Of a stretch of DNA of 60,313 nt, positions 1-60,313 are shown one piece after another. Under the pieces are notes generated by a model that did not search any database, was not told the origin of the DNA, and was given only the letters and a program-made list of their open reading frames with translations. Made by a program: the position numbers and the translations under genes. This DNA is from a virus, in IMG/VR virus record IMGVR_UViG_3300047476_000372, positions 1-60,313 of that record; one strand, 5' to 3'. Numbering within the stretch: position 1 is the first letter of the stretch; each line of letters starts with the position of its first letter.

Positions 1-224
1 GGTATTAATCTAAGAGTATCAAAAAATATTACAGGAGCAACTGCTTCTTTTAATGTTCTTGCTTCTGGTGCTGTTCAATCAGATGTAACTTCTGCCTATG
101 GATTTTATAATACATCATCAACAGCAGGAGCTTCTTTTACTTTAAATGCCTACTTTCATTTCTTTGCCGAACAAGGTACATTTGGTGTAGGTTCAACGGT
201 TTCAAGTCAATACGGATTTTATGT
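1..224. repeat. Imperfect terminal direct repeat, left copy
   Basis: This stretch matches 60090-60313 without gaps, with five substitutions (positions 102, 112, 126, 128 and 213). Both copies are in the same reading frame of the fibre gene. Three of the changes are synonymous and two alter a residue (Thr/Ala, Gly/Ala). It is either contig overlap of a circular map with sequence variation, or two neighbouring copies of an intragenic fibre repeat. Confidence 0.9.
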
Positions 225-3200
225 TGGTGCGTCATTAATAGGTGCAACTAATAATTACGGATTTTTTGGAAACATAGCAGCCGCTACGGGTCGCTGGAAT
301 CTCTATATGGCTGGAACGGCTGATAATTATTTGGCTGGTAGTCTTGGCATAGGGATTGCAACTCCTACAATAAAATTGCAAGTAGAAAACAATGAAAATG
401 CTAGTAATGGTGTTTGGACAAGAAATACAAATAGCGGTACTGCTGCTTCAAGTTATTTTACAACTGTATCAAATGCTGGACAAATAAATATAACAGCACA
501 TAGTACAACTCATTCTGTTTGGGCAAATACTGCTGTAATAAATACTACTTCAGGCTTTACTGGTGGATTAACAACTTTTGTTACTGCTGGTAACTATGAT
601 GTATGGACTGGTTCTTCTATAAGACAAAGAATAACAAGCGGCGGTAACCTCCTCATCGGCAGCACAACCGATTCTGGCGAGAAGCTACAAGTCACTGGAA
701 CTGCGAAGATTACTGGTACAACTACTTTTGGAACTATTGGAAGTGGTACTGGATTAACTTGGGATAATACTAATAATAGATTAAATATTGGTAATGCATT
801 ACCAACAAATATTGGAAATCAAAATATTGTTGCATCTACATCAATAGTAGGATTTTCTGCAAAAAATACTTCATCGGCATCTGGCTCAACTCAAGCTGGA
901 TTTTATGTAGAAAATAACAGTGGTTTTGGAGGTCAATTATATAAAACAGGAAGCGCATATACAACTTATAAAATTATATCTGCAAATGATTTAGGATTTT
1001 ATAATTCTGGTGGTGGAAATATTTCTATATTAAACGATTTAGTATCTGGTAGTATTAGATTCGCTGCTGGTGGCTCATCAACAGTTCAATGGACGATAGC
1101 AAGTGATGGTAATCTTGAAGCAGCTGATGGTAAGAATTTGATTTTTGCAACAACAAACGGTACAAAAATAGGTACTGCTACAAACCAAAAGATAGGTTTC
1201 TGGAATGCTACTCCTATTATTAGACCAACTGGAAATATATTAACAGCCCTATCTACAATGGGTCTTGTATCCTCTCCAACAATAGCTGTTGGTGATGTGA
1301 CTGGAGCTGTGTCTGCTCTAACAGGAGAAGTTTCTACAACAGGAACAGGCTCTCTTACTGTTACACTTGGAACAACAGCAGTAACAGGTAAACTATTAAC
1401 AGGTCTTTCTGTAACATCTGGAGCTATAACATCATCAGACAGTATACTTGGTGCTTTTGGTAAGATTCAAGGTCAGATTAATGCTTTATCAGGTGGTTCT
1501 ACTTATAAAGGTTCTTGGAATGCTAATACAAATTCTCCAACAATTACTAGTGGTACTGGTACAGCTGGTGATTACTATATCGTAAGCACAGCAGGAACGA
1601 CAACAATAGATGGTGTGTCTAGCTGGGATATTGGAGATTGGATTATATTTAATGGAACTGTATGGCAGAAGATTGATAATACAGATTCTGTTACTTCTGT
1701 AAATAGCCAAGTTGGAGCTGTTGTACTTACCACTTCAGATATTACTGAAGGAACTAATCTTTACTACACAGATACTAGAGCAAGGGCTGCGATAAGCTTG
1801 ACAACATCTGGTTCTAGCGGAGCTGCTACTTATAGTTCTGGAGTATTAAATATTCCTAACTATACCTTATCAGGTTTAGGAGGCGTGTCTTCTTCAACAA
1901 CTTTAACAATAAATGGTACTGCACTAGATTTAACAACTTCTAGGTCTTGGGACGTAGGTACAGTAACCAGCGTAAACGCATCTGTTCCGACAGGGTTTTC
2001 TGTAGGTTCTGCGGTAACAAGTAGTGGGAATATTGCAATAGGGTTTGCTGCTGGATATGCACTACCTACAATATTGTCTCAATCGAATTGGGATGTTGCA
2101 TATAATGATAAAATAAATAGTGCTTCGGTAACTGGTACGACTACTAAGACTTTAACATTGACCCAACAAGATGGCGGCACAGTTACTGCATCTTGGTCTG
2201 ATGATAATTCTGTAACAAGTGTTTTTGGTAGGACTGGAGCAGTAGTTGCTACTAGTGGTGATTATACTACGGCTCAGGTAACTGAGAGTGGTAATTTATA
2301 TTTCACTAATGCTCGTGCAATAGCTAGTACACTAACAGGATATACAAGTGGAGCTGGAACAATAACAGCAAGTGATACTATCTTATCGGCTATTCAGAAA
2401 TTGAATGGCAATATCGGTGCACTTGTTACTGGAGTATCAAGTGTTAACGGATTGTCTGGTGCTGTTACATTAAGTACTTCTAATGTATCTGAAGGTACTA
2501 ACTTATATTATACAGATACTAGGGCTAGGGCAGCTATAAGCTTAACAACTACAGGTTCAAGTGGTGCTGCTACATATTCTGGAGGAGTTTTAAATATTCC
2601 TACATACACATTGGCTGGTCTTGGTGGTGTTTCTACTTCTAGGACTTTAACAATAAACGGAACAGCTTTTGATTTAAGTGCCGATAGAGCTTGGTCTGTA
2701 GGTACAGTTACTAGTGTTAATGCTAGTGTTCCAACAGGATTTTCTGTAGGTTCTGCGGTAACTTCTAGTGGTGATATAGCGATAAGCTTTGCTGCAGGGT
2801 ACGCACTTCCAACAACAGCTTCTCAGGCTAATTGGGATGCTGCTTATAATGATAAGATTAACAGTGCATCTGTTACCGGAACAACAACAAAAACACTAAC
2901 CCTTACACAACAAGACGGAGGCACAGTTACTGCATCTTGGAGCGATATTGATACTGCTCCTGTTTCTAGTGTATTTGGTAGGACAGGTGCTGTAGTTGCT
3001 TCAAGTGGAGACTACACAACAGCTCAGGTTACTGAAAGCGGTAACTTATATTATACCGATGCGAGAGCAAGGGCCGCAATAAGTTTAACAACTACAGGAA
3101 CTTCTGGTGCTGCTACTTACAGTGGAGGTGTTTTAAATATACCTCAGTATCAATCGGTATTGACAAATCCAGTTACAGGTACTGGAGCAAGTGGAAGACT

Positions 3201-3888
3201 TTCTATATGGAATGGTTCAACTACCGTAACATCATCTTCTACCTTATACTATTCAGACCCTCACTTATACTTGGGTTATCTTGGAAGTGGAGCTGAGTAC
3301 AGTTTGACTATTGGTCAATCTAGAACAGGTAATGGATATGCTTACATAGACTTAGTTGGTGATTCTACTTACGCTGATTACGGATTAAGAATTATGCGTT
3401 CTAATACTGGAGCAAATACAAATTCAGTACTAGAGCATCAAGGAACTGGAGATTTTGTTTTCAAGACTGTTCATGCTGCAGCAATTAAATTCCAGACAGG
3501 AGCTACAGAAAGGGTTGCTATATCTAGTGACGGTCAAATGTGGGTAGGGTATTTAACTAGTCAAGGTTCTTATACACTTCAGGTTAATGGTTCTACTTTC
3601 TCTTCTAATGGATTTTTTGAAACTTCAGATATAAGAATCAAAGATATTATAAGACAACATGATGGGTTAGATTTTGGAGCTATAGAGTATAAATGGAAAG
3701 ATGGTAGAGATACTAAAACACATTGGGGTTATGCTGCGCAAGATGTACAGAAAGTTATACCTGATGCAGTATACTTAAATGATAATGGATTCTATTCATT
3801 AGATTATAATCAAGCTCACACTTATAAAATAGCTAAGTTAGAGGAAGAAATTAAAGAACTTAAAAAGAAATTAAATGCCTTGGAGTAG
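1..3888 (+). CDS. Tail fibre, C-terminal part, with peptidase-S74 chaperone
   Basis: This frame is open from base 1 and is the continuation of the gene that runs off the right edge; joined across the 224-base overlap the protein would be about 2110 residues. It is a Gly/Ser/Thr/Ala-rich repetitive fibre with many LGIG-type turns. Near the end (codons at about 3622-3640) is TSDIRIKD, followed by a GYAAQDVQ stretch and a terminal coiled coil rich in Glu, Leu and Lys. This is the intramolecular chaperone (peptidase S74) that trimerises fibres and then cuts itself off; the Ser at 3625-3627 is the expected nucleophile. The role is host binding at the virion tail. The stop overlaps the next start by 14 bases. 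The family assignment of the C-terminus is firm; the receptor cannot be inferred. Confidence 0.9.
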   Translation, partial: GINLRVSKNITGATASFNVLASGAVQSDVTSAYGFYNTSSTAGASFTLNAYFHFFAEQGTFGVGSTVSSQYGFYVGASLIGATNNYGFFGNIAAATGRWNLYMAGTADNYLAGSLGIGIATPTIKLQVENNENASNGVWTRNTNSGTAASSYFTTVSNAGQINITAHSTTHSVWANTAVINTTSGFTGGLTTFVTAGNYDVWTGSSIRQRITSGGNLLIGSTTDSGEKLQVTGTAKITGTTTFGTIGSGTGLTWDNTNNRLNIGNALPTNIGNQNIVASTSIVGFSAKNTSSASGSTQAGFYVENNSGFGGQLYKTGSAYTTYKIISANDLGFYNSGGGNISILNDLVSGSIRFAAGGSSTVQWTIASDGNLEAADGKNLIFATTNGTKIGTATNQKIGFWNATPIIRPTGNILTALSTMGLVSSPTIAVGDVTGAVSALTGEVSTTGTGSLTVTLGTTAVTGKLLTGLSVTSGAITSSDSILGAFGKIQGQINALSGGSTYKGSWNANTNSPTITSGTGTAGDYYIVSTAGTTTIDGVSSWDIGDWIIFNGTVWQKIDNTDSVTSVNSQVGAVVLTTSDITEGTNLYYTDTRARAAISLTTSGSSGAATYSSGVLNIPNYTLSGLGGVSSSTTLTINGTALDLTTSRSWDVGTVTSVNASVPTGFSVGSAVTSSGNIAIGFAAGYALPTILSQSNWDVAYNDKINSASVTGTTTKTLTLTQQDGGTVTASWSDDNSVTSVFGRTGAVVATSGDYTTAQVTESGNLYFTNARAIASTLTGYTSGAGTITASDTILSAIQKLNGNIGALVTGVSSVNGLSGAVTLSTSNVSEGTNLYYTDTRARAAISLTTTGSSGAATYSGGVLNIPTYTLAGLGGVSTSRTLTINGTAFDLSADRAWSVGTVTSVNASVPTGFSVGSAVTSSGDIAISFAAGYALPTTASQANWDAAYNDKINSASVTGTTTKTLTLTQQDGGTVTASWSDIDTAPVSSVFGRTGAVVASSGDYTTAQVTESGNLYYTDARARAAISLTTTGTSGAATYSGGVLNIPQYQSVLTNPVTGTGASGRLSIWNGSTTVTSSSTLYYSDPHLYLGYLGSGAEYSLTIGQSRTGNGYAYIDLVGDSTYADYGLRIMRSNTGANTNSVLEHQGTGDFVFKTVHAAAIKFQTGATERVAISSDGQMWVGYLTSQGSYTLQVNGSTFSSNGFFETSDIRIKDIIRQHDGLDFGAIEYKWKDGRDTKTHWGYAAQDVQKVIPDAVYLNDNGFYSLDYNQAHTYKIAKLEEEIKELKKKLNALE
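1690..3160 (+). repeat. Two long tandem repeats in the tail fibre, period about 744 nt
   Basis: The fibre contains two successive units of about 248 codons. Each holds a segment with NLYYTDTRARAAISL, a LNIP segment, a SVNASVPTGFSVGSAV segment, a KINSASVTGTTTKTLTL segment and an SVFGRTGAVVA segment. A third, truncated unit follows. Protein identity between units is high, while the DNA differs at many third positions, for example in the two SVNASVP segments near 1960 and 2704. Confidence 0.85.
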
Positions 3889-5035
3889 TCTTGCAAACAA
3901 TCAGTCTGTTTCTGATACTAATCTAAAAGATGCTGTTGATACTGGAGTATTTTCAGCAGGAGGCACTGCATTTCCATCTCCTACTCAAAATAAGGAAGTA
4001 ACTAAATCTAGATGTGAGAGTTATATTAATATTCAAAATATAAAAAATCCTTCTTTTTTAGTTAAGTCTAGTAATCAAATTATTACTAAAGAGGATATTT
4101 ATAATGTAGGAGACTTTAGATTAGACCCTCAATACGGAAAGGTATTTACAAATATGACTGGAACTAATCTTCCTTCATTTACTTTTAACGTAACTTCTAA
4201 CACAATAAAGCAATATAATAATATAATTCCTGCACAAAATATATTTGTAGAACTTACAGGAAATGCTTTTGTAAGCCCTGTTAGAGTATCACTATATATT
4301 AATAGTGTATTAATACAGAGTGTAGCCATAGCTCAGAATGGTGCAACATCAGCTACATTAACTTTGCCAAATGATGTCTCTCCGACTAATGAAATAAAGA
4401 TATCTGTAGACTCTGGTTCTGTTCCTCCTTCAGGTTCTTTTACATTTGGAAGTACGCCCGTAAACTGTGTTGCTGTAAGTAAGAATACTGGTCAATATCA
4501 GATAGCTTCAATAGGTGTTTGGGATTATGATGTATCTGGATTTACAAGATGCGCTACTAAAGGGGGTTATATATGCTATTCTTCTGATTATGGTGCTACT
4601 TGGTATAAGTCTAATGTCACAGGAAACTTCTGTAAATTGGCTATATCTGATAATGGTCAATATGCTATTGCTGCTTCTCAAAGCGGTTACCTATATAGGT
4701 CAACTAATTTTGGGGCAACTTGGTCTGCAGTTACTTCTCTAGGCGAAAAAGTATGGAGTGGAGCTGATATTGGAGCTAATATGTATGTTTGTTCTAGAAA
4801 AACAAATGGCGCAACAGAGGGTAAGGTTTATAAGTCTACAGACAATGGAGCTAGTTGGACAGACGTCACTCCCGCTTCTTCTAAAGATTTTAGTGCAATA
4901 GGTGTATACGATACTAAGTCTGGTACAGAACAAATTATTGTTGGTTCTTATTATAGTGACCTAAGATTAGCTTATTATCTTTCTGTTAATAGTGGAACAA
5001 GTTGGTCACCTTATTCAATACCTGTTTCAGTTTAA
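3875..5035 (+). CDS. Tail-associated beta-propeller protein with Asp-box (BNR) repeats
   Basis: The C-terminal two thirds contains four copies of the Asp-box pattern S-x-D-x-G-x-T/S-W (for example SSDYGATW, STNFGATW, STDNGASW), the signature of sialidase-like beta-propellers. The N-terminal region of about 180 residues has no motif I recognise and may anchor the protein to the fibre. The start overlaps the end of the S74 fibre gene by 14 bases, implying co-translation. It is likely a virion surface protein that binds or trims host glycans. Asp boxes alone do not prove enzymatic activity, and no catalytic Arg triad can be assigned by eye. Confidence 0.75.
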   Translation: MPWSSLANNQSVSDTNLKDAVDTGVFSAGGTAFPSPTQNKEVTKSRCESYINIQNIKNPSFLVKSSNQIITKEDIYNVGDFRLDPQYGKVFTNMTGTNLPSFTFNVTSNTIKQYNNIIPAQNIFVELTGNAFVSPVRVSLYINSVLIQSVAIAQNGATSATLTLPNDVSPTNEIKISVDSGSVPPSGSFTFGSTPVNCVAVSKNTGQYQIASIGVWDYDVSGFTRCATKGGYICYSSDYGATWYKSNVTGNFCKLAISDNGQYAIAASQSGYLYRSTNFGATWSAVTSLGEKVWSGADIGANMYVCSRKTNGATEGKVYKSTDNGASWTDVTPASSKDFSAIGVYDTKSGTEQIIVGSYYSDLRLAYYLSVNSGTSWSPYSIPVSV

Positions 5036-5045
5036 AATATATATA

Positions 5046-5462
5046 ATGGCATATTCACGTATAGAAAGCATTGTTGACATTAAGTTTAGGTTTGGTACTG
5101 CAGTAATATCATGTAATGAATATTATTACAATAATATTTCTAGAATTGTTAAATCAAGCAATGGGATATCTTGGCAAAATATTACAACAGATACTAATGG
5201 AAAATTCTTTGATGTTGCTTTAAATGATTTCCCAGATTGTTTTGTAACTTACCTACCATTAAGTGGTGGAGTATATGGTACAGACTACTTAAAAAAAATA
5301 ACAGGCTTATCTACAGTATCAAATGTTACTTCAAGCGGGTCTAGGTCTTGGCAATGTGTAGATATAGATAACTTTAGTGGCGCTAATAAGTACATACTAG
5401 TTGGAACCGATAATGGATTATATAGGTCTAATGACGGTGGGGCAACTTTTACTGCTTTATAG
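5046..5462 (+). CDS. Small Asp-box protein, companion of the upstream propeller
   Basis: The protein has about 138 residues starting MAYSRIES. I chose this ATG over an upstream in-frame one because it lies ten bases after the previous stop in an A/T-rich leader and the start resembles other virion genes here. It ends with a clear Asp box, RSNDGGATF, and has an earlier degenerate one (KSSNGISW). It looks like one or two further blades of the same propeller carried as a separate chain, or a broken-off paralogue. Function beyond a tail surface role is not visible. Confidence 0.7.
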   Translation: MAYSRIESIVDIKFRFGTAVISCNEYYYNNISRIVKSSNGISWQNITTDTNGKFFDVALNDFPDCFVTYLPLSGGVYGTDYLKKITGLSTVSNVTSSGSRSWQCVDIDNFSGANKYILVGTDNGLYRSNDGGATFTAL

Positions 5463-5472
5463 ATATATTAAT

Positions 5473-5480
5473 TAAATTTG
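5473..5480 (+). promoter_or_regulatory. Bacteroidetes -7 element TAAATTTG
   Basis: It matches TAnnTTTG, 21 bases before the next start. No TTG -33 element is seen at the usual distance. Confidence 0.4.
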
Positions 5481-5501
5481 TAAAACTTAAAATAAAATAA
5501 A

Positions 5502-5771
5502 ATGGCAAAAGTTCAACCAGTAAATGTACCAAGCGTTGGCGTTGGTACTACATTAGAAGTAACAGTACTTCCTTTCAGCACAAGAGCAACAACTGTCCAG
5601 ACTTGGAACAAATTGGTTGACGACGAAGGAAAGGAAGTAATCCCTGCTTGGAATTACACTTTAACAGAAGAGGAGTATAACTCATGGGGTGTAGACAATT
5701 CAGTAGTGGATGATTATGTAGCTGCAGATAAGGGTCTTGTAATCATACCTGACGCTCCAGAAGCAGAATAA
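5502..5771 (+). CDS. Hypothetical protein, 89 aa
   Basis: A small acidic protein with no recognised domain; the composition suggests a beta-rich fold with an acidic C-terminal tail. It lies between the propeller genes and a strong terminator, so it closes the tail-fibre transcription unit. The A-rich leader before ATG is typical of highly expressed genes here. It could be a minor virion protein; nothing in the sequence identifies it. Confidence 0.7.
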   Translation: MAKVQPVNVPSVGVGTTLEVTVLPFSTRATTVQTWNKLVDDEGKEVIPAWNYTLTEEEYNSWGVDNSVVDDYVAADKGLVIIPDAPEAE

Positions 5772-5797
5772 GTAATTACCTTAGGATAACCCACATT

Positions 5798-5822
5798 ACC
5801 TAGCAGAAATGCTAGGTTTTTG
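5798..5822 (+). terminator. Rho-independent terminator after the tail-fibre unit
   Basis: A seven-base-pair stem ACCTAGC/GCTAGGT with a six-base loop is followed by a T run. Confidence 0.85.
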
Positions 5823-5834
5823 TGTTTATTTTAT

Positions 5835-5865
5835 TTGTTAGATTGAAAGTTTGGCACTATTTTTG
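5835..5865 (+). promoter_or_regulatory. Promoter TTG-N20-TATTTTTG
   Basis: A complete Bacteroidetes-type promoter between a terminator and the next gene, 20 bases before its ATG. It starts an independent unit. Confidence 0.75.
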
Positions 5866-5885
5866 TTATACAAATACCAAAAACC

Positions 5886-6338
5886 ATGGCAAAAGTAACT
5901 AAAACGTATCAGGAGCTAATTCAGCTCGCAAATGCAATCAACATTTTATCTAACTCTAAGGAACATGTAGAGGCTAATACAAAAGGTGTAAAGAAGCTAC
6001 AGAAGATTGGGGGTAAGATTAAGTCAGAACTAGAGGCTTACAATGAGAAGCTAGAGGACTTGAGACTAGACAATGCGCATACAGATGAGTCTGGTGCGCT
6101 TATCCTTGACGAAAAAGGTGGATATAAGTTTAGCAAGGATGGGTTGAAAAAGCTTAATAAAGATATTAAAAAGCTGTTAGAGGACACTTTTGAGTTCTAC
6201 CAGTTTACATTCTCTCATGAAGGTCTTGAACTTTATGGATTCCTTGAGGGATGGGTAGAGGGTCTTAATTTCCCTAAAGAAGAAGTAGAAGCTGAAGAAG
6301 TAGAAGAAGCGCAAGTAATTTCTATGGAAGCTGAATAA
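5886..6338 (+). CDS. Hypothetical coiled-coil protein, 150 aa
   Basis: A Lys/Glu-rich, mostly helical protein with a long heptad-like stretch in the first 110 residues and a strongly acidic tail made of repeated Glu-Val/Glu-Ala. It has its own promoter and its own terminator, making it a monocistronic unit between tail and lysis genes. Such isolated, well-delimited genes are often strongly expressed, but the function is unknown. Confidence 0.75.
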   Translation: MAKVTKTYQELIQLANAINILSNSKEHVEANTKGVKKLQKIGGKIKSELEAYNEKLEDLRLDNAHTDESGALILDEKGGYKFSKDGLKKLNKDIKKLLEDTFEFYQFTFSHEGLELYGFLEGWVEGLNFPKEEVEAEEVEEAQVISMEAE

Positions 6339-6366
6339 AAGATAGTTTTTCATGTGTTTGTTGATT

Positions 6367-6397
6367 GGGGGTCTTTTCTAGGACCCCCTATTTTTTG
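6367..6397 (+). terminator. Rho-independent terminator
   Basis: The stem GGGGGTC/GACCCCC has an eight-base loop and is followed by TATTTTTTG. Confidence 0.9.
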
Positions 6398-6407
6398 TAA
6401 AATAGCT

Positions 6408-6415
6408 TAAATTTG
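6408..6415 (+). promoter_or_regulatory. -7 element TAAATTTG four bases before ATG
   Basis: Its spacing to the start codon leaves almost no 5' leader, so the mRNA may be leaderless. Confidence 0.5.
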
Positions 6416-6419
6416 TACT

Positions 6420-6983
6420 ATGAGAGATATCATATTCATGCTCACGATACTATGCCTTTCTTTCTTTTTATATAGAGAATGTAACAAGGAGCCTATAGTT
6501 ATTGAAGGAGAGCCATACGATGTATTAAAGATTGTCAGAGATACAGAGTATATACCATTTAAGGTTGTACTACCACAGGACACTTTGATTAAGGATACTA
6601 CCATCTATGTAGATGTCCCATACCTAGATTCATCTATGATTGACTCTGTTCTTAGGGAATATTATTCGAAATCTGTATATGTCGATACGGTAGGTGTAGG
6701 TAAGTTTGGCTACCTGTATATTCAGGATACGGTAAGTCGTAACTCTATAGTCAATAGGATGCTTTCTGCTGACCTAACGTTCCCTTCGTATAGGGATACC
6801 ATATACCTAGGTCAACAGCTACGTAATGGGCTTTATTTGGGCTCTAGAATGGATTTAACAGAACGTGGTATATTCTTAGGGCCTTCTTTGATGTATCTTA
6901 AGAATAATAAGATATTTAGTGGTTCGTTTAGTTTAGGTGGAGGAAAGCCATTTTATAGTGTAGGAATGAATATAAAGCTATGA
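6420..6983 (+). CDS. Membrane-anchored lysis-region protein (possible spanin)
   Basis: The N-terminus has one hydrophobic segment (about residues 4-18), followed by a Cys and about 165 residues that would lie outside the cytoplasmic membrane. The C-terminal third resembles a small beta-rich outer-membrane-type segment (ending FYSVGMNIKL). It is first in an overlapping cassette with a two-helix membrane protein and the endolysin, so a spanin-like or envelope-bridging function is plausible. This rests on topology and position only. Confidence 0.6.
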   Translation: MRDIIFMLTILCLSFFLYRECNKEPIVIEGEPYDVLKIVRDTEYIPFKVVLPQDTLIKDTTIYVDVPYLDSSMIDSVLREYYSKSVYVDTVGVGKFGYLYIQDTVSRNSIVNRMLSADLTFPSYRDTIYLGQQLRNGLYLGSRMDLTERGIFLGPSLMYLKNNKIFSGSFSLGGGKPFYSVGMNIKL

Positions 6984-7258
6984 GGATACTAGAGATATTT
7001 AGGGATGAGAAAGGTAACTACTCCTCAAACAGATTTGTAGGCGTATTGTCAGGTTTATCCTTATGTGCATGTTTAATTATATCAGCAGCCTCACACAGGG
7101 AAATTACCCCACATGAAGGGCTTATAGATGCTGTTGTATTTATATGTACAGGAAGTCTAGGATTTGGCATGATTAATAAGGTAGCAGAAAAAATATACGG
7201 AAATGAGAAAGGACAAGGTAACACTACAGAGGATAGAGCTACTCCATCCGAAGGTTAG
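6980..7258 (+). CDS. Two-helix membrane protein, holin-like
   Basis: It starts on an ATGA overlap with the previous stop. Two hydrophobic segments (about 20-40 and 50-67) are separated by a short polar turn, with a charged tail beyond. Directly upstream of, and overlapping, the endolysin by 56 bases, it is the best holin candidate in this cassette. A second holin-like gene exists at 21047, so the division of labour is uncertain. Confidence 0.6.
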   Translation: MRILEIFRDEKGNYSSNRFVGVLSGLSLCACLIISAASHREITPHEGLIDAVVFICTGSLGFGMINKVAEKIYGNEKGQGNTTEDRATPSEG

Positions 7259-7715
7259 GGAAGAAGTTAGGGAGATTTATGATGAAATCTGTACTAGATT
7301 AACGGGTAATGCTGGATGCAGATTTACACATACCTTGAGGACGTTTAAGGAGCAGGATGATTTATATGCTCTTGGTAGAACTAAACCCGGAAAGATAGTC
7401 AGCCATGCTCGTGGTGGCCAGTCCTATCATAACTTCGGTTTGGCAATAGATTTTTGCTTAATTATAGACAAGAACAATGATTGGGTGTTTGAGGAGATTT
7501 CTTGGGACACTAAAAAAGACTACGACAAAGACGGCACATCTGAGTGGAGAGAAGTTGTAGAAGTGTTTAAAATGTATGGATGGGAATGGGCTGGTGAGTG
7601 GAAATCCTTCAAGGACTTCCCGCATTTTCAAAAAACTTTTGGTTATACCACTCCTCAATTAAAAAAGCTTTACGACTCAAAAAAGGTAGATAAAAATAAT
7701 TATGTTCTTATATGA
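7203..7715 (+). CDS. Endolysin, M15-family peptidoglycan peptidase
   Basis: This is a single-domain D-Ala/L-Ala-D-Glu type zinc peptidase. The SYHNFGLAIDF motif gives zinc ligands His76 and Asp83, and the late DFPHFQ segment gives His141. The length (170 residues) is usual for phage M15C endolysins. It cuts the peptide part of peptidoglycan at the end of infection. It overlaps the holin-like gene upstream. Its last residues, KKVDKNNYVLI, are encoded a second time about 600 bases downstream, beyond the homing endonuclease, showing that the nuclease gene entered at this gene's 3' end. Confidence 0.88.
   Translation: MRKDKVTLQRIELLHPKVREEVREIYDEICTRLTGNAGCRFTHTLRTFKEQDDLYALGRTKPGKIVSHARGGQSYHNFGLAIDFCLIIDKNNDWVFEEISWDTKKDYDKDGTSEWREVVEVFKMYGWEWAGEWKSFKDFPHFQKTFGYTTPQLKKLYDSKKVDKNNYVLI
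7680..7715 (+). repeat. Endolysin 3'-end duplication, upstream copy
   Basis: It encodes KKVDKNNYVLI and stop. The same twelve codons recur at 8278-8313 with seven base changes, all synonymous. The copy ends in ATGA, which also starts the GIY-YIG gene. Confidence 0.9.
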
Positions 7716-8287
7716 AGTTGAAGTCTGGTATATACTGCATTAAATGTTTAGAAAATGGTAAAATGTATATTGGAAAAAGCATTAATATCACAGATAGAAG
7801 GCAGAAGCATTTCAACTTACTAAAAAGAGGTATTCACGATAATAGAAAAGTCCAAAATTCATATAACAAATATGGTAAAAAGTCGTTTGTTTTTGGAGTA
7901 ATAGAGTTTTGTGAAGTTGATAAGTTATCTGAACTGGAGTCATTTTATATGAAAAAATACAATTCTTTTGATAAAAAGAATGGATTTAATATAAGTAGCG
8001 AAAATTGTGGTTTTACGGTACAGTCAGAGGAAACTAAACAGATTTTGAGAGATATAAGGTCTAATGTGTCTAAAACTGTATATGCCTTCACTAAAGAGGG
8101 AGATTTTGTTAAAAAATGGGATAGCATAAGCTCTTGTGCAAGCGAATTAAATGTAAATCCATGTGATGTAAGAAGGACAATTAGTCAAAAACAGAGATTT
8201 TGTAGGAATTTAGTGCTAAATGATACCAAAGAGTTTAGGCTAAGGGGGAATATGAGGGTATACAACAGGAAAAATATAAGAAAGTAG
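7712..8287 (+). CDS. GIY-YIG homing endonuclease with NUMOD1 domain
   Basis: The N-terminal catalytic domain has GIY (6-8) and YIG (19-21), a following Arg pair (29-30) and a Glu at 76 in the SELESFYM segment, as in SegA-like and I-TevI nucleases. The C-terminal region (about 122-160) matches the NUMOD1 DNA-binding helix-turn-helix (VYAFTKEGDFVKKW followed by an ASELNV helix). It starts on an ATGA overlap with the endolysin stop. Flanking duplication of the endolysin 3' end marks it as a free-standing mobile gene inserted between the endolysin and the membrane-protein gene at 8310. Confidence 0.9.
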   Translation: MKLKSGIYCIKCLENGKMYIGKSINITDRRQKHFNLLKRGIHDNRKVQNSYNKYGKKSFVFGVIEFCEVDKLSELESFYMKKYNSFDKKNGFNISSENCGFTVQSEETKQILRDIRSNVSKTVYAFTKEGDFVKKWDSISSCASELNVNPCDVRRTISQKQRFCRNLVLNDTKEFRLRGNMRVYNRKNIRK

Positions 8288-8313
8288 ATAAAAACAACTA
8301 TGTATTAATATGA
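8278..8313 (+). repeat. Endolysin 3'-end duplication, downstream copy
   Basis: It re-encodes KKVDKNNYVLI and stop in the frame of a lost endolysin end; its first ten bases overlap the GIY-YIG 3' end. Like the upstream copy it finishes in ATGA, the start of the next gene, so this is probably the original endolysin terminus. Confidence 0.88.
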
Positions 8314-8468
8314 AATTCACCATCCTATTATCAATCGTAACCATCATTGGATTTGAAATTGGCGTAGACTTTTTATCCTTCGCTGTACCATTAACAGTTT
8401 TATTTTCTGTTGTCACTGCGGAGCATATGCAAGACAACAAATGGAAGTCTATATTTAAAGTAGACTGA
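8310..8468 (+). CDS. Small two-helix membrane protein, 52 aa
   Basis: ATG overlaps the stop of the duplicated endolysin end (ATGA), so before the nuclease arrived this gene was translationally coupled to the endolysin. Two hydrophobic segments (about 3-20 and 26-40) are followed by a charged tail. It is probably part of the lysis set (accessory holin or antiholin); there is no family match by eye. Confidence 0.65.
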   Translation: MKFTILLSIVTIIGFEIGVDFLSFAVPLTVLFSVVTAEHMQDNKWKSIFKVD

Positions 8469-8470
8469 CT

Positions 8471-8478
8471 TATATTTG
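8471..8478 (+). promoter_or_regulatory. -7 element TATATTTG
   Basis: It lies 19 bases before the next main start; an intervening ATG-ATT-TAA makes a two-codon minicistron in the leader. Confidence 0.5.
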
Positions 8479-8497
8479 CAATACATGATTTAAGAAA

Positions 8498-8689
8498 ATG
8501 GACAACCACGAATTAGACTTTTTGGGAATACCTTCAACGATACTCTCGTGGTTAGCGTTTTTTAACCTCGTATCTATAAGTCCAATACTGAATGGGCTTG
8601 TCAGCATTATGTCACTTGTATGGTTAAGCATGCAGATGTATGGCTGGGTAGAGAAAAGAATTAAAGCCTCTAAAAATGGCAAAAAATAA
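8498..8689 (+). CDS. Small membrane protein, 63 aa
   Basis: A central hydrophobic region (about 15-50) could span the membrane once or twice, with a basic C-terminus. The gene overlaps the next by 14 bases. It sits in the lysis region but has no diagnostic motif. Confidence 0.65.
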   Translation: MDNHELDFLGIPSTILSWLAFFNLVSISPILNGLVSIMSLVWLSMQMYGWVEKRIKASKNGKK

Positions 8690-8948
8690 TAATGCAGGAG
8701 AACATCCTAGCTACGAAGGATGGAGTAAGTCTTCAATAGAAAGAAAGAGAGCGTACGATAAGAAGTACCATCAAACTAAAGAACGTAAGAGGTATAGGGC
8801 ACAGCTTAATAAAGCCAACAGAGAAGCTGGTACGTATGGCAATGGTGATGGTATGGATATGAGTCATAAAAAATCAGGCAAGTTAAAGCTTGAGCTCGCA
8901 AGAATAAACCGTTCAAGAAACGGAAAGTCAGGCTCTTCTAAAGCTTGA
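8676..8948 (+). CDS. Conserved small basic phage protein
   Basis: A Lys/Arg-rich protein with a C-terminal block containing YRAQLNKANREAGTYG, DMSHKKSGKL and NRSRNG. I have seen this pattern as a recurrent small hypothetical protein in unrelated tailed phages, often near structural genes. The function is unknown; the charge suggests nucleic-acid binding or packaging inside the virion. Confidence 0.75.
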   Translation: MAKNNNAGEHPSYEGWSKSSIERKRAYDKKYHQTKERKRYRAQLNKANREAGTYGNGDGMDMSHKKSGKLKLELARINRSRNGKSGSSKA

Positions 8949-8954
8949 TGATAG

Positions 8955-9071
8955 TTATCTAGCATATATAAGTTTTCTAAGTTGCTTTGCAATTTCATCT
9001 TGAATCTTTTCTAGTTTTTTTTTCTTTTCCATCAACTCCTTAATGAGTTGGTCTTTTTTAGTCTCTTCCAT
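8955..9071 (-). CDS. Possible 38-aa coiled-coil microprotein
   Basis: An antisense ORF in an otherwise empty gap. It starts MEETKKDQ and consists almost wholly of Lys/Glu/Leu heptads. The A-rich coding composition fits a real helix, but no promoter is visible and it lies alone between two plus-strand genes. It could be spurious. Confidence 0.35.
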   Translation of the reverse strand: MEETKKDQLIKELMEKKKKLEKIQDEIAKQLRKLIYAR

Positions 9072-9077
9072 AATGTA

Positions 9078-9085
9078 TATATTTG
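9078..9085 (+). promoter_or_regulatory. -7 element TATATTTG three bases before ATG
   Basis: This implies a leaderless or near-leaderless message. A TTG lies 27 bases upstream, longer than usual. Confidence 0.5.
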
Positions 9086-9088
9086 GTC

Positions 9089-9274
9089 ATGATTTATCTA
9101 GTTCGTCCAATAGAAAATAAGTCAGATATGCTCCTCTATGTTTGTTCACTAAAGGAGACAGAGATAGTTCTGAATGAAATCCAGAACTTCAATATCGACT
9201 ATATTTCTTGTGATGACGGAATCATTGCGTATGAGAATGACCCATTCTTACTAATGCAAATTAACATTAACTAG
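9089..9274 (+). CDS. Hypothetical protein, 61 aa
   Basis: I start it at the ATG three bases after the -7 box rather than at an upstream TTG that lies inside the box. A small mixed alpha/beta acidic protein, followed by a weak terminator that separates it from the convergent minus-strand block. No recognised family. Confidence 0.6.
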   Translation: MIYLVRPIENKSDMLLYVCSLKETEIVLNEIQNFNIDYISCDDGIIAYENDPFLLMQININ

Positions 9275-9276
9275 AC

Positions 9277-9296
9277 AAGTTCTGCAAACTTTTTTG
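9277..9296 (+). terminator. Weak rho-independent terminator
   Basis: The five-base-pair stem AAGTT/AACTT is followed by a T run, between convergent genes. Confidence 0.5.
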
Positions 9297-9303
9297 TTTA
9301 CAA

Positions 9304-10335
9304 TCAGAAGATATGTGATATCCTAGCTATCTGACCCTGTTCTGGGTGGTGTATAAAGGCGTCCACACCTTTTGGACTATGCTGGTAACCATTTCGTGAA
9401 TGCCACCCATCTGTTCCTGACGGACTTCTCATAGACTCAACAGTAACACCCATGTAATCCTTTGATTTCTTGTGGTGTATGTGGTGTGTATAAAAATATT
9501 TATGTTTACACTGAGACCAATCTGCACCAGTCTCGTGAGCCATTAGGAGGGCTAAATCTGTTTCCTTAGCACCGTCACCATGTGTAGTACCTATAAGGTT
9601 ATTATGGTATCTAAAATACTTCCTGTGGGCAATAGATACATTGAATGTAACTTGTTTGCTGTTCGAGAACCAAGAACTTATGGTATCTGCTAGGAAGAAA
9701 CCGGATGTGTAATCGTGGTTAGATGGGTCGTATTGTACATAAACATCGGCTACCTGCATAAGCATTTCAATAACAGATACATGTAACCACTTGGCAGTCA
9801 AGAAGTTCTCGTGCCACATACCTTCAGTATCCTGTGGGGTTCCGCTTGTAGTTGTACGTCTTGGCGTATCTGTATGTAATATATCGTTACCTATGATGTA
9901 CATAATCTTGTCTACATTAAAGCCCTGAGACTTTGTAAGTATATCTTTAACAGCTGTAGATACTCTTGTAACAGCTATGGCAGGATTATAATCTTCCCCA
10001 GTTTCTGACTTCACAGCAAGCTTACCTATGTGTATATCTGCTGGGTCTATAACCAGTAGGTGTGGTGACTTGTGTTTTTCTCTCTTTACGGCAGGATACT
10101 TAGGAGCATATGTCTTCATCTCCTCTACAATCATGTCTTTGACATCTGTGTAGGATACTATTGGATTCTTTACATTTATAGAGAAGTTCTCTCCTTTATA
10201 CCAGTAGTGCTTTACATCTTCAACAGGTATACCTTTTTCTTTACATTCTTGTTCTAGTGCTGTGTGTCTGTTTCTTATCTGAAGAAGCATGTTAAATTCA
10301 TCTTCAGTGATTCGAGGTCTAAACTGTTTAGGCAT
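9304..10335 (-). CDS. Calcineurin-like metallophosphoesterase
   Basis: The metal-binding motifs of the superfamily appear in order: D-I-H (100-102), GND (149-151), NHD (206-208), a THGDG stretch and the THHIHHKK stretch. The first 50 residues resemble a small helix-turn-helix. Homologous proteins are common in Bacteroidetes phages and may be MRE11-like nucleases or phosphatases; the substrate is not evident. It is the last gene of the leftward early block and converges on the lysis region. Confidence 0.85.
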   Translation of the reverse strand: MPKQFRPRITEDEFNMLLQIRNRHTALEQECKEKGIPVEDVKHYWYKGENFSINVKNPIVSYTDVKDMIVEEMKTYAPKYPAVKREKHKSPHLLVIDPADIHIGKLAVKSETGEDYNPAIAVTRVSTAVKDILTKSQGFNVDKIMYIIGNDILHTDTPRRTTTSGTPQDTEGMWHENFLTAKWLHVSVIEMLMQVADVYVQYDPSNHDYTSGFFLADTISSWFSNSKQVTFNVSIAHRKYFRYHNNLIGTTHGDGAKETDLALLMAHETGADWSQCKHKYFYTHHIHHKKSKDYMGVTVESMRSPSGTDGWHSRNGYQHSPKGVDAFIHHPEQGQIARISHIF

Positions 10336-10362
10336 ATTGGTTATGTTGGATTGTTTGCTAAA

Positions 10363-10728
10363 TTACAACTTTTTTATTATTTGCAAAACTTCTCCACATT
10401 CTTTCTGATTCTTAGGGAAGTGTATCTCAGGTGTCTTCCCAGACTGAAACAGAACGTATTTAATCAATTTCCACTTCAATTTATTATCTGCTCTCTGGAA
10501 TCCTTTTGTATCTACTATAATATTCTTACCATGCTTTGTAAAATCAAAGTCCACAGTCAGGGTCATTGCCCTAACCGTGGCTTTGTTGTACTTGAATGAT
10601 GGGTGCAAGGTATATGTCACTTGAAAGTCAAACTTTATTTTTTCCTTCTTAAGGAGTTCATAAAAGTATAACTCAAGCTTTGAGTCGAATTTCTCTCCGT
10701 ACTTATATTGTTTAGTTATTCTCTTCAA
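10363..10728 (-). CDS. PD-(D/E)XK nuclease, DUF1064/resolvase-like
   Basis: The pattern FDSKLELYFYELL, then VDFDF, then IIVDTKG matches the phage DUF1064 family of small restriction-fold nucleases (Glu in the first helix, Asp, then D-x-K). Possible role: Holliday-junction or branch cleavage before packaging. It overlaps the gene upstream in transcription by 17 bases. The family call is good; the activity is inferred. Confidence 0.75.
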   Translation of the reverse strand: MKRITKQYKYGEKFDSKLELYFYELLKKEKIKFDFQVTYTLHPSFKYNKATVRAMTLTVDFDFTKHGKNIIVDTKGFQRADNKLKWKLIKYVLFQSGKTPEIHFPKNQKECGEVLQIIKKL

Positions 10729-10927
10729 AGTCGAAGCTTATTTTACCCGGTTCAGCAGGTGTGTTTTCGTCTGCGTATCTGTACATTGCATTTACTATAG
10801 ACATATTGTGAAATTCTAATGCTTTCATGATAGAACCAAAAGCCCTAACAGCCTCTTCTGCTGTGTGTTCGTTGTCTAACTCTATAGTAATAACTGTTCC
10901 GTAATTCTCTCCTTGATACTTTGCCAT
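10712..10927 (-). CDS. Hypothetical protein, 71 aa
   Basis: A small acidic protein starting MAKYQGENYGTVITIEL with a helix in the middle and an acidic C-terminus. It sits between hypotheticals and the nuclease at 10363, which it overlaps. The A-rich leader before ATG lacks a Shine-Dalgarno sequence. Function unknown. Confidence 0.65.
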   Translation of the reverse strand: MAKYQGENYGTVITIELDNEHTAEEAVRAFGSIMKALEFHNMSIVNAMYRYADENTPAEPGKISFDFEENN

Positions 10928-10932
10928 ATTAT

Positions 10933-11175
10933 TTATTTTAATGTTGTCATATGAATTGGTGTAAACTCTCCTACATGAGTAGAAAGTATATTATACTCTG
11001 CGTAATCGATAGCTTCGTCTAGCGTCATGTCGCTATTAGCCATCAATAACTCATGAATCTTAGAGATATCGTATACTACGTGACCGTTTGTAGTCATTCC
11101 TATTATAGCTTCGTCTAGTCCATCCCACATGATGGCATCTGGATTATACATAGCTATGTCTTCTCTTGTAATCAT
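10933..11175 (-). CDS. Hypothetical protein, 80 aa
   Basis: An acidic alpha/beta protein with no recognised motif. Its start overlaps the stop of the upstream gene by four bases, so it belongs to the same message. Confidence 0.65.
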   Translation of the reverse strand: MITREDIAMYNPDAIMWDGLDEAIIGMTTNGHVVYDISKIHELLMANSDMTLDEAIDYAEYNILSTHVGEFTPIHMTTLK

Positions 11176-11570
11176 ATCATATTGATTTCAGATTTACAAT
11201 AGGATAGTGCGCTTCTTAAAAGGTCATGCTTGTAGTGAGCTTCTTTAATAAGGTACTCACAAAGGTTATTGTAGAACGAGCAGTCACCAATCTCGTATGC
11301 TATGATAACCTTCTTCTCAGTAGCAGACATGTCATCATTGTTCAGGTTCATCATCTTCTGAAAAGATAGCTTCTCAGTAAGGAACTGAAACTGTGCTTTG
11401 CATGTTGCTCCGATAGCCATGACTCCTGTAAGTTCTGTCATGTGAGCAACAATCTCAGATGGATTAGCGCAGTCTACCTGCTTTGCAACAACAGACCTAA
11501 AACTTTCGTAGCTTGTTACGGCTCTTTCAAATGCAGACTGTAGTGCTGCGTCCTTAAATACTTCTTTCAT
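11172..11570 (-). CDS. Hypothetical helical protein, 132 aa
   Basis: Predominantly helical with scattered Cys residues (at about 33, 57, 97, 103 and 125) but no recognisable metal-binding spacing. It overlaps the nuclease gene upstream by 17 bases and the gene downstream by four. No family recognised. Confidence 0.65.
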   Translation of the reverse strand: MKEVFKDAALQSAFERAVTSYESFRSVVAKQVDCANPSEIVAHMTELTGVMAIGATCKAQFQFLTEKLSFQKMMNLNNDDMSATEKKVIIAYEIGDCSFYNNLCEYLIKEAHYKHDLLRSALSYCKSEINMI

Positions 11571-11931
11571 ATAGTTGTTTTATGTTTACAAGAATCATCT
11601 CTGAATTATTACCGTCTCCACCGGATACAACACGTCCAAGACGATAGTTCTTTCTAGCTACCTCTTTTAGGTCATCAGTTTGTATCATGATTATAATCAT
11701 CCCGTTTAAAAGTACAAAAGCCCAGTAGTCAGCTTCAGTTGTAGATATACCACTCCTCCTACCATTACACCTAAACTCTACAGCTACATTACCTGTAACG
11801 TGAGCTAATCTATCAGTCTTAACTTCTACCTTCTTTGCACCATTGAGTATAGATAACAGCTTTGATTCACCTGCTTCCCCATACTCTAGGTCTAAGTCGA
11901 AATTCTTTTGGCTACTTCCTACTTGTTTCAT
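11554..11931 (-). CDS. Small nuclease-like protein, restriction-endonuclease fold
   Basis: The arrangement of an early Glu-rich helix (EYGEAGESKLLSIL), then KVEVKTDR with E-x-K, then EFRCNGRRSGI fits the PD-(D/E)XK fold as seen in small phage endonucleases. A C-terminal basic stretch could contact DNA. It overlaps the helix-turn-helix gene just upstream, suggesting the two act together on DNA. Confidence 0.6.
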   Translation of the reverse strand: MKQVGSSQKNFDLDLEYGEAGESKLLSILNGAKKVEVKTDRLAHVTGNVAVEFRCNGRRSGISTTEADYWAFVLLNGMIIIMIQTDDLKEVARKNYRLGRVVSGGDGNNSEMILVNIKQLYERSI

Positions 11932-12151
11932 AGCGAACTGCTACTTCTTTTTTTAAGTTTGGTGAGAATATTCTCCTCCTGTTCCTTATGGCAATCCGTA
12001 TCGCATTTTGCCCAACGCCAAGAACCTGACACGCTTTCTTTATGGAGTCATAGTTTTTGGCTTTCTTCTTTCTTTCTTCTAAGCTTTCTATCGTTACGTC
12101 ATAAACAACAACTGGAACCCTGTCCTCTATAATGAAATCGTATCCCTTCAT
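11912..12151 (-). CDS. Small helix-turn-helix protein, NUMOD1-like
   Basis: The central segment DSIKKACQVLGVGQ, followed by a basic helix with NRRR, resembles the NUMOD1 DNA-binding helix-turn-helix but without a nuclease domain. It is four bases overlapped with the primase-helicase upstream and overlaps the nuclease-like gene downstream. It may be a regulator or a DNA-binding partner of that nuclease. Confidence 0.6.
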   Translation of the reverse strand: MKGYDFIIEDRVPVVVYDVTIESLEERKKKAKNYDSIKKACQVLGVGQNAIRIAIRNRRRIFSPNLKKEVAVRYETSRK

Positions 12152-13953
12152 ACTTTATATCCGTGAATTAAAAGTTCTCTATCTCTATTAAATGGCTGTG
12201 TGCCGTCTTCATTTACAAATTCTACCTTGTCTACCATTCTAAGTATTACAGGCTCTGCTCTATGTGTAGGCCTACCACCAGTGTCATCATTCCTAACCTT
12301 ATCAACAGATATTTGAGTATACATAAACTCATTGTTATCTTTAATCTTCCTGTGTATGGTTATGAAGTTGTCACACCTGTTATACAGTGCACTACCACCT
12401 TCAGCATCTGTTGCATGTGGCATTACTTGGTTACCTTGACCATCCTTCTCTCTCTGTGCAGCTGTAGTAGTGTGAACAGAAAGGAATAGTGAAGTGTTAT
12501 ACTTCTTGGTAAATGTAAGCATGGCACTGTATGCTTCATAGTCGTAGGTATATTTACTAGCGTTACCAACTAACTCCATCTTAAGTGAATTATATGGGTC
12601 TATAAATATTCCTTTCAGCGACTTATACTCCATCAACTTTACGGCATGGTTTAGAATATCCTTGTAGCTGTACAGCTCATTGCTTGATAGCAGGAAGAAG
12701 TGGTCATCTACAAACTTGAGTGAGAGCTTCTGCTCGTACTCTGTAAACTTCTGTATCCTCTTGCCTACAAGGAACTGCATAAGCTTAATCTTGACAGATG
12801 CTGAACTGTTCTCTCCACAGTATACCATGAAGTTCCAGTTATACTTTAGTGCTGCCAAGAACAAGAACCACAATGTAAGTGTTGACTTACCAATATGAGA
12901 GTGACCAAGTATTGCATAGAACTCACCCTCTTTTAAGAGCACGTGTTCATCTAGTGCATAGTGACCGAATGGAAGACCTTGAGGTATCAATCCAAGTCTG
13001 AAGTTGTGTATATATTCTTCATCAGTCTTGTTGTTGGTAAGGAAGTTTAGTTCCTCCTCCATCAGGCCTAAGTCATCAATAGCAGCCTTATACTCTAACT
13101 CGATATTGGATATTGGCATAGTCATGCCATGCTTCAATCCATCTTTAATAGTAGAGTATGCTAGGTTGATGTTGTCTACGTTTCTCCTGCTAATCTCGTG
13201 TCTTAGAGAATACTCTGCTACATCGTACTCAACAGTTTCCGTAGCTACGAATCCACCTAGAAGGTTAGCTGCTCTTAGTAGAGTGTTATGCTTCTCTCCA
13301 TCAGGAGCGTTACGTATCATTCTACAAGCAATGTCTACCTTTCTATAGTCAGTATTGCCATCACCCTTGCCGTACACAACAGCTGCTTTCTGTTCTGTTT
13401 CTATGTCATAGAACGTATCGCACTTATGGTTTATATATATATCTGGGTCGTAAGATACGTATAGAACCCTTGAAGGGTTTTGTGCTGTCTTATCTAAATC
13501 AGGAATGTGATTAGATAGAGCTCGATAGTGCTGCGTGTGTTTGTTTGGGTCTGCAATCTTTACTAGTCCGTGTAGACCTTGACCGGAAGATGACTTCCAT
13601 AAAGCATAGATGAATGGGAGGCTTTTTAGTTCCTCCCTTCTTCCATCTATGTTATCCAGCTTATCTATGTCTATGGGTACGAAGCCACTGTGTTTCTTTA
13701 GAGACCTATCGTCTCTGAATGATATATACTTTATACCATCCTTCTCTTTCTCTACTCCATTCGTAAATTCTCCGCAGAATAATACGCATGGTAGCTTTGA
13801 TTTCAACTTTCTCCTTCTGTCGTCATCTATACCTGAACGTATCTCTTCTATCCTGTCCTTATACTTACCGGACTTGATAGCCTCTAATACAGTTTCTAGA
13901 TTTACGACGTAGGGGTTTGTGATGGACTGGATGTCCTGAAACATAGTAACCAT
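12148..13953 (-). CDS. Primase-helicase (BT4734/VirE-N-like domain plus DnaB-like helicase)
   Basis: The N-terminal half has the BT4734/VirE-N type primase-like domain: a HSGFVPIDIDKLD segment with DID at about 97-99 and SSSGQGLHG at about 123-131 (numbered from a TTG two codons upstream). The C-terminal half is a RecA-fold replicative helicase: Walker A GHSHIGKS (about 352-359) and Walker B in LKGIFIDPYNS. I use the first ATG; another ATG three codons on is also possible. It primes and unwinds DNA at the fork. The N-terminal domain is characteristic of Bacteroidetes and their phages. No phage polymerase is found, so host polymerase is presumably recruited. Confidence 0.88.
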   Translation of the reverse strand: MVTMFQDIQSITNPYVVNLETVLEAIKSGKYKDRIEEIRSGIDDDRRRKLKSKLPCVLFCGEFTNGVEKEKDGIKYISFRDDRSLKKHSGFVPIDIDKLDNIDGRREELKSLPFIYALWKSSSGQGLHGLVKIADPNKHTQHYRALSNHIPDLDKTAQNPSRVLYVSYDPDIYINHKCDTFYDIETEQKAAVVYGKGDGNTDYRKVDIACRMIRNAPDGEKHNTLLRAANLLGGFVATETVEYDVAEYSLRHEISRRNVDNINLAYSTIKDGLKHGMTMPISNIELEYKAAIDDLGLMEEELNFLTNNKTDEEYIHNFRLGLIPQGLPFGHYALDEHVLLKEGEFYAILGHSHIGKSTLTLWFLFLAALKYNWNFMVYCGENSSASVKIKLMQFLVGKRIQKFTEYEQKLSLKFVDDHFFLLSSNELYSYKDILNHAVKLMEYKSLKGIFIDPYNSLKMELVGNASKYTYDYEAYSAMLTFTKKYNTSLFLSVHTTTAAQREKDGQGNQVMPHATDAEGGSALYNRCDNFITIHRKIKDNNEFMYTQISVDKVRNDDTGGRPTHRAEPVILRMVDKVEFVNEDGTQPFNRDRELLIHGYKV

Positions 13954-13973
13954 AAGCAATATAAGTTTTCAAT

Positions 13974-14234
13974 TTAGAATGGCAGACTGTCTGTGTCAAC
14001 CTTAGCTGTGGTGTTGTTAGTAACAGCTGGTTGTTCGTTAGACTCTGGCTTTACGTATGTATCAATGTACACGTTAAAGTCAGGAGACTTGCCACTACTC
14101 TTGTACTTGTTAGGCCATGCAGTGTAGCGTACTCCATTAACTGAAAAACTTAATACTTCAGATGAAGTACCATCTTTCATTCTGACATTTTTCTTCCAAA
14201 TGCCAAACTCTGATTTTCTTTTTGCTTCGCTCAT
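13974..14234 (-). CDS. Single-stranded DNA-binding-like protein
   Basis: A short protein with a beta-rich core containing Trp and Tyr residues and a disordered Thr/Asn-rich linker. The C-terminal tip DTDSLPF is the acidic-hydrophobic tail by which SSB proteins recruit partners. It lies immediately before the primase-helicase in the message. The body is shorter than cellular SSB, so the OB-fold is inferred from tail and context. Confidence 0.7.
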   Translation of the reverse strand: MSEAKRKSEFGIWKKNVRMKDGTSSEVLSFSVNGVRYTAWPNKYKSSGKSPDFNVYIDTYVKPESNEQPAVTNNTTAKVDTDSLPF

Positions 14235-14257
14235 ATTTATTGGTTTTAATTGATTAC

Positions 14258-14287
14258 AAAATAAAGCCCAGCCTAGACAAGCCGGGC
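14258..14287 (-). terminator. Rho-independent terminator, minus strand
   Basis: The stem GCCCGGC/GCTGGGC (one G-U) has an eight-base loop, then TTTATTTTG. It separates the SSB/primase unit from upstream genes. Confidence 0.75.
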
Positions 14288-14303
14288 GTATTGCTTATGA
14301 AAC

Positions 14304-14573
14304 TTATGGTTTGACTAGTGGCTCCCAGAGCCTCTTCTTAGAAGGGTCAGGCACTACGTTAATTTCTACGTCCATGCCATATTCGTTTATTACATCTATG
14401 ATTGCACCTAGAGAAACTGTTCTAGGCCCACCTGTAGGTGTGGTATACTTACCATCGTAGTTGGCAAAGAACCAATAGTGCTTCTTCTTATTGGTTGCCT
14501 CTATCGAGTCCAAGACTTCTGCGAGTCTAGGGTGCTTCTGTTTTAGTTTTGATTTGGTTATTCCCCTGCTCAT
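14304..14573 (-). CDS. Hypothetical basic protein, 89 aa
   Basis: A Lys-rich N-terminus (MSRGITKSKLKQKHPRL) precedes a compact alpha/beta region. It is followed by a terminator, so it ends the message that starts at the promoter near 14950. No family recognised; small basic proteins beside SSB may bind nucleic acid. Confidence 0.65.
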   Translation of the reverse strand: MSRGITKSKLKQKHPRLAEVLDSIEATNKKKHYWFFANYDGKYTTPTGGPRTVSLGAIIDVINEYGMDVEINVVPDPSKKRLWEPLVKP

Positions 14574-14574
14574 G

Positions 14575-14937
14575 TTATATTATTGATATCAGCTTGATGT
14601 ATTTCAGCTTACCGTTTACAATCTTACATTGAAATGTATACATACTCTCGTATGGTTTACCATAAAATATTACAATACCTGTAAATTTTGATGGCTTGCG
14701 TCCGTCTTCTACAACCTGTAGTATTTTGCTGAATAGTCCACCATCTGAGTCTACTAATTCGTAGTGGTAGTCATCAAAAAATAACTCTCCATCTTCGTCA
14801 ATGATAAATGTAAGATACTCCCTATCCATGTCCTTGGTCTGAAACTCAAGGCCTATAAGGTCTAGGATATCATCCTCAGTCATGCCACCTATATTAAAGT
14901 GTTTATGATGGATATATATATAATCGTATCTCGACAT
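14575..14937 (-). CDS. Hypothetical acidic protein, 120 aa
   Basis: First gene of a two-gene unit, only five bases after a complete promoter. Acidic, with a Tyr/His-rich start and a beta-rich C-terminus. Function unknown. Confidence 0.65.
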   Translation of the reverse strand: MSRYDYIYIHHKHFNIGGMTEDDILDLIGLEFQTKDMDREYLTFIIDEDGELFFDDYHYELVDSDGGLFSKILQVVEDGRKPSKFTGIVIFYGKPYESMYTFQCKIVNGKLKYIKLISII

Positions 14938-14942
14938 CTATG

Positions 14943-14972
14943 CAAATCTACAAACTATTTGTATATCAGCAA
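14943..14972 (-). promoter_or_regulatory. Promoter TTG-N19-TAGATTTG, minus strand
   Basis: A perfect Bacteroidetes-type promoter in a 37-base gap. Five bases separate the -7 box from ATG, so the message is probably near-leaderless. Confidence 0.75.
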
Positions 14973-14974
14973 AA

Positions 14975-15736
14975 TTACTTTTCCACAGACCAAGGTAGGT
15001 CTATTGTAATTACATTGTTGTAATCGTATCCTCCTGTGAAGTCACCGCTTTCTAGACACTTATGGAATCTGTTGTTTAGTTCTGATACATCCTTCTTTCC
15101 TAAGTCTACGTATCTTGTATCGGCATATGCTAGATAGGAAAGATATGGAGAAGATGTCTCTACAATTAGATATAGAACTTTCTTTCCTGATACTTGATTG
15201 TAGATGCCTGCCTGCATGTGATACTTACGTTTGATGAAGTCACTCATAACAGCTTTAGGATGTCCATCAGTTATTGTCTTGACTTCAAGTATGTAGTCAT
15301 CTGACTCACCATCAAAGAATCCTCTATATGGTAGGCCGTCCACTTCCATTCTCCACTCTCTCTCGAAACTTGTGCAGGACATAACTGTGTCGTATATCAA
15401 GTCGTTACATAGAACTCCATCTACCAGCTTTCTAGCATGTTCGTAGTCTTCGTTATTTACGATAGTCTTACCTGCATGTAGGTTAGCGAACTGAATCCAC
15501 TCTTCCTTGCCTGCATTAGTCCTCTTGTTAATATCAGGAGCAACAGCAAACTGTTCATTGAACAGATAGGGTGTTAAAATCATGCAGTGCACCATAGAGC
15601 CTAGCTTCATAGCATCAGTAGGTGGTGTCCTTTCCTTTGATATGTAGTCAAGGTAGTGTCTAGGAGACTTAGCAAATTCTTTGATAGAGCTAAAACTTAG
15701 AGGCCTTTCTTCTAGTGTCTGTCTAGTTATTATCAT
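14975..15736 (-). CDS. RecE-like exonuclease, PD-(D/E)XK
   Basis: The residues of the exonuclease VIII/RecB-like family are visible: His50 in GSMVHCMIL, Asp142 in GFFDGES, Glu151 and Lys153 in ILEVKT, and the Q-A-G-I-Y motif at 175-179. It degrades one strand of double-stranded ends to give 3' overhangs. Its natural partner is the Erf annealing protein encoded at 18216. It overlaps a 43-residue membrane microprotein at its start. Confidence 0.85.
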   Translation of the reverse strand: MIITRQTLEERPLSFSSIKEFAKSPRHYLDYISKERTPPTDAMKLGSMVHCMILTPYLFNEQFAVAPDINKRTNAGKEEWIQFANLHAGKTIVNNEDYEHARKLVDGVLCNDLIYDTVMSCTSFEREWRMEVDGLPYRGFFDGESDDYILEVKTITDGHPKAVMSDFIKRKYHMQAGIYNQVSGKKVLYLIVETSSPYLSYLAYADTRYVDLGKKDVSELNNRFHKCLESGDFTGGYDYNNVITIDLPWSVEK

Positions 15737-15854
15737 GGTTATTGTTTTTCATATCTATTATGTTACCATCGTCATCCATGTATGGAGCGTTGTATAGTTC
15801 GTAACTAAGCCATCCTATAAATAGGAGGAGAACTGAGATTATTAGTATTGTCAT
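15723..15854 (-). CDS. Membrane microprotein, 43 aa
   Basis: It starts on an ATGA overlap with the SNase stop and overlaps the exonuclease start by 14 bases, so it is wired into the operon. One N-terminal membrane segment (about 2-17) is followed by an acidic then Asn-rich tail. It lies below usual ORF cut-offs but the coupling makes it convincing. Role unknown. Confidence 0.65.
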   Translation of the reverse strand: MTILIISVLLLFIGWLSYELYNAPYMDDDGNIIDMKNNNHDNN

Positions 15855-16192
15855 GGGTTATATTTTACTGCGTGACCTGATTGTACCATTATATTGTTAA
15901 CACTATCCTCTACACCATTTTTGAGTATAGTAACCAGAGGCCTACCATACTTATCTAGTTCGTGACTGATTATGTTATATCTCTCTCCAACAGTTACTAG
16001 TTCAGATAGGTGTGAAACAGCTTGCTTTGCCCTGTTTCTTTCGTCCTCATCTTTGCTGTTAAGTTCTGGAGTATTTATTCCGTACAGTCTACAATTAGCT
16101 TTTATCCATACCCTAAATCCTAAGTCTATATTCATGTTGATGGTGTCTCCATCTACTATCTTTTCTACGATAGCTCTATATGTCATCATCAT
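15851..16192 (-). CDS. Staphylococcal-nuclease-like (SNase) protein
   Basis: The compact SNase fold is clear: IVDGDTI (Asp14, Asp16), RLYGINTPE with Arg35 and Glu43, and LDKYGRPL with Arg84, corresponding to the catalytic Arg-Glu-Arg set of micrococcal nuclease. There is no signal peptide, so it probably acts in the cytoplasm on host or phage DNA or RNA. The start could be any of three consecutive ATGs. Confidence 0.88.
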   Translation of the reverse strand: MMMTYRAIVEKIVDGDTINMNIDLGFRVWIKANCRLYGINTPELNSKDEDERNRAKQAVSHLSELVTVGERYNIISHELDKYGRPLVTILKNGVEDSVNNIMVQSGHAVKYNP

Positions 16193-16195
16193 ATG

Positions 16196-16279
16196 TTAAA
16201 ATTTACCTGTTCCTGATTTTTCCATTAATGTAATTCTATAATCTTCTAACCATCTTAAGAAGTCAATTATCTTTTTCAT
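16196..16279 (-). CDS. Possible 27-aa microprotein
   Basis: A short ORF, MKKIIDFLRWLEDYRI and eleven more residues, overlaps the upstream gene's end by 17 bases and stops just before the SNase start. It is amphipathic helical. The positional fit supports it; the length makes it uncertain. Confidence 0.4.
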   Translation of the reverse strand: MKKIIDFLRWLEDYRITLMEKSGTGKF

Positions 16280-16592
16280 TGTTATAAGTTTCGTTGTAGT
16301 AATATTCTGAATTGTCAGTTAACTCACATTCATAAACCCAATCATTACTTCCATTTGCACCACCAATAGCATAAGCTCTATCCCAAGCCTTCATTATCTG
16401 CTCCTTCTCCATTGCTTTGGCTTGTTCAATTAATTCAATAGATACATAAGTTTGACCAAAAGCTATTTGGTATGCATCATTATTGATTTGTTCAATCAAC
16501 CAATCTACTGCCGTTTGTTGCTTATACAACCCATCCTTAGAATCCTCGTTCATTATTTCCGTTATTAGTTTCTTTTGTTGTTTCTTATCCAT
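16263..16592 (-). CDS. Hypothetical conserved Bacteroidetes-phage protein, 109 aa
   Basis: A helical protein with the segment QQTAVDWLIEQI and AFGQTYVSIELIEQAKAMEK, which I recognise as recurring in Flavobacterium-type phages and prophages. I prefer the MDKKQQ start; another ATG lies seven codons upstream. It is preceded by a 140-base gap full of inverted repeats. Function unknown. Confidence 0.7.
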   Translation of the reverse strand: MDKKQQKKLITEIMNEDSKDGLYKQQTAVDWLIEQINNDAYQIAFGQTYVSIELIEQAKAMEKEQIMKAWDRAYAIGGANGSNDWVYECELTDNSEYYYNETYNNEKDN

Positions 16593-16613
16593 ATTGTTTA
16601 TTATTATGTACAA

Positions 16614-16764
16614 AATGATTAATAATGTTTGAAATAACGGACAAAATCCGAATTATATTACCTTTTATGACAACTTATGTAATATTTTAGTATATAATTC
16701 GGTGATAATCAGTATTATATGACTGATTTTTGCATGAATTTTCAATGAGATTTCATGCATTTTT
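16614..16764. promoter_or_regulatory. Intergenic region packed with inverted repeats
   Basis: The largest gap among the hypotheticals of this block. It holds an 11-base perfect inverted repeat (16648-16658 with 16692-16702), a seven-base-pair hairpin (AATCAGT/ACTGATT, 16707-16728) and an eight-base-pair one (TGCATGAA/TTCATGCA, 16731-16759) followed by five Ts on the plus strand. It is probably an operator or terminator cluster. Confidence 0.5.
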
Positions 16765-16956
16765 GTTACCATTTACTATATCAGTAAGCTGTTGAAGTAT
16801 AGATTCTTGTGCTTCACCCCAATAGTGGTCACACTTACCATCTTTGTAAGGAGGATTCATAAAGTAGGATTGGTAATCACTAGCTTCAGTAGTATATCTG
16901 TAACAGTTATCTTTAGCAGGGCATCCAGTACCCCAACATTTCGTTATATCCGGCAT
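16753..16956 (-). CDS. Small Cys-rich protein, 67 aa
   Basis: The pattern C-x4-C-x4-C (CWGTGCPAKDNC), then YRYT and a late C-D-H-Y-W, suggests a small metal site. I recognise the layout from short proteins of Bacteroidetes phages. It is first in order after two small genes in the same message. Function unknown. Confidence 0.7.
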   Translation of the reverse strand: MPDITKCWGTGCPAKDNCYRYTTEASDYQSYFMNPPYKDGKCDHYWGEAQESILQQLTDIVNGNKNA

Positions 16957-16959
16957 AGT

Positions 16960-17163
16960 TTATAGTTTTTCTATTTCTTGCTTAACTTGTAGCAAATATC
17001 TGTTGAAAAAATCGTCATTATCATTTTCCATTGCTAAATCTACTGCTATTATCGCACATTTTTGTGCAGTTTCTACATCAGCTATGTACATGATTGAGTT
17101 TCTAGATGGTAAAACTTCTAGATACTTGTCTACTAATTGTTCTGCTTTTTCTTTTGGTGTCAT
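16960..17163 (-). CDS. Hypothetical helical protein, 67 aa
   Basis: It starts MTPKEKAEQLVDKYL, a pattern common at the N-terminus of small proteins in Bacteroidetes phages. Its start overlaps the upstream stop by four bases, giving translational coupling. No known function. Confidence 0.65.
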   Translation of the reverse strand: MTPKEKAEQLVDKYLEVLPSRNSIMYIADVETAQKCAIIAVDLAMENDNDDFFNRYLLQVKQEIEKL

Positions 17164-17363
17164 TTGAATAATATTTTAATGTAATGTCTTATAGACCACC
17201 ATATAAGTAGCTTAAGTACATCTCTTTGCTCCTTGTATGATACGTTAAAGAACCTTGCATGTATTCTTACAACCTCTTTCCTTTCATTGTCATCAATAGA
17301 TGATTCAAGTCCGCAATAGTCTATGTCGTTTGAAACTCTAAATCCTTCCATGTATTTTGCCAT
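17160..17363 (-). CDS. Hypothetical protein, 67 aa
   Basis: An acidic N-terminal half and a hydrophobic, aromatic C-terminal end (LLIWWSIRHYIKILF) that could attach to the membrane. An A-rich leader without Shine-Dalgarno precedes it. No family recognised. Confidence 0.6.
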   Translation of the reverse strand: MAKYMEGFRVSNDIDYCGLESSIDDNERKEVVRIHARFFNVSYKEQRDVLKLLIWWSIRHYIKILFK

Positions 17364-17374
17364 ATTATTTATTT

Positions 17375-17704
17375 TTAATTACCAAAAATACCTTCCCAAT
17401 ATTCAGCTTCCTGCTTAGGATTATTCACATATTTATTGATGCTTTTAATAGCTTCTTCTACACTAGAAAATGCTATCTTCTTACATCCAACAGACACTAT
17501 GCATCCCACACTAATAAACTCTATACTAATGTTATACCTCATAAGTAGCTCCTGTTTTGTCGGTTCTCTGAACATAAGGCTTGGAACAACTTGAGTGCTG
17601 TAAGATGAACTTGTTATACCTGAGCCAGATAGATTAGAAGATGTGATTGGTTCTGTTGATGCTAAACCTACACTTGATGCTGAATTGATTTGTAGTTTTT
17701 CCAT
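17375..17704 (-). CDS. Conserved hypothetical phage protein, 109 aa
   Basis: I start it at MEKLQINS because any longer frame would run through the tRNA gene. The first half is Ser/Thr-rich and disordered; the second half contains ISVGCIVSVGCKKIAF and a helical end, a layout I recognise from Bacteroidetes phage proteins. It directly follows tRNA-Trp in the transcript. Function unknown. Confidence 0.7.
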   Translation of the reverse strand: MEKLQINSASSVGLASTEPITSSNLSGSGITSSSYSTQVVPSLMFREPTKQELLMRYNISIEFISVGCIVSVGCKKIAFSSVEEAIKSINKYVNNPKQEAEYWEGIFGN

Positions 17705-17728
17705 ACTATTTGTTTTTAAAAGTTTTAG

Positions 17729-17800
17729 CACCCGTCTGTGGACTCGAACCACCATCTTCGGTTTTGGACACCGACGTTCTACCAGTTTAACTATACGGGC
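17729..17800 (-). tRNA. tRNA-Trp (anticodon CCA)
   Basis: The cloverleaf is present: acceptor GCCCGTA with GACGGGT, an anticodon stem TCGGT/ACCGA around the seven-base loop GTCCAAA with CCA at 34-36, and a T-arm GTGG-TTCGAGT-CCAC. There are minor acceptor mismatches and no encoded CCA end. It would supplement Trp decoding for aromatic-rich virion proteins. Confidence 0.85.
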
Positions 17801-18215
17801 TGTACGCATACGTACATTTGTTAAGCAGGGTCTTTCCCTCTTGTCAACAGAGCTTGAAACTTACCTACGCACTGTGAGGTACTCTGTGTGGTTGTTCGCA
17901 TTGCCTAAGCAGTGACATGTATGCCTTCGGTTGCCGTGCGTATCAGCGGTTGGGAAAGGATTCGAACCTTTATGGGTGAAAATTTATACGTCGTTTGACA
18001 CCCTTACTACGCTTAGCGTCTACCACGAGGATGGACACCACCCTCCTTCCGCCACCCAACCATGTTTGCTACACTCTGGCAGTAGCCTCCCACTTGATAT
18101 CCTTACCTGCATTATTTGAAGGAGTGCTGTTATCGTGGAACAGATACGCAGGATACCTATGTCTAACCCAACCTTAGTGCCGAGGTTCAAGGGATTAATG
18201 ACCCCGATAACGCAA
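17801..18215 (-). other. Gene-free, GC-richer stretch with tRNA-like and other stems
   Basis: No credible protein frame. It includes the tRNA-like element below and a further domain closed by GTTATCG (18129-18135) with CGATAAC (18205-18211). That domain contains a hairpin AACCT/AGGTT (18170-18187). It lies between Erf and tRNA-Trp, so it is transcribed with them and probably functions as RNA. Confidence 0.55.
17947..18061 (-). ncRNA. tRNA-like element, about 115 nt, atypical interior
   Basis: A perfect seven-base-pair acceptor (GGTTGGG/CCCAACC) and a canonical T-arm (AAAGG-TTCGAAT-CCTTT) are in the normal order, plus GGCGGAA and GGTAGACGC as in tRNA-Leu D arms. But the D-loop holds an extra hairpin (GAGGGTGG/CCATCCTC), and no regular seven-base anticodon loop can be drawn; instead GGGTG/CACCC encloses 20 bases. 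It is a degenerate or insertion-bearing tRNA, or a tRNA mimic. Confidence 0.5.
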
Positions 18216-18767
18216 TTAGTTTATCAGTGACAATAGCTTAGTCTCTACAGGTTTAGATACCTTATACTTCTTCCTCACATCAGTCATAGTATAGCCACTC
18301 TTGAGTGACGCTACAACCTTATCCCATGCCTCTTTGTTTGACTCATTTAGCCATGGCTTGTCATCAGACGCATTTGTAGACGCTACAGCAGGCTTTATCT
18401 GTTCTCCTGCTGCATCCGTATCCTTATCGGTTACTATGCCTAGAATCGAAGATAATGCGTATCTACGTAGGTAAGTGATTGCGCTACCTAAGACTTGGAA
18501 TTCATTCATTCCTTTCAGGACTACACCTTCTTGAATTTGTATCTCAGAGCTAATACTCTCACCGGACTCTACATGGAATACTATGGTCTGTATAACAGAA
18601 CCAACGATGGGCTGTGTGAAGCCTAGACCATGTTTCTTGAGTAGAGGGTTGATGATAGTAAAGATAGTCGGTAGGTCAGCGTAGCTATACCCGTATCCTT
18701 GCGTATCCTTGTGGATGACAGGAACTTCTTGCTGAAAGTCTGATAATGCTTTGAATAGATGCTTCAT
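18216..18767 (-). CDS. erf: Erf-family single-strand annealing protein
   Basis: The Erf core is plain: YSYADLPTIF near the start, PLLKKHGLGF, then GSAITYLRRYALSSILGIVTD with the conserved Arg-Tyr and Asp-rich end DKDTDAAG. A flexible linker and a small C-terminal helical domain follow. It anneals complementary strands for phage recombination, circularisation or concatemer repair, working with the RecE-like exonuclease and the SSB-like protein of the same block. Confidence 0.9.
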   Translation of the reverse strand: MKHLFKALSDFQQEVPVIHKDTQGYGYSYADLPTIFTIINPLLKKHGLGFTQPIVGSVIQTIVFHVESGESISSEIQIQEGVVLKGMNEFQVLGSAITYLRRYALSSILGIVTDKDTDAAGEQIKPAVASTNASDDKPWLNESNKEAWDKVVASLKSGYTMTDVRKKYKVSKPVETKLLSLIN

Positions 18768-18789
18768 ATTATAGATGGTTTAGTTACTT

Positions 18790-19143
18790 AATTTATACAC
18801 CACCCCCTTTACTGCCGACCAACACTAAGTTGGGCAATTTTCAGTAGAACTATAGGGTATTCTTCTACTTCAGTGCTCTTTTGAGTATCCGCTTTACTGC
18901 AAGGGCAAGTATTGACTTGTGTTCGAAGGTCGGCACTATGTTGTCAGGGGGTCGGACAGCGCATAGATTTTTCGTCATACCTGTATCATTGAGTAGAAAA
19001 ACACTTCCAGAGGGCTGGCCCATAAAGGCCAAGCCCCCTAGTCCAAATCATACTCAACTTCTCAAAAGAACTCGTAATCTTTCATTAGCTGCATCTAGAT
19101 ACCAACAGCAGGGGTGAAACCGTTCTAAGACCCTAGTCAAAAC
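18790..19143 (-). other. Structured non-coding leader upstream of Erf
   Basis: About 350 bases without a gene, GC-richer than its surroundings. Stems: TGCCGACC (18813-18820) with GGTCGGCA (18928-18935) closing a domain; AGTAGAA/TTCTACT (18843-18869); CAAGT/ACTTG (18906-18919); and a long hairpin at 19010-19036. The G-U pair in the last stem is allowed only if the RNA is read from the minus strand. Either a long 5' leader of erf or a separate RNA. Confidence 0.5.
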
Positions 19144-19175
19144 AAAAAACCCACACAGGTTGCGTCTGTATGGGT
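19144..19175 (-). terminator. Rho-independent terminator, minus strand
   Basis: Ten-base-pair stem ACCCATACAG/CTGTGTGGGT (one G-U), loop ACGCAAC, then six Ts. Confidence 0.9.
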
Positions 19176-19239
19176 TCAATGAAAGAGGGTTCTCTTAAAT
19201 CAAACCCGAGTGAACAACGCAACTATCCAATCGGATTGA
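19144..19239 (-). ncRNA. Putative small RNA, about 95 nt, own promoter and terminator
   Basis: A complete promoter ends just upstream and a strong terminator ends the unit, with no ORF between. Predicted stems include ATCC-GATT-GGAT and GGGTT/AACCC. The seven-base loop of the terminator hairpin (ACGCAAC) is exactly complementary to GTTGCGT about 50 bases upstream (plus coordinates 19217-19223), which could form a pseudoknot or switch. Confidence 0.6.
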
Positions 19240-19244
19240 CAGGA

Positions 19245-19274
19245 CAAAATTATGAACATAGTTTGACACTACAA
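19245..19274 (-). promoter_or_regulatory. Promoter TTG-N19-TAATTTTG, minus strand
   Basis: Perfect match to the Bacteroidetes promoter, located in the gap just after the stop of the 19278 gene and reading toward the terminator about 70 bases on. Confidence 0.75.
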
Positions 19275-19277
19275 AAT

Positions 19278-19505
19278 TTATTTTATCCAATCTTCTGGAA
19301 TGTCTACATCCCAACCGCCACCATTCATAGGATTGTCATATACTCTTATGTCATCAGAGTAGTAGTGCAGTACCCTGCCACCTTTAACTCTTACAACCCA
19401 AACACTATTTGTATTTAATCCGTAGTCTATAATAATCAGAGCCTCTCCAACACCATGTGGTGTATGAACAGGAATAGTAGACTTTAGTTCGTGTATTGTA
19501 CTCAT
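19278..19505 (-). CDS. Hypothetical small beta-barrel-like protein, 75 aa
   Basis: Beta-rich sequence with conserved-looking HTPHGVGEALII and WVVRVKGGRVLHYYSDDIRVY, which suggests a small SH3/KOW-like barrel. Its start overlaps the dNMP kinase stop by four bases. I recognise similar proteins in Bacteroidetes phages; function unknown. Confidence 0.65.
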   Translation of the reverse strand: MSTIHELKSTIPVHTPHGVGEALIIIDYGLNTNSVWVVRVKGGRVLHYYSDDIRVYDNPMNGGGWDVDIPEDWIK

Positions 19506-20044
19506 CTTCTTTTTTCTTTTTCAAGAATGTCTGATACGATTCTCTTAACCTCTTCCTCTAGCTGTTCAAGAGTGCCAGAATTATCTATGATGTAGTCGAA
19601 GCAACCATTAGTGATGCCTGCTTCAGAAGAGTGATTGTTAACAGCTCCAACTCCTGCTCTATAGACTTGTATAGTGTAGCCACTATAGGAGCATATCGTA
19701 TCGTACTCATTCTGAAACCTCATGTCCGTTATCACCCAATCGTCACCTCTCATGTAGTCAGCCATCAGAGCATTTATCCAAGCATTAGGGTGGAGTCCGT
19801 CACGAATAGCTTCCGTACCTAGTCTCTGCAACAGCTCACGTACTGACATATCCCAACCATCAAGGTTACTCTCCTTAATCCTTTGATTTTCAAAGTGAAT
19901 TGTAGGTATGTTTGTTAGTATAGCAGCTATCTCCTTTAGCTTACCTGCGAACTTCTTAACTCTAAATGTTGGCGCATGCTTTACGATTAGCTTGCCTACC
20001 TCGTCCTTGCCTGCACCAGCATAACCATTGATTCCGATAATCAT
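19502..20044 (-). CDS. Deoxynucleoside monophosphate kinase
   Basis: P-loop GYAGAGKD (7-14) at the very start, a lid region with Arg residues and WVITDMRFQNEYD as in phage dNMP kinases (T4 gp1-like). The length of 180 residues is normal. It phosphorylates dNMPs, which lets the phage recycle nucleotides from degraded host DNA. It is coupled to the gene downstream and overlaps the gene upstream by four bases. Confidence 0.85.
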   Translation of the reverse strand: MIIGINGYAGAGKDEVGKLIVKHAPTFRVKKFAGKLKEIAAILTNIPTIHFENQRIKESNLDGWDMSVRELLQRLGTEAIRDGLHPNAWINALMADYMRGDDWVITDMRFQNEYDTICSYSGYTIQVYRAGVGAVNNHSSEAGITNGCFDYIIDNSGTLEQLEEEVKRIVSDILEKEKRR

Positions 20045-20337
20045 ATCTCTATAGTTTTATCTATGTGTATTAATCTTAGCTGTTCATCCCTGCTGCATAG
20101 CAGTGCTGATAACAGCTCTTCCTCCTGAGCATAGTCTAGGTAGATTGGTTTATTCTTTCCTAGCTTTATCTCTACACCATTACCATCATCAGTTATAGTG
20201 CAGAGGATACCTTTCTCATTCCATGTAGGGTCATCAGATGTTGACAATATGGTAGTGTTATTATTCTTAACAGCTGTGTATTGATGAACTAGACTCTCTC
20301 CTATCATTATTGGAGCTAGTATGTATATTGTCTTCAT
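20041..20337 (-). CDS. Hypothetical protein, 98 aa
   Basis: I use the inner start MKTIYILAP, which shortens but does not remove an unusual 71-base overlap with the neighbouring gene in another frame. A beta-rich N-terminal half and an acidic/Leu-rich end. No family recognised. Confidence 0.6.
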   Translation of the reverse strand: MKTIYILAPIMIGESLVHQYTAVKNNNTTILSTSDDPTWNEKGILCTITDDGNGVEIKLGKNKPIYLDYAQEEELLSALLCSRDEQLRLIHIDKTIEI

Positions 20338-20500
20338 GGTTAAAGTATTTAGCTTGTGGTAGTTTACTCTCAACTGATTTTACTATATCTTCTACACGCT
20401 TGTATGTATCTTCATCGTGCCATATAGCGTGGTGTAGTCTTGCTATGAACAGCATCCTGTCATAGTGATTTTGATTTGCGAATTGCGAATTGTTATTCAT
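20267..20500 (-). CDS. Hypothetical protein, 77 aa
   Basis: Start taken at MNNNSQFANQ. Helical middle with HHAIWHDEDTYKRVEDIVKS and a Ser/Asn-rich end that is encoded within the overlap with the next gene. That disordered end suggests the overlap arose by extension of this gene. Function unknown. Confidence 0.6.
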   Translation of the reverse strand: MNNNSQFANQNHYDRMLFIARLHHAIWHDEDTYKRVEDIVKSVESKLPQAKYFNHEDNIHTSSNNDRRESSSSIHSC

Positions 20501-20747
20501 CTTTAAATATTTTATGGTTATCCATATACTTCTCAAACTCATCTATGTTCATGTAGACCATCATGCCTGTTCCATCCTTGAAAGATATGTATGTACATCC
20601 TTCAGGCTCTTGTGATGGCCTATAGGATGATATATGGAATGGGTTTACCATCTCATATGTTTCTATCTCCTCTGATACGCCTGTCATGTCCATCATGTCT
20701 CTATTGTATACTCGTATTGGTAGTCTTATGAACTTGTTTGTAAACAT
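20493..20747 (-). CDS. Hypothetical protein, 84 aa
   Basis: Small alpha/beta protein, Met-rich in the middle, with an acidic C-terminus (YMNIDEFEKYMDNH). It overlaps its neighbours by one and eight bases. No recognised family. Confidence 0.6.
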   Translation of the reverse strand: MFTNKFIRLPIRVYNRDMMDMTGVSEEIETYEMVNPFHISSYRPSQEPEGCTYISFKDGTGMMVYMNIDEFEKYMDNHKIFKDE

Positions 20748-20968
20748 TATTGATTGTAGTTTTTATTGTAGTATTCAAGATAGCTGTCATATACCTCATC
20801 AGTGGTGATAGAATCTCTGAGAGCTTTTATTCCATCAGCATACGCCTTCATGATTTGAATCTGGTCTTTTTCTATTAGCTCCTTAGTTCTCATCAACAGA
20901 TAGTTTCTCTCAGGAAACGGAATCATTTCCGATAGCTCATCGTGTAAGATTTGTGCAGATGTCTTCAT
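20747..20968 (-). CDS. Hypothetical helical protein, 73 aa
   Basis: Start taken at MKTSAQILHDEL. The pattern with FPERNYLLMRTKELIEKDQI is familiar from small proteins in Flavobacterium-type phages. It is the first minus gene beyond the holin-like plus-strand gene and diverges from it. Function unknown. Confidence 0.65.
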   Translation of the reverse strand: MKTSAQILHDELSEMIPFPERNYLLMRTKELIEKDQIQIMKAYADGIKALRDSITTDEVYDSYLEYYNKNYNQ

Positions 20969-21022
20969 GTGATTGATTTTTAATTGGTTATGAAATTGAG
21001 TATCCTGTAACAAAAAATGGTA

Positions 21023-21030
21023 TAAATTTG
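21023..21030 (+). promoter_or_regulatory. -7 element TAAATTTG for the holin-like gene
   Basis: It lies 16 bases before ATG; a TTG sits 24 bases upstream, slightly longer than usual. Confidence 0.55.
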
Positions 21031-21046
21031 GAACAAATGTTTTTTT

Positions 21047-21205
21047 ATGAAAGAAAAAGTATCAGGTCTTATTAGACACGCATTAACATTCGTCGGTGGC
21101 CTTGCAGTAGCAAAGGGTCTAGTAGATGAATCCATGATGGTAGAAGTTATCGGTGGAGTAATGACTCTAATCGGAGCTATCTGGTCTATCGCTGTAAAGA
21201 AGTAA
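21047..21205 (+). CDS. Holin-like protein, 52 aa (Pam3 gp28-like)
   Basis: A plus-strand gene inside the minus-strand early block, too short for normal ORF cut-offs. The layout LIRHALTFVGGLAVAKGLV, then MVEVIGGVMTLIGAIWSIAV, then KK gives two membrane segments joined by a short acidic turn. It matches my memory of the Pam3-gp28 family of putative phage holins. It has its own -7 box and its own strong terminator. If real, it would form the membrane lesion that frees the endolysin encoded at 7203. Confidence 0.75.
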   Translation: MKEKVSGLIRHALTFVGGLAVAKGLVDESMMVEVIGGVMTLIGAIWSIAVKK

Positions 21206-21207
21206 AG

Positions 21208-21543
21208 TTAGGGGACGGGAACGTCCCCACTTTTTAATTCTTCGTCTAAGTCTTCAAGGAACTTGATTATATGGTTTTCCAATCTGTCTGCGTATTGTTC
21301 CGGCATGGAAGATAACAGCCTCACTAGTCCATCAAATCTCAGGATGTCTACATCCATAGAGTTATCAGTTCCTACCTTCATATCCATACTCTTCTTTATC
21401 CATCTAAGTCTATCACGATATACACGTATAGTATCCTTAACAGGTTTAGACACATCTTCGTTAAGCATTACCTCTGCATAGGTTAGTGCATTACATACGT
21501 TTACGTATATGATGTAGATTGATTCTCTTTGTCCTTCGGTCAT
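21208..21543 (-). CDS. Hypothetical helical protein, 111 aa
   Basis: Almost entirely helical and charged. Its last codons (GDVPVP and stop) are formed by the hairpin that terminates the convergent holin-like gene. Its start overlaps the DnaA-like gene upstream by four bases. It may act with the DnaA-like proteins, but there is no motif. Confidence 0.65.
   Translation of the reverse strand: MTEGQRESIYIIYVNVCNALTYAEVMLNEDVSKPVKDTIRVYRDRLRWIKKSMDMKVGTDNSMDVDILRFDGLVRLLSSMPEQYADRLENHIIKFLEDLDEELKSGDVPVP
21211..21235 (+). terminator. Terminator of the holin-like gene
   Basis: Stem GGGGACG/CGTCCCC with loop GGAA, then AC and five Ts. It lies inside the 3' end of the convergent CDS. Confidence 0.88.
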
Positions 21544-21827
21544 AGTTCTCTGAGTTTTGCGTATACGATATCTAGTTTCTTTGTGAAAGGCTCGAATGTA
21601 TCGTAGAGATTTTGTCCACTTCTTACGTGGTATAGTACACAGGTATGATTCTTGAATCCCATATACTCTGCAATGTATTCATACGTTTGCTCTGTCTGAT
21701 TGTACAGGTACATGCATAGTGCCTTCTTAGGATAGGTGTACCTTCTCTTCCTTACACGCTTTGTCATAAAATCTTTCTCTACATCAAACACTTCTGCTAT
21801 TATTGACACTAAGTTGTCTTTGTCCAT
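21540..21827 (-). CDS. Stand-alone DnaA domain-IV-like protein, divergent copy
   Basis: 95 residues. The order VSIIAEVFDVEKDF, a basic helix with KRVRKRR, a helix ALCMYLYNQT, IAEYMGF and NHTCV follows the DNA-binding domain (domain IV) of DnaA. The usual G-x-R-D-H-T-T-V has become GFKNHTCV (57-64). No ATPase domain is present. It overlaps the next copy by 19 bases. It may bind DnaA boxes, competing with or redirecting host DnaA. Confidence 0.72.
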   Translation of the reverse strand: MDKDNLVSIIAEVFDVEKDFMTKRVRKRRYTYPKKALCMYLYNQTEQTYEYIAEYMGFKNHTCVLYHVRSGQNLYDTFEPFTKKLDIVYAKLREL

Positions 21828-22189
21828 GACATTAAGTTTTCTACTATTATATTTGAATTCTCTTTAAATAATTCTTCCGTCTCGTATAGGTTAGAAAACT
21901 TCTTGATGCTATTGATTACGGTAGTGTGGTCTCTACCTCCTAATACCTCAATACCAACAGCTTTCAGTGTCATACCCATATTCTTGACTAAGAACCAAGA
22001 TACGAAGTGCCTTACGTTGACAACCTCTTGAGCTCTAGTTCTCTTAGCTATATTTCTTGGGTCTGCATGAAAAACCTTGCAAGCTTCTTCTATTACTACC
22101 TGTATTGGGATACCTCTCTTTTGTACGAAGTATTGTTTTGTTACGTCTCTATGCTTAAGGCCGGGAATTACATATGCATTCATGCTCAC
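21809..22189 (-). CDS. Stand-alone DnaA domain-IV-like protein
   Basis: 126 residues. Residues 27-100 match DnaA domain IV: VVIEEACKVFHADPRNI, a basic helix, FVSWFLVKNMGMTLKAVG and the signature GGRDHTTV (84-91), whose residues read DnaA boxes. The AAA+ domain is absent, with a short N-terminal and a C-terminal extension in its place. It is adjacent to a diverged paralogue. Likely role: control of replication initiation, on the phage origin or by interfering with the host's. Confidence 0.85.
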   Translation of the reverse strand: MSMNAYVIPGLKHRDVTKQYFVQKRGIPIQVVIEEACKVFHADPRNIAKRTRAQEVVNVRHFVSWFLVKNMGMTLKAVGIEVLGGRDHTTVINSIKKFSNLYETEELFKENSNIIVENLMSWTKTT

Positions 22190-22431
22190 ATTATTTGAAA
22201 TAATCCAACATCTCTTATGTCGATTACTATGGTTGAATTTAGTTTGTAGATATCAGTCCTAGTTGCTGATGCAATTACTGAACCTTGAAACTTGTACGCT
22301 TGTGGTATAGACTTCCAATTCAGTTCAGCAATTAGCTGTATGTTCTTGAACTCATCTGCCTTGTCGTAGTTAGCTTCCACTAGGGAAGATAGTATACCAA
22401 CAGCAAACTTTAGCTTCTCTATACTTGTCAT
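22186..22431 (-). CDS. Hypothetical protein, 81 aa
   Basis: Helical first half, beta-rich second half. Its end overlaps the DnaA-like start by four bases and its start overlaps the upstream gene by four, so all three are one coupled message. No family recognised. Confidence 0.65.
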   Translation of the reverse strand: MTSIEKLKFAVGILSSLVEANYDKADEFKNIQLIAELNWKSIPQAYKFQGSVIASATRTDIYKLNSTIVIDIRDVGLFQIM

Positions 22432-22673
22432 AGTAATATGGTTGTAGATATTACGTGTCTCTTCATTACCTCAATAGTTCCATCCTCCTTGTCGCACACC
22501 AGCGTGCATACAAAGTCACCACCTAAGTCAGCTGTATCTTCAACTACCTGCGACAGCATAGATATGTAGTAGTCTACAGCATCGGTGTAGGATGTGAACT
22601 CCTTCTCATGGCTGTCTACTTTGTTGTCTGCATGAGCATTAAGTATACGCTCACCTCTTACTCTATAGTTCAT
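22428..22673 (-). CDS. Hypothetical protein, 81 aa
   Basis: Alpha/beta protein with a helix TDAVDYYISMLSQVV and a beta pair containing FVCTLVCDKEDGTIEVM. Coupled at both ends to its neighbours. Function unknown. Confidence 0.65.
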   Translation of the reverse strand: MNYRVRGERILNAHADNKVDSHEKEFTSYTDAVDYYISMLSQVVEDTADLGGDFVCTLVCDKEDGTIEVMKRHVISTTILL

Positions 22674-22890
22674 AGTTATGCGTTTTAAATATTAATAAAT
22701 CTTGTTGTTCAATTAGTTCATCCTGCTTCTCTTGAAGGTAGATGGCTACTGATTCTGGACTAGATGCTGTCTTGCCATTGAGACAATCAATAGCATACTT
22801 TACCATAGACTTGTACGCACCTAGCTGGCCACAAGCAACCATGAGCTTTGCGCTACGTTGCTCGTTAATTTCCATTAGTTTGTTAATCAT
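22663..22890 (-). CDS. Hypothetical helical protein, 75 aa
   Basis: First gene of the message that includes the two DnaA-like genes. It starts four bases after the -7 box, so translation probably begins at the very 5' end of the RNA. Helical, with several Cys and Lys residues. Function unknown. Confidence 0.65.
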   Translation of the reverse strand: MINKLMEINEQRSAKLMVACGQLGAYKSMVKYAIDCLNGKTASSPESVAIYLQEKQDELIEQQDLLIFKTHNYEL

Positions 22891-22894
22891 TGTT

Positions 22895-22925
22895 CAAAGT
22901 TAGTTAAATGTTTGTTATCAAACAA
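22895..22925 (-). promoter_or_regulatory. Promoter TTG-N20-TAACTTTG, minus strand
   Basis: Perfect Bacteroidetes promoter in a 36-base gap; four bases from -7 box to ATG. Confidence 0.8.
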
Positions 22926-22926
22926 A

Positions 22927-23133
22927 TCAATCTTCAATGATTCTGATGTAGCAATTGACAGCATCGAAGTCATCGTTATTGATTAGATTCTCAAATGATG
23001 TAGGTGAATATACTTCTCCATACTTTGCCGATATGGTCATGAATTCATAGTTTGGCATGCTTCCAAAGTCTAGGCTAGCATCGTCTTCATCTAGTAGTCT
23101 AAGGTTGATAACGTAGAATTTTAAGTTGCTCAT
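22927..23133 (-). CDS. Hypothetical acidic protein, 68 aa
   Basis: Start taken at MSNLKFYVINLRLL, which makes an ATGA overlap with the upstream microprotein. Acidic alpha/beta sequence, familiar from Bacteroidetes phages but without known function. Confidence 0.65.
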   Translation of the reverse strand: MSNLKFYVINLRLLDEDDASLDFGSMPNYEFMTISAKYGEVYSPTSFENLINNDDFDAVNCYIRIIED

Positions 23134-23216
23134 TTTCTTTGTTTTATATGTAAGTATATGATGATTGTAAGAAGGGCTGCCCAATATATGGACAGCCACA
23201 TAGTTATCTTATGCAT
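23130..23216 (-). CDS. Membrane microprotein, 28 aa
   Basis: A single hydrophobic helix (about 5-22) with His and Lys at the ends. It fits exactly between its neighbours: it starts two bases after the upstream stop and ends in an ATGA overlap with the next gene. Role unknown. Confidence 0.55.
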   Translation of the reverse strand: MHKITMWLSIYWAALLTIIIYLHIKQRK

Positions 23217-23217
23217 A

Positions 23218-23388
23218 CTATATGGTTTGTTCCTTATAGTATTCTGCAATATCTACAATCCGGTAGATTAGTTCCTCCTCTGATTCCTTTGCCAGCTTTA
23301 CCAAGTCCTGCTCAGTCTCGAACTCATCACCGGATAGTTCAAGTATTGCGTCAATAAGATGTTCTCTGATAGATTTTTTCTTTGCCAT
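23218..23388 (-). CDS. Hypothetical acidic protein, 56 aa
   Basis: MAKKKSIREHLIDAIL and a Glu-rich helical remainder. It fills the gap between two longer genes with proper spacing and an A-rich leader. Function unknown. Confidence 0.6.
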   Translation of the reverse strand: MAKKKSIREHLIDAILELSGDEFETEQDLVKLAKESEEELIYRIVDIAEYYKEQTI

Positions 23389-23391
23389 AGT

Positions 23392-23637
23392 TTATTTGTT
23401 TATGTGTTTGATGCCAAGACTTTCTCTATGCCTTGTGAATTTTTTGATGATGTCTGCATGGTTGTCTTTGAAGAATGTCTCAATACATTCGTAAAGTCCT
23501 GTGTTTGGATTGTTATGAGAGCTATTATTAAACTTCTCATATAGCTCCTTAAGGTCTTCAAATAGCGCATCGTAGTAGTAGTCTATACCAACCATTGCGT
23601 CGTATAGTTTGCAGAATAGGAAGAAGTCGTAGTTCAT
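23392..23637 (-). CDS. Hypothetical protein, 81 aa
   Basis: Aromatic-rich N-terminal half (many Phe and Tyr) and an Asn/His-rich middle. The start overlaps the upstream stop by four bases. No family recognised. Confidence 0.6.
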   Translation of the reverse strand: MNYDFFLFCKLYDAMVGIDYYYDALFEDLKELYEKFNNSSHNNPNTGLYECIETFFKDNHADIIKKFTRHRESLGIKHINK

Positions 23638-23867
23638 ATGTTTAGTTTTAGCTGTACTCTATTTGATTTTTTCTTGTATACCTGTATGACACTATAACCT
23701 TGCTCAACCTTAGCTTTAGTCAGCCATTTGGATTCTATAAGTTCATCTAGGGCTGTAGTAAGTTCATCTTGTGAGCATGGTATCAGCATAAGTAGTCCTT
23801 CTAATGAAGACTGCCTATGGTTTGTGAGTATACGCTTTATCTCGTTTGTTATTTGCTCTTTTTCCAT
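23634..23867 (-). CDS. Small winged-helix-like protein, 77 aa
   Basis: The succession SSLEGLLMLIPCSQ, DELTTALDELIESKWL and a basic beta hairpin fits a winged helix-turn-helix. Possible transcription regulator of the early block, but the assignment rests on pattern alone. Confidence 0.55.
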   Translation of the reverse strand: MEKEQITNEIKRILTNHRQSSLEGLLMLIPCSQDELTTALDELIESKWLTKAKVEQGYSVIQVYKKKSNRVQLKLNI

Positions 23868-23871
23868 ATGA

Positions 23872-24078
23872 TTAAACTACTTTAGTTCCGTTAATTAAGT
23901 CCATGTAGTAGTCGTACAGCTCATCGAACATCTTCTGAGCTTCGTCGGTGTACGTAGACTCTTCATCATCTTCTACATAGATTTGCATGTATTCTCCGTA
24001 GTTATCATTTAGCTCTTCCTCTGCAAGGATACAAGCTAACTCTACTGCATTGATTGTTACTTCGTGTTGATTATTCAT
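23872..24078 (-). CDS. Hypothetical very acidic protein, 68 aa
   Basis: Strongly acidic with many Glu, Asp and Tyr residues, which could mimic DNA charge. The leader is A-rich (AAAAAACAAAT before ATG). No family recognised. Confidence 0.6.
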   Translation of the reverse strand: MNNQHEVTINAVELACILAEEELNDNYGEYMQIYVEDDEESTYTDEAQKMFDELYDYYMDLINGTKVV

Positions 24079-24090
24079 GATATTTGTTTT

Positions 24091-24306
24091 TTATTGTTCA
24101 TAATCTGATGCGTCTGCCATAAGTACAATAGACTCTAATACGCTGTTTGTCTCTGCGTCGTATAGGTCATCTCCAACATAGGTGATTACCTCAATATCTG
24201 AGTCTGAGTCAGTTCTGTAGTTAATGGTTACCTTCTCTAGGTCGTAGCCATCAATCTTTAACTCGTTAAGTAATTCGAATAACTTTTGTGCTGTTAATGG
24301 TTTCAT
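24091..24306 (-). CDS. Hypothetical acidic protein, 71 aa
   Basis: Acidic alpha/beta protein (TINYRTDSDSDIEVITYVGD). Second of two neighbouring acidic small proteins with alike leaders; possibly related duplicates, though similarity is low. Function unknown. Confidence 0.6.
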   Translation of the reverse strand: MKPLTAQKLFELLNELKIDGYDLEKVTINYRTDSDSDIEVITYVGDDLYDAETNSVLESIVLMADASDYEQ

Positions 24307-24316
24307 GATTTATTGT

Positions 24317-24709
24317 TTATTGATATTTTAATTTAAGTACCCTATGCCCATAGAATCCGTATTCATTCTTGCCCCTTCTATATTTTATATAGTTTGATAC
24401 TATGTTATTTACATCAGCTACTTTTACTACGTCTCCTCTAACTAGGTCACAATCTTCAAGGTCTTCTATATCAAGAACTACAACATCATCACCAACATTA
24501 AGTATGTTCCCCTCAACATCATTGCAGTGCTTGTTAGATGTCTCGTCAGACATAACTTCTATATTATGTTTCATCTTCCACTCTCTGACAATATAGTCAG
24601 CTTCTTCCATACAATTCTGAAGGTCACCGATTTCTACATCGGGCTGTGATTTGAAATGTTCGTAGATAATTTTCTTCAGTGATTCTAGCTGTCCGTTGTA
24701 AAGCTTCAT
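24317..24709 (-). CDS. Hypothetical protein with SH3/KOW-like C-terminal half, 130 aa
   Basis: The first 55 residues are helical. The rest reads as a small beta-barrel (NILNVGDDVVVLD, RGDVVKVADV, then HRVLKLKY). Such barrels bind RNA, DNA or protein; the target is not evident. Confidence 0.6.
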   Translation of the reverse strand: MKLYNGQLESLKKIIYEHFKSQPDVEIGDLQNCMEEADYIVREWKMKHNIEVMSDETSNKHCNDVEGNILNVGDDVVVLDIEDLEDCDLVRGDVVKVADVNNIVSNYIKYRRGKNEYGFYGHRVLKLKYQ

Positions 24710-24721
24710 GGTATTTGTTTT

Positions 24722-25024
24722 TTATTTTAATGAATCTGCATACTGATTAAAAACTTCATCGCTCATAGAATGCACCTTCATACACTCCTCGTAGCTGCTG
24801 AAGTAGTAGGTATCATTGCCATGCTCAGTGGAATATCTATTTCTCATGAACACTATCCTATATTCTCCTTGATACATCATGTAGGACAGTTCTAGGCCAT
24901 CCATTACAATCCAAGATTGCATGTTTCCGAATCTTAATTCAGAAGCAGTATACTTTATTCTCTCGTGTGGGCATTGTTCGTAGTATACCTTGAACAACTC
25001 TTCCATTTGTGTTTCAGCGTACAT
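24722..25024 (-). CDS. Hypothetical protein, 100 aa
   Basis: Start taken at MYAETQMEEL after an A-rich leader. Mixed alpha/beta, rich in Tyr and Met. No motif recognised; part of the run of small early proteins. Confidence 0.6.
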   Translation of the reverse strand: MYAETQMEELFKVYYEQCPHERIKYTASELRFGNMQSWIVMDGLELSYMMYQGEYRIVFMRNRYSTEHGNDTYYFSSYEECMKVHSMSDEVFNQYADSLK

Positions 25025-25043
25025 GATATTTATTTTAGTGTTA

Positions 25044-25121
25044 TTAAATGATACCCCATGCGTGCAGGTTGAATAATACAATGGCTGAATAGAATATTAT
25101 GACAATTAGTGCTCGTTTCAT
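25044..25121 (-). CDS. Membrane microprotein, 25 aa
   Basis: MKRALIVIIFYSAIVLF and eight more residues: a positively charged start then a single membrane helix. It occupies the only gap between two genes, with an ATG context like its neighbours. Short, so only moderately certain. Confidence 0.4.
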   Translation of the reverse strand: MKRALIVIIFYSAIVLFNLHAWGII

Positions 25122-25177
25122 GATATTGGATTATAGGTAAAGAAAAGGGTGAGCGTTTGCCCACCCGATGATGATAG

Positions 25178-26125
25178 TTAACCGATTGATGCCATACTCA
25201 AGACACTAGCGAATGCATCGTTGTCTACATTCATTCCTGCACCAATATACTTAGACTCTATCCTGCCATTCTCACGTGTTGGTGCATGCATAACGTGTGA
25301 GGTATAGTGTGTTACGCCACTGAATAAACCCCACAATGTTTCCCCCTTCTGAGCCATCTCTCTAGAGATTGATGTAGTCAGCTCAGTAGCCTTCTCGATA
25401 GCTTGCCTGCTGTACGTATCCTCAGCCTTACTGCGTGGTGTGTTGATGTCAACACCCGTAACTTCTTTTACAATCCTAACAATGTTGCTAGAAGTAACAG
25501 CTACCTCAGATAGTCTGATGAACTGCTCGAAGATAGTTTGCTCCTGCTTTGTCACACCTTCAATCTCTCTGATGCTACGCTCTACCTTGTCATGGATAGA
25601 TGCTGTGTGTCTAGCTGTGTTTTGTAGCTTACCCTTAGCAGCGGCAAAGGTATTGGAACAGCAGATGGTAAAGTTAACAGCACCCCACTTGAGTGACGTA
25701 GTGCCATCGTGACCATTGATACCCGTCACGTAGCCTTTGACCTTTGTCTTGTTGAGTCCGATACCATTAATCTCGTTACCCGTAGATAGCTGTAAGTATA
25801 TCTTTCCACCACCATTGAACATGCCACCACTATGGATATCATATCCCGTCTTCTCAGAGATGCGTATCAACATCTCAGCGAGCTCAGAATTTTGGTATGG
25901 CGTATACCCATCCTTACATGTAGCGAACACCTGCTTGTTGTCATCTCTGACAATAGCCTTGAATGTAGTAGGAGTACCATCGGGCAGGTATAGTTCCTGC
26001 TTAGATACTGACCACCTTAAATCGAATCTATCTAGCAATGTAGCTACTGCTTCAGCGTTAGCGTTATCTGATAGCTGTAGTCCGTCGAATGCACCACCAA
26101 TGATGCTGTCTGCAAAGTTGTTCAT
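25178..26125 (-). CDS. DUF932 phage/plasmid-like protein
   Basis: 315 residues with the DUF932 (TIGR03299) pattern: a conserved N-terminal LDRFDLRWSVSK, YTPYQNSELAEM and WGAVNFTICCSNTFAAA. The family is widespread in phages and plasmids and strongly expressed early, but its biochemical role is not established. The C-terminal end (YIGAGMNVDNDAFASVL) matches the usual terminus, so it is full length. Confidence 0.82.
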   Translation of the reverse strand: MNNFADSIIGGAFDGLQLSDNANAEAVATLLDRFDLRWSVSKQELYLPDGTPTTFKAIVRDDNKQVFATCKDGYTPYQNSELAEMLIRISEKTGYDIHSGGMFNGGGKIYLQLSTGNEINGIGLNKTKVKGYVTGINGHDGTTSLKWGAVNFTICCSNTFAAAKGKLQNTARHTASIHDKVERSIREIEGVTKQEQTIFEQFIRLSEVAVTSSNIVRIVKEVTGVDINTPRSKAEDTYSRQAIEKATELTTSISREMAQKGETLWGLFSGVTHYTSHVMHAPTRENGRIESKYIGAGMNVDNDAFASVLSMASIG

Positions 26126-26129
26126 GATG

Positions 26130-26393
26130 TTATTGATTTATGTGTGAATAAAAGTTAACTGAATTCTGAAATGTACCTTTACCTTCCTTGAGCCAATCAC
26201 GTGAAGGTATGGTGTTACCATAATAGTCCTGATGTGGCCTCTTGGGTAGCATTATTGCACCAATCTCCAGCAGGTACATAGCTTCCCTGCCTACGCTACC
26301 TTCCATCATCCATGCTTGACCATTGTCTACTAGCTGTTGCATCGTGGAATATCCCATTTCACGTTGCATCTTTTTAATCTTGTTATAGTTCAT
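26130..26393 (-). CDS. Hypothetical protein, 87 aa
   Basis: Contains MQREMGYSTMQQLVDNGQAW and a C-terminal part with KRPHQDYYGNTIPSR. It directly precedes the DUF932 gene; I recall small proteins of this layout beside DUF932 genes, but no function is known. Confidence 0.62.
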   Translation of the reverse strand: MNYNKIKKMQREMGYSTMQQLVDNGQAWMMEGSVGREAMYLLEIGAIMLPKRPHQDYYGNTIPSRDWLKEGKGTFQNSVNFYSHINQ

Positions 26394-26396
26394 GTG

Positions 26397-26630
26397 TTAC
26401 TTGTTTTTCTTGTCATCGAATAAATCCCATATGTCTCCATATCCGAACTTAGGTTCTTTCAATACCTCAGCAGCTAACCAATGGATATCCTCAAACTTAA
26501 GGTCTGTTATCCATCTATTACTTTTCAGCTGATTCATTACTCGTAGTGTGGTATTTGGGTAGTCCATTACCTCTCTGAATAGCGCATCCCATACTTGATT
26601 GTTAGCTTTTTCTAGTAGACTTTTGTACAT
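26397..26630 (-). CDS. Hypothetical protein, 77 aa
   Basis: Helical, Trp-rich (five Trp) protein with a basic end. It ends three bases before the next gene's start. No family recognised. Confidence 0.6.
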   Translation of the reverse strand: MYKSLLEKANNQVWDALFREVMDYPNTTLRVMNQLKSNRWITDLKFEDIHWLAAEVLKEPKFGYGDIWDLFDDKKNK

Positions 26631-26631
26631 G

Positions 26632-26838
26632 TTATTGAAAATTTATTGGTTTGATTAGTGTTCCTAGTTCAGCAGACATCTCTGCACGTCTGCACATCTC
26701 TGCCCATCCTCTCTTGATTTCAAGGTAGGTTAGACCTAGCTGTTGTTGTATCCTTACATATCTATCGTAGGTAGACTCTACCTTAGATTCAATAGGTCTG
26801 AACTTAGACCTCACTGGCATTTGTTTACGCTGTCTCAT
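26632..26838 (-). CDS. Hypothetical basic protein, 68 aa
   Basis: Basic N-terminus (MRQRKQMPVRSKFR) followed by a helix YDRYVRIQQQLGLTYLEI; may bind nucleic acid. It follows the upstream gene by six bases. No family recognised. Confidence 0.6.
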   Translation of the reverse strand: MRQRKQMPVRSKFRPIESKVESTYDRYVRIQQQLGLTYLEIKRGWAEMCRRAEMSAELGTLIKPINFQ

Positions 26839-26844
26839 ATTGTG

Positions 26845-27072
26845 TTATATTTTTTCAATAAAAATGTATCCTATCCAACTATCGGTAAGGTTATCTAGCT
26901 CTTGGTCATTAACCATATCCATGAATTCTGACATGGGTATCAAGTATACCTTATCATGGAAATTAACTTTTTGAGTGAAATCTAGTAGTGATTCGTATAC
27001 GTTACCTTCAATATCTTCTAAGTCTTTTCTAGATATATGGTTTGTAGTAGCTGTTATTATAAATTGTTTCAT
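26845..27072 (-). CDS. Hypothetical protein, 75 aa
   Basis: Alpha/beta acidic protein (MKQFIITATTNHISRKDLED). Six-base spacing from the membrane protein upstream. Function unknown. Confidence 0.6.
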   Translation of the reverse strand: MKQFIITATTNHISRKDLEDIEGNVYESLLDFTQKVNFHDKVYLIPMSEFMDMVNDQELDNLTDSWIGYIFIEKI

Positions 27073-27078
27073 ATTGAT

Positions 27079-27300
27079 TTAGTTTTTCTCGTAGAAGTTA
27101 GAATCGAATGTATCATGGAATTGTATGCCTAGCATGATTACAATTGCCATACTACCAAAGGTTACGTATGCTAAGTTGTGACTGATAGTCTTGAACTCAC
27201 CACCATACAACCATACTATGGTAGGCAGTACAGCATAGGCAATAGCGAATAGGATGATGAACAGCAATGATAGGATGAATAGACGTAGTAACTTTTTCAT
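27079..27300 (-). CDS. Two-helix membrane protein, 73 aa
   Basis: A very hydrophobic N-terminal segment (about 5-32) and a second one (about 44-60) with a short polar end. It is the second gene of the leftward early block. It could alter the host membrane early, for example in superinfection exclusion, but nothing specific supports that. Confidence 0.62.
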   Translation of the reverse strand: MKKLLRLFILSLLFIILFAIAYAVLPTIVWLYGGEFKTISHNLAYVTFGSMAIVIMLGIQFHDTFDSNFYEKN

Positions 27301-27320
27301 GTGTTTAGTTTTTATGGTTA

Positions 27321-27566
27321 TTAGTTTACTTGTAGGTCAAATCTTTGGCAGGTCTCCATGAACTTGGCTTCCATGCCATTCTGAATGTAGACGTAGCCAA
27401 TAGCCTCAATCATCTTCTTTGAGGTAGTACGTGTGCTCAATCCCATAGCAGAGCAGAACATTCTCTTAGCTGTTATGTAGTTTCTAGTGGTGTGCATTCC
27501 GGTCTTGTAGTGCATAACTGAATCTAACAATAGCATGTGTAGTTGTAGTGCGTTAAAGTTTTGCAT
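27321..27566 (-). CDS. Hypothetical protein, 81 aa, first of the early block
   Basis: Helical protein with a Met-rich composition. It is the first coding region leftward from the gene-free divergent region, so its leader would include part of the GC-rich structured stretch if transcription starts at the minus-strand -7 box near 28835. Function unknown. Confidence 0.62.
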   Translation of the reverse strand: MQNFNALQLHMLLLDSVMHYKTGMHTTRNYITAKRMFCSAMGLSTRTTSKKMIEAIGYVYIQNGMEAKFMETCQRFDLQVN

Positions 27567-27569
27567 GTG

Positions 27570-28140
27570 TGTGTGTTTTAGTGTGCGACATGGGGAGGTG
27601 GTCGACCCTCAATCCTAGCGGGCTATATCCCATGCCGTAAAGAAGTTTGTTTCGCTTTTTAGCCTTCTTACCTATCGGAGGATGAACTTGTCGACTAGTT
27701 ACCTAGTCCGTCTCTACCCTCGTTCCGATTCCGGTGTGGCGCACGACCTCAAGCTATTTGCTATCGTCGGAAGAACTATGACTGCGAGGCTTCACCCTTG
27801 TCCGCAGAAATCTAACCCTCTCGGGCATCATTGCTGATGTTTTAACGTCATTGTAGGACGAATCCGTTTAGCGTGAGCTTAAGACTAGTGGATTACGCTT
27901 GAGGCACTGATTAGCATTGAAACCGGTCATTCGGTATGGTAACACCCAATTGCATCGGCTGTGCTGCTGTCCTCGTCTCGTGCATTTCTGAAGTTTGGTG
28001 GTCACCACGTGGTTGACATCTTGCGACGTGTACGTGGGATGCATTTCCCTGATTCAGTGTGAGACATCGTTTGAAAGAACTGCGTCATTGGTTGTTCGCC
28101 GTTGACATTGTAAAATTGCAAAGAACATTTCACAGTAAGT
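27570..28140. other. Gene-free GC-richer stretch, probable structured RNA
   Basis: No protein frame of note on either strand. Sampled lines are near 47-53% GC, clearly above flanking genes. Complementary arms include CATGGG/CCCATG (27589-27634), AAGAAG/CTTCTT (27640-27669), CTGCG/CGCAG (27782-27807), CCTCAAGC (27747-27754) with GCTTGAGG (27897-27904), AGCGT/ACGCT (27870-27899) and CCACG/CGTGG (28005-28037). A large ornate RNA or long early leader is the best reading; the strand is undecided. Confidence 0.5.
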
Positions 28141-28700
28141 GTTAAAGCTTAGTTAAACCCAAAAAGTTTTTTTTGCCACCCAGCGCAATATGGAACAGCG
28201 TGCGTGTATGCGTGTGTACATGTGCGTGTACATGCGTGCGTGCGTAAGCATACGAAGAAAAAAATAGAAAAATCACAATGAAATGTTAAATCGTATTTGA
28301 AAAGGCAAATTTCCTCAAGGTTGGCATATCTCGGAGTGGGTAAGGTGTTTGTATGTTTCAGAGGGAAATGGGCTAGAATCGCCTAAAAATGGCCTTAAAA
28401 TTGATTGATGAAAAATCGTAATGTGTTCTGTTAAAGTCTTGTTAATAAAGGGTTTACCATTTGGATATGTGCAATAATTGTATTACACGTGGGCAACTAG
28501 TATACCATGAAATATCCAGCGCAACAGGTAAGGTTAAAGAAATGTTAAAGGGTAAACTAGTGGGAAAGGGTATCCCTCACTTAACTACTTGACTACCAAT
28601 AAGTTACACTACTAATCTACTAATTCAATAGACTAGTTATCCACTTAGTGTTAACTTGTTAACTAGTTCACAATCAATCGTTAATGTTTTGTTAAAGTTT
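28141..28700. repeat. Iteron-like GTTAA repeats; candidate origin of replication
   Basis: Eleven GTTAA copies on one strand in about 560 bases. Four pairs have start-to-start spacing of exactly 11 bases (28141/28152, 28430/28441, 28533/28544, 28680/28691), plus a pair of GTTAAC sites 8 apart (28650/28658). Also present are several ACTAGT/AACTAG words and one DnaA-box-like TTATCCACT (28638-28646). The region is AT-rich and borders the RepL-like gene. Confidence 0.6.
28198..28246. repeat. 49-base alternating purine-pyrimidine tract
   Basis: Perfect alternation composed of GCGT, GTGT and GTACAT words; potentially Z-DNA-forming or easily unpaired under supercoiling. It lies within the candidate origin. 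Confidence 0.8.
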
Positions 28701-28831
28701 TCCCAGTTAGTAGGGTACTCGGTATAGGAATCGGACTTACCCATGCCCCATGCTATGCTTGTTATATGGTATAGTCCCCAAGCCAACTAGATATCTCACT
28801 ATATTTACCCCTAGCCGGGGACAGGCGTACA

Positions 28832-28839
28832 CAAATCTA
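28832..28839 (-). promoter_or_regulatory. -7 element TAGATTTG, minus strand
   Basis: The only TAnnTTTG on the minus strand in the divergent region; no TTG at the usual distance. It would drive a leader through the repeats and the structured stretch into the early block. Confidence 0.4.
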
Positions 28840-28930
28840 CTCCCTACATACAATAACAGTTAGAGTCAGATGGGAACTAGAGAAGTACCTCCCTTACGAT
28901 GCGCACTTTTCTTCAAACTCAATACAGTAT

Positions 28931-28938
28931 TAGCTTTG
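28931..28938 (+). promoter_or_regulatory. -7 element TAGCTTTG followed by alternative hairpins
   Basis: Downstream, TATGGAG (28941-28947) can pair with CTCCATA (28994-29000), or AGTAT (28948-28952) with either ATACT copy (28956-28960, 28966-28970). A possible switching leader for the RepL-like gene. Confidence 0.4.
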
Positions 28939-29068
28939 ATTATGGAGAGTATTAGATACTATATCATACTCCTTAATACGTATAAGAAGGAAACTCCATA
29001 ACTAATTGATAATCAATACTAGAATTATTTATACAACGATAAATTTTCCAGCGTGGTAGAAAATAGGC

Positions 29069-29076
29069 TATATTTG
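29069..29076 (+). promoter_or_regulatory. -7 element TATATTTG four bases before ATG
   Basis: Second, near-leaderless promoter candidate for the RepL-like gene. Confidence 0.55.
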
Positions 29077-29080
29077 GCAT

Positions 29081-29539
29081 ATGAAGAAATACGAAGAGTA
29101 CTTAAATAGCCCGTATAAGTTAACGGGTATAGAGGAGAGGTCTTTTATGACTAAGAGCGATGAAACGCTGATACTAGACCCTGAGACTGGTGAGTACTAC
29201 ACCATGAAAAAGGTAGCCAAAGATAAGACTGTTTTACATGATGAGCTAGTATACACTAAGCTGTTTCATGATAACTTTAGCCATTTGATGAGTCTATCTA
29301 ACCCAGCTCTTAGGATTATGCTATATGCTATGACTAATGTAAGACCTATACAACAAACAGTTATGTTAAATATACCAGACATTGCTATAGCATGTAATCT
29401 AGCTAATAGCACAGTCTATAACTGTATATATGAGCTACTAGACAGCAAAATGATATCTAAAAAGCTAGGCTCTAATATAGAATACTGGTTTGACCCTAAC
29501 GTATTCTTTAACGGTAATCGTTTGCGGATTTACAAATAG
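29081..29539 (+). CDS. RepL-like winged-helix replication protein
   Basis: 152 residues. The second half reads as a winged helix: LSNPALRIMLYAM, NIPDIAIACNLANSTVYNCI, then a wing ending YWFDPNVFFNGNR. The final motif is like the YWINP-FF-G-R ending of RepL-type plasmid initiators. It is the first rightward gene beside the iteron-like repeats, as expected for an initiator and its binding sites. RepL homology is by eye only; an early regulator is an alternative. Confidence 0.6.
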   Translation: MKKYEEYLNSPYKLTGIEERSFMTKSDETLILDPETGEYYTMKKVAKDKTVLHDELVYTKLFHDNFSHLMSLSNPALRIMLYAMTNVRPIQQTVMLNIPDIAIACNLANSTVYNCIYELLDSKMISKKLGSNIEYWFDPNVFFNGNRLRIYK

Positions 29540-29557
29540 GCTAGTCGCAAATAGTGG

Positions 29558-29565
29558 TATTTTTG
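29558..29565 (+). promoter_or_regulatory. -7 element TATTTTTG four bases before ATG
   Basis: In a 30-base gap; a near-leaderless start for the metallopeptidase gene. Confidence 0.5.
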
Positions 29566-29569
29566 CCAC

Positions 29570-30184
29570 ATGAAGTACGATATACCGCAGGAGTTTAAGC
29601 CATTTGTAGCTTTCGTAAAGAGGATGTGTAAAGTGAATAAGGTGGAGCTTATGCTATCCCCATCTAGGACTGTTGTAATAACAGATTCATTCTCTACAGA
29701 TTGTTCAGGATACTTTGATGATGTAGACAAGGTACTTGCTGTTGCCTGTGGTAAACCATTTGAACAGTGGATTGAAATACTCATTCACGAGTACTCACAC
29801 ATGGAACAGTGGCTACACGATGAGAGGTGGTCTAGCTGGACAGACTCCTGTGGAGAACTATGGGCATGGCTAGACAAGGAGAAGATTATGAATAATAGTC
29901 AACTTAAAGGTGTACTTGATGGTATGATAGAACTAGAGAGAGACTGTGAGGTTAGAGCTTTGAATACAATAGCTAAATGGAATCTACCAGTCAACAAGGC
30001 TAGATACAAACGCAAAGCTAATCTCTATCTGTACAGCTATAGACTTATGCCTAAACTTAGAAAGTTCCCTACAGGTATATACGATAATGAACATATAGTG
30101 TCTATGTGCCCATCACGTATGCTAAAAAAATACGATAAGGTTCCTGAGAATATAGAGAAAGCCATCCTAGATAGATACTTGTAA
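29570..30184 (+). CDS. Zinc metallopeptidase-like protein (HEYSH)
   Basis: Contains ILIHEYSHMEQW with HExxH at residues 73-77 and a downstream Glu-rich helix (LERDCE) that could give the third zinc ligand. No signal peptide, so it works in the cytoplasm or is packaged. Such small HExxH proteins occur in Bacteroidetes phages near the early/late border. Target unknown; it might cleave a host factor or a repressor. Confidence 0.7.
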   Translation: MKYDIPQEFKPFVAFVKRMCKVNKVELMLSPSRTVVITDSFSTDCSGYFDDVDKVLAVACGKPFEQWIEILIHEYSHMEQWLHDERWSSWTDSCGELWAWLDKEKIMNNSQLKGVLDGMIELERDCEVRALNTIAKWNLPVNKARYKRKANLYLYSYRLMPKLRKFPTGIYDNEHIVSMCPSRMLKKYDKVPENIEKAILDRYL

Positions 30185-30190
30185 TTTTAC

Positions 30191-30198
30191 TAAATTTG
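30191..30198 (+). promoter_or_regulatory. -7 element TAAATTTG
   Basis: 14 bases before the first of a run of small basic-protein genes. Confidence 0.5.
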
Positions 30199-30212
30199 TA
30201 AAAAAAAGATAT

Positions 30213-30539
30213 ATGCTACAGCCTAAGCCAAAGAAGAAAACTATGCAGAAAGGTGCTCCTATGATGGATGTACCAAGAATGATTGATACAGAAAAGATGA
30301 GAAAAGAAGATGAGGCTGCACAAGGTGGCAAGACTCCACGTTCTGTTATGAATCAGATTGCAAAAGATAGAGCATACGATGTTAAGATGAAGTCTGGCAA
30401 CGGAGCTAGGATTGCAGCTATATTGAAGCAAGACCCTAAGATGGCAGCAAGAATTAATGTTAAACCATCTGGTGTTACCAAAGAATTGATGATGAAAAAT
30501 AAGGGTAAGGTAACTGCGTATAGCAATAAAAAGAAATAA
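30213..30539 (+). CDS. Small basic Met/Lys-rich protein, 108 aa
   Basis: Basic, Pro/Lys/Met-rich start (MLQPKPKKKTMQKGAPMMD), a helical middle, and a basic end. First in a cluster of five or six short basic genes with minimal spacing. Probably DNA-associated or a minor head protein; no family recognised. Confidence 0.65.
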   Translation: MLQPKPKKKTMQKGAPMMDVPRMIDTEKMRKEDEAAQGGKTPRSVMNQIAKDRAYDVKMKSGNGARIAAILKQDPKMAARINVKPSGVTKELMMKNKGKVTAYSNKKK

Positions 30540-30541
30540 TT

Positions 30542-30730
30542 ATGCCTAAGGGTTTGTACAAAATAAAATTCGCAAGCGATACAACTAAACCACGTTTGGA
30601 TACTCTTATGAAATTTAAGAGAGTTATTGGAGATACTTCTGAGCAAATGAACAAAGCAAAGGCTCTAGGATTATCTAACCAAAACGTAAAAAGTAAACTA
30701 GCTGAAAAAATAAAAGCTAAAAAAAACTAA
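30542..30730 (+). CDS. Small basic protein, 62 aa
   Basis: Starts two bases after the previous stop; lysine-rich at both ends with a helical middle. Part of the small basic gene cluster; function unknown. Confidence 0.62.
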   Translation: MPKGLYKIKFASDTTKPRLDTLMKFKRVIGDTSEQMNKAKALGLSNQNVKSKLAEKIKAKKN

Positions 30731-30733
30731 ATA

Positions 30734-30856
30734 ATGGCAAAGACTAAGAGTAGTAGTGATAAAATAAAGGTAACATTTGGAAAGAGAAAGAAAGGTGCTG
30801 CTCAGAAGTCATTTAATAAGCACGATAAGAAAGATAGAAAATATCGTCAACGATGA
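30734..30856 (+). CDS. Very small basic phage protein, 40 aa
   Basis: Too short for usual cut-offs. The sequence has KVTFGKRKKG, then AQKSFNKHDKK and a basic KYRQR end, a pattern I recognise as a recurrent small protein in many tailed phages. It starts three bases after the previous stop and ends in an ATGA overlap with the next gene, which supports it strongly. Function unknown. Confidence 0.7.
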   Translation: MAKTKSSSDKIKVTFGKRKKGAAQKSFNKHDKKDRKYRQR

Positions 30857-31239
30857 AAACCGCTACAAAAACTAAACCAGAATTATGGAAACGAATAGTT
30901 GCTCGTGTAAAAGCAGGAACGAAAGGTGGAGATGCAGGGGAGTGGTCTGCCAGAAAGGCTCAATTGGCAGTGGCCTCATACAAAAAATCAGGAGGTGGTT
31001 ATTCGGGTGCAAAGAGTGCAAACAATGCACTTGCGAAATGGACGAGGCAGAAATGGATGACATCCTCTGGGAAGCCTTCGGAGGGGAAGCGTCGGTATTT
31101 ACCGGAGAGAGCGTGGAAAAGCCTAAGCGAAAGCGAAAAGCAGCAGACAAACCAAGCAAAAGCACAAGGAAACCAGCAGGGAAAACAGTTCGTGGCACAG
31201 CCAAAAAAAGTAGCACAAAAAGTAAAAAAGTTTAGGTGA
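30853..31239 (+). CDS. DUF5872-like protein, 128 aa
   Basis: Matches the pattern of DUF5872: LWKRIVARVKAGTKGGDAG, EWSARKAQLAVASYKKSGGG, then KWTRQKWMTSSG, KRRYLPERAWKSLS and a basic QPKKVAQKVKKFR end. The family is found in phages and large viruses. Other frames here are also open, but this one carries the conserved pattern. Strongly basic, so probably DNA-associated. Function not established. Confidence 0.78.
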   Translation: MKTATKTKPELWKRIVARVKAGTKGGDAGEWSARKAQLAVASYKKSGGGYSGAKSANNALAKWTRQKWMTSSGKPSEGKRRYLPERAWKSLSESEKQQTNQAKAQGNQQGKQFVAQPKKVAQKVKKFR

Positions 31240-31466
31240 TGAAATTAAATATGAAAGAAATAGTTAAAATATTGGCTAAGAAAAAACTTCAGGAAATGAA
31301 GGAAGATGAGATGGAAAACGAGATGGAAGGTGAAGAGGAAGATGACGATAAAGAAGAGGAGAATGGTAAAGGTAAAATGCATGAAAAGATGCATGGTAAA
31401 ATGAAGGGAATGCATGGTAATAAAAAAGCTATGCTATTAATGATGCTTAAAAGCAAAATGAAATGA
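31239..31466 (+). CDS. Highly charged Met/Lys/Glu-rich protein, 75 aa
   Basis: I start it at the ATG overlapping the previous stop (ATGA) rather than at a GTG one codon before. Low-complexity: a Glu/Asp block, then repeats of HEKMHGKM type, ending in a Met/Lys-rich helix. His/Met spacing might bind metal. No family recognised. Confidence 0.6.
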   Translation: MKLNMKEIVKILAKKKLQEMKEDEMENEMEGEEEDDDKEEENGKGKMHEKMHGKMKGMHGNKKAMLLMMLKSKMK

Positions 31467-31768
31467 TAGAATATAGGGGTGAAAAATTCTCAGGGTACAA
31501 CAAGCCGAAAGATGCTAACGATGGCGTACATAAAAAAGTTGTACTTGCTAAAGAAGGCGACAAGGTTAAGCTTGTAAGATTTGGAGCAAAAGGATATTCA
31601 TCTAACTATTCAGACGAGGCTAGAGCACAGTATAGAAAAAGACACGCAAAGGAAGCTAACTCATCTAAACTGTCTGCTGGATGGTGGGCATACCACTATC
31701 TATGGAGCAGAGGCTCTCAAGTATACCGTTCAGGAAAAAGTTCAGGCAAAGGAGAAAGATTTAAGTAA
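31463..31768 (+). CDS. Conserved small phage protein, 101 aa
   Basis: Contains KKVVLAKEGDKVKLVRFGAKGY, then a DEARAQYRKRHAKE stretch and WWAYHYLWSRGS. I recognise this order from short proteins in phages and algal viruses, often near head genes. ATGA overlap with the gene before. Function unknown. Confidence 0.7.
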   Translation: MIEYRGEKFSGYNKPKDANDGVHKKVVLAKEGDKVKLVRFGAKGYSSNYSDEARAQYRKRHAKEANSSKLSAGWWAYHYLWSRGSQVYRSGKSSGKGERFK

Positions 31769-31794
31769 CTTTGTTATTACGGCGGTTATAACCG
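31766..31794 (+). promoter_or_regulatory. -7 element TAACTTTG over a stop codon, then a 12-base palindrome
   Basis: The -7 box begins at the TAA of the previous gene. It is followed at 31783 by the perfect palindrome CGGTTATAACCG, either an operator or a 5' hairpin of the next message. Confidence 0.5.
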
Positions 31795-31815
31795 TCAAAA
31801 ACCAATCATATAAAC

Positions 31816-32412
31816 ATGGAGCACTTATACAATACAATAAGGCCTGTAGGTAAACGTGTAATCGTTTCAGTTAAGAAAGGTTCTAAAGATAGCCACATAG
31901 TTATAGGCCCAGATGGAAAAGAAATAGAACTGTTTGTAGACACATCATATTCTTGGGATGGTAAAGTATCTAATCCTACACAAGCTACACTATTAACAGA
32001 TTATAAAAATTTAAAAGCAGGAACAGATGTACTCGTACACCACAACGCAATCAACGCAGACAATCAACTGGACATCTATCCTGACACAACTACCAGACTA
32101 CACTCAATCGAAGAAGAATTTGTCTATTTTGGTTTCTGTGGTGAAGAAATAATATGTCTAGATGGATTCATGATTGTTGAGAGGATGTATGAAGAGGATA
32201 CACTAAGTCCGGGTGGCATAATATTAACAGAGAAGAAAAAGCTAGACACAATGATGAGAGTCATTAATAAGCCTGACTCTATAACAGACTTTGAAGTTGG
32301 TGACATAGCGGTAGTATATAAATATTCAGACTATGAGATTACCCATAATATAGGCGGTAAGAGAAGCAGTATAATTAGATTAAAGTACTCAGACTGTATA
32401 GGAAAAGGATGA
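31816..32412 (+). CDS. GroES-like protein, probably two tandem chaperonin-10 folds
   Basis: The first half begins like a co-chaperonin (IRPVGKRVIVSVKKG), and the second half repeats the plan: DGFMIVERMYEEDTLSPGGIIL, then FEVGDIAVVYKYSDYEI and IIRLKYSDCIG, which correspond to the GroES N-terminal strand, mobile loop and C-terminal strand. Phage GroES analogues (T4 gp31) let host GroEL fold the capsid protein. Position just upstream of the head genes fits. Similarity is by pattern; the tandem layout needs structure prediction. Confidence 0.55.
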   Translation: MEHLYNTIRPVGKRVIVSVKKGSKDSHIVIGPDGKEIELFVDTSYSWDGKVSNPTQATLLTDYKNLKAGTDVLVHHNAINADNQLDIYPDTTTRLHSIEEEFVYFGFCGEEIICLDGFMIVERMYEEDTLSPGGIILTEKKKLDTMMRVINKPDSITDFEVGDIAVVYKYSDYEITHNIGGKRSSIIRLKYSDCIGKG

Positions 32413-32702
32413 AATTAGAAGACAAAATAAAGATGTACGAATCGGATGGTATAGTAGGTTCATACTATGCCCTAAACCGTAAACTCAACGAGATTACAGG
32501 ACTATTAAACAATAGCGACCTAACAAAGCTAGACCTGTCAGACAGAAACGATGGTTCTTGGGAGAGGGTGCTAAAACTGTTTGGTAGTGTTGGAGAGATT
32601 AATGAGGTTATGAAAAAGCTTAGGATGGACAACCAGCTATCCGGAGACGAAGAGAAGGATAAGGCTAGAAGGAAGCCACTCATAGAAGAATTAGTACGAT
32701 GA
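32409..32702 (+). CDS. Hypothetical helical protein, 97 aa
   Basis: Charged helical protein, coupled by four-base overlaps to the GroES-like gene before and the coiled-coil gene after. No motif; perhaps a partner of the following packaging-associated protein. Confidence 0.62.
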   Translation: MKLEDKIKMYESDGIVGSYYALNRKLNEITGLLNNSDLTKLDLSDRNDGSWERVLKLFGSVGEINEVMKKLRMDNQLSGDEEKDKARRKPLIEELVR

Positions 32703-33316
32703 AGTATTTTACTAAGAATAGTCCAACAGAAGACTTACTTAATGAGATTAAAAGACTGAGAAACCATGTAGCCCAACTAAAGCTAAGGCAAGAAAGGAGA
32801 CAGGGTAAAGTAAAGAAAGTAAGAAACGAGTGGAAGGAAAGATACGATAGACTAAGATGGGTATTATTCAGAAAAGACCAACTCATATTTGGCAAGGAAC
32901 AGCAGATAGAAAAGCTAAGATATAAGAACGCATATAAGGTAAAAAGGTTCAGAAGGGAAGGGTATAGAGATGCTATGAACAAGATAGCTGTTAACAACTA
33001 CAAAGTTAAACATCTAGCTAATTTTCTATTTCAGACTCAAACGGTTATGAATATTTATAACCTAGATGTTAAAGAATACTCGTTCTTGCTATGGTCTGGC
33101 AGATACGATTTTTTCGATAAGAAGGATTTTGAGACAACGCTAAAGAATGTTAATGTTGCATTCTACGCAACAGTGAATAAGCTGATTAAGAGAGGATTAG
33201 TAGTTATGATTGCAAAGAAACCCGGTGATGCAAGGAGGATATTCTCGCTTACTGGTACTGGAGTGGATATGTTTAATAAACTATCTAAGTTTACAAATAA
33301 ATTCTTAAGAGAGTGA
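32699..33316 (+). CDS. Coiled-coil plus winged-helix protein (candidate small terminase)
   Basis: Residues about 10-90 form a basic coiled coil. Residues about 105-205 look like a MarR-type winged helix (YSFLLWSGRYDFF, AFYATVNKLIKRGLVVMI, RIFSLTGTG). It directly precedes and overlaps the large terminase, the usual place of the DNA-recognition subunit. A DNA-binding oligomer here is most simply the small terminase; a late regulator is the alternative. Confidence 0.55.
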   Translation: MKYFTKNSPTEDLLNEIKRLRNHVAQLKLRQERRQGKVKKVRNEWKERYDRLRWVLFRKDQLIFGKEQQIEKLRYKNAYKVKRFRREGYRDAMNKIAVNNYKVKHLANFLFQTQTVMNIYNLDVKEYSFLLWSGRYDFFDKKDFETTLKNVNVAFYATVNKLIKRGLVVMIAKKPGDARRIFSLTGTGVDMFNKLSKFTNKFLRE

Positions 33317-35328
33317 TACAAGAACATCATATATATGGAATAACTTATAAGACTCCTGAGGTTCCTGCAAAGTCTAGCATAGACTTATATAAATCTTCTA
33401 AACAGAGATTTACTAGGATTCAGATACCTGAATCTTTCCACGACCTAGAGTTTGATGAAGATGGTTCTGCTGTATATGCCGATGAACACGTAAATTTTAT
33501 CAAGAGAGAGTGGGCTAGAATAAATGATGGCTACTGGTTTTATAATGATGGTAACCCTACGTATATAAATGGGCTGCACTACTTCTACCTTAACTATTGG
33601 ACGCTTGAAGATGGAAACTTTCCTGACTACCGTGATGTAGATAGAAGATATTTTTATTTTCAAGAATACTGCGAAAAGATACCACAATGCTTTGGTGTGA
33701 TAAGGATTAAGAAGCGTCGTGAGGGTGCTACTTCACAGGCTACTTGTTATATCGTATGGAAGGCTATAACACAGAGAAAGTCATTCTGCGGTATCGTATC
33801 CAAGACTGGTAAGGACGCATCTGACGCATTCGTATACATGGTAATGAATGGATATAGGAATCTACCAGTGTTCTTTAAGCCTAGAGCAGAAGATGAAGAG
33901 ACAAAAACTGAGTTAGTATTTAGAAAGAAGAAAGATAAAAGGAAGACTAAGGGCAGAGAGAAGGGTCAGGTATTTGACGATGATATTGGTCTTGAGTCTA
34001 AGATTAGTTTTAAGAATACAGCACTTAACTCTTACGATTCCGGTAGGGTAACTGCTCTACTTATGGACGAGGCTGGTAAGTGGCCAAAGGAAGTACCCGT
34101 AAATCAGTACTGGCCTATCGTAAAGAAGACGATGATGAAGGGTGCAATTAAGGTAGGATTCTGTATCATACCATCTACAGCGAACGATGCCAAGAGTGGT
34201 GGTGAGCCTTATAAGATGCTATTTGAGGGAAGCTCTCAATTCGATGACCCATATACAGCTACTGGTCTGTATAGATATTTCTGTCCTGCATACGATGGAT
34301 ATGAGGGTTTTATAGATGAGTATGGAATGTCTATAATAGATGCGCCAACAGAAAAGCAAAAGGAGTATATTAAGGAACGCTATGGCATGAATATTACGAT
34401 GGGTGCTAAAGATTATCTTCTTTCTCAGAGGGCAATAATTAAAGATAAGAAGGCGCTTAGTGAAGAGATAAGGATGAACCCTTTTACTGAAGAGGAAGCA
34501 TTCATGATTGACCAAAAGAAGTGCTACTTCAACTCTGAGAAAATATACAACCAGATAGACTTTCTAAAAGAAGAAAGGGTAGCGCTTAGAAGGATTAGGT
34601 TATTCTGGAAAAATGAGAGGACTGTTGACTGGGCAGATGACCCTGAAGGTCCTTGGATAGCATATAAGATACCAGATAAATCTGAAGCCAATAAGTTTAT
34701 AGAGGTAGACGGTTCTAGGACTCCGGGCAACTCACACAAGTATGTATCTGGAATTGACCCATTTAAATCATCTGTAATATCTGGAAAGGGCTCTATGGGC
34801 GTATGTTACGTATTTGAGAGGCTAGACCCTTCTGACCCAAATAATACCTGTATGCCTATCGCTGAATACGTAGATAGGCCAAGGATGAAATCTATGTTCC
34901 ACGATGAGATGTTGAAGGGTGCTGTATTCTGGGGATATCGTGCATGTTACGAGAATGACGTTGGTGACGACTTCGTGGATTACTTTTCAAATAAAGGATT
35001 TAGGTCTTACCTTATGAGGACTCCAGAATCTGCTATAGATAGGAATAGGCGTAGGACTGTACACAAGTATGGGGTTACATCTGGAGATGCATTTGCTATG
35101 GCTAGGCAGCTAGATACGTGTATATCCTATATTGAGAATCATTGCGATAAGGTTGTATACATTGACCTGCTTGAAGAGTTATTGCAGTATGACCACGAAA
35201 ACAGAACTCCATACGATAGAAGTGTGGCTTTTATGATTAGCTTATTATCTGGGGTAGCTGTTGAGGTAGCCAAGAAGGAAAAGGAGTATTCGGTGATACC
35301 GATTAAGACTTTCAGCATCAGGCTGTAG
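33313..35328 (+). CDS. terL: Terminase large subunit
   Basis: Uses GTG as start, overlapping the previous stop. The ATPase has an atypical Walker A, KRREGATS (134-141), a Walker B LLMDE (249-253) and a coupling region with IPSTAN. The C-terminal nuclease begins with GIDPFKSS (Asp482) and has ENDVGDDF later. The length of 671 residues is at the long end. It pumps DNA through the portal and cuts it. Followed after a short gap by the portal gene. Confidence 0.92.
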   Translation: MIQEHHIYGITYKTPEVPAKSSIDLYKSSKQRFTRIQIPESFHDLEFDEDGSAVYADEHVNFIKREWARINDGYWFYNDGNPTYINGLHYFYLNYWTLEDGNFPDYRDVDRRYFYFQEYCEKIPQCFGVIRIKKRREGATSQATCYIVWKAITQRKSFCGIVSKTGKDASDAFVYMVMNGYRNLPVFFKPRAEDEETKTELVFRKKKDKRKTKGREKGQVFDDDIGLESKISFKNTALNSYDSGRVTALLMDEAGKWPKEVPVNQYWPIVKKTMMKGAIKVGFCIIPSTANDAKSGGEPYKMLFEGSSQFDDPYTATGLYRYFCPAYDGYEGFIDEYGMSIIDAPTEKQKEYIKERYGMNITMGAKDYLLSQRAIIKDKKALSEEIRMNPFTEEEAFMIDQKKCYFNSEKIYNQIDFLKEERVALRRIRLFWKNERTVDWADDPEGPWIAYKIPDKSEANKFIEVDGSRTPGNSHKYVSGIDPFKSSVISGKGSMGVCYVFERLDPSDPNNTCMPIAEYVDRPRMKSMFHDEMLKGAVFWGYRACYENDVGDDFVDYFSNKGFRSYLMRTPESAIDRNRRRTVHKYGVTSGDAFAMARQLDTCISYIENHCDKVVYIDLLEELLQYDHENRTPYDRSVAFMISLLSGVAVEVAKKEKEYSVIPIKTFSIRL

Positions 35329-35343
35329 CATATTAAGTTTTTG

Positions 35344-35351
35344 TACTTTTG
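35344..35351 (+). promoter_or_regulatory. -7 element TACTTTTG
   Basis: Eight bases before the portal start; no clear TTG. Confidence 0.45.
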
Positions 35352-35359
35352 CTATAATT

Positions 35360-37666
35360 ATGGAAAATAAAAATATACTAAACTTCCATCTCTCCAACTC
35401 GAAGTTGAAGAAGGAAGATAAGGAGGGACTAAAGATATCTAGATTTATTGAAAGAGCATTCAATAGCGGATACTTTAATAGAAGAAATAAGAAGTTCGAA
35501 AAGAACAGGATGTTTGCTAGAGGTAGACAGCCTATGTCTGAGTTCTTAGACCTATTAAATGTAGACGGAAAAGAGGCGTTTGTAAACCTAGATATGAAGG
35601 CTCCGGCTATCGCTCCTAAGTTTATGCAGGTAATTATAGGTGGATTTATGAAGAGAAATGAAGTTGCAAAAGCAACTGCTGTAGACCCTGTATCAACAAA
35701 GAGGAAGAAGTATGATAAAGATGAGGCTGAATTCAGAATGAACTTTGGTGACCAAGTTAGACAAATAGAAGAGCAGACTGGAGTTAAATTAATGGCAGAG
35801 GGAAAGTTTACTCCAGAAGATTATGAAGAGTTGGAACTATACTTTGGTATGGAATATCAATTGCCTGAGGAAATACTTTTCGAAAAAGGTATAGACTACG
35901 TTAGCCATATGAATGGTTGGGAGGTAATTAAAAGAAAGATTATAGAGGATTTGATTGAGACTGGTGTTGCAGCAACTAAGGTAAGTGTAGCACAGAATGG
36001 TAAGATAAATATCAGAAGAGTAGTACCAGAAAATCTTATTTATTCTTTCTCAGAATACGATGATTTTAGAGATGTGTCTTTTGTTGGTGAGGTTGTATCT
36101 ATGAAGATTATTGACATCAGAAATAACTACCCAAATCTTGACGAAGCTAAAATGTTCGAGATTGCCAAGAAGTCTAAACAGTTTAATCAGACTGTTAAGT
36201 GGGATGAAAGATATAGATTCTCTTTAGATAGGCCATATGATGATTGGACTGTTGATGTTATAGACTTTGAGATTAAGAGTATTGATACAATGATTTACCA
36301 AGCTAAGATTAATAAGTTTGGAAATCTAATAGTTGAAAGAAAAGAGAAAGAACCTCAAAGACTTGGTGACAATAAAGAAGTAATCAAGAAAGACATGTAC
36401 GTAATTTATAGAGGCGTATATGTTATGGGTACTGATTTAATGTTGGAGTGGGGAATTCTTAAGAACATGATTAAGCCTAATACGGCTAAGGAAATGTCTG
36501 AGGTACACTTCAGTTATTCTCTATATATGTATGAGAATCTTGACCTTATAAACATGGCTCTACCTGAAAGGATGGAGACTTCTATAAGGCAGATGACTTT
36601 GGCTCACCTTAAGATTCAACAGCTTATAGCTAAACTCAGACCTTCTGGTTTGATTATAGATATCGACTCATTGTCTGATATCAGTCTTGGTCAAGGTAGA
36701 AATATAAGCCCACTAGAAATTCAAAAGATATACGACCAAACTGGTAATATATATTATAGAAGGAGAACAGAGGATGGAGACCAGCAAAATGGACTACCAA
36801 TTTCTGAAGCTCCTAATAGTTCTAGTGTTGGACAAATTCAAGAGCTTATCTTGGTTTATAACCACTACCTAGACAGATTACGTGATGAGATTGGTGTAAA
36901 TGAATATAGAGAAGGTGCTTCTGTAAATCCAAAGCTTGGCCTTGGTGTTCAACAGCAGCAGATTGCAGCATCTAACAATGCTACTGATTTTATCTATGAT
37001 TCATTCTTGTCTATCTATCAGCAAACAGCTCTTAAGATTTCTATGTTGCTGTACGATTCAGTATTGTACGGAGGACAGCAGTACAGAGAGTATTTAAATC
37101 CAGAGGATGTAGACGGTAAGGTATTTGATGTTAAAATAAATATCCTTCCAGATGATAAAGAGAGGCAGTTCATTGAAGCTATGATTCAGACAGCACTTTC
37201 TGCTGGTGTTATAGATTTTGAGGATGCGTTTAGAGTTAGAAGCATAAAGAATACTAAGCTTGCTGAGATGTATCTATCTAAGGCTAAGAAGAGAAAGTCT
37301 AAAGAAGATATGGAGAAGGCTCAAGCTAATTCTCAGATGAATGCACAGGTACAACAACAATCTATTCAGGCAAAGGCACAATCAGATATGCAGCTTGAAC
37401 AAATGCAGGCTCAAGGTAAGTTAGCTGTTACTCAGACAGAGATGAAGATGAAGCAGGACTTATCTGAACAACAATTTGTACAAGACATCTTGATGAAGTC
37501 TTATGAGCTAGGTAAACCACTTAGTCCAGAACTACAAGCTGTTGTTGATGCCTATTTCCAAAAGAAGCAAGCTGAACAAATGCAGATGATGCAGCAACAG
37601 GCTATGCAACAGATGGAGCAGGAGCAGATGGCAGAAGAAGGCGATGTTGAAGAAATGCAACAATAA
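35360..37666 (+). CDS. Portal protein
   Basis: 768 residues, directly after the large terminase and before scaffold and capsid genes. It has the basic N-terminal helices, a central alpha/beta core and a long C-terminal helical barrel rich in Gln and Met (many QMQ and MQQ words), the usual look of large podovirus portals in Bacteroidetes phages. It forms the dodecameric gate for DNA. Assignment rests on size, order and composition. Confidence 0.8.
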   Translation: MENKNILNFHLSNSKLKKEDKEGLKISRFIERAFNSGYFNRRNKKFEKNRMFARGRQPMSEFLDLLNVDGKEAFVNLDMKAPAIAPKFMQVIIGGFMKRNEVAKATAVDPVSTKRKKYDKDEAEFRMNFGDQVRQIEEQTGVKLMAEGKFTPEDYEELELYFGMEYQLPEEILFEKGIDYVSHMNGWEVIKRKIIEDLIETGVAATKVSVAQNGKINIRRVVPENLIYSFSEYDDFRDVSFVGEVVSMKIIDIRNNYPNLDEAKMFEIAKKSKQFNQTVKWDERYRFSLDRPYDDWTVDVIDFEIKSIDTMIYQAKINKFGNLIVERKEKEPQRLGDNKEVIKKDMYVIYRGVYVMGTDLMLEWGILKNMIKPNTAKEMSEVHFSYSLYMYENLDLINMALPERMETSIRQMTLAHLKIQQLIAKLRPSGLIIDIDSLSDISLGQGRNISPLEIQKIYDQTGNIYYRRRTEDGDQQNGLPISEAPNSSSVGQIQELILVYNHYLDRLRDEIGVNEYREGASVNPKLGLGVQQQQIAASNNATDFIYDSFLSIYQQTALKISMLLYDSVLYGGQQYREYLNPEDVDGKVFDVKINILPDDKERQFIEAMIQTALSAGVIDFEDAFRVRSIKNTKLAEMYLSKAKKRKSKEDMEKAQANSQMNAQVQQQSIQAKAQSDMQLEQMQAQGKLAVTQTEMKMKQDLSEQQFVQDILMKSYELGKPLSPELQAVVDAYFQKKQAEQMQMMQQQAMQQMEQEQMAEEGDVEEMQQ

Positions 37667-37678
37667 TTTATATCTTTG
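37647..37678 (+). promoter_or_regulatory. Promoter TTG-N21-TATCTTTG
   Basis: Overlaps the end of the portal gene, 15 bases before the scaffold start. Confidence 0.7.
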
Positions 37679-37693
37679 TAAAAATAATCAACC

Positions 37694-38767
37694 ATGTCAG
37701 AAACATTCAATCCATTTGATTCGAACTCCTATGTAAAAGAAAACTCAGAACCTATTCAGTCTGAGCCAGTACAAACAGAGGCAGTAGTAGAAGAAAGCAC
37801 AGTAGCACAGTCAGAGCCTACAAATGTAGAACCTACTGTAGAAGCTACACCAAAAACAGAAGAAGTAGTAGTTAATGAGCCAGTATCCTACGAATGGAAG
37901 GATGACTTCTCAAAAACTATCTATGATAAGCTTGTAAATAAAGATATATCGGATTTAGCTGATATGCTTTATGAGCAAAAAGTTCTTTCAAGTCTAGACG
38001 ATATGAGTGACGAGGATGTCATTAAGCTACAAATGGCTTATGAATATCCAGAGTTAACTCCTGAAGAGATTGAGGAAGAGTTTCAGTCAAAGTTTACTGT
38101 AGAGAAAGACTTTGATGAAGACCTCTTGACAGAAGAAGAAATCGTTAGCAAGAGGAAACAATTGGAGAAGCAGACTAAGGCTATTCAGAGAGAGATGAAG
38201 AAGATGGTTAGCCAAGCTAAAGAAAATCTCCAAGAACTAAGACAGGACATTGATTTTCCAGATATTCTTAGTCAGATTCAAAGTGCAGAGCCATCGCAAG
38301 ATGCTATAAACAAGTATCTGACAAGACAACAAGAAGAACAAAGGTTAGCCTATGAAGAGTCCAGAAAGGTGTTCGAATCGAGCATTGATGATGGACTTAG
38401 AAACTTTGATGGATTTGCAGTCAATTACAAGGACGAGGATGTCCAATTTGACGGTAAATATAACATCACACAAGAAGATAAGGCTGGCCTTCAAGGCGTG
38501 CTGAAAAGTTTCGACCTTGAGACGTTCTATGGTAATCGTTACTTCAAGGATGGAAGATACGATACTAAACAGTTGGCTGAGGACGTCTACTTTTTACAGA
38601 ATAGGGACAAGATTCTTTCGTCTATGGTGACACAGGCTGTGTCTAAAGCGAAGGCTGACATCCTTAAGAGTATGAAGAATATAGACTATAGTAATCAGCC
38701 AAGACCTTCAAGCGCTGCAAACACAAATGACTATGATGAAATGGTAAGTGCAATGTTTAGACTTTAA
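37694..38767 (+). CDS. Scaffolding protein
   Basis: An acidic, disordered N-terminus (Glu/Val/Pro/Thr rich), followed by long charged helices (RKQLEKQTKAIQREMKK) and a basic C-terminal part, as in head scaffolding proteins. It lies immediately before the major capsid gene. It would guide procapsid assembly and leave or be degraded before packaging. Confidence 0.75.
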   Translation: MSETFNPFDSNSYVKENSEPIQSEPVQTEAVVEESTVAQSEPTNVEPTVEATPKTEEVVVNEPVSYEWKDDFSKTIYDKLVNKDISDLADMLYEQKVLSSLDDMSDEDVIKLQMAYEYPELTPEEIEEEFQSKFTVEKDFDEDLLTEEEIVSKRKQLEKQTKAIQREMKKMVSQAKENLQELRQDIDFPDILSQIQSAEPSQDAINKYLTRQQEEQRLAYEESRKVFESSIDDGLRNFDGFAVNYKDEDVQFDGKYNITQEDKAGLQGVLKSFDLETFYGNRYFKDGRYDTKQLAEDVYFLQNRDKILSSMVTQAVSKAKADILKSMKNIDYSNQPRPSSAANTNDYDEMVSAMFRL

Positions 38768-38793
38768 ATTTTAACAAAATAAAATAATTTACT

Positions 38794-40113
38794 ATGCCAG
38801 TATTACAACCGGGCGGAGTTTCAACAAACAATGCGGGCGTACAACGCCAGTTTGTCTCTGACCTATCAATCTTAAAGCCTCAATACTACAATCAATTCGT
38901 TGATAAGTATGGTGCTCAAAACTATGCTCAATTGATTGAAGCATTGGGTATGAAGGCTACGGTTCCTTCAAGAAAATTCGGTCACTTCGAATCTCGTGGT
39001 AAGCTTCATGATAACGTGAAGGTTGCTTCTTTCACAGGTGGTGCTTCAGCTGGAGCTACTGCTACTGTAACAATTGATGCTTCTTCAATTGTAAGTTCAA
39101 AAAGTCCAATCCGTGTAGGTGAGGTTCTTGAGAATGCAAAGAATGGTAAGCAGTACAAGGTTACTAGCATATCTACTTATCCGAACATTTTTGTAATGTC
39201 TCCATTTGATAGCACAGAGCTTATCAATGCTACATTGCTTGCAAACGACTTCTTGGTATTTAGAGGTATTGCAGAAGCTGGTGAAGCATCTACTAAGTTT
39301 GACACTATCGCAGAACTTACCGAAGAGAAGTTGTTTTACACAACTGAGATTCGTGAAGATTTCACTATCAGTGATAGAGCTAAAATTGAAGAATTGTGGT
39401 TCGAAGTAAACGGTTCACCTTACTACACCTACAAAGGTTTGGATGAGTCTGTTCGTCGTTTCATGAACAACAAAGAATTCAAATTGATGTTCGGTAAGCC
39501 ACAAGGTGCTACAGGTTCTACAGGTCTTATTCCACAAGTTGAAGCTGGTGGTCAGGTGTATAGCGCATGGGACCAAGCGTCAAACTTTGGTATTACTCAC
39601 TTCCACGCTCTTGCTCGTCTTGCTGACTTCAATGGTGGTGCTCAAGAATACCATTTCTTGATGGATTCTTACATGCGTTCTTATGTTGATGATGGATTGT
39701 TTGCTACTTACACAGGTGGTGCTATTCAGTGGGCATCTGTTGGTGGCGCATCTGAAGTAGCTATTAAGTATGGTTTTGATTCTATCAAAATTGATGGTAT
39801 CACTTTCCACCTTAAGAAGTACCTTCCATTCAACGCAGAAGCTGTTTATGGAGTTGCTCCAGCATCTGAGTACTATAAGAATAGTGGTCTTTTGATTCCT
39901 ATGAAAGATGGTCGTGATGCACAGAGTGGTGACAAAATCCCTTCTCTACGTGTTGTTTACAACGAAGTTGAGCCGGGTAAAGAAATCAAGGTTTGGGAAA
40001 CTGGTGCTCTTGCTAAGGTTCCAACCAGCGATAAAATGGAATTGAATGTCCATCACATGTCTTACTGTGGTATCCAAGTATTTGGTGCAAACCAATACAT
40101 CACTGTAAGATAA
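38794..40113 (+). CDS. Major capsid protein
   Basis: 439 residues between scaffold and a strong terminator. The sequence has HK97-fold-like features: long N-terminal arm, a Gly/Ala/Thr-rich loop, an EAGEASTKFD segment and a conserved-looking TREDFTISD-like stretch. Codon use differs from neighbours: Arg is mostly CGT/CGC (about ten) rather than AGA/AGG, typical of a very highly expressed gene. An A-rich leader precedes ATG. Confidence 0.85.
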   Translation: MPVLQPGGVSTNNAGVQRQFVSDLSILKPQYYNQFVDKYGAQNYAQLIEALGMKATVPSRKFGHFESRGKLHDNVKVASFTGGASAGATATVTIDASSIVSSKSPIRVGEVLENAKNGKQYKVTSISTYPNIFVMSPFDSTELINATLLANDFLVFRGIAEAGEASTKFDTIAELTEEKLFYTTEIREDFTISDRAKIEELWFEVNGSPYYTYKGLDESVRRFMNNKEFKLMFGKPQGATGSTGLIPQVEAGGQVYSAWDQASNFGITHFHALARLADFNGGAQEYHFLMDSYMRSYVDDGLFATYTGGAIQWASVGGASEVAIKYGFDSIKIDGITFHLKKYLPFNAEAVYGVAPASEYYKNSGLLIPMKDGRDAQSGDKIPSLRVVYNEVEPGKEIKVWETGALAKVPTSDKMELNVHHMSYCGIQVFGANQYITVR

Positions 40114-40145
40114 TTATTGGATTACAATATCTAATAACAGTAATT

Positions 40146-40175
40146 AGCCCTGAACATTTTGTTCGGGGCTTTTTA
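40146..40175 (+). terminator. Rho-independent terminator after capsid
   Basis: Ten-base-pair stem AGCCCTGAAC/GTTCGGGGCT (one T-G pair), loop ATTTT, then a T run. Confidence 0.9.
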
Positions 40176-40176
40176 C

Positions 40177-40184
40177 TATCTTTG
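40177..40184 (+). promoter_or_regulatory. -7 element TATCTTTG directly after a terminator
   Basis: TTG lies 15 bases upstream, inside the terminator loop region, so terminator and promoter overlap. Confidence 0.6.
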
Positions 40185-40205
40185 CGTTAACCAAAAAATA
40201 AAACC

Positions 40206-41111
40206 ATGGCAAAGCAAAACAAGAAGACTTTAGACGAAAATGGCAACATAGTAGATGTTGTATCTAATGTAGAAGTTTCAGAGTTTCCTAGTGTAGTAAT
40301 CGAAGCTCCAAAGAAGAGAGAGCCTACAGAGTACATATTCCAATTAGTAAATAAAGTATACTACGCAAGTCCCGGTAAAAATCCATATCCAGAAAACTAC
40401 TTTTTAAGAAATACGGATATCATCTTTGATGAAGAAACCAAGACAGAAAGAAATATAAGATACCTAGAGGGTGTAAATACTATTTTTGTTGATGAGCAAG
40501 AGCATCTTTCTGATGCTAAAAAGAACTCTATGCCTCAGATTAGATTTGTAAATGGTATCCTTAGGGTTCCTGCTAATAAGACATCCTTAGTTAAATTTCT
40601 TACATGCAGTAATATGTATAATAAGAAGAAGAACAGAATGGAGCATGTTTTGCCAGTATATACTATCGTAAATTTCGAGGAGCAGGAAGAGCAAGCAATC
40701 AACAAGGCAGAAGTTAGAATGTCTGCAATGAAATTGGCTATGGATGCTCCTGTTGAGATAATGTATCCACATGCTGAGTTTTTAGGAGTTAGGCAGAAAA
40801 ACCAGTTTGGTGAGAATAGAGGTGAAAAGGCAATTAGGGTAGATTATTTGAGTTATGCTGAGGGTTATCCTGATACTTTTATAAATACTTATAATAACCC
40901 ACTTGTTAAAGTTCAATATGTAATTAAGAAAGCAATTGCCTTAAATTTGATTGATTTAAGTACAAGTAAGGGACAGGCTATTTGGGGAGATACTAAGAAG
41001 TTTATTGCCCAAATACCAGACAATGAAGATGCGGTCAAACATTTGGCTGAGTTGTGTTTAACAGAGAAAGGTAAAGAATTTTATATGCAGCTAAAAAGTA
41101 TGGCTGACTAA
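40206..41111 (+). CDS. Head-region protein of unknown function, 301 aa
   Basis: Between the capsid gene and the connector genes, with its own promoter and its own terminator, so produced as a separate message. Mixed alpha/beta with a Lys-rich N-terminus and a helical C-terminal third. It could be a head-decoration or internal protein. No family recognised. Confidence 0.7.
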   Translation: MAKQNKKTLDENGNIVDVVSNVEVSEFPSVVIEAPKKREPTEYIFQLVNKVYYASPGKNPYPENYFLRNTDIIFDEETKTERNIRYLEGVNTIFVDEQEHLSDAKKNSMPQIRFVNGILRVPANKTSLVKFLTCSNMYNKKKNRMEHVLPVYTIVNFEEQEEQAINKAEVRMSAMKLAMDAPVEIMYPHAEFLGVRQKNQFGENRGEKAIRVDYLSYAEGYPDTFINTYNNPLVKVQYVIKKAIALNLIDLSTSKGQAIWGDTKKFIAQIPDNEDAVKHLAELCLTEKGKEFYMQLKSMAD

Positions 41112-41146
41112 CATAGCTTCGTGTTTCATATGGTTTGATTGGTTAT

Positions 41147-41178
41147 TCCCTTTGCCATTCTTGGCAGAGGGATTTTTG
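41147..41178 (+). terminator. Rho-independent terminator
   Basis: Ten-base-pair stem TCCCTTTGCC/GGCAGAGGGA (one T-G pair), six-base loop, five Ts. Confidence 0.9.
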
Positions 41179-41188
41179 TTTATATTTG
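41161..41188 (+). promoter_or_regulatory. Promoter TTG-N17-TATATTTG, overlapping a terminator
   Basis: The TTG spans the terminator loop and right arm. Four bases separate the -7 box from ATG. Confidence 0.7.
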
Positions 41189-41192
41189 CAAT

Positions 41193-41861
41193 ATGACTAT
41201 AGATAAGGTATATAAGATTGTCTCATACCTAGTAGACAAGTATCAGGGGACATACCTGTCTCCGGACGACTTCAACATGGTTATCAATATGGCTCAAAAC
41301 CAATATCTGTCTTTTTTAACAGATGATACAGGAGGACCTAATAGGAATCCAAAGAATCCAGTAGGAATGTCTACATCAGCCATTATAGCTGATACACTAT
41401 CTGGTTTTTTAATAGAATCTACTCTCACTATAACATCACAAACAGCTTCTAAGCCAGCTAATCTGTATAAAACGGTTGCTATAAGAACTGTTGATGATGA
41501 TTATGCTGTTAGATATGTTTCTGAAGATAAGGTGTCTTCTTTTGTTGGAAATGCTATTGATGCTCCATCAAGTACAGAGCCAATATACTATGAGATTGGT
41601 GCTAACTATAAGTTTTATCCAAGTACGCTAACTACAGCAAAATTAAGCTACATTAGAAACCCATCTGAGCTTAAGTGGGCTTATACTGGAGCATTAGTAT
41701 ATGATGCTGCAAATAGCCTTCCTGCTGCTAACGCAGATATTGAGTGGGCTGAATCAGACTTATATGAGATTATATATAGAGCTATTGGTATTATTGGAAT
41801 TAACTTGAAAGATGGTGACCTCGTAAGAGCTTCACAATTCATAAAAAATGAAGGATTATGA
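41193..41861 (+). CDS. Head-tail connector or tail protein, 222 aa
   Basis: I place the start at the ATG four bases after the -7 box; an upstream in-frame ATG would read through the terminator. The order of helical N-terminus and a beta-rich C-terminal half fits adaptor or connector proteins, and it heads the tail-assembly message. Overlaps the next gene by four bases. Specific role not identified. Confidence 0.65.
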   Translation: MTIDKVYKIVSYLVDKYQGTYLSPDDFNMVINMAQNQYLSFLTDDTGGPNRNPKNPVGMSTSAIIADTLSGFLIESTLTITSQTASKPANLYKTVAIRTVDDDYAVRYVSEDKVSSFVGNAIDAPSSTEPIYYEIGANYKFYPSTLTTAKLSYIRNPSELKWAYTGALVYDAANSLPAANADIEWAESDLYEIIYRAIGIIGINLKDGDLVRASQFIKNEGL

Positions 41862-42481
41862 CAAGGAAGGTACTTATAGAGCAGATAAGAAGAATGTACT
41901 ATGGAGGAATTCCTAGTGATGATGCTAACCTAACTGAAAACGAGGTTAATCAGTATATCAATCAGGCTATAGCCTACTTTGCTAAAGTAAACTATACAGA
42001 CTCTATAAAGATTGATGATATTGAAACTGTTGGTGATGCCTTCTATTCTACATTCAAAAACTTGGCTATTACCAAAGATAACGATACTGGATTTTATTCG
42101 ACAACGTTGCCGCACCCACCACTAGGTCTTTCGAGAGGATATGGTATAGCATCAGTTACGTTTCCCGTAAGTACGGGTCTTGCTAAGGCTCCTGTCCCTG
42201 TATCCCCTCGTGAGGTTGAATATTTGCAACATGTAAAACTCCCTCCAAGTAAGATATTTTATTGGGCTGAGGGGAATAAATTATGGTTTAAAAGCTATAT
42301 AAATCTTGTAGGTAAATTGGCTATAGTGAGAATGGTTACAGCAGAAAACACAGATAAATCAGCGGAATTAAATGTTCCACCGGAATATATTTCTGATATG
42401 ATTAACTGGATAATGAATCAATTAAGAATTAGAAAACAAATGCCTGAAGACACGACGTTGGATGGCTTAGATACTAAATAA
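41858..42481 (+). CDS. Head-tail connector protein, 207 aa
   Basis: Starts on an ATGA overlap. N-terminal helices (MTRKVLIEQIRRMYYGGIP, ENEVNQYINQAIAYF) then a beta-rich domain and a C-terminal helix. It resembles ring or adaptor proteins of short-tailed Bacteroidetes phages by layout. Assignment is from position. Confidence 0.6.
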   Translation: MTRKVLIEQIRRMYYGGIPSDDANLTENEVNQYINQAIAYFAKVNYTDSIKIDDIETVGDAFYSTFKNLAITKDNDTGFYSTTLPHPPLGLSRGYGIASVTFPVSTGLAKAPVPVSPREVEYLQHVKLPPSKIFYWAEGNKLWFKSYINLVGKLAIVRMVTAENTDKSAELNVPPEYISDMINWIMNQLRIRKQMPEDTTLDGLDTK

Positions 42482-42486
42482 ATAAC

Positions 42487-43257
42487 ATGGCAAAGGATAC
42501 AGCTCAATGGCAGTCTTTAGCGGAGGTTGTATATCAATATATAGACCAAGCCAAACTTACTACTGCAGAGTTTAGGAGATTGTGGACTATTGGAGTTAGG
42601 GGTGTAGAAGAGCTTGGTATGGATGTACATGCAACCCCTAAAACAGTAAAACTATTAGTTAACGCAAATAAAACAGCAAACTTACCATCTGACTATGTGG
42701 GTTTTTCAAAAGTTGGCGTACTTAATCCGGATGGTGAGGTATCTACTCTTAGACGTAACACTAATCTTACTGCATATAAGATTGACCAGAATGACAGGTT
42801 ATCTAATAACACTGACAATACGGAAACTAATTCTTATAGGTTACAAGATTTGGCGTTTGTTAATTACTTTGATGGTGCTAGATATGTGAACATATTTGGT
42901 GCTGGAGCATTACTTAACGCAGCAGGAGAATTTGATATATCTGAAGATGAAGGTATTCTTTATCTAGATAATAACTTTCCATATACATATGTAATCATGG
43001 AATACTTGTCATCTCCAGCAGATGATGTTGATTATAAGATACCAGTTCAAGTTAGAGATGCAGTTCTTGCGTACATAGCTTGGAAAGATATAGAAATGTT
43101 GCCTTCTGGACGTAGAGTGAATATGGGAGAGAAGCAATTAAGAAGAAAAGAATTTTACAACCAGAAAAGGTTGGCAAGACTTAGAGTAAACCCTGTAACT
43201 CCTTGGGATGCCAATGAAGTTATCAGGATGGGTCAAAAACTCGTAGCAAAAGCATAA
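42487..43257 (+). CDS. Tail tubular/adaptor protein A-like, 256 aa
   Basis: The pattern is that of gatekeeper/tubular A proteins of podoviruses: a helical start, NLPSDYVGFSKVGVLNPDGEV, a VIMEYLSSP strand, a VRDAVLAYIAWKDIEML helix and a basic helical C-terminus. It probably forms the ring between portal and nozzle. The next gene begins one base after its stop. Confidence 0.7.
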   Translation: MAKDTAQWQSLAEVVYQYIDQAKLTTAEFRRLWTIGVRGVEELGMDVHATPKTVKLLVNANKTANLPSDYVGFSKVGVLNPDGEVSTLRRNTNLTAYKIDQNDRLSNNTDNTETNSYRLQDLAFVNYFDGARYVNIFGAGALLNAAGEFDISEDEGILYLDNNFPYTYVIMEYLSSPADDVDYKIPVQVRDAVLAYIAWKDIEMLPSGRRVNMGEKQLRRKEFYNQKRLARLRVNPVTPWDANEVIRMGQKLVAKA

Positions 43258-43258
43258 A

Positions 43259-46200
43259 ATGAAGATTGAAAGAAAACTGTTTTCAGGCGTTATGAATTTG
43301 GATGACCCGAATGAGGCCATGGCATCTACTCACCACAAAGAAGCCTTTAATATTCTATTTAAGGGTAATCCGGGAGAGATGAGAGCAGAGAGCATTCCGG
43401 GAAATCAAGCTATTACAAATGCCGGTCTTCAAGCTGGAACAAACGTATGTATTGGTTCTCATTATGACGAACTAAAGCAACGCTTATTCTACTTTGTATA
43501 TAATTCAAATGGTTATGATGCAATATTTGTTTACAGCACAATAACTAGAACTGTAAGCACCTTGTTGATGTCTAAGGTAGATTCTTTGTCTACAGAACCT
43601 TTATTTAATTTTAGCCCAGATAATCCTATAGCATCTGTTAACATACTATATAGGACAGAAGACGATGGTGACATCTTGCATTGGACAGATAGACTAAATC
43701 CTCCAATGAAATTAAATATCAAAGAGGCTTTAGCTGTAAATAAAACATATAATGGTAACTGGAAAAAGAAATATTTGACTGTTGCTAGGCCAATGCCATT
43801 AATATCTCCAGTATGTAAATATGAGGATGATGCTACAACTAATGTAAATAACTTAAAAAGTAAACTATATCAATTTAGGTATAGATGGGTATATAAAGAC
43901 TTTACTAAGTCTACATGGGGTCCTTGGAGCAGATTATTTGCTCCTGTAAATGTTGATACACTTGCAAATGAAATAGATAACCTAAAGAATAATAGAATAT
44001 CTATTACTTATAATAGCGGAGATTCTGATGTAGAGAAGATAGAGATTGCAGCAAGACAGAGTATAGATACTGTATTTTCTGACCCATTTCTTGTAAAAAC
44101 AATTGACAAGACAGGTCTTTCAGACAATTCTGATTATGAATATAAATTCTATAATACAGAAGCGTATCCTGCATTAAGTCTTACGGAATCTAATCAACTG
44201 TTTGACTATGTTCCGCTAAAAGCTAATGCACAAGAGTTGCTTAATGGTAATACCATAATATATGGCGGTATAACAGAAGGAAGGACTGCTAATATTACTC
44301 CATCTGTTACTAAGACTGTAAGTCTAGTACAAAATACAGATACTTCAGCAGACTTGACAATGTCATCTTTTAATAGATACACATTTACATATACACCTGT
44401 ATATAATGTCACTGGAGGAAATCACTACATAATATTTGATGGCGTACCAAATGTTGGAGATTCATACAACTTCTCACTATCTTTTAGAAGAGATATAGGA
44501 GCTGGAGTTCAATCTGTAACTGTTACGATAAGCATACCTACTCTTACTGCTGGTCAAAATACGCAGGCTGCATTAGAAACAATATTAGTGTCTCAGTTAT
44601 CCTCAAATGCCACTTTGCAAAACTATGGTTTAGCTGCAGGAGTTGCTGCTCTTCAGTTAATAGAACCGGGTGAATTCAATGGCAAGAGAGGTGTTAAGAT
44701 TCCGGGAAATAGTGTAAACAAATCATGGATATTAGACTCATATAATTTTGTATATAACTATGCAGGTGGCGGAGGACTACCTGTAGACCCAACAGGTGTT
44801 AATACAGCTTGTTATAAACATAAATCTAGATATTCTTTCGGTATCTGTTACTTTGACGAATATGGCGTAACAAATGGTGTAGTAACATCAGATAATATGA
44901 GTGTTATAACTCCAGAAATAGACTCTACCGCACTTGCTTCAACTGAGTTAAAGATACCACTAATACAATTTGACATTAGTCATCAAGCTCCATCTTGGGC
45001 AAGATATTTCTCATTTGTAAGGACTACGAATCTAACCGTATCTGATTTTAAGACTATAATAAGTACTGATACGTATAAAGACGCATCCAATACGTATGCA
45101 TATTTAGATATAACTGATTATCAACTTAATAAGTCTGGATATCCAGCTTACTCTTTTAGCAAGGGTGACAGAGTTAGGATAGTTGGACTAAAGAGTGGTG
45201 TAGATAATGTTTATGATTATCCTGTATTTGGTGTTGTTGCAAGTAGTGATATTACAACAGCTGCACCTCCTGTAAGGGATAGAATATGGTTAAAAGTTCC
45301 TTACGATTCAGGTGTAATGTTAAACTTTGGAACAGCTGGCTACAAGGAGTATTATTTAGAGGTATATACGCCTACAGTAAATACAAGCGATGATGTAAGG
45401 GTGTTTTATGAATTTGGAGAAACATATCCTGTCATCATAGATGGAGTTAACAGGTATCACACTGGCATGGCTGGAGAGAATAGTCAAACGAGTGTACAGC
45501 CAGCAACATTCAAGTTTGTTAGAGGTGATGTATACTCAAGACTTAGAAATGAATTATGGATTCTAGATAAATCAATGTCTGATAAGTACAATTCTAATTT
45601 TGATGGAAACGGAAGGGCATTCGTCGTGGATGAGTATGCAAAAGAAACTTACTTTCCAACACTAGTTAGATATTCACTTGATTATCAAGCAGGTACAAAC
45701 ATAAATTTAACTAACACATTCTATGCTTCTAACTTTGATGAGTATGATAGAGAAAAGGGTGATATACAAAGATTAAAGATTAGGGGTAGACAGCTTAGAG
45801 TATTTCAGAATAGAGCTTGTGGAGTAGTACCTGTATTACAGAACGTAGTTCAGACTGTAGATGGTAGCGGTGTTTTATCACAGAGTGCTGAGATTATTAA
45901 TAAGATTCAGTACTATTTAGGAGACTATGGAATAGGAACTCAATTCTGTTCTCTATCTTCATCTGCTCAGGCAGACTACTTTACAGACCCTGTAAGAGGT
46001 TGTCAAGTAAGATTAAGTGCTGACGGTCTTACTCCAATAACAGAGTTGTATAAGGCTCACTTCTACTTGACTCCTCTAATAGTTAAATACAATAAAGTAA
46101 GGAATAATATTACTGGTCAAGGTAAGGCTAAGATACTTGGTATATATGACCAATTTAATGAGGAGTTTGTTACCTGTATGCAGGAGAGTGCTGCTGGTGA

Positions 46201-46723
46201 CGACAAGAGCAATCCATATACATTTGGTTTTAATGAGTTTAGGAATGCATATACTTCATTCTATGACTATAGCCCAGAATGGATGACTACAGCGGAGAAC
46301 TTGGTCATATCATGGAAGAACGGTATTCTCTACACTCATGATAATACCACAAACTATTGCAACTTCTATGGAGTTCAATATAAGCCATCTTTGACACTGC
46401 TTTTGAACCAGTTTCCTCAGATTAAAAAGAGGTATAACACATTGACTTTGTTAGCTAATAAGGTATGGGCTCCTACAACAGCTGGAGACATTACTACTAA
46501 CCTGTCTCAGACTTCTAGCCTACAAGCATCTGACTTTATATTTAAGGATGACAAGATACATGTAGCCTTTAAGAGGGATGCTTCTAGCACAGGTGGTCTG
46601 TACAATGGTAACGTATTGAAGGGTAACTGGTTAAGAATTAAATTATCACCAGTTAATGGCAATGAATTCGTAAATTTGTATTATATAGAATCATCAATTT
46701 TAGAACCTTTTTATAATAGATAA
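43259..46723 (+). CDS. Tail nozzle/tubular protein B-like, 1154 aa
   Basis: Very long, beta-rich protein. It opens LFSGVMNLDDPNEAMAS, then NILFKGNPGEMRAESIPGN, the typical start of nozzle or tubular B proteins (a loop naming the gene's beta-propeller base). Repeated Tyr/Asp-rich strands follow. It should form the distal tube through which DNA leaves. Follows the adaptor and precedes internal virion proteins, as in crAss-like and T7-like tails. Confidence 0.7.
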   Translation: MKIERKLFSGVMNLDDPNEAMASTHHKEAFNILFKGNPGEMRAESIPGNQAITNAGLQAGTNVCIGSHYDELKQRLFYFVYNSNGYDAIFVYSTITRTVSTLLMSKVDSLSTEPLFNFSPDNPIASVNILYRTEDDGDILHWTDRLNPPMKLNIKEALAVNKTYNGNWKKKYLTVARPMPLISPVCKYEDDATTNVNNLKSKLYQFRYRWVYKDFTKSTWGPWSRLFAPVNVDTLANEIDNLKNNRISITYNSGDSDVEKIEIAARQSIDTVFSDPFLVKTIDKTGLSDNSDYEYKFYNTEAYPALSLTESNQLFDYVPLKANAQELLNGNTIIYGGITEGRTANITPSVTKTVSLVQNTDTSADLTMSSFNRYTFTYTPVYNVTGGNHYIIFDGVPNVGDSYNFSLSFRRDIGAGVQSVTVTISIPTLTAGQNTQAALETILVSQLSSNATLQNYGLAAGVAALQLIEPGEFNGKRGVKIPGNSVNKSWILDSYNFVYNYAGGGGLPVDPTGVNTACYKHKSRYSFGICYFDEYGVTNGVVTSDNMSVITPEIDSTALASTELKIPLIQFDISHQAPSWARYFSFVRTTNLTVSDFKTIISTDTYKDASNTYAYLDITDYQLNKSGYPAYSFSKGDRVRIVGLKSGVDNVYDYPVFGVVASSDITTAAPPVRDRIWLKVPYDSGVMLNFGTAGYKEYYLEVYTPTVNTSDDVRVFYEFGETYPVIIDGVNRYHTGMAGENSQTSVQPATFKFVRGDVYSRLRNELWILDKSMSDKYNSNFDGNGRAFVVDEYAKETYFPTLVRYSLDYQAGTNINLTNTFYASNFDEYDREKGDIQRLKIRGRQLRVFQNRACGVVPVLQNVVQTVDGSGVLSQSAEIINKIQYYLGDYGIGTQFCSLSSSAQADYFTDPVRGCQVRLSADGLTPITELYKAHFYLTPLIVKYNKVRNNITGQGKAKILGIYDQFNEEFVTCMQESAAGDDKSNPYTFGFNEFRNAYTSFYDYSPEWMTTAENLVISWKNGILYTHDNTTNYCNFYGVQYKPSLTLLLNQFPQIKKRYNTLTLLANKVWAPTTAGDITTNLSQTSSLQASDFIFKDDKIHVAFKRDASSTGGLYNGNVLKGNWLRIKLSPVNGNEFVNLYYIESSILEPFYNR

Positions 46724-46725
46724 CT

Positions 46726-47391
46726 ATGGCACTACCAGCAATAATGGCCGGACTTAGTATGGCAGCATCAGCTGCTCCACTTTTTTTTGGCGAAAACAAT
46801 ATCTTCAGCGGTAAGGCTAGAAGAGCAAGTAAAGAATTAGAGAGAAACTTCCAGAGGTCTCAACAAATGGGATTACCTTCTGAGATTACTCAGTCTTTGC
46901 AAAACAGATTAGCTCAAGCTAATATGGGATTACCATCTGCGGCTGTAGGATTGTACCAACAGCAAGCAGCTAGAAATCAAGCATCACAGCTTGGAGCATT
47001 AAGAAGTAGAAGGTCTGCTCTTGCTGGTATTGGAGATGTTGCTCAAGCTGGACAAGATGCCGCTCTTAGACTTGCTGGTATGCAGGGACAAGCTATGCAA
47101 GCTAACCAAGAAAGAGCTAATCAGGCCCTTATGCAGGTTGGTGGAATGAAATATCAAGAGGAGCTAAGGAAGCAACAAGAAGCTGCTGACTATTGGGGAA
47201 CTAGAAGAGCAGAAGCAAATGCAGCTGTTAGTAGTGCGTTAACAGGTCTTGGAAGTTCAATGGGTTCTGCATTGATGTCTGGTGCTTTTGGAGGTAGTTT
47301 AGGTAAAAAAGGAAATACATTTACTCCTAAACAAATAAAAGCTGGAAGTCAAGTGGCATCTGGATTAATGCAATCACCGTTATTTTTTTAA
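46726..47391 (+). CDS. Internal virion protein, gp14-like, 221 aa
   Basis: Hydrophobic Ala/Gly-rich N-terminus (AIMAGLSMAASAAPLFF), a long Ala/Gln/Arg-rich helical region with many AQA and QQ words, and a Gly/Ser-rich membrane-like segment near the end (ALTGLGSSMGSALMSGAFGG). This resembles ejection proteins that enter the envelope with the DNA. Placement before two larger internal proteins supports it. Confidence 0.68.
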   Translation: MALPAIMAGLSMAASAAPLFFGENNIFSGKARRASKELERNFQRSQQMGLPSEITQSLQNRLAQANMGLPSAAVGLYQQQAARNQASQLGALRSRRSALAGIGDVAQAGQDAALRLAGMQGQAMQANQERANQALMQVGGMKYQEELRKQQEAADYWGTRRAEANAAVSSALTGLGSSMGSALMSGAFGGSLGKKGNTFTPKQIKAGSQVASGLMQSPLFF

Positions 47392-47401
47392 ATAAATATA
47401 A

Positions 47402-48817
47402 ATGGCAACTTATAGACCATCATTTGTAGATGTATCAGGGCTTTCAAGAGGTATCAGTCGTGGACTTGAGATAGCTGCTCAAAGAAAGCAGCAGCAAGAC
47501 CTTATTGCTGAACAGACGACTAATGACTTCTTGAAATCATATCAGCCGGGTAAATTAAGGCAGATGGATATTCCTGACTTTACAAAAGCATATAACCAAT
47601 ACAAGCAAACAGCTCTAATGTATTCACGAATGAATAGAGGTGGTGCTCCATCTGAACAACTAGCTGCTTCTAAGGCACAGCTAGATAATGCACTTAGTGG
47701 ATTAAACGATATATACTCTAGGTCAACACAAGCTGCTAGCTTACAGAAAGAATACGCAGACTATATAAAGACAGCTAGATTAAAAGGATATGATGTACCT
47801 ACTGAAATCAGTGAAATAGTTACATCATTAAATACTAGCCCAATAGCTGGTGTAGATACTTCTAAAATACCTTCAGCATACTCATTCCCTCTAGTTCCAG
47901 CTGAAATAGATTTTGATGGTATAAGCAAAACTCTTGACCTATCAGATGCTAGAGTTAAGGATATAGAGACAGTTAGAGAGAAAGTTCCTGTAAGAAGAGA
48001 TGTAAATGGTAATGTTTTATATGGTGAGCAAGTAACAAAGATGGTTGGTAGAGACCCTCAAACAACTGTTGATATGTTGTCTAGACTTGGAAGGTCTAAT
48101 GCAAGGCTTTCTAACTCTGCTAAAGAGGATTATAGCATACTTGCTGAAGGTATACAGAACAATGCTCCTGAGTCTATTAGAAGATTTAATGAAATTAGGC
48201 AGTACTTCCCTAATGTGACAAGCATGAAGGATGTTACTCCAGAGATGGTATTTGGGCTTACTTTTTACAGAAAGAAGCCACAAGCTACTACCATTGATAG
48301 AGGAGCGGCAGATGATGAATACCAAAGAAGAAAGGATATTATAAGCATTCAAAGACAGGGAGAGAAGGCCGCTGGAACAAAAGCTGGAGAGGTATCAGAA
48401 TCTCACCCATCTGTTATCATTAGGTCTGTTATGGAAGAGATTCCTGCTGTTACTGGAGAAAGAGGTAAGGAGCGTACATTCGCTGGTGTAGACGTTACTA
48501 GGCAATTTGCTGGATTTGACATGAAGGGTGGAGAAAATAAGATGTATCCTATAAAAAATGTAAAGTATATAGCAGGTGGAGAAGGAACTGATATACAACC
48601 ATATTTTGATGTTACCCTACAAGATGAGTCAAACTTCAAATTGCAGCCAAATGCATTTAATACTAGGATTGTAGCGGCTATGCCTGACATAACATTTAAG
48701 TCTGGTGCTGTATCAATACCAAAGGTTAGTAATGTAAAGCCAAAGGCAAAAACACCAGCTAAAACAACTACTCCTTCTAAAGGAAAAGGTGTTGGTTCTT
48801 TAGGATTAGAGTTCTGA
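47402..48817 (+). CDS. Internal virion protein B-like, 471 aa
   Basis: The first 130 residues are a Gln-rich helical region (SRGISRGLEIAAQRKQQQ), then a mixed middle, a beta-rich part and a Pro/Lys/Thr-rich tail. It sits between the gp14-like and the giant protein, so it is most simply a second ejection protein. No enzymatic motif found. Confidence 0.65.
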   Translation: MATYRPSFVDVSGLSRGISRGLEIAAQRKQQQDLIAEQTTNDFLKSYQPGKLRQMDIPDFTKAYNQYKQTALMYSRMNRGGAPSEQLAASKAQLDNALSGLNDIYSRSTQAASLQKEYADYIKTARLKGYDVPTEISEIVTSLNTSPIAGVDTSKIPSAYSFPLVPAEIDFDGISKTLDLSDARVKDIETVREKVPVRRDVNGNVLYGEQVTKMVGRDPQTTVDMLSRLGRSNARLSNSAKEDYSILAEGIQNNAPESIRRFNEIRQYFPNVTSMKDVTPEMVFGLTFYRKKPQATTIDRGAADDEYQRRKDIISIQRQGEKAAGTKAGEVSESHPSVIIRSVMEEIPAVTGERGKERTFAGVDVTRQFAGFDMKGGENKMYPIKNVKYIAGGEGTDIQPYFDVTLQDESNFKLQPNAFNTRIVAAMPDITFKSGAVSIPKVSNVKPKAKTPAKTTTPSKGKGVGSLGLEF

Positions 48818-48833
48818 GTAGGCAAATAATCGT

Positions 48834-48841
48834 TAAATTTG
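48834..48841 (+). promoter_or_regulatory. -7 element TAAATTTG
   Basis: 19 bases before the start of the giant gene; no TTG at the usual distance. Confidence 0.5.
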
Positions 48842-48860
48842 CTTTACAAATAATCTAATA

Positions 48861-51800
48861 ATGCCAGATAAGGTATCACCATCGAAATTTGCTGCATCTG
48901 TAAAAGCGAAATATCCTGAATATCAGTCATACGATGATATCGAATTGACTAATGCAATAATCAAGAAATTCCCAGAATATAAAGAATACGTAGATTTTGG
49001 TGGTCCTGTGCCTGCTGCTAAACCTAGACCAACAGGAGGACTACCTAGTTTTCAACAACAGGTAGAGTACATGACTCCTCTTGTTTCAGAGGAACAGCCA
49101 AGGCCTTCTAAATATCAGGAGGCTGTTAATAAAGACAAGAGCGAGATTGGTAAGACAGCATCTACTTTTTACAATACCATACTAGGTTCATTTGAAACAT
49201 TAACAAAACTTGCTACAGAATTACCAGCTGCATTTCCTGTAACACCATACCAATTTTCTCCTGTAGATATTGGTGGTGCAGCAGAATCTGCTAGGAAATT
49301 TCAACAGCTACCATTAGAGGAAAGACTAAAGCCAGTAAAAGAATCAAGAAAAGGTATTGAACGTGCTTTTGATGTAGTACGTTCTGGGTATACTACTAGA
49401 GAAGAAGAAGCTGCACTAAAAGGACAATTTGATGTAACAGATGGTATAGGTTTTAAGGATTTTCAAGCATTATTAGCTATGTCAGGTGGTATAGCTACAG
49501 ACATGGCACTAGGTGCTGCTACTGGAGGAGCTACATTTGTTGGCCAAGGAATGCAGTATGCTTTTGAAGATTATGATAATGCAGTTCAAAAGTCTGGATA
49601 TGCTATGGACCCTAAAGCAAGAAACCTATATGGTATTGCTGGTGGTGTAATTAATGGTGTATTAGAAAAATTTGCGGTAGATAAGATAGTTGGAGATGTA
49701 CCTGTATTTAGAGATTTGCAGAGAAAAGTAATTGCAAATGTTTTAAAGAATACAGCTAATGTCACAGGCAAAAGAGCTATAGATGCTATAGAAGAAGCTG
49801 CTGTAGCAGAAGTTAGAAAACTATCTAGTAATCTTAAAAGAGCTGGATATAGAGCATTAGTGGAAGGTGGGACAGAAGCTGCTCAAGCTGCTCTAGAAGA
49901 TGGAATGAAGTTTGCATCAAATGCTGTACAAGGCAATGAGGTATTTAATGAAGAAGAAATTGCTAAAGGTTTTATATCTAATGTAGTAAACTCTGCAGTA
50001 GCTGGAGGTGTATTTGGCCCTATGCTAGGAGCAGGAGCAGATATAACTTTTGGCAAGAATGTAAACACTGAGATACTTACAGATATTGCTAACGCAAAAA
50101 CTACTGAAGATTTAGATGGTATAAGACAAGAGCTTACAAAGACATTTGATGAGAATAACTTCTCTCAAGAAGAGCGTGATATTATCATGAATAATGCCAA
50201 TAGGTATGCACAGATAAAGCAGACTATTCCAGAAGGAACTCCTGCATTATCACAATCTGTTGCAATACCTAAGATTGAGCAGAGAATGAAGCTTGATGAA
50301 GAGATTAATAAAAAGACAGAATATATAAATACTGTTGATGAAGCTGTTAGGGGTTCTGAAGAACAAGAGCTTTCTTTCCTTCAAGATAAGAGAGCATCTT
50401 TGAATGATGAAATTAGAGAAGTAATATCTAATGATGTATTTAATTATACAGAAGAAAATGGTAAGTATTACAAATCATTAGAAGGTGGAGCAAAAGAAGA
50501 AATATCAAAAAATAGATACGATTTAGAACAAATTAAAAGAGGAAACTATGCCACTACAGAAAGCAAAGAGCAAGTCCAAGAAGGACGTCCAGAAGGCGAT
50601 ATCAGCCAACGTCAGGGAGCTCAAGAAATCCAAGACCAAGAGGCCTTTAAATCAGATATTGGCTATCGCTATATCGTCGGCGAAGAAGGGGATGACATCC
50701 CGATAACAGCACTTCTAAACAAGAAGGTTAGAGTTAAGGGACAGCCTGCTATTCTATATCAACAAGGACAAACTATTGAAGCTAGGATTATAGGTACAAA
50801 TCGTATCATAGAAATAGGTAATGTAAATAAGTTAATGAATGAGTTACCTGATGCATACGATATTGAACTAGATGAGGTGCTTGTAACAGAGACTCCACAG
50901 GGATATAGAATTGAAGGTCAGCCACTAAAGAATACTAATGAGAATCCACTAGACGCAATTAGTCTAGACCAGAATGGTAATGTGATGAATGTTGTTCTTA
51001 CAACACCTGCTGGTAAGAGAAGGAAGTTTAGAGGCCAAGTAGCTCAGGACTTAGCATACCAAATACAACTAAAAGAAATACTAAAAGATGAAGAACAATT
51101 TGAAGAGTTCCTTACAAGGGAGCACCAAGCAGAACTCGATGCAGCAGCCAAAATCGCAGCCCAGCAAGAACCTGAGCAAGTTCAAGAGCCTGTCCAAGAA
51201 CAGGCAGTTGGAGTTGATGAAACAATTTCTCCAAGGCAAGTCGAACCAACCTATGGCAGGGTCACAGACAGAGATGCAACAACAAGCGTAAGGCTTCCTA
51301 ATCCAAATAGGATTCAAAGAAAGGTATTGAATGATGCTAGAAAAGTTGCAACTGCATTAGAGATATTTATACCTAGAACTACTGGACAAGCAGTACAGAT
51401 AAGTTTGCATGATGCTAACTCATTTGAGGAGGCTGTAGTTGCAGCAGGTGGAACACAACAAGACGCTACGTCCAGAGGGTTCTACATGGCAACAGATGGT
51501 AGCATACATCTTAACATGGATAACTTAGAAACAGATACTGTTCTTCACGAAGGATTTCATCCAGTACTTGACTTTGTAGAGGCTACAAACCCTGCAAAGA
51601 TTAATGAGTTCTATAATAAGTTAGCTTCAATACCGGGTGCTGAGCCAATTATAGCTAAGGCAAAAGAACTATATGGAGAAGGGGATGCACACAAGAAGGA
51701 AGCTATAACAGACTTTGTTGCTGCTGTAGCTGATGGTAGAGTAGTTGTAAATCCATCTAACTTCCAAAAGATTAAGGCATTTGTTTTAAATCTTGTTAAG

Positions 51801-54800
51801 AGTCTTGGAATAGGTAGTGGTCAGAAAATACTTACCGTAAAAGATGAGACTGGATTAGTAGAATTATCTAAATATATAACAGAACAGTTTACGTCTGAGT
51901 TTGGACTTATAACTACAGTAGATGTAGCTAATATTATTTCTGAAAAAGAAGCAAATAGAGAGATTGCTGAGGTAGAAAAAGATTTAATAGGTGAAAAGCA
52001 ATACGATTCTTCTGAAGGTCAAGACGTTGATAAAACCATTCCTGAAAAAGGTAGTGGTAGGGGTCCTCAGTTTAGCAGGTCTACACTAGAGAACGCTAAG
52101 AATAATTTAAAGAAGGTATCTGATTTAGCTGGTACTAAGATTGCTAGAGTTGTGTTTTATGACATGACTAGAGTTGGTAAGCTAGATATTAAAAATATAA
52201 AGACAGGTTATACTCCTAATATTGAAGGTAAGGGTGGGCCTTTATACTCATACATGGATAACTCTGTACAGAACAAATCTGTTTTAGCATTTGTGAGTAT
52301 AAACCAAGCTATACAGTCTTTACAGAGACAACAGATGTTCCCAGAAGCTGTACATGCTATTGCATCACAGAATCCAATGACTGCACACTTGGGTAATAAA
52401 TCTACACTTCAAGCTTTGTTTGGTGAAGGTATAGGTATATTCCAGAATGCAGCTAAGACTAAAGCACAAGAAAAAGAGATTGTAAACATATTAGTATCTG
52501 AGATAGATAGGATGTCTAAGATGCCTCCTAACATAGAGGCTAGCAAATCTGTAAATAAGATATTGCAGAAAGTAAATCTATCTTCTATTAAAACTATAAA
52601 TGACTTTAGAGACAATATACTTCTTGGAGAAGGTGACTCATTTGGTAAGAGAGGTTCTATCTTGACTGAATTGCTACAGAATAAACAATCAAAGGTAACA
52701 GCAGCTACAAGAAACTCACATAAGATACTTCACTATAAGTATGGTATACCAACAATAGAAGATATTGCAAAAGGAAACAATCAGAGTGAATTGTCAAATA
52801 TAGAGCTTGGTGATGTTGTAAAATTAGTAAGACCAAGTGTAGAGCCTGTGATATACACTACAGACCCTGCAATGTTTGAAAGATATAGCAATAACCCTAC
52901 TCCAGAGATGAAGAAGGGTGGCATTAGAATAGAATTGCTTCCTGAAGAATCAGCACATGAATCATATCCATTTGTTCTAGTTGGCGAAAACGTAGCATTA
53001 CTAGAAGAGTATATAGGTGCACAACAGCTATATCAAAACTTTAAGGATATAAAGAAGAGTGCTACATTCTTTAAGGTAGGTAGAATGAAGAAAGAGTCTG
53101 AAGCTGGTAGAGTTCCTGTATCTGTAATAACAGAGCAGAAAGGTCCACAGTTTCAGAGACAATATGCTGATGTAGTTAATGGATTCTATTCACCTATAGT
53201 TAAGAAGGTTAATGAATTCAAACAACCTAATGCATCTGCAACTAAGTGGAAAGAAATAGTTGGATTCAAGACAGATGAAGCTGTATACTCAGGGTTGGCA
53301 GACTGGTTAAATTCAAAGAAGCCTAACGAACAGGTTTCTAAACAAGATGTCTTGAAGTTTATGAAAGACAATAGACTTCAGATTATTGAGAAGACAAGAG
53401 GTGGAGACTATAAAGTCTTCGATATGAGAACAGATAGAGAAGTAGATTCATTTGAAACACTAGATGAGGCTCAAGATTTTGTAGCATCTGCTAGAGAGGA
53501 TGGAGATAGATATGGAATAGAAGAACCTATAGGTGGATTTATAAGTAGTATATATGAAGGCTATCAATTGCCGGGTGGTAAGGACTATAAAGAAAGACTC
53601 GTAATGCTTCCGGGTAAAGATATTTTTAAGGGAAATCATTTCAAAAATGATAGCAATATACTTGTACATCTTAGGATGAACACCCGCACCGATGCCGATG
53701 GCAAGAAAGTATTATTCTTAGAAGAGGTTCAGTCAGATTGGGGGCAACAGGGTAAGAGAGAAGAGTTTAAAGAAATTCCTAAAGCTCCATTTGTAACTGA
53801 TACTAATGCTTGGGTAAAGCTTGGAATGAAGATTGCACTTAAAGAAGCTGTTAAGGAAGGTGCAGATAGAATTGCTTGGACTACAGGACAACAGCAAAAT
53901 GAAAGATATGACCTTAGAAAACAGGTAGATGAGATACAGTACAATGACAATGGAGACGGAACTTACAGCTATTCAGCAGTTAAAAATAATTCTGAAATAG
54001 GTTCTAAACAAAATGTAAGTATAAAGGTTGTAGAAGAGGACCTTGGAAAAGATATCGCAGATAAGATACTTTCTTCAGAAGGAAGTAAAATACCTTTTTC
54101 TGATGCTGCTGGAGCAAAGTCTTTAAAAGGTGAAGATTTAAAGTTTGGCGGTAAAGGAATGAATGCATTCTATGGCGATGCACAGAATGTAGGTATTGTT
54201 GGTAAGGTAGCTAAAGCTGTTGTCAAAGAACTTACTGGTAAGGAAGGCGTCATTATAGAAAGTAAAATATCTTCTCCGGTTAATCAAGATGTTATAGATA
54301 GATATAATAGGGCTAGACAATACGGGAATGTTCCAGAGGCTTTAGCTAAAGAATATGAGCAAGCTACTGGTTTACAAGGAACACAGCCAGCTATAGAATT
54401 AACTCCTGAGCTCAAACAATCTGTTAAGGCAGGCATGCCACAGTTCCAGAAAGCTCCAACAAAAGCCATATCTAAGAAGCCTATAGTAGGAGTTGTACAG
54501 AAAACATTTATAGACCAATTTAGATATGGTGTATTAGGTAAGGAGGGAGTAAAACTAAAAGAGGCACAAGCAGGTGAACTGTCAGCAGAACTAGCTAAAG
54601 CTGAGAGGGTTACTAAAAATGCAATACAATTAATAGCTAAGTATAAGAACTCTGTATCTAAGACAGATGTAGAAGACTTCATGACAGGTAATGAAGTAGA
54701 AGGTAATCTACCTGCAGATTTAGCAGCTGCATTAACAGAGGCTAGAGAGCATGTAGATAACATGACTGAAAGATTAATACACTTAGGTGTTATTGATGAC

Positions 54801-57080
54801 CAAGAGACTATAGATTACTACAGAGAGAATAAGGGTAAGTACTTGGTACGTTCTTACGAATCTATAAACTATAAAGATACTAAGGTATCTAAGTTTCTCT
54901 ACGGAGAAGGCTTGGATGTAGATAATGTAACTAAGAAACTAAAGAATGTAGATAAATCTGTTGTAGATGCAGCACTTAAGTTCCTTGCTGATAGGGCTAT
55001 GGAACAGAACTCTTCTTTATCTGAAGAGGATGCTATGAGACAGGCTAGAATTGAGGCTAATGGACTTCTATCAAATGCTGAAGAGTATGTCATGCAGAAA
55101 GGCCTTACTGGCAGCACTAATATAGCTTCTTTAGGAAAGAGACTATCTGATAAAGAGTTTGCTCCAGAACTTAGGGCATTGATGGGTGAATACACCGACC
55201 CTATATATAACTACTATGCATCTATATTTAAGATAGCAAGTCTTACTTCTGCTAGACAATACCTAAACTCTATGAAGGAGTATGGTATGGGTAAATTTAT
55301 GTTCCCATACAAGACAGAAGAAGCTACAGTGCAGATAGCTGGAGAGGGTTCTAGGACCCTTGAGCCACTGAATGGTCTGTATACATTCCCAGAGATTTAT
55401 GAGGCACTAAAGAAGGCAGACAAGGATGTACAGCCAATAATTATCCAGACACTAGGTAGGATACGTAAGTTCAAGACTGTATATAACCCTGCTACACATA
55501 TTAAGAATATAGTAGGTAATACAGGATTTGCTATGTCTAACGGTCACTGGAACTACATGAAAGAGGCTTACAAGTACATGAGAGCTTCTGTCACAGGGGA
55601 GACCGATGAGGATATCAATAGAGTTATGGACACCCTAAACAGATATGGTGTTTTAAACAATACTATTGGTATAGGAGAACTAAAGCAATATTTTAACAGA
55701 CATGAGAATGTAGATGACTTCTTGACTGAGATATATCAAGCTGGTGGTAAGAATAAGGCTATGTTCGGAAAAGTAAAGAATGCTGTTGCTCAAGTACCTA
55801 AGTTCATGGAGAAGGCGTACCAGATAGAGGATGACCTATTCAAGATACTTGGATTTGTGAATGAATCTAACAGGTATGCTAAAGCAATGTATAATGCAGA
55901 GTATAATAAGCTTACTGATGCTCAAAGGTCAGAGGTAGATAAGGTAGTTGCTGAGATTGTAAAGGATACATATCCTACATTCACTCGTGTTCCTAAGATT
56001 GTAAAAACAATTAGTAAGGGATTGTTTATGGGTAACTTCTTGTCATTCCCTGTAGAGTCGGTAAGGACTCAATATAACTCTATGGCACTTGCTTTGAAAG
56101 AGATTAATAGCGGGAATCCAAGGCTTAAAAATGTCGGTCTAACTAGACTTGCAGGAGCTGCTGCATATAATGCTATATTCTCTGGAATGGTTTACTACTC
56201 TTACTCTTTAGCAGCTGCTGGACTTACTGGTATGTTAGGAGTTCTAAATGGAGACGATGAGGATGAAACAGAAAATGCAAAGGCTATATCAAGATACGTC
56301 CCTCAGTGGAATATGAAGACAGATAAATACATTGAAATGTTTTCCAATGGTAAACTTATATATTATGACATTGGTTCTCTAGATTCATATAGCTACCAGA
56401 AAAGAGTTTGGAATGCGTTTTGGTCTAACATAAATAATAAAGAAGGGTTTGATAAGGCTATATCTGAGTCTATTGCAGAAGCAGTTGACCCATGGCTACA
56501 GAGAGACTTTGCGATAGAAAACTTTAATAAGTTGTGGAATAATCCAAACAACTCTATATATAATCCAAAGGATAATGCATGGAGAAAGTTGCAGGATATG
56601 TCTATGTTTGTTGCAAAACAAATGGGTCCGGGTGCTCTTGGAGCATCTATAAAGATAGCTGATAGCTACACTAAGGGAGACTACGACAAAGCTATAAACG
56701 AAGGTTTTTCTCAAATTGTCAGGAGATATGATATAGACCTTGAGAAGCAATTTAAAACATTTATATATGTAGATAATACTAATAAGAATAGTGATATTGG
56801 ATTTAGGGATGCACTTAGGAATACAGAAGATATATATAAAAGAGCTAAAGATGCTGGAGCTAAGGGTATTGAACTAGATGATGCATATAGGGAAGCTGTA
56901 GATAAGTACAAAGAGCAAGTTAAGATTATTAGAGAGTACTACAATTCAGCTACTAGAGCGGGTGTACCAGCCAAGAAGCTTAATGAAATTATGGATAAAT
57001 CAGGGTTTAGTCCAGCTGTTAAGAAGGGTGTAACTGAAGGTAAGTTTAACTTCCCTGACAAGAGTTACATTAAGAAGTAG
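48861..57080 (+). CDS. Giant polyvalent internal virion protein, 2739 aa, with HExxH peptidase-like domain
   Basis: The longest gene in the window. Residues 190-420 contain Gly/Ala-rich segments that could enter a membrane. A zinc-peptidase-like motif HEGFH lies at 896-900. Three PQF words, each in a G/M-PQF-S/Q-R/K context (Pro1069, Pro1429, Pro1860), sit between apparent domains and look like linkers or cleavage sites. Around 1620-1800 is the recurrent phage module with EEVQSDWGQQG and WTTGQQQNERYDL. At 2208-2216 YNPATHIKN resembles the LPD38-type domain of large polyvalent proteins. A hydrophobic segment follows at about 2431-2465. Probably packaged and ejected with DNA. Confidence 0.75.
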   Translation: MPDKVSPSKFAASVKAKYPEYQSYDDIELTNAIIKKFPEYKEYVDFGGPVPAAKPRPTGGLPSFQQQVEYMTPLVSEEQPRPSKYQEAVNKDKSEIGKTASTFYNTILGSFETLTKLATELPAAFPVTPYQFSPVDIGGAAESARKFQQLPLEERLKPVKESRKGIERAFDVVRSGYTTREEEAALKGQFDVTDGIGFKDFQALLAMSGGIATDMALGAATGGATFVGQGMQYAFEDYDNAVQKSGYAMDPKARNLYGIAGGVINGVLEKFAVDKIVGDVPVFRDLQRKVIANVLKNTANVTGKRAIDAIEEAAVAEVRKLSSNLKRAGYRALVEGGTEAAQAALEDGMKFASNAVQGNEVFNEEEIAKGFISNVVNSAVAGGVFGPMLGAGADITFGKNVNTEILTDIANAKTTEDLDGIRQELTKTFDENNFSQEERDIIMNNANRYAQIKQTIPEGTPALSQSVAIPKIEQRMKLDEEINKKTEYINTVDEAVRGSEEQELSFLQDKRASLNDEIREVISNDVFNYTEENGKYYKSLEGGAKEEISKNRYDLEQIKRGNYATTESKEQVQEGRPEGDISQRQGAQEIQDQEAFKSDIGYRYIVGEEGDDIPITALLNKKVRVKGQPAILYQQGQTIEARIIGTNRIIEIGNVNKLMNELPDAYDIELDEVLVTETPQGYRIEGQPLKNTNENPLDAISLDQNGNVMNVVLTTPAGKRRKFRGQVAQDLAYQIQLKEILKDEEQFEEFLTREHQAELDAAAKIAAQQEPEQVQEPVQEQAVGVDETISPRQVEPTYGRVTDRDATTSVRLPNPNRIQRKVLNDARKVATALEIFIPRTTGQAVQISLHDANSFEEAVVAAGGTQQDATSRGFYMATDGSIHLNMDNLETDTVLHEGFHPVLDFVEATNPAKINEFYNKLASIPGAEPIIAKAKELYGEGDAHKKEAITDFVAAVADGRVVVNPSNFQKIKAFVLNLVKSLGIGSGQKILTVKDETGLVELSKYITEQFTSEFGLITTVDVANIISEKEANREIAEVEKDLIGEKQYDSSEGQDVDKTIPEKGSGRGPQFSRSTLENAKNNLKKVSDLAGTKIARVVFYDMTRVGKLDIKNIKTGYTPNIEGKGGPLYSYMDNSVQNKSVLAFVSINQAIQSLQRQQMFPEAVHAIASQNPMTAHLGNKSTLQALFGEGIGIFQNAAKTKAQEKEIVNILVSEIDRMSKMPPNIEASKSVNKILQKVNLSSIKTINDFRDNILLGEGDSFGKRGSILTELLQNKQSKVTAATRNSHKILHYKYGIPTIEDIAKGNNQSELSNIELGDVVKLVRPSVEPVIYTTDPAMFERYSNNPTPEMKKGGIRIELLPEESAHESYPFVLVGENVALLEEYIGAQQLYQNFKDIKKSATFFKVGRMKKESEAGRVPVSVITEQKGPQFQRQYADVVNGFYSPIVKKVNEFKQPNASATKWKEIVGFKTDEAVYSGLADWLNSKKPNEQVSKQDVLKFMKDNRLQIIEKTRGGDYKVFDMRTDREVDSFETLDEAQDFVASAREDGDRYGIEEPIGGFISSIYEGYQLPGGKDYKERLVMLPGKDIFKGNHFKNDSNILVHLRMNTRTDADGKKVLFLEEVQSDWGQQGKREEFKEIPKAPFVTDTNAWVKLGMKIALKEAVKEGADRIAWTTGQQQNERYDLRKQVDEIQYNDNGDGTYSYSAVKNNSEIGSKQNVSIKVVEEDLGKDIADKILSSEGSKIPFSDAAGAKSLKGEDLKFGGKGMNAFYGDAQNVGIVGKVAKAVVKELTGKEGVIIESKISSPVNQDVIDRYNRARQYGNVPEALAKEYEQATGLQGTQPAIELTPELKQSVKAGMPQFQKAPTKAISKKPIVGVVQKTFIDQFRYGVLGKEGVKLKEAQAGELSAELAKAERVTKNAIQLIAKYKNSVSKTDVEDFMTGNEVEGNLPADLAAALTEAREHVDNMTERLIHLGVIDDQETIDYYRENKGKYLVRSYESINYKDTKVSKFLYGEGLDVDNVTKKLKNVDKSVVDAALKFLADRAMEQNSSLSEEDAMRQARIEANGLLSNAEEYVMQKGLTGSTNIASLGKRLSDKEFAPELRALMGEYTDPIYNYYASIFKIASLTSARQYLNSMKEYGMGKFMFPYKTEEATVQIAGEGSRTLEPLNGLYTFPEIYEALKKADKDVQPIIIQTLGRIRKFKTVYNPATHIKNIVGNTGFAMSNGHWNYMKEAYKYMRASVTGETDEDINRVMDTLNRYGVLNNTIGIGELKQYFNRHENVDDFLTEIYQAGGKNKAMFGKVKNAVAQVPKFMEKAYQIEDDLFKILGFVNESNRYAKAMYNAEYNKLTDAQRSEVDKVVAEIVKDTYPTFTRVPKIVKTISKGLFMGNFLSFPVESVRTQYNSMALALKEINSGNPRLKNVGLTRLAGAAAYNAIFSGMVYYSYSLAAAGLTGMLGVLNGDDEDETENAKAISRYVPQWNMKTDKYIEMFSNGKLIYYDIGSLDSYSYQKRVWNAFWSNINNKEGFDKAISESIAEAVDPWLQRDFAIENFNKLWNNPNNSIYNPKDNAWRKLQDMSMFVAKQMGPGALGASIKIADSYTKGDYDKAINEGFSQIVRRYDIDLEKQFKTFIYVDNTNKNSDIGFRDALRNTEDIYKRAKDAGAKGIELDDAYREAVDKYKEQVKIIREYYNSATRAGVPAKKLNEIMDKSGFSPAVKKGVTEGKFNFPDKSYIKK

Positions 57081-57092
57081 GGCTATATTTCT

Positions 57093-57100
57093 TATATTTG
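57093..57100 (+). promoter_or_regulatory. -7 element TATATTTG
   Basis: 15 bases before the next start, just after the giant gene. Confidence 0.55.
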
Positions 57101-57115
57101 CATAAATAATATAAT

Positions 57116-57646
57116 ATGCCATTCATAACAGCCTTTACGGTTACACAGACTGGTGACTGTACTAAGTTTACAGTAAATGACACCTCTAACTACGCTACAG
57201 AAGGTACTGGCACTTTTACTGCTAGAAAATTAACTATACAGAAATCTGACGGTACATATCTTACTGTAGGCGCAACAGTTTATAATGAATACGTGTGGCC
57301 ATTTGCCAGTGGTAACTCTATAGAGTTTACTGCTATTGACAAAGACTATTCATACGAAGTCACTCTTGCTCATACGTCAAGCGCACCTCAACCGGGTTCT
57401 ACCTATACAAAAACTAATGCTGCTGTTCTAGTTTGTTATACCATGAGTGGTTTCTACACTTTTGCGTATAACATGGTAATTAACCCTTCTTTAGAAAAGA
57501 ATTACAAATATGTAAAAGATGTCATGAGGTTGTGGATAGAGAAAGAATCTGCGCAGAAAGCTGCAATAGATAATGATTTTCAGGCATCACAGGCATCACT
57601 TGATAGAGCTAAGAATATTGTAGATAACATTACATCAGGTTACTAA
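57116..57646 (+). CDS. Tail-associated protein, 176 aa
   Basis: A beta-rich N-terminal domain (Thr-rich, about 1-110) is followed by a helical region ending in a coiled-coil-like tail (QKAAIDNDFQASQASLDRAK). It precedes the tail fibre by one base, so it may attach the fibre or act as its adaptor. I recognise the layout from other Bacteroidetes phages, without function. Confidence 0.65.
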   Translation: MPFITAFTVTQTGDCTKFTVNDTSNYATEGTGTFTARKLTIQKSDGTYLTVGATVYNEYVWPFASGNSIEFTAIDKDYSYEVTLAHTSSAPQPGSTYTKTNAAVLVCYTMSGFYTFAYNMVINPSLEKNYKYVKDVMRLWIEKESAQKAAIDNDFQASQASLDRAKNIVDNITSGY

Positions 57647-57647
57647 T

Positions 57648-60313
57648 ATGGCATACTCACCATTACAGATATCGTCTGCCTTACTTAAGTCAGAAAAGAC
57701 TATTTATAAAATAGGTCAGATAGCATATGATAATATGTTTTCAGAGGACGATGAGACATTGGACTATGAAAGAGACATTATATTCATATATAAAGAGTCT
57801 GTTAACTATGCAAAAAACGTATATATAGGGGAACAGAAGCTTGATAAGCTAGTAGAGAAATTATCTGCTAAGATATATGCCTATGACTATGGAGAGTTAA
57901 ATCCAGTATATTCAGATGCTGTAATAACAGCTTCTGCAATAGTAGGAACAGCATATTTAAATGATTTGAGTGATGTAACTATATCAAATCTACTTGACAA
58001 TCAAATACTTAGATATAATGCAGCTACTGGACAATGGATTAACGTAGGTCCGGGAAATACTGTTAGAAATAGCCAATCTTTTGTAGCTACTGCAGGACAA
58101 ACTTCTTTTACTACTGCCTATCCATTTGATATACAGTTATTAGATGTATATATCAATGGTGTGAAAATTAACTCTAGCTCTTATTCAACAGTTGGAGAAT
58201 ATACCATAAATCTAGTTGATGGGTGCATAGCTGGTGACATAGTTGATGTGGTAATATTTGACCCTGAGACATCAATACTACCTCCTGTAAATAACCTAAA
58301 TGATTTAAACGATGTAAATATTGGGCCTTTAGTCAATAAGCAGGGTCTTTATTATAATTCTGTTAGTGGTTTATGGGAGAATGGATTAGTTTTTGTGCCT
58401 TATACAGGAGCTCTTGGAAATGTAGATTTAGGAGAGTATGAAATACGTGCTGGTCAGTTTACTCTTGATACATCTCCAACAGGTGTAGCTACCGTTGGTA
58501 CTACTAGGTGGAATGATACAATAGGTAGTAGCGAGACAACCCTAAAAGGTGGTAGTGTTATTCTAAAGAATGGTGTGGACTTGGTGGCGAGAATAGTAAA
58601 TAAAGTTTCTCCTAACCAAACATTAACTAAAGCTGCTTATCAAGCGGTTAGAGTTAGTGGCGCACAAGGTCAGAGATTAGCGGTAGCTTTAGCACAAGCA
58701 AATAACGACAATAATAGTGCAGATACGATTGGACTTGTTACCGAGACGATAGCAACCAACCAAGAAGGGTTTATAATGACCGTTGGTTCGCTTGAAGGTA
58801 TAAATACAACTGGTTCTCTACAAGGCGAGACTTGGGTGGATGGTGATGTAATATATTTAAGTCCTACTACGGCTGGTGCTTTGACTAACGTCAAACCTAT
58901 TGCTCCTCAACATATTATTGTAATTGGTTATGTTGAGTACGCTCACGCAAACAATGGTAAGTTGTATGTTAAGGTGATGAACGGATGGGAGTTAGGGGAA
59001 TTGCATGACGTAGATACTACTGGTGCAACTGCTGGTCAGGTGCTTAAATACAACGGCACTATCTGGACACCGAGTGGGGATGCTGGGATAACGGGAACGG
59101 GTACAAGTGGTCAAGTTGCCTATTTCACTGGCTCGACTACACAAGCTGGTAGTAATAATTTGTTTTGGGATAATGCGAATGTTAGATTAGGTATAGGAAG
59201 AAATAATCCGCAAAATTCTCTTCATATTAGCAGTACTGGTGGTGGTGCAATATATTTAGAAGATAGTGATGCTACTTCTACTTTTAATACAACTGAAATT
59301 TCTAATAACGCTGGAAACTTTAATCTAACAACAAGAAGTTCTGCTGGTGCATTTGTTTCATCTGACTATCAAATAGTAAAAGATACAATTAGTTCTCAAT
59401 ATCACAGGTGGTTTACTGGTGGAACTGAAAGAGTTAGATTATTTAACACTGGCAACTTCGGTATCGGCACTGGTGCGACTGATTCGGGGCAGAGGTTACA
59501 AGTTATTGGTACTTCATCAATTAGCGGACAAGCTGATTTTGGAAATGCTATTTTAGTAGCTGGGCCTATTGGAGCACACCAAACAAGCAAAGGTGTTATT
59601 GAATACAACGCTAATAAAGTTGCTATACGTGCTTATGGTGCAACTGCTGGAACTGGTATTATAGCATTTAACACTGGTGGAGGTGGAGGTAGTGCAGATA
59701 CGGAGAGAGTAAGGATAATGGAGAATGGTAGTGTTTTAGTTGGTATTGCTGGTATTACGAATGTGGACTTGATGTTAAGGAGAAATTTAACAGCTACTAG
59801 TGGTACTGCATATTCAGTATATGTTAACTCAACAATACAATCAGATGTAACCTCAAATGCTTCTCTTTTTGCAACAAATGTTTCAACACAAGCTGCTGCA
59901 TTTACCCTAACTAATCTATTTCATTACAATGCTAGCCCAACTACAATAGGTGCTGGTAGTGCAATAACAAACGAATATGGTTTCTACGGAAACTTATCAG
60001 CCGCTACTGGTCGTTGGAATCTCTATATGAACGGCACTGCCAACAACTATATGGCGGGGTCGTTGGGGATTGGGAGTACGAGTTTAACGGGTATTAATCT
60101 AAGAGTATCAAAAAATATTACAGGAGCAACTGCTTCTTTTAATGTTCTTGCTTCTGGTGCTGTTCAATCAGATGTAACTTCTGCCTATGGGTTTTATAAT
60201 GCATCATCAACAGCGGCAGCTTCTTTTACTTTAAATGCCTACTTTCATTTCTTTGCCGAACAAGGTACATTTGGTGTAGGTTCAACGGTTTCAAGTCAAT
60301 ATGGATTTTATGT
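57648..60313 (+). CDS. Tail fibre, N-terminal part (runs off the right edge)
   Basis: ATG one base after the previous stop; the frame stays open to the end of the window and is in register with the frame at base 1. The first 100 residues are helical (virion attachment). Then come beta-rich domains, LNDLSDV-type repeats, a domain with QAVRVSGAQGQRLAVALA, and NVRLGIGRNNP-type fibre repeats. A repeat module of about 100 residues with AATGRWNLYMNGTANNYMAG occurs at the end and again in the left part of the window. The C-terminal half and the S74 domain are in the feature at 1-3888. Confidence 0.88.
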   Translation, partial: MAYSPLQISSALLKSEKTIYKIGQIAYDNMFSEDDETLDYERDIIFIYKESVNYAKNVYIGEQKLDKLVEKLSAKIYAYDYGELNPVYSDAVITASAIVGTAYLNDLSDVTISNLLDNQILRYNAATGQWINVGPGNTVRNSQSFVATAGQTSFTTAYPFDIQLLDVYINGVKINSSSYSTVGEYTINLVDGCIAGDIVDVVIFDPETSILPPVNNLNDLNDVNIGPLVNKQGLYYNSVSGLWENGLVFVPYTGALGNVDLGEYEIRAGQFTLDTSPTGVATVGTTRWNDTIGSSETTLKGGSVILKNGVDLVARIVNKVSPNQTLTKAAYQAVRVSGAQGQRLAVALAQANNDNNSADTIGLVTETIATNQEGFIMTVGSLEGINTTGSLQGETWVDGDVIYLSPTTAGALTNVKPIAPQHIIVIGYVEYAHANNGKLYVKVMNGWELGELHDVDTTGATAGQVLKYNGTIWTPSGDAGITGTGTSGQVAYFTGSTTQAGSNNLFWDNANVRLGIGRNNPQNSLHISSTGGGAIYLEDSDATSTFNTTEISNNAGNFNLTTRSSAGAFVSSDYQIVKDTISSQYHRWFTGGTERVRLFNTGNFGIGTGATDSGQRLQVIGTSSISGQADFGNAILVAGPIGAHQTSKGVIEYNANKVAIRAYGATAGTGIIAFNTGGGGGSADTERVRIMENGSVLVGIAGITNVDLMLRRNLTATSGTAYSVYVNSTIQSDVTSNASLFATNVSTQAAAFTLTNLFHYNASPTTIGAGSAITNEYGFYGNLSAATGRWNLYMNGTANNYMAGSLGIGSTSLTGINLRVSKNITGATASFNVLASGAVQSDVTSAYGFYNASSTAAASFTLNAYFHFFAEQGTFGVGSTVSSQYGFY
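60090..60313. repeat. Imperfect terminal direct repeat, right copy
   Basis: Matches the first 224 bases with five substitutions and no gaps, in the same codon frame. Confidence 0.9.

What the first reader, a model, noticed from the sequence alone, without database searches (positions are those of the whole stretch)
7680..8313. Homing endonuclease that duplicated the endolysin 3' end with only synonymous changes
The GIY-YIG gene sits between two copies of the last twelve endolysin codons (KKVDKNNYVLI plus stop). The copies differ at seven of 36 bases and every change is silent. Both end in ATGA, giving the nuclease start in one case and the start of the 52-residue membrane gene in the other, so coupling is preserved on each side. 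This looks like entry by gene conversion from a diverged relative that supplied its own endolysin end. The silent changes could also protect against self-cleavage or loss by recombination.
Basis: partly seen in the sequence, partly recalled or inferred. Interest (0 to 1): 0.75.

Follow-up and report, generated by a model that had tools for sequence, protein, structure and literature searches.

The report
Homing nuclease carrying replacement endolysin tail
A selfish DNA-cutting gene sits at the very end of a phage's cell-wall-lysis gene; it appears to have brought its own differently spelled copy of that gene's last codons, so the lysis gene stays whole while the original ending is left as a remnant behind it, a trick known from fungal mitochondria and found here repeatedly in phages.

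Summary
Copy 1 (7680-7715) and copy 2 (8278-8313) of the last 12 endolysin codons flank a GIY-YIG nuclease and differ at 7 of 36 bases, all silent. Close relatives without the nuclease (L003, L005, also L004) have a single tail. Copy 2 is their tail (3 and 1 differences from L003 and L005), and everything downstream is 98% identical to L003. Copy 1 differs from L007, a distant nuclease-bearing phage, at only 2 of 36 bases, and follows a ~370-bp diverged tract bounded on the left by 98%-identical DNA. So copy 1 came in with the nuclease, and copy 2 is the displaced resident end. The arrangement recurs: about 10 further contigs (GIY-YIG families A and B, HNH+NUMOD) at the 3' end of another M15 endolysin type, and one at an unrelated gene (L114). 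None of 151 nuclease-free short-M15 loci carries two tails. In the cleanest pair (L232/L234) the remnant is identical to the empty site and the incoming tail is recoded. This works like the C-terminal replacement described for mobile nuclease ORFs in fungal mitochondria; I found no phage report in the held literature. That the nuclease cuts the tail, and that recoding protects copy 1, is inferred and untested.

The parts
7203..7715 (+). Hybrid M15 endolysin gene (170 aa); first ~37 codons resident-like, remainder diverged from the nearest relative
   Evidence: Pfam Peptidase_M15_4 5.7e-17, PHROG endolysin 7.9e-31; identity profile against L003
7316..7679 (+). Diverged tract left of the nuclease: 295/363 identical to L003, against 349/357 just upstream and 1194/1223 from copy 2 onward; reads as the left co-conversion tract
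7680..7715 (+). Copy 1: incoming, functional endolysin tail; 2/36 differences from nuclease-bearing L007, 6-7 from L003, L005 and copy 2
7712..8287 (+). GIY-YIG homing endonuclease, 191 aa; start overlaps endolysin stop (ATGA); stop codon TAG supplied by copy 2
   Evidence: Pfam GIY-YIG 1.8e-10; PHROG homing endonuclease 2.8e-24; model matches I-TevI catalytic domain 1ln0, TMt 0.89
8072..8221 (+). Predicted DNA-binding domain of the nuclease (residues ~121-170, NUMOD/I-HmuI-like), the most conserved part within the family
   Evidence: Pfam hits below cut-off; I-HmuI 1u3e E 0.018
8278..8313 (+). Copy 2: remnant of the resident endolysin tail, out of frame with the nuclease and without its own start codon; 1/36 from L005, 3/36 from L003
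8310..8468 (+). 52-aa putative membrane protein gene whose ATG lies in the ATGA of the resident tail; same neighbour as in nuclease-free L003 and L005

Best explanation
A free-standing GIY-YIG homing endonuclease has invaded the 3' end of the phage's M15 endolysin gene. Its mobile unit includes, upstream of the nuclease, a foreign but protein-identical endolysin tail whose stop codon is fused to the nuclease start (ATGA). Proposed steps: (1) the nuclease cuts the resident endolysin near the tail codons (inferred); (2) the break is repaired from a nuclease-bearing diverged phage, copying leftward into the endolysin body (~400 bp here) and ending abruptly on the right at the resident tail (junctions and tract shown, direction inferred); (3) the endolysin is restored as a hybrid gene using the incoming tail, and the resident tail stays downstream as an untranslated remnant that still carries the next gene's start (read from the sequence); (4) the silent differences predate the transfer, having accumulated while both tails were under selection in different phages (well supported); they may also make the occupied site a poor target and reduce recombination between the copies (possible, untested).
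For: Single tail in nuclease-free L003, L004, L005. Copy 2 differs from L005 by 1/36 and L003 by 3/36; copy 1 differs from L007 by 2/36 although the endolysin bodies are only 59% identical. L007 carries a 47%-identical nuclease directly at the endolysin stop. Window versus L003: 97.8% at 6960-7316, 81% at 7317-7679, 97.6% from 8278. Recurrence: GIY-YIG family A at short M15 endolysins with GMHFEL.. upstream and MHFQL.. remnant downstream, HNH L172/L180, GIY-YIG family B L208/L216/L230. L232 against nuclease-free L234: 95.8% over 1918 bp, alignments overlap by 28 bp, remnant 0/27 different from L234's tail, incoming tail 7/27 different including a serine AGC to TCT switch. None of 151 nuclease-free short-M15 loci has two tails. 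A blind scan of 65 nuclease loci recovers these plus L114, an unrelated gene with YRKSLNSH* repeated through silent changes; none of 3978 mismatched pairs reached the scores of L059, L230, L114, L220 or L219.
Against: No cleavage data. The donor of the 7316-7679 tract is not in the collections. The endolysin 3' region is variable anyway: L003 and L005, both nuclease-free, are also only 79% identical there, and other mosaic tracts exist (4800-5760, 5940-6180), so this one tract is not proof of co-conversion. L007 has no remnant and L318's nuclease lies about 110 bp beyond the endolysin, so the remnant is not universal. The tail is only 36 bases, so the copy 1-L007 similarity rests on few sites.
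Confidence: 0.87

Rival explanations
1. Local duplication: insertion of the nuclease produced a target-site duplication in this lineage, and the two copies then drifted apart.
For: A direct repeat flanks the insert, as in a target-site duplication.
Against: An untranslated copy would not accumulate only silent changes; about 5e-7 under random change. Copy 2 stays nearly identical to nuclease-free relatives while copy 1 matches L007. In L232 the serine codon differs by AGC/TCT and the remnant is unchanged.
Confidence: 0.04
2. Recoding under selection: the duplicated tail was rewritten silently after insertion because matching copies were cleaved by the nuclease or deleted by recombination.
For: In other carriers the upstream copy has GAR (Glu) instead of CAR (Gln) right after MHF in 6 of 9, against 8 of 115 distinct nuclease-free loci; the downstream remnant keeps Gln in all.
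Against: Carriers are related, so the counts are not independent. In the window the copy 1 spelling is shared with L007, which fits inheritance from a donor without new selection.
Confidence: 0.07
3. Ordinary mosaic recombination put a nuclease-bearing block next to a diverged endolysin; the nuclease plays no part in the exchange.
For: These phage genomes are mosaic elsewhere.
Against: Does not explain why the same 3' end is hit repeatedly by several nuclease types, each with a replacement tail upstream and a remnant downstream.
Confidence: 0.02

Closest known systems
Mobile ORFs (mORFs) with foreign C-terminal in fungal mitochondria: Glomus sp. atp6, atp9, cox2, nad3; first case Allomyces macrogynus atp6 (Beaudet et al. 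2013, PMC3630166)
   Same: Homing endonuclease ORF preceded by a foreign gene end that makes a hybrid gene; native end left downstream; native end nearly identical to the element-free relative while the inserted end is diverged in DNA and conserved in protein.
   Different: Mitochondrial, LAGLIDADG (GIY-YIG in atp9), often in phase with the host gene. Here dsDNA phages, GIY-YIG or HNH, start-stop overlap, endolysin as target, and in several cases the native end became the nuclease's own C-terminus.
Free-standing GIY-YIG (Seg) and HNH (Mob) endonucleases of T4 (review PMC2988022)
   Same: Same nuclease superfamily (I-TevI catalytic fold); start overlapping an upstream stop; target in the neighbouring gene; asymmetric co-conversion known for I-TevI.
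   Different: T4 free-standing genes lie between genes; the passages of the review that I read describe no duplicated or replaced gene end, and the stem 'duplicat' does not occur in it.
T4 mobA/gene 60 with the 50-nt bypass insert (summarised in PMC5009743)
   Same: Homing endonuclease in an essential gene together with a sequence change thought to protect against its cleavage.
   Different: There the gene is split and the insert is bypassed by the ribosome; here the gene end is replaced and the protein stays whole.
HEGs at boundaries of genetic exchange in phages, with domain swapping (Barth et al. 2023, PMC10448857)
   Same: Nuclease next to an important gene at the edge of an exchanged tract; swapped nuclease and DNA-binding domains (families B and HNH share a C-terminal domain).
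   Different: Gene-end replacement did not appear in a term search of that paper.

Membership tests
GIY-YIG homing endonuclease | GIY-YIG catalytic domain with conserved Arg, Glu and Asn | tested here: met
   Pfam PF01541 1.8e-10; R29, E76, N93 invariant in the family; model fits I-TevI 1ln0, TMt 0.89
GIY-YIG homing endonuclease | Separate C-terminal DNA-binding domain | tested here: inconclusive
   NUMOD-like domains below cut-off in the window protein; well-modelled C-terminal domain
GIY-YIG homing endonuclease | Nuclease-free alleles exist as empty sites in close relatives | tested here: met
   L003, L005, L004
GIY-YIG homing endonuclease | Site-specific cleavage of nuclease-free alleles and transfer into them | not testable with these tools
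   Needs biochemistry and mixed infection
mORF-type C-terminal replacement (fungal mitochondria) | Native tail downstream near-identical to element-free relative | tested here: met
   1-3/36 differences; 0/27 in L232/L234
mORF-type C-terminal replacement (fungal mitochondria) | Inserted tail diverged in DNA, conserved in protein | tested here: met
   7/36 differences, all silent
mORF-type C-terminal replacement (fungal mitochondria) | Hybrid gene expressed with the inserted tail, native tail not used | not testable with these tools
   Inferred only: copy 2 frame has no start codon
mORF-type C-terminal replacement (fungal mitochondria) | Lies in a mitochondrial gene (setting of the described cases) | tested here: not met
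   Window is a viral record with an endolysin close to those of Riemerella and Cellulophaga phages; it works like an mORF, it is not filed as one
Group I intron or intein | Element interrupts the coding sequence and is spliced out | tested here: not met
   The endolysin frame is complete through copy 1 with its own stop; no splicing is needed to make the full protein

The most novel reading that the evidence does not exclude
Gene-end replacement is a general strategy of phage homing endonucleases: they settle at conserved 3' ends of important genes, restore the gene with a travelling recoded tail that is also immune to cleavage, and in several lineages recruit the displaced resident tail as the last strand of their own DNA-binding domain (modelled for L180, where remnant residues FQLK form the final strand).
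Probability: 0.4. Interest if true: 0.75.

Novelty: new variant of a known kind. Interest (0 to 1): 0.6.

Why it matters
It shows how a selfish nuclease can occupy an important gene with no intron or intein: it replaces the gene's end and leaves the old one as a scar. The scar orients the transfer, names the empty target site, and makes homing predictions directly testable. It also means that endolysin C-termini can be imported between phages by nucleases, and that short gene-end repeats next to nuclease genes can be used to find homing events in metagenomes.

Tried and rejected
Single-sequence search with the window nuclease found only the near-identical contig L002/L059; profiles were needed. 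Search of bacterial genomes with the nuclease profile A3 found no relative. tblastn in named phages gives only homing endonucleases below 60% identity. The named-phage relatives of the short M15 endolysin were checked in one record (Flavobacterium phage elemoA_1-9A), which shows no annotated nuclease beside the gene. Target-site duplication followed by drift was rejected on the silent-only pattern and on relatives. Chance similarity of GMHFQL with the usual end of NUMOD-type domains (G-Y-T-F) was considered for L172/L180/L208/L230 and rejected for those with DNA identity through the stop codon (L172/L180 26/27 to L187; L232 27/27 to L234); for L208 the remnant is longer (MHFQLKSIGL*) and rests on protein similarity. 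The model of L180 is poor overall (pLDDT 55.8) and only its last ~45 residues are usable. Searching for L114 relatives in named phages gave no informative empty site.

Full report
WHAT IS THERE. The endolysin gene (7203-7715, 170 aa) is an M15 peptidase (Pfam M15_4 5.7e-17; PHROG endolysin 7.9e-31). Its TGA overlaps the ATG of a 191-aa GIY-YIG nuclease (7712-8287). The last 12 endolysin codons occur twice, at 7680-7715 and 8278-8313, with 7 of 36 bases different and all changes silent. Only one in six single substitutions in this stretch is silent, and 1 of 2,000,000 random sets of seven changes kept the peptide. Nothing else in the window resembles the repeat. One detail is not: copy 2 keeps the ATGA of the next gene, but its reading frame has no start codon, so a ribosome would not normally stop there. 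The nuclease stop (TAG, inside copy 2) is 22 nt upstream of the membrane-gene start.

WHICH COPY IS NATIVE. A scan of viral contigs with the endolysin found 57 relatives. L002 is the same virus with the same nuclease (99.7% over 6.5 kb). L003 and L005 (91% endolysin) and L004 (75%) have no nuclease and one tail, followed at once by the next gene. Copy 2 differs from the L005 tail at 1 base and from L003 at 3; copy 1 differs from each of them at 6. From copy 2 onward the window is 1194/1223 identical to L003; just upstream of 7317 it is 349/357; between them, in 7317-7679, 295/363 (Fisher 4e-14 and 1e-24 against either side). Copy 1 is closest to L007 (2/36), whose endolysin body is only 59% identical but which carries a 47%-identical nuclease exactly at its endolysin stop. 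So the tail appears to travel with the nuclease. L007 itself keeps no second tail. Caution: L003 and L005 also differ strongly from each other in the endolysin 3' part (79%), and other mosaic tracts exist, so the tract alone would not prove co-conversion.

IT RECURS. Profile searches with the window and L007 nucleases led to family A: L061/L062, L063, L064, L065, L317. All sit, with an ATGA overlap, at the stop of a different, shorter M15 endolysin whose upstream copy ends GMHFELxxI* (RMHFQLKVI* in L317), while MHFQLxxI* (only its end, SQLKSI*, in L317) follows at the nuclease end: in frame with the nuclease in L061, L063 and L064, out of frame in L065 and L317. Of two sets of 80 relatives of that endolysin, 151 loci (115 distinct) lack a nuclease and have a single MHF-type tail; none has two. 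The same scan showed two further nuclease types at the same place: HNH+NUMOD4 (L172, L180; ends RNGMHFQLKSI*) and GIY-YIG family B (L208, L216, L230/L232). Families B and HNH share a C-terminal DNA-binding domain, so they are not fully independent. The cleanest pair is L232 against nuclease-free L234: 95.8% over 1918 bp up to the tail, alignment overlap of exactly 28 bp, remnant identical to the L234 tail (0/27), incoming tail different at 7/27 including a serine AGC/TCT switch and TAG/TGA. In the two HNH carriers the remnant DNA is the same, so there it seems to move as part of the nuclease gene.

A BLIND CHECK. For 65 nuclease loci I compared the C-terminus of the gene just upstream with every possible C-terminus just downstream. 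The window virus scored highest (56), then family B (49), then L114 (45), then L220 and L219 (41, 39); none of 3978 mismatched pairs (pairs of two M15 loci left out) reached these scores. The other family A loci score 30-36, at the edge of that null, and L227 and L317 do not stand out by this measure; their case rests on the alignments above. L114 is a 170-kb viral contig in which the gene before a GIY-YIG nuclease ends YRKSLNSH* and the same eight residues plus stop recur after it, out of frame with the nuclease, with six of the eight codons spelled differently and all silent (TAT/TAC, AGG/AGA, AAG/AAA, AGC/AGT, CTG/TTA, AAC/AAT). That gene matches PHROG 1314 (labelled HNH endonuclease) and is followed by an ATPase gene; it is not an endolysin.

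HOW IT WORKS. The window nuclease model (pLDDT 79) matches the I-TevI catalytic domain (1ln0, TMt 0.89) and more weakly I-HmuI, and the catalytic Arg, Glu and Asn are invariant: it is plausibly active. Best explanation: the nuclease cuts the endolysin end of nuclease-free phages, repair copies the nuclease together with the adjoining foreign tail, and the resident tail remains behind it. Published work on I-TevI reports asymmetric co-conversion because the enzyme stays bound on one side of the break (PMC2988022), which would fit a long left tract and an abrupt right junction. Shown: anatomy, empty sites, tail affinities, recurrence. Inferred: cleavage site, direction of copying, activity.

PROTECTION. 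In short-M15 carriers the incoming tail has Glu (GAR) after MHF in 6 of 9 against 8 of 115 nuclease-free loci, while remnants always keep Gln (p = 5e-5, but carriers are related). This hints that changing this codon spoils the target. In the window the corresponding evidence is only the silent spelling, which inheritance from a donor explains equally well.

REMNANT AS PROTEIN. In three nuclease groups the remnant is read in the nuclease frame. In the model of the L180 nuclease the C-terminal ~45 residues are the confident part (pLDDT block means 72-86 down to the last residue, where it drops to 54) and the remnant residues FQLK form its final strand; a related nuclease without a remnant, L221, ends GYTFIYN at that position. 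Recruitment of the old gene end as a structural strand is possible and untested.

KNOWN OR NEW. The same architecture is described for mobile nuclease ORFs in fungal mitochondria, where the native C-terminus downstream is near-identical to relatives and the inserted one is diverged (PMC3630166). I found no such description for phages in the held literature, which lacks most subscription journals. I file it as a new variant of a known kind.

Noticed in passing
L114 2380-3400: Unrelated gene (PHROG 1314 match) before a GIY-YIG nuclease ends YRKSLNSH*; the same eight residues plus stop recur after the nuclease, out of frame, with silent recoding.
   Followed up: partly
L180/L172 and L208/L230: HNH and GIY-YIG nucleases share one C-terminal DNA-binding domain and the same target gene end, an apparent swap of catalytic heads.
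   Followed up: partly
L221 1253-2310: A further HNH nuclease of this group lies just behind yet another M15-like gene (ends DWQHFQYGLPI*) with no remnant tail.
   Followed up: no
L317 1078-1500: The endolysin upstream of the nuclease appears frame-disrupted before its intact tail.
   Followed up: no
L318 1380-2640: A family A nuclease about 110 bp behind an intact endolysin; the frame after its stop does not resemble an endolysin end, so it may have entered another gene.
   Followed up: no
window 4800-5760 and 5940-6180: Other tracts where the window and L003 fall to 63-82% identity: mosaic exchange of unknown cause.
   Followed up: no
phages record OQ791282.1: Named Shigella phage Henu10, yet its endolysin hit has the same coverage, identity and coordinates as Riemerella phage vB_RanS_PT15; possibly a mislabelled or mixed record.
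   Followed up: no
window 9304-10335: Minus-strand gene matching PHROG 'DNA repair exonuclease' (4e-69) though without a Pfam hit at 0.01.
   Followed up: no
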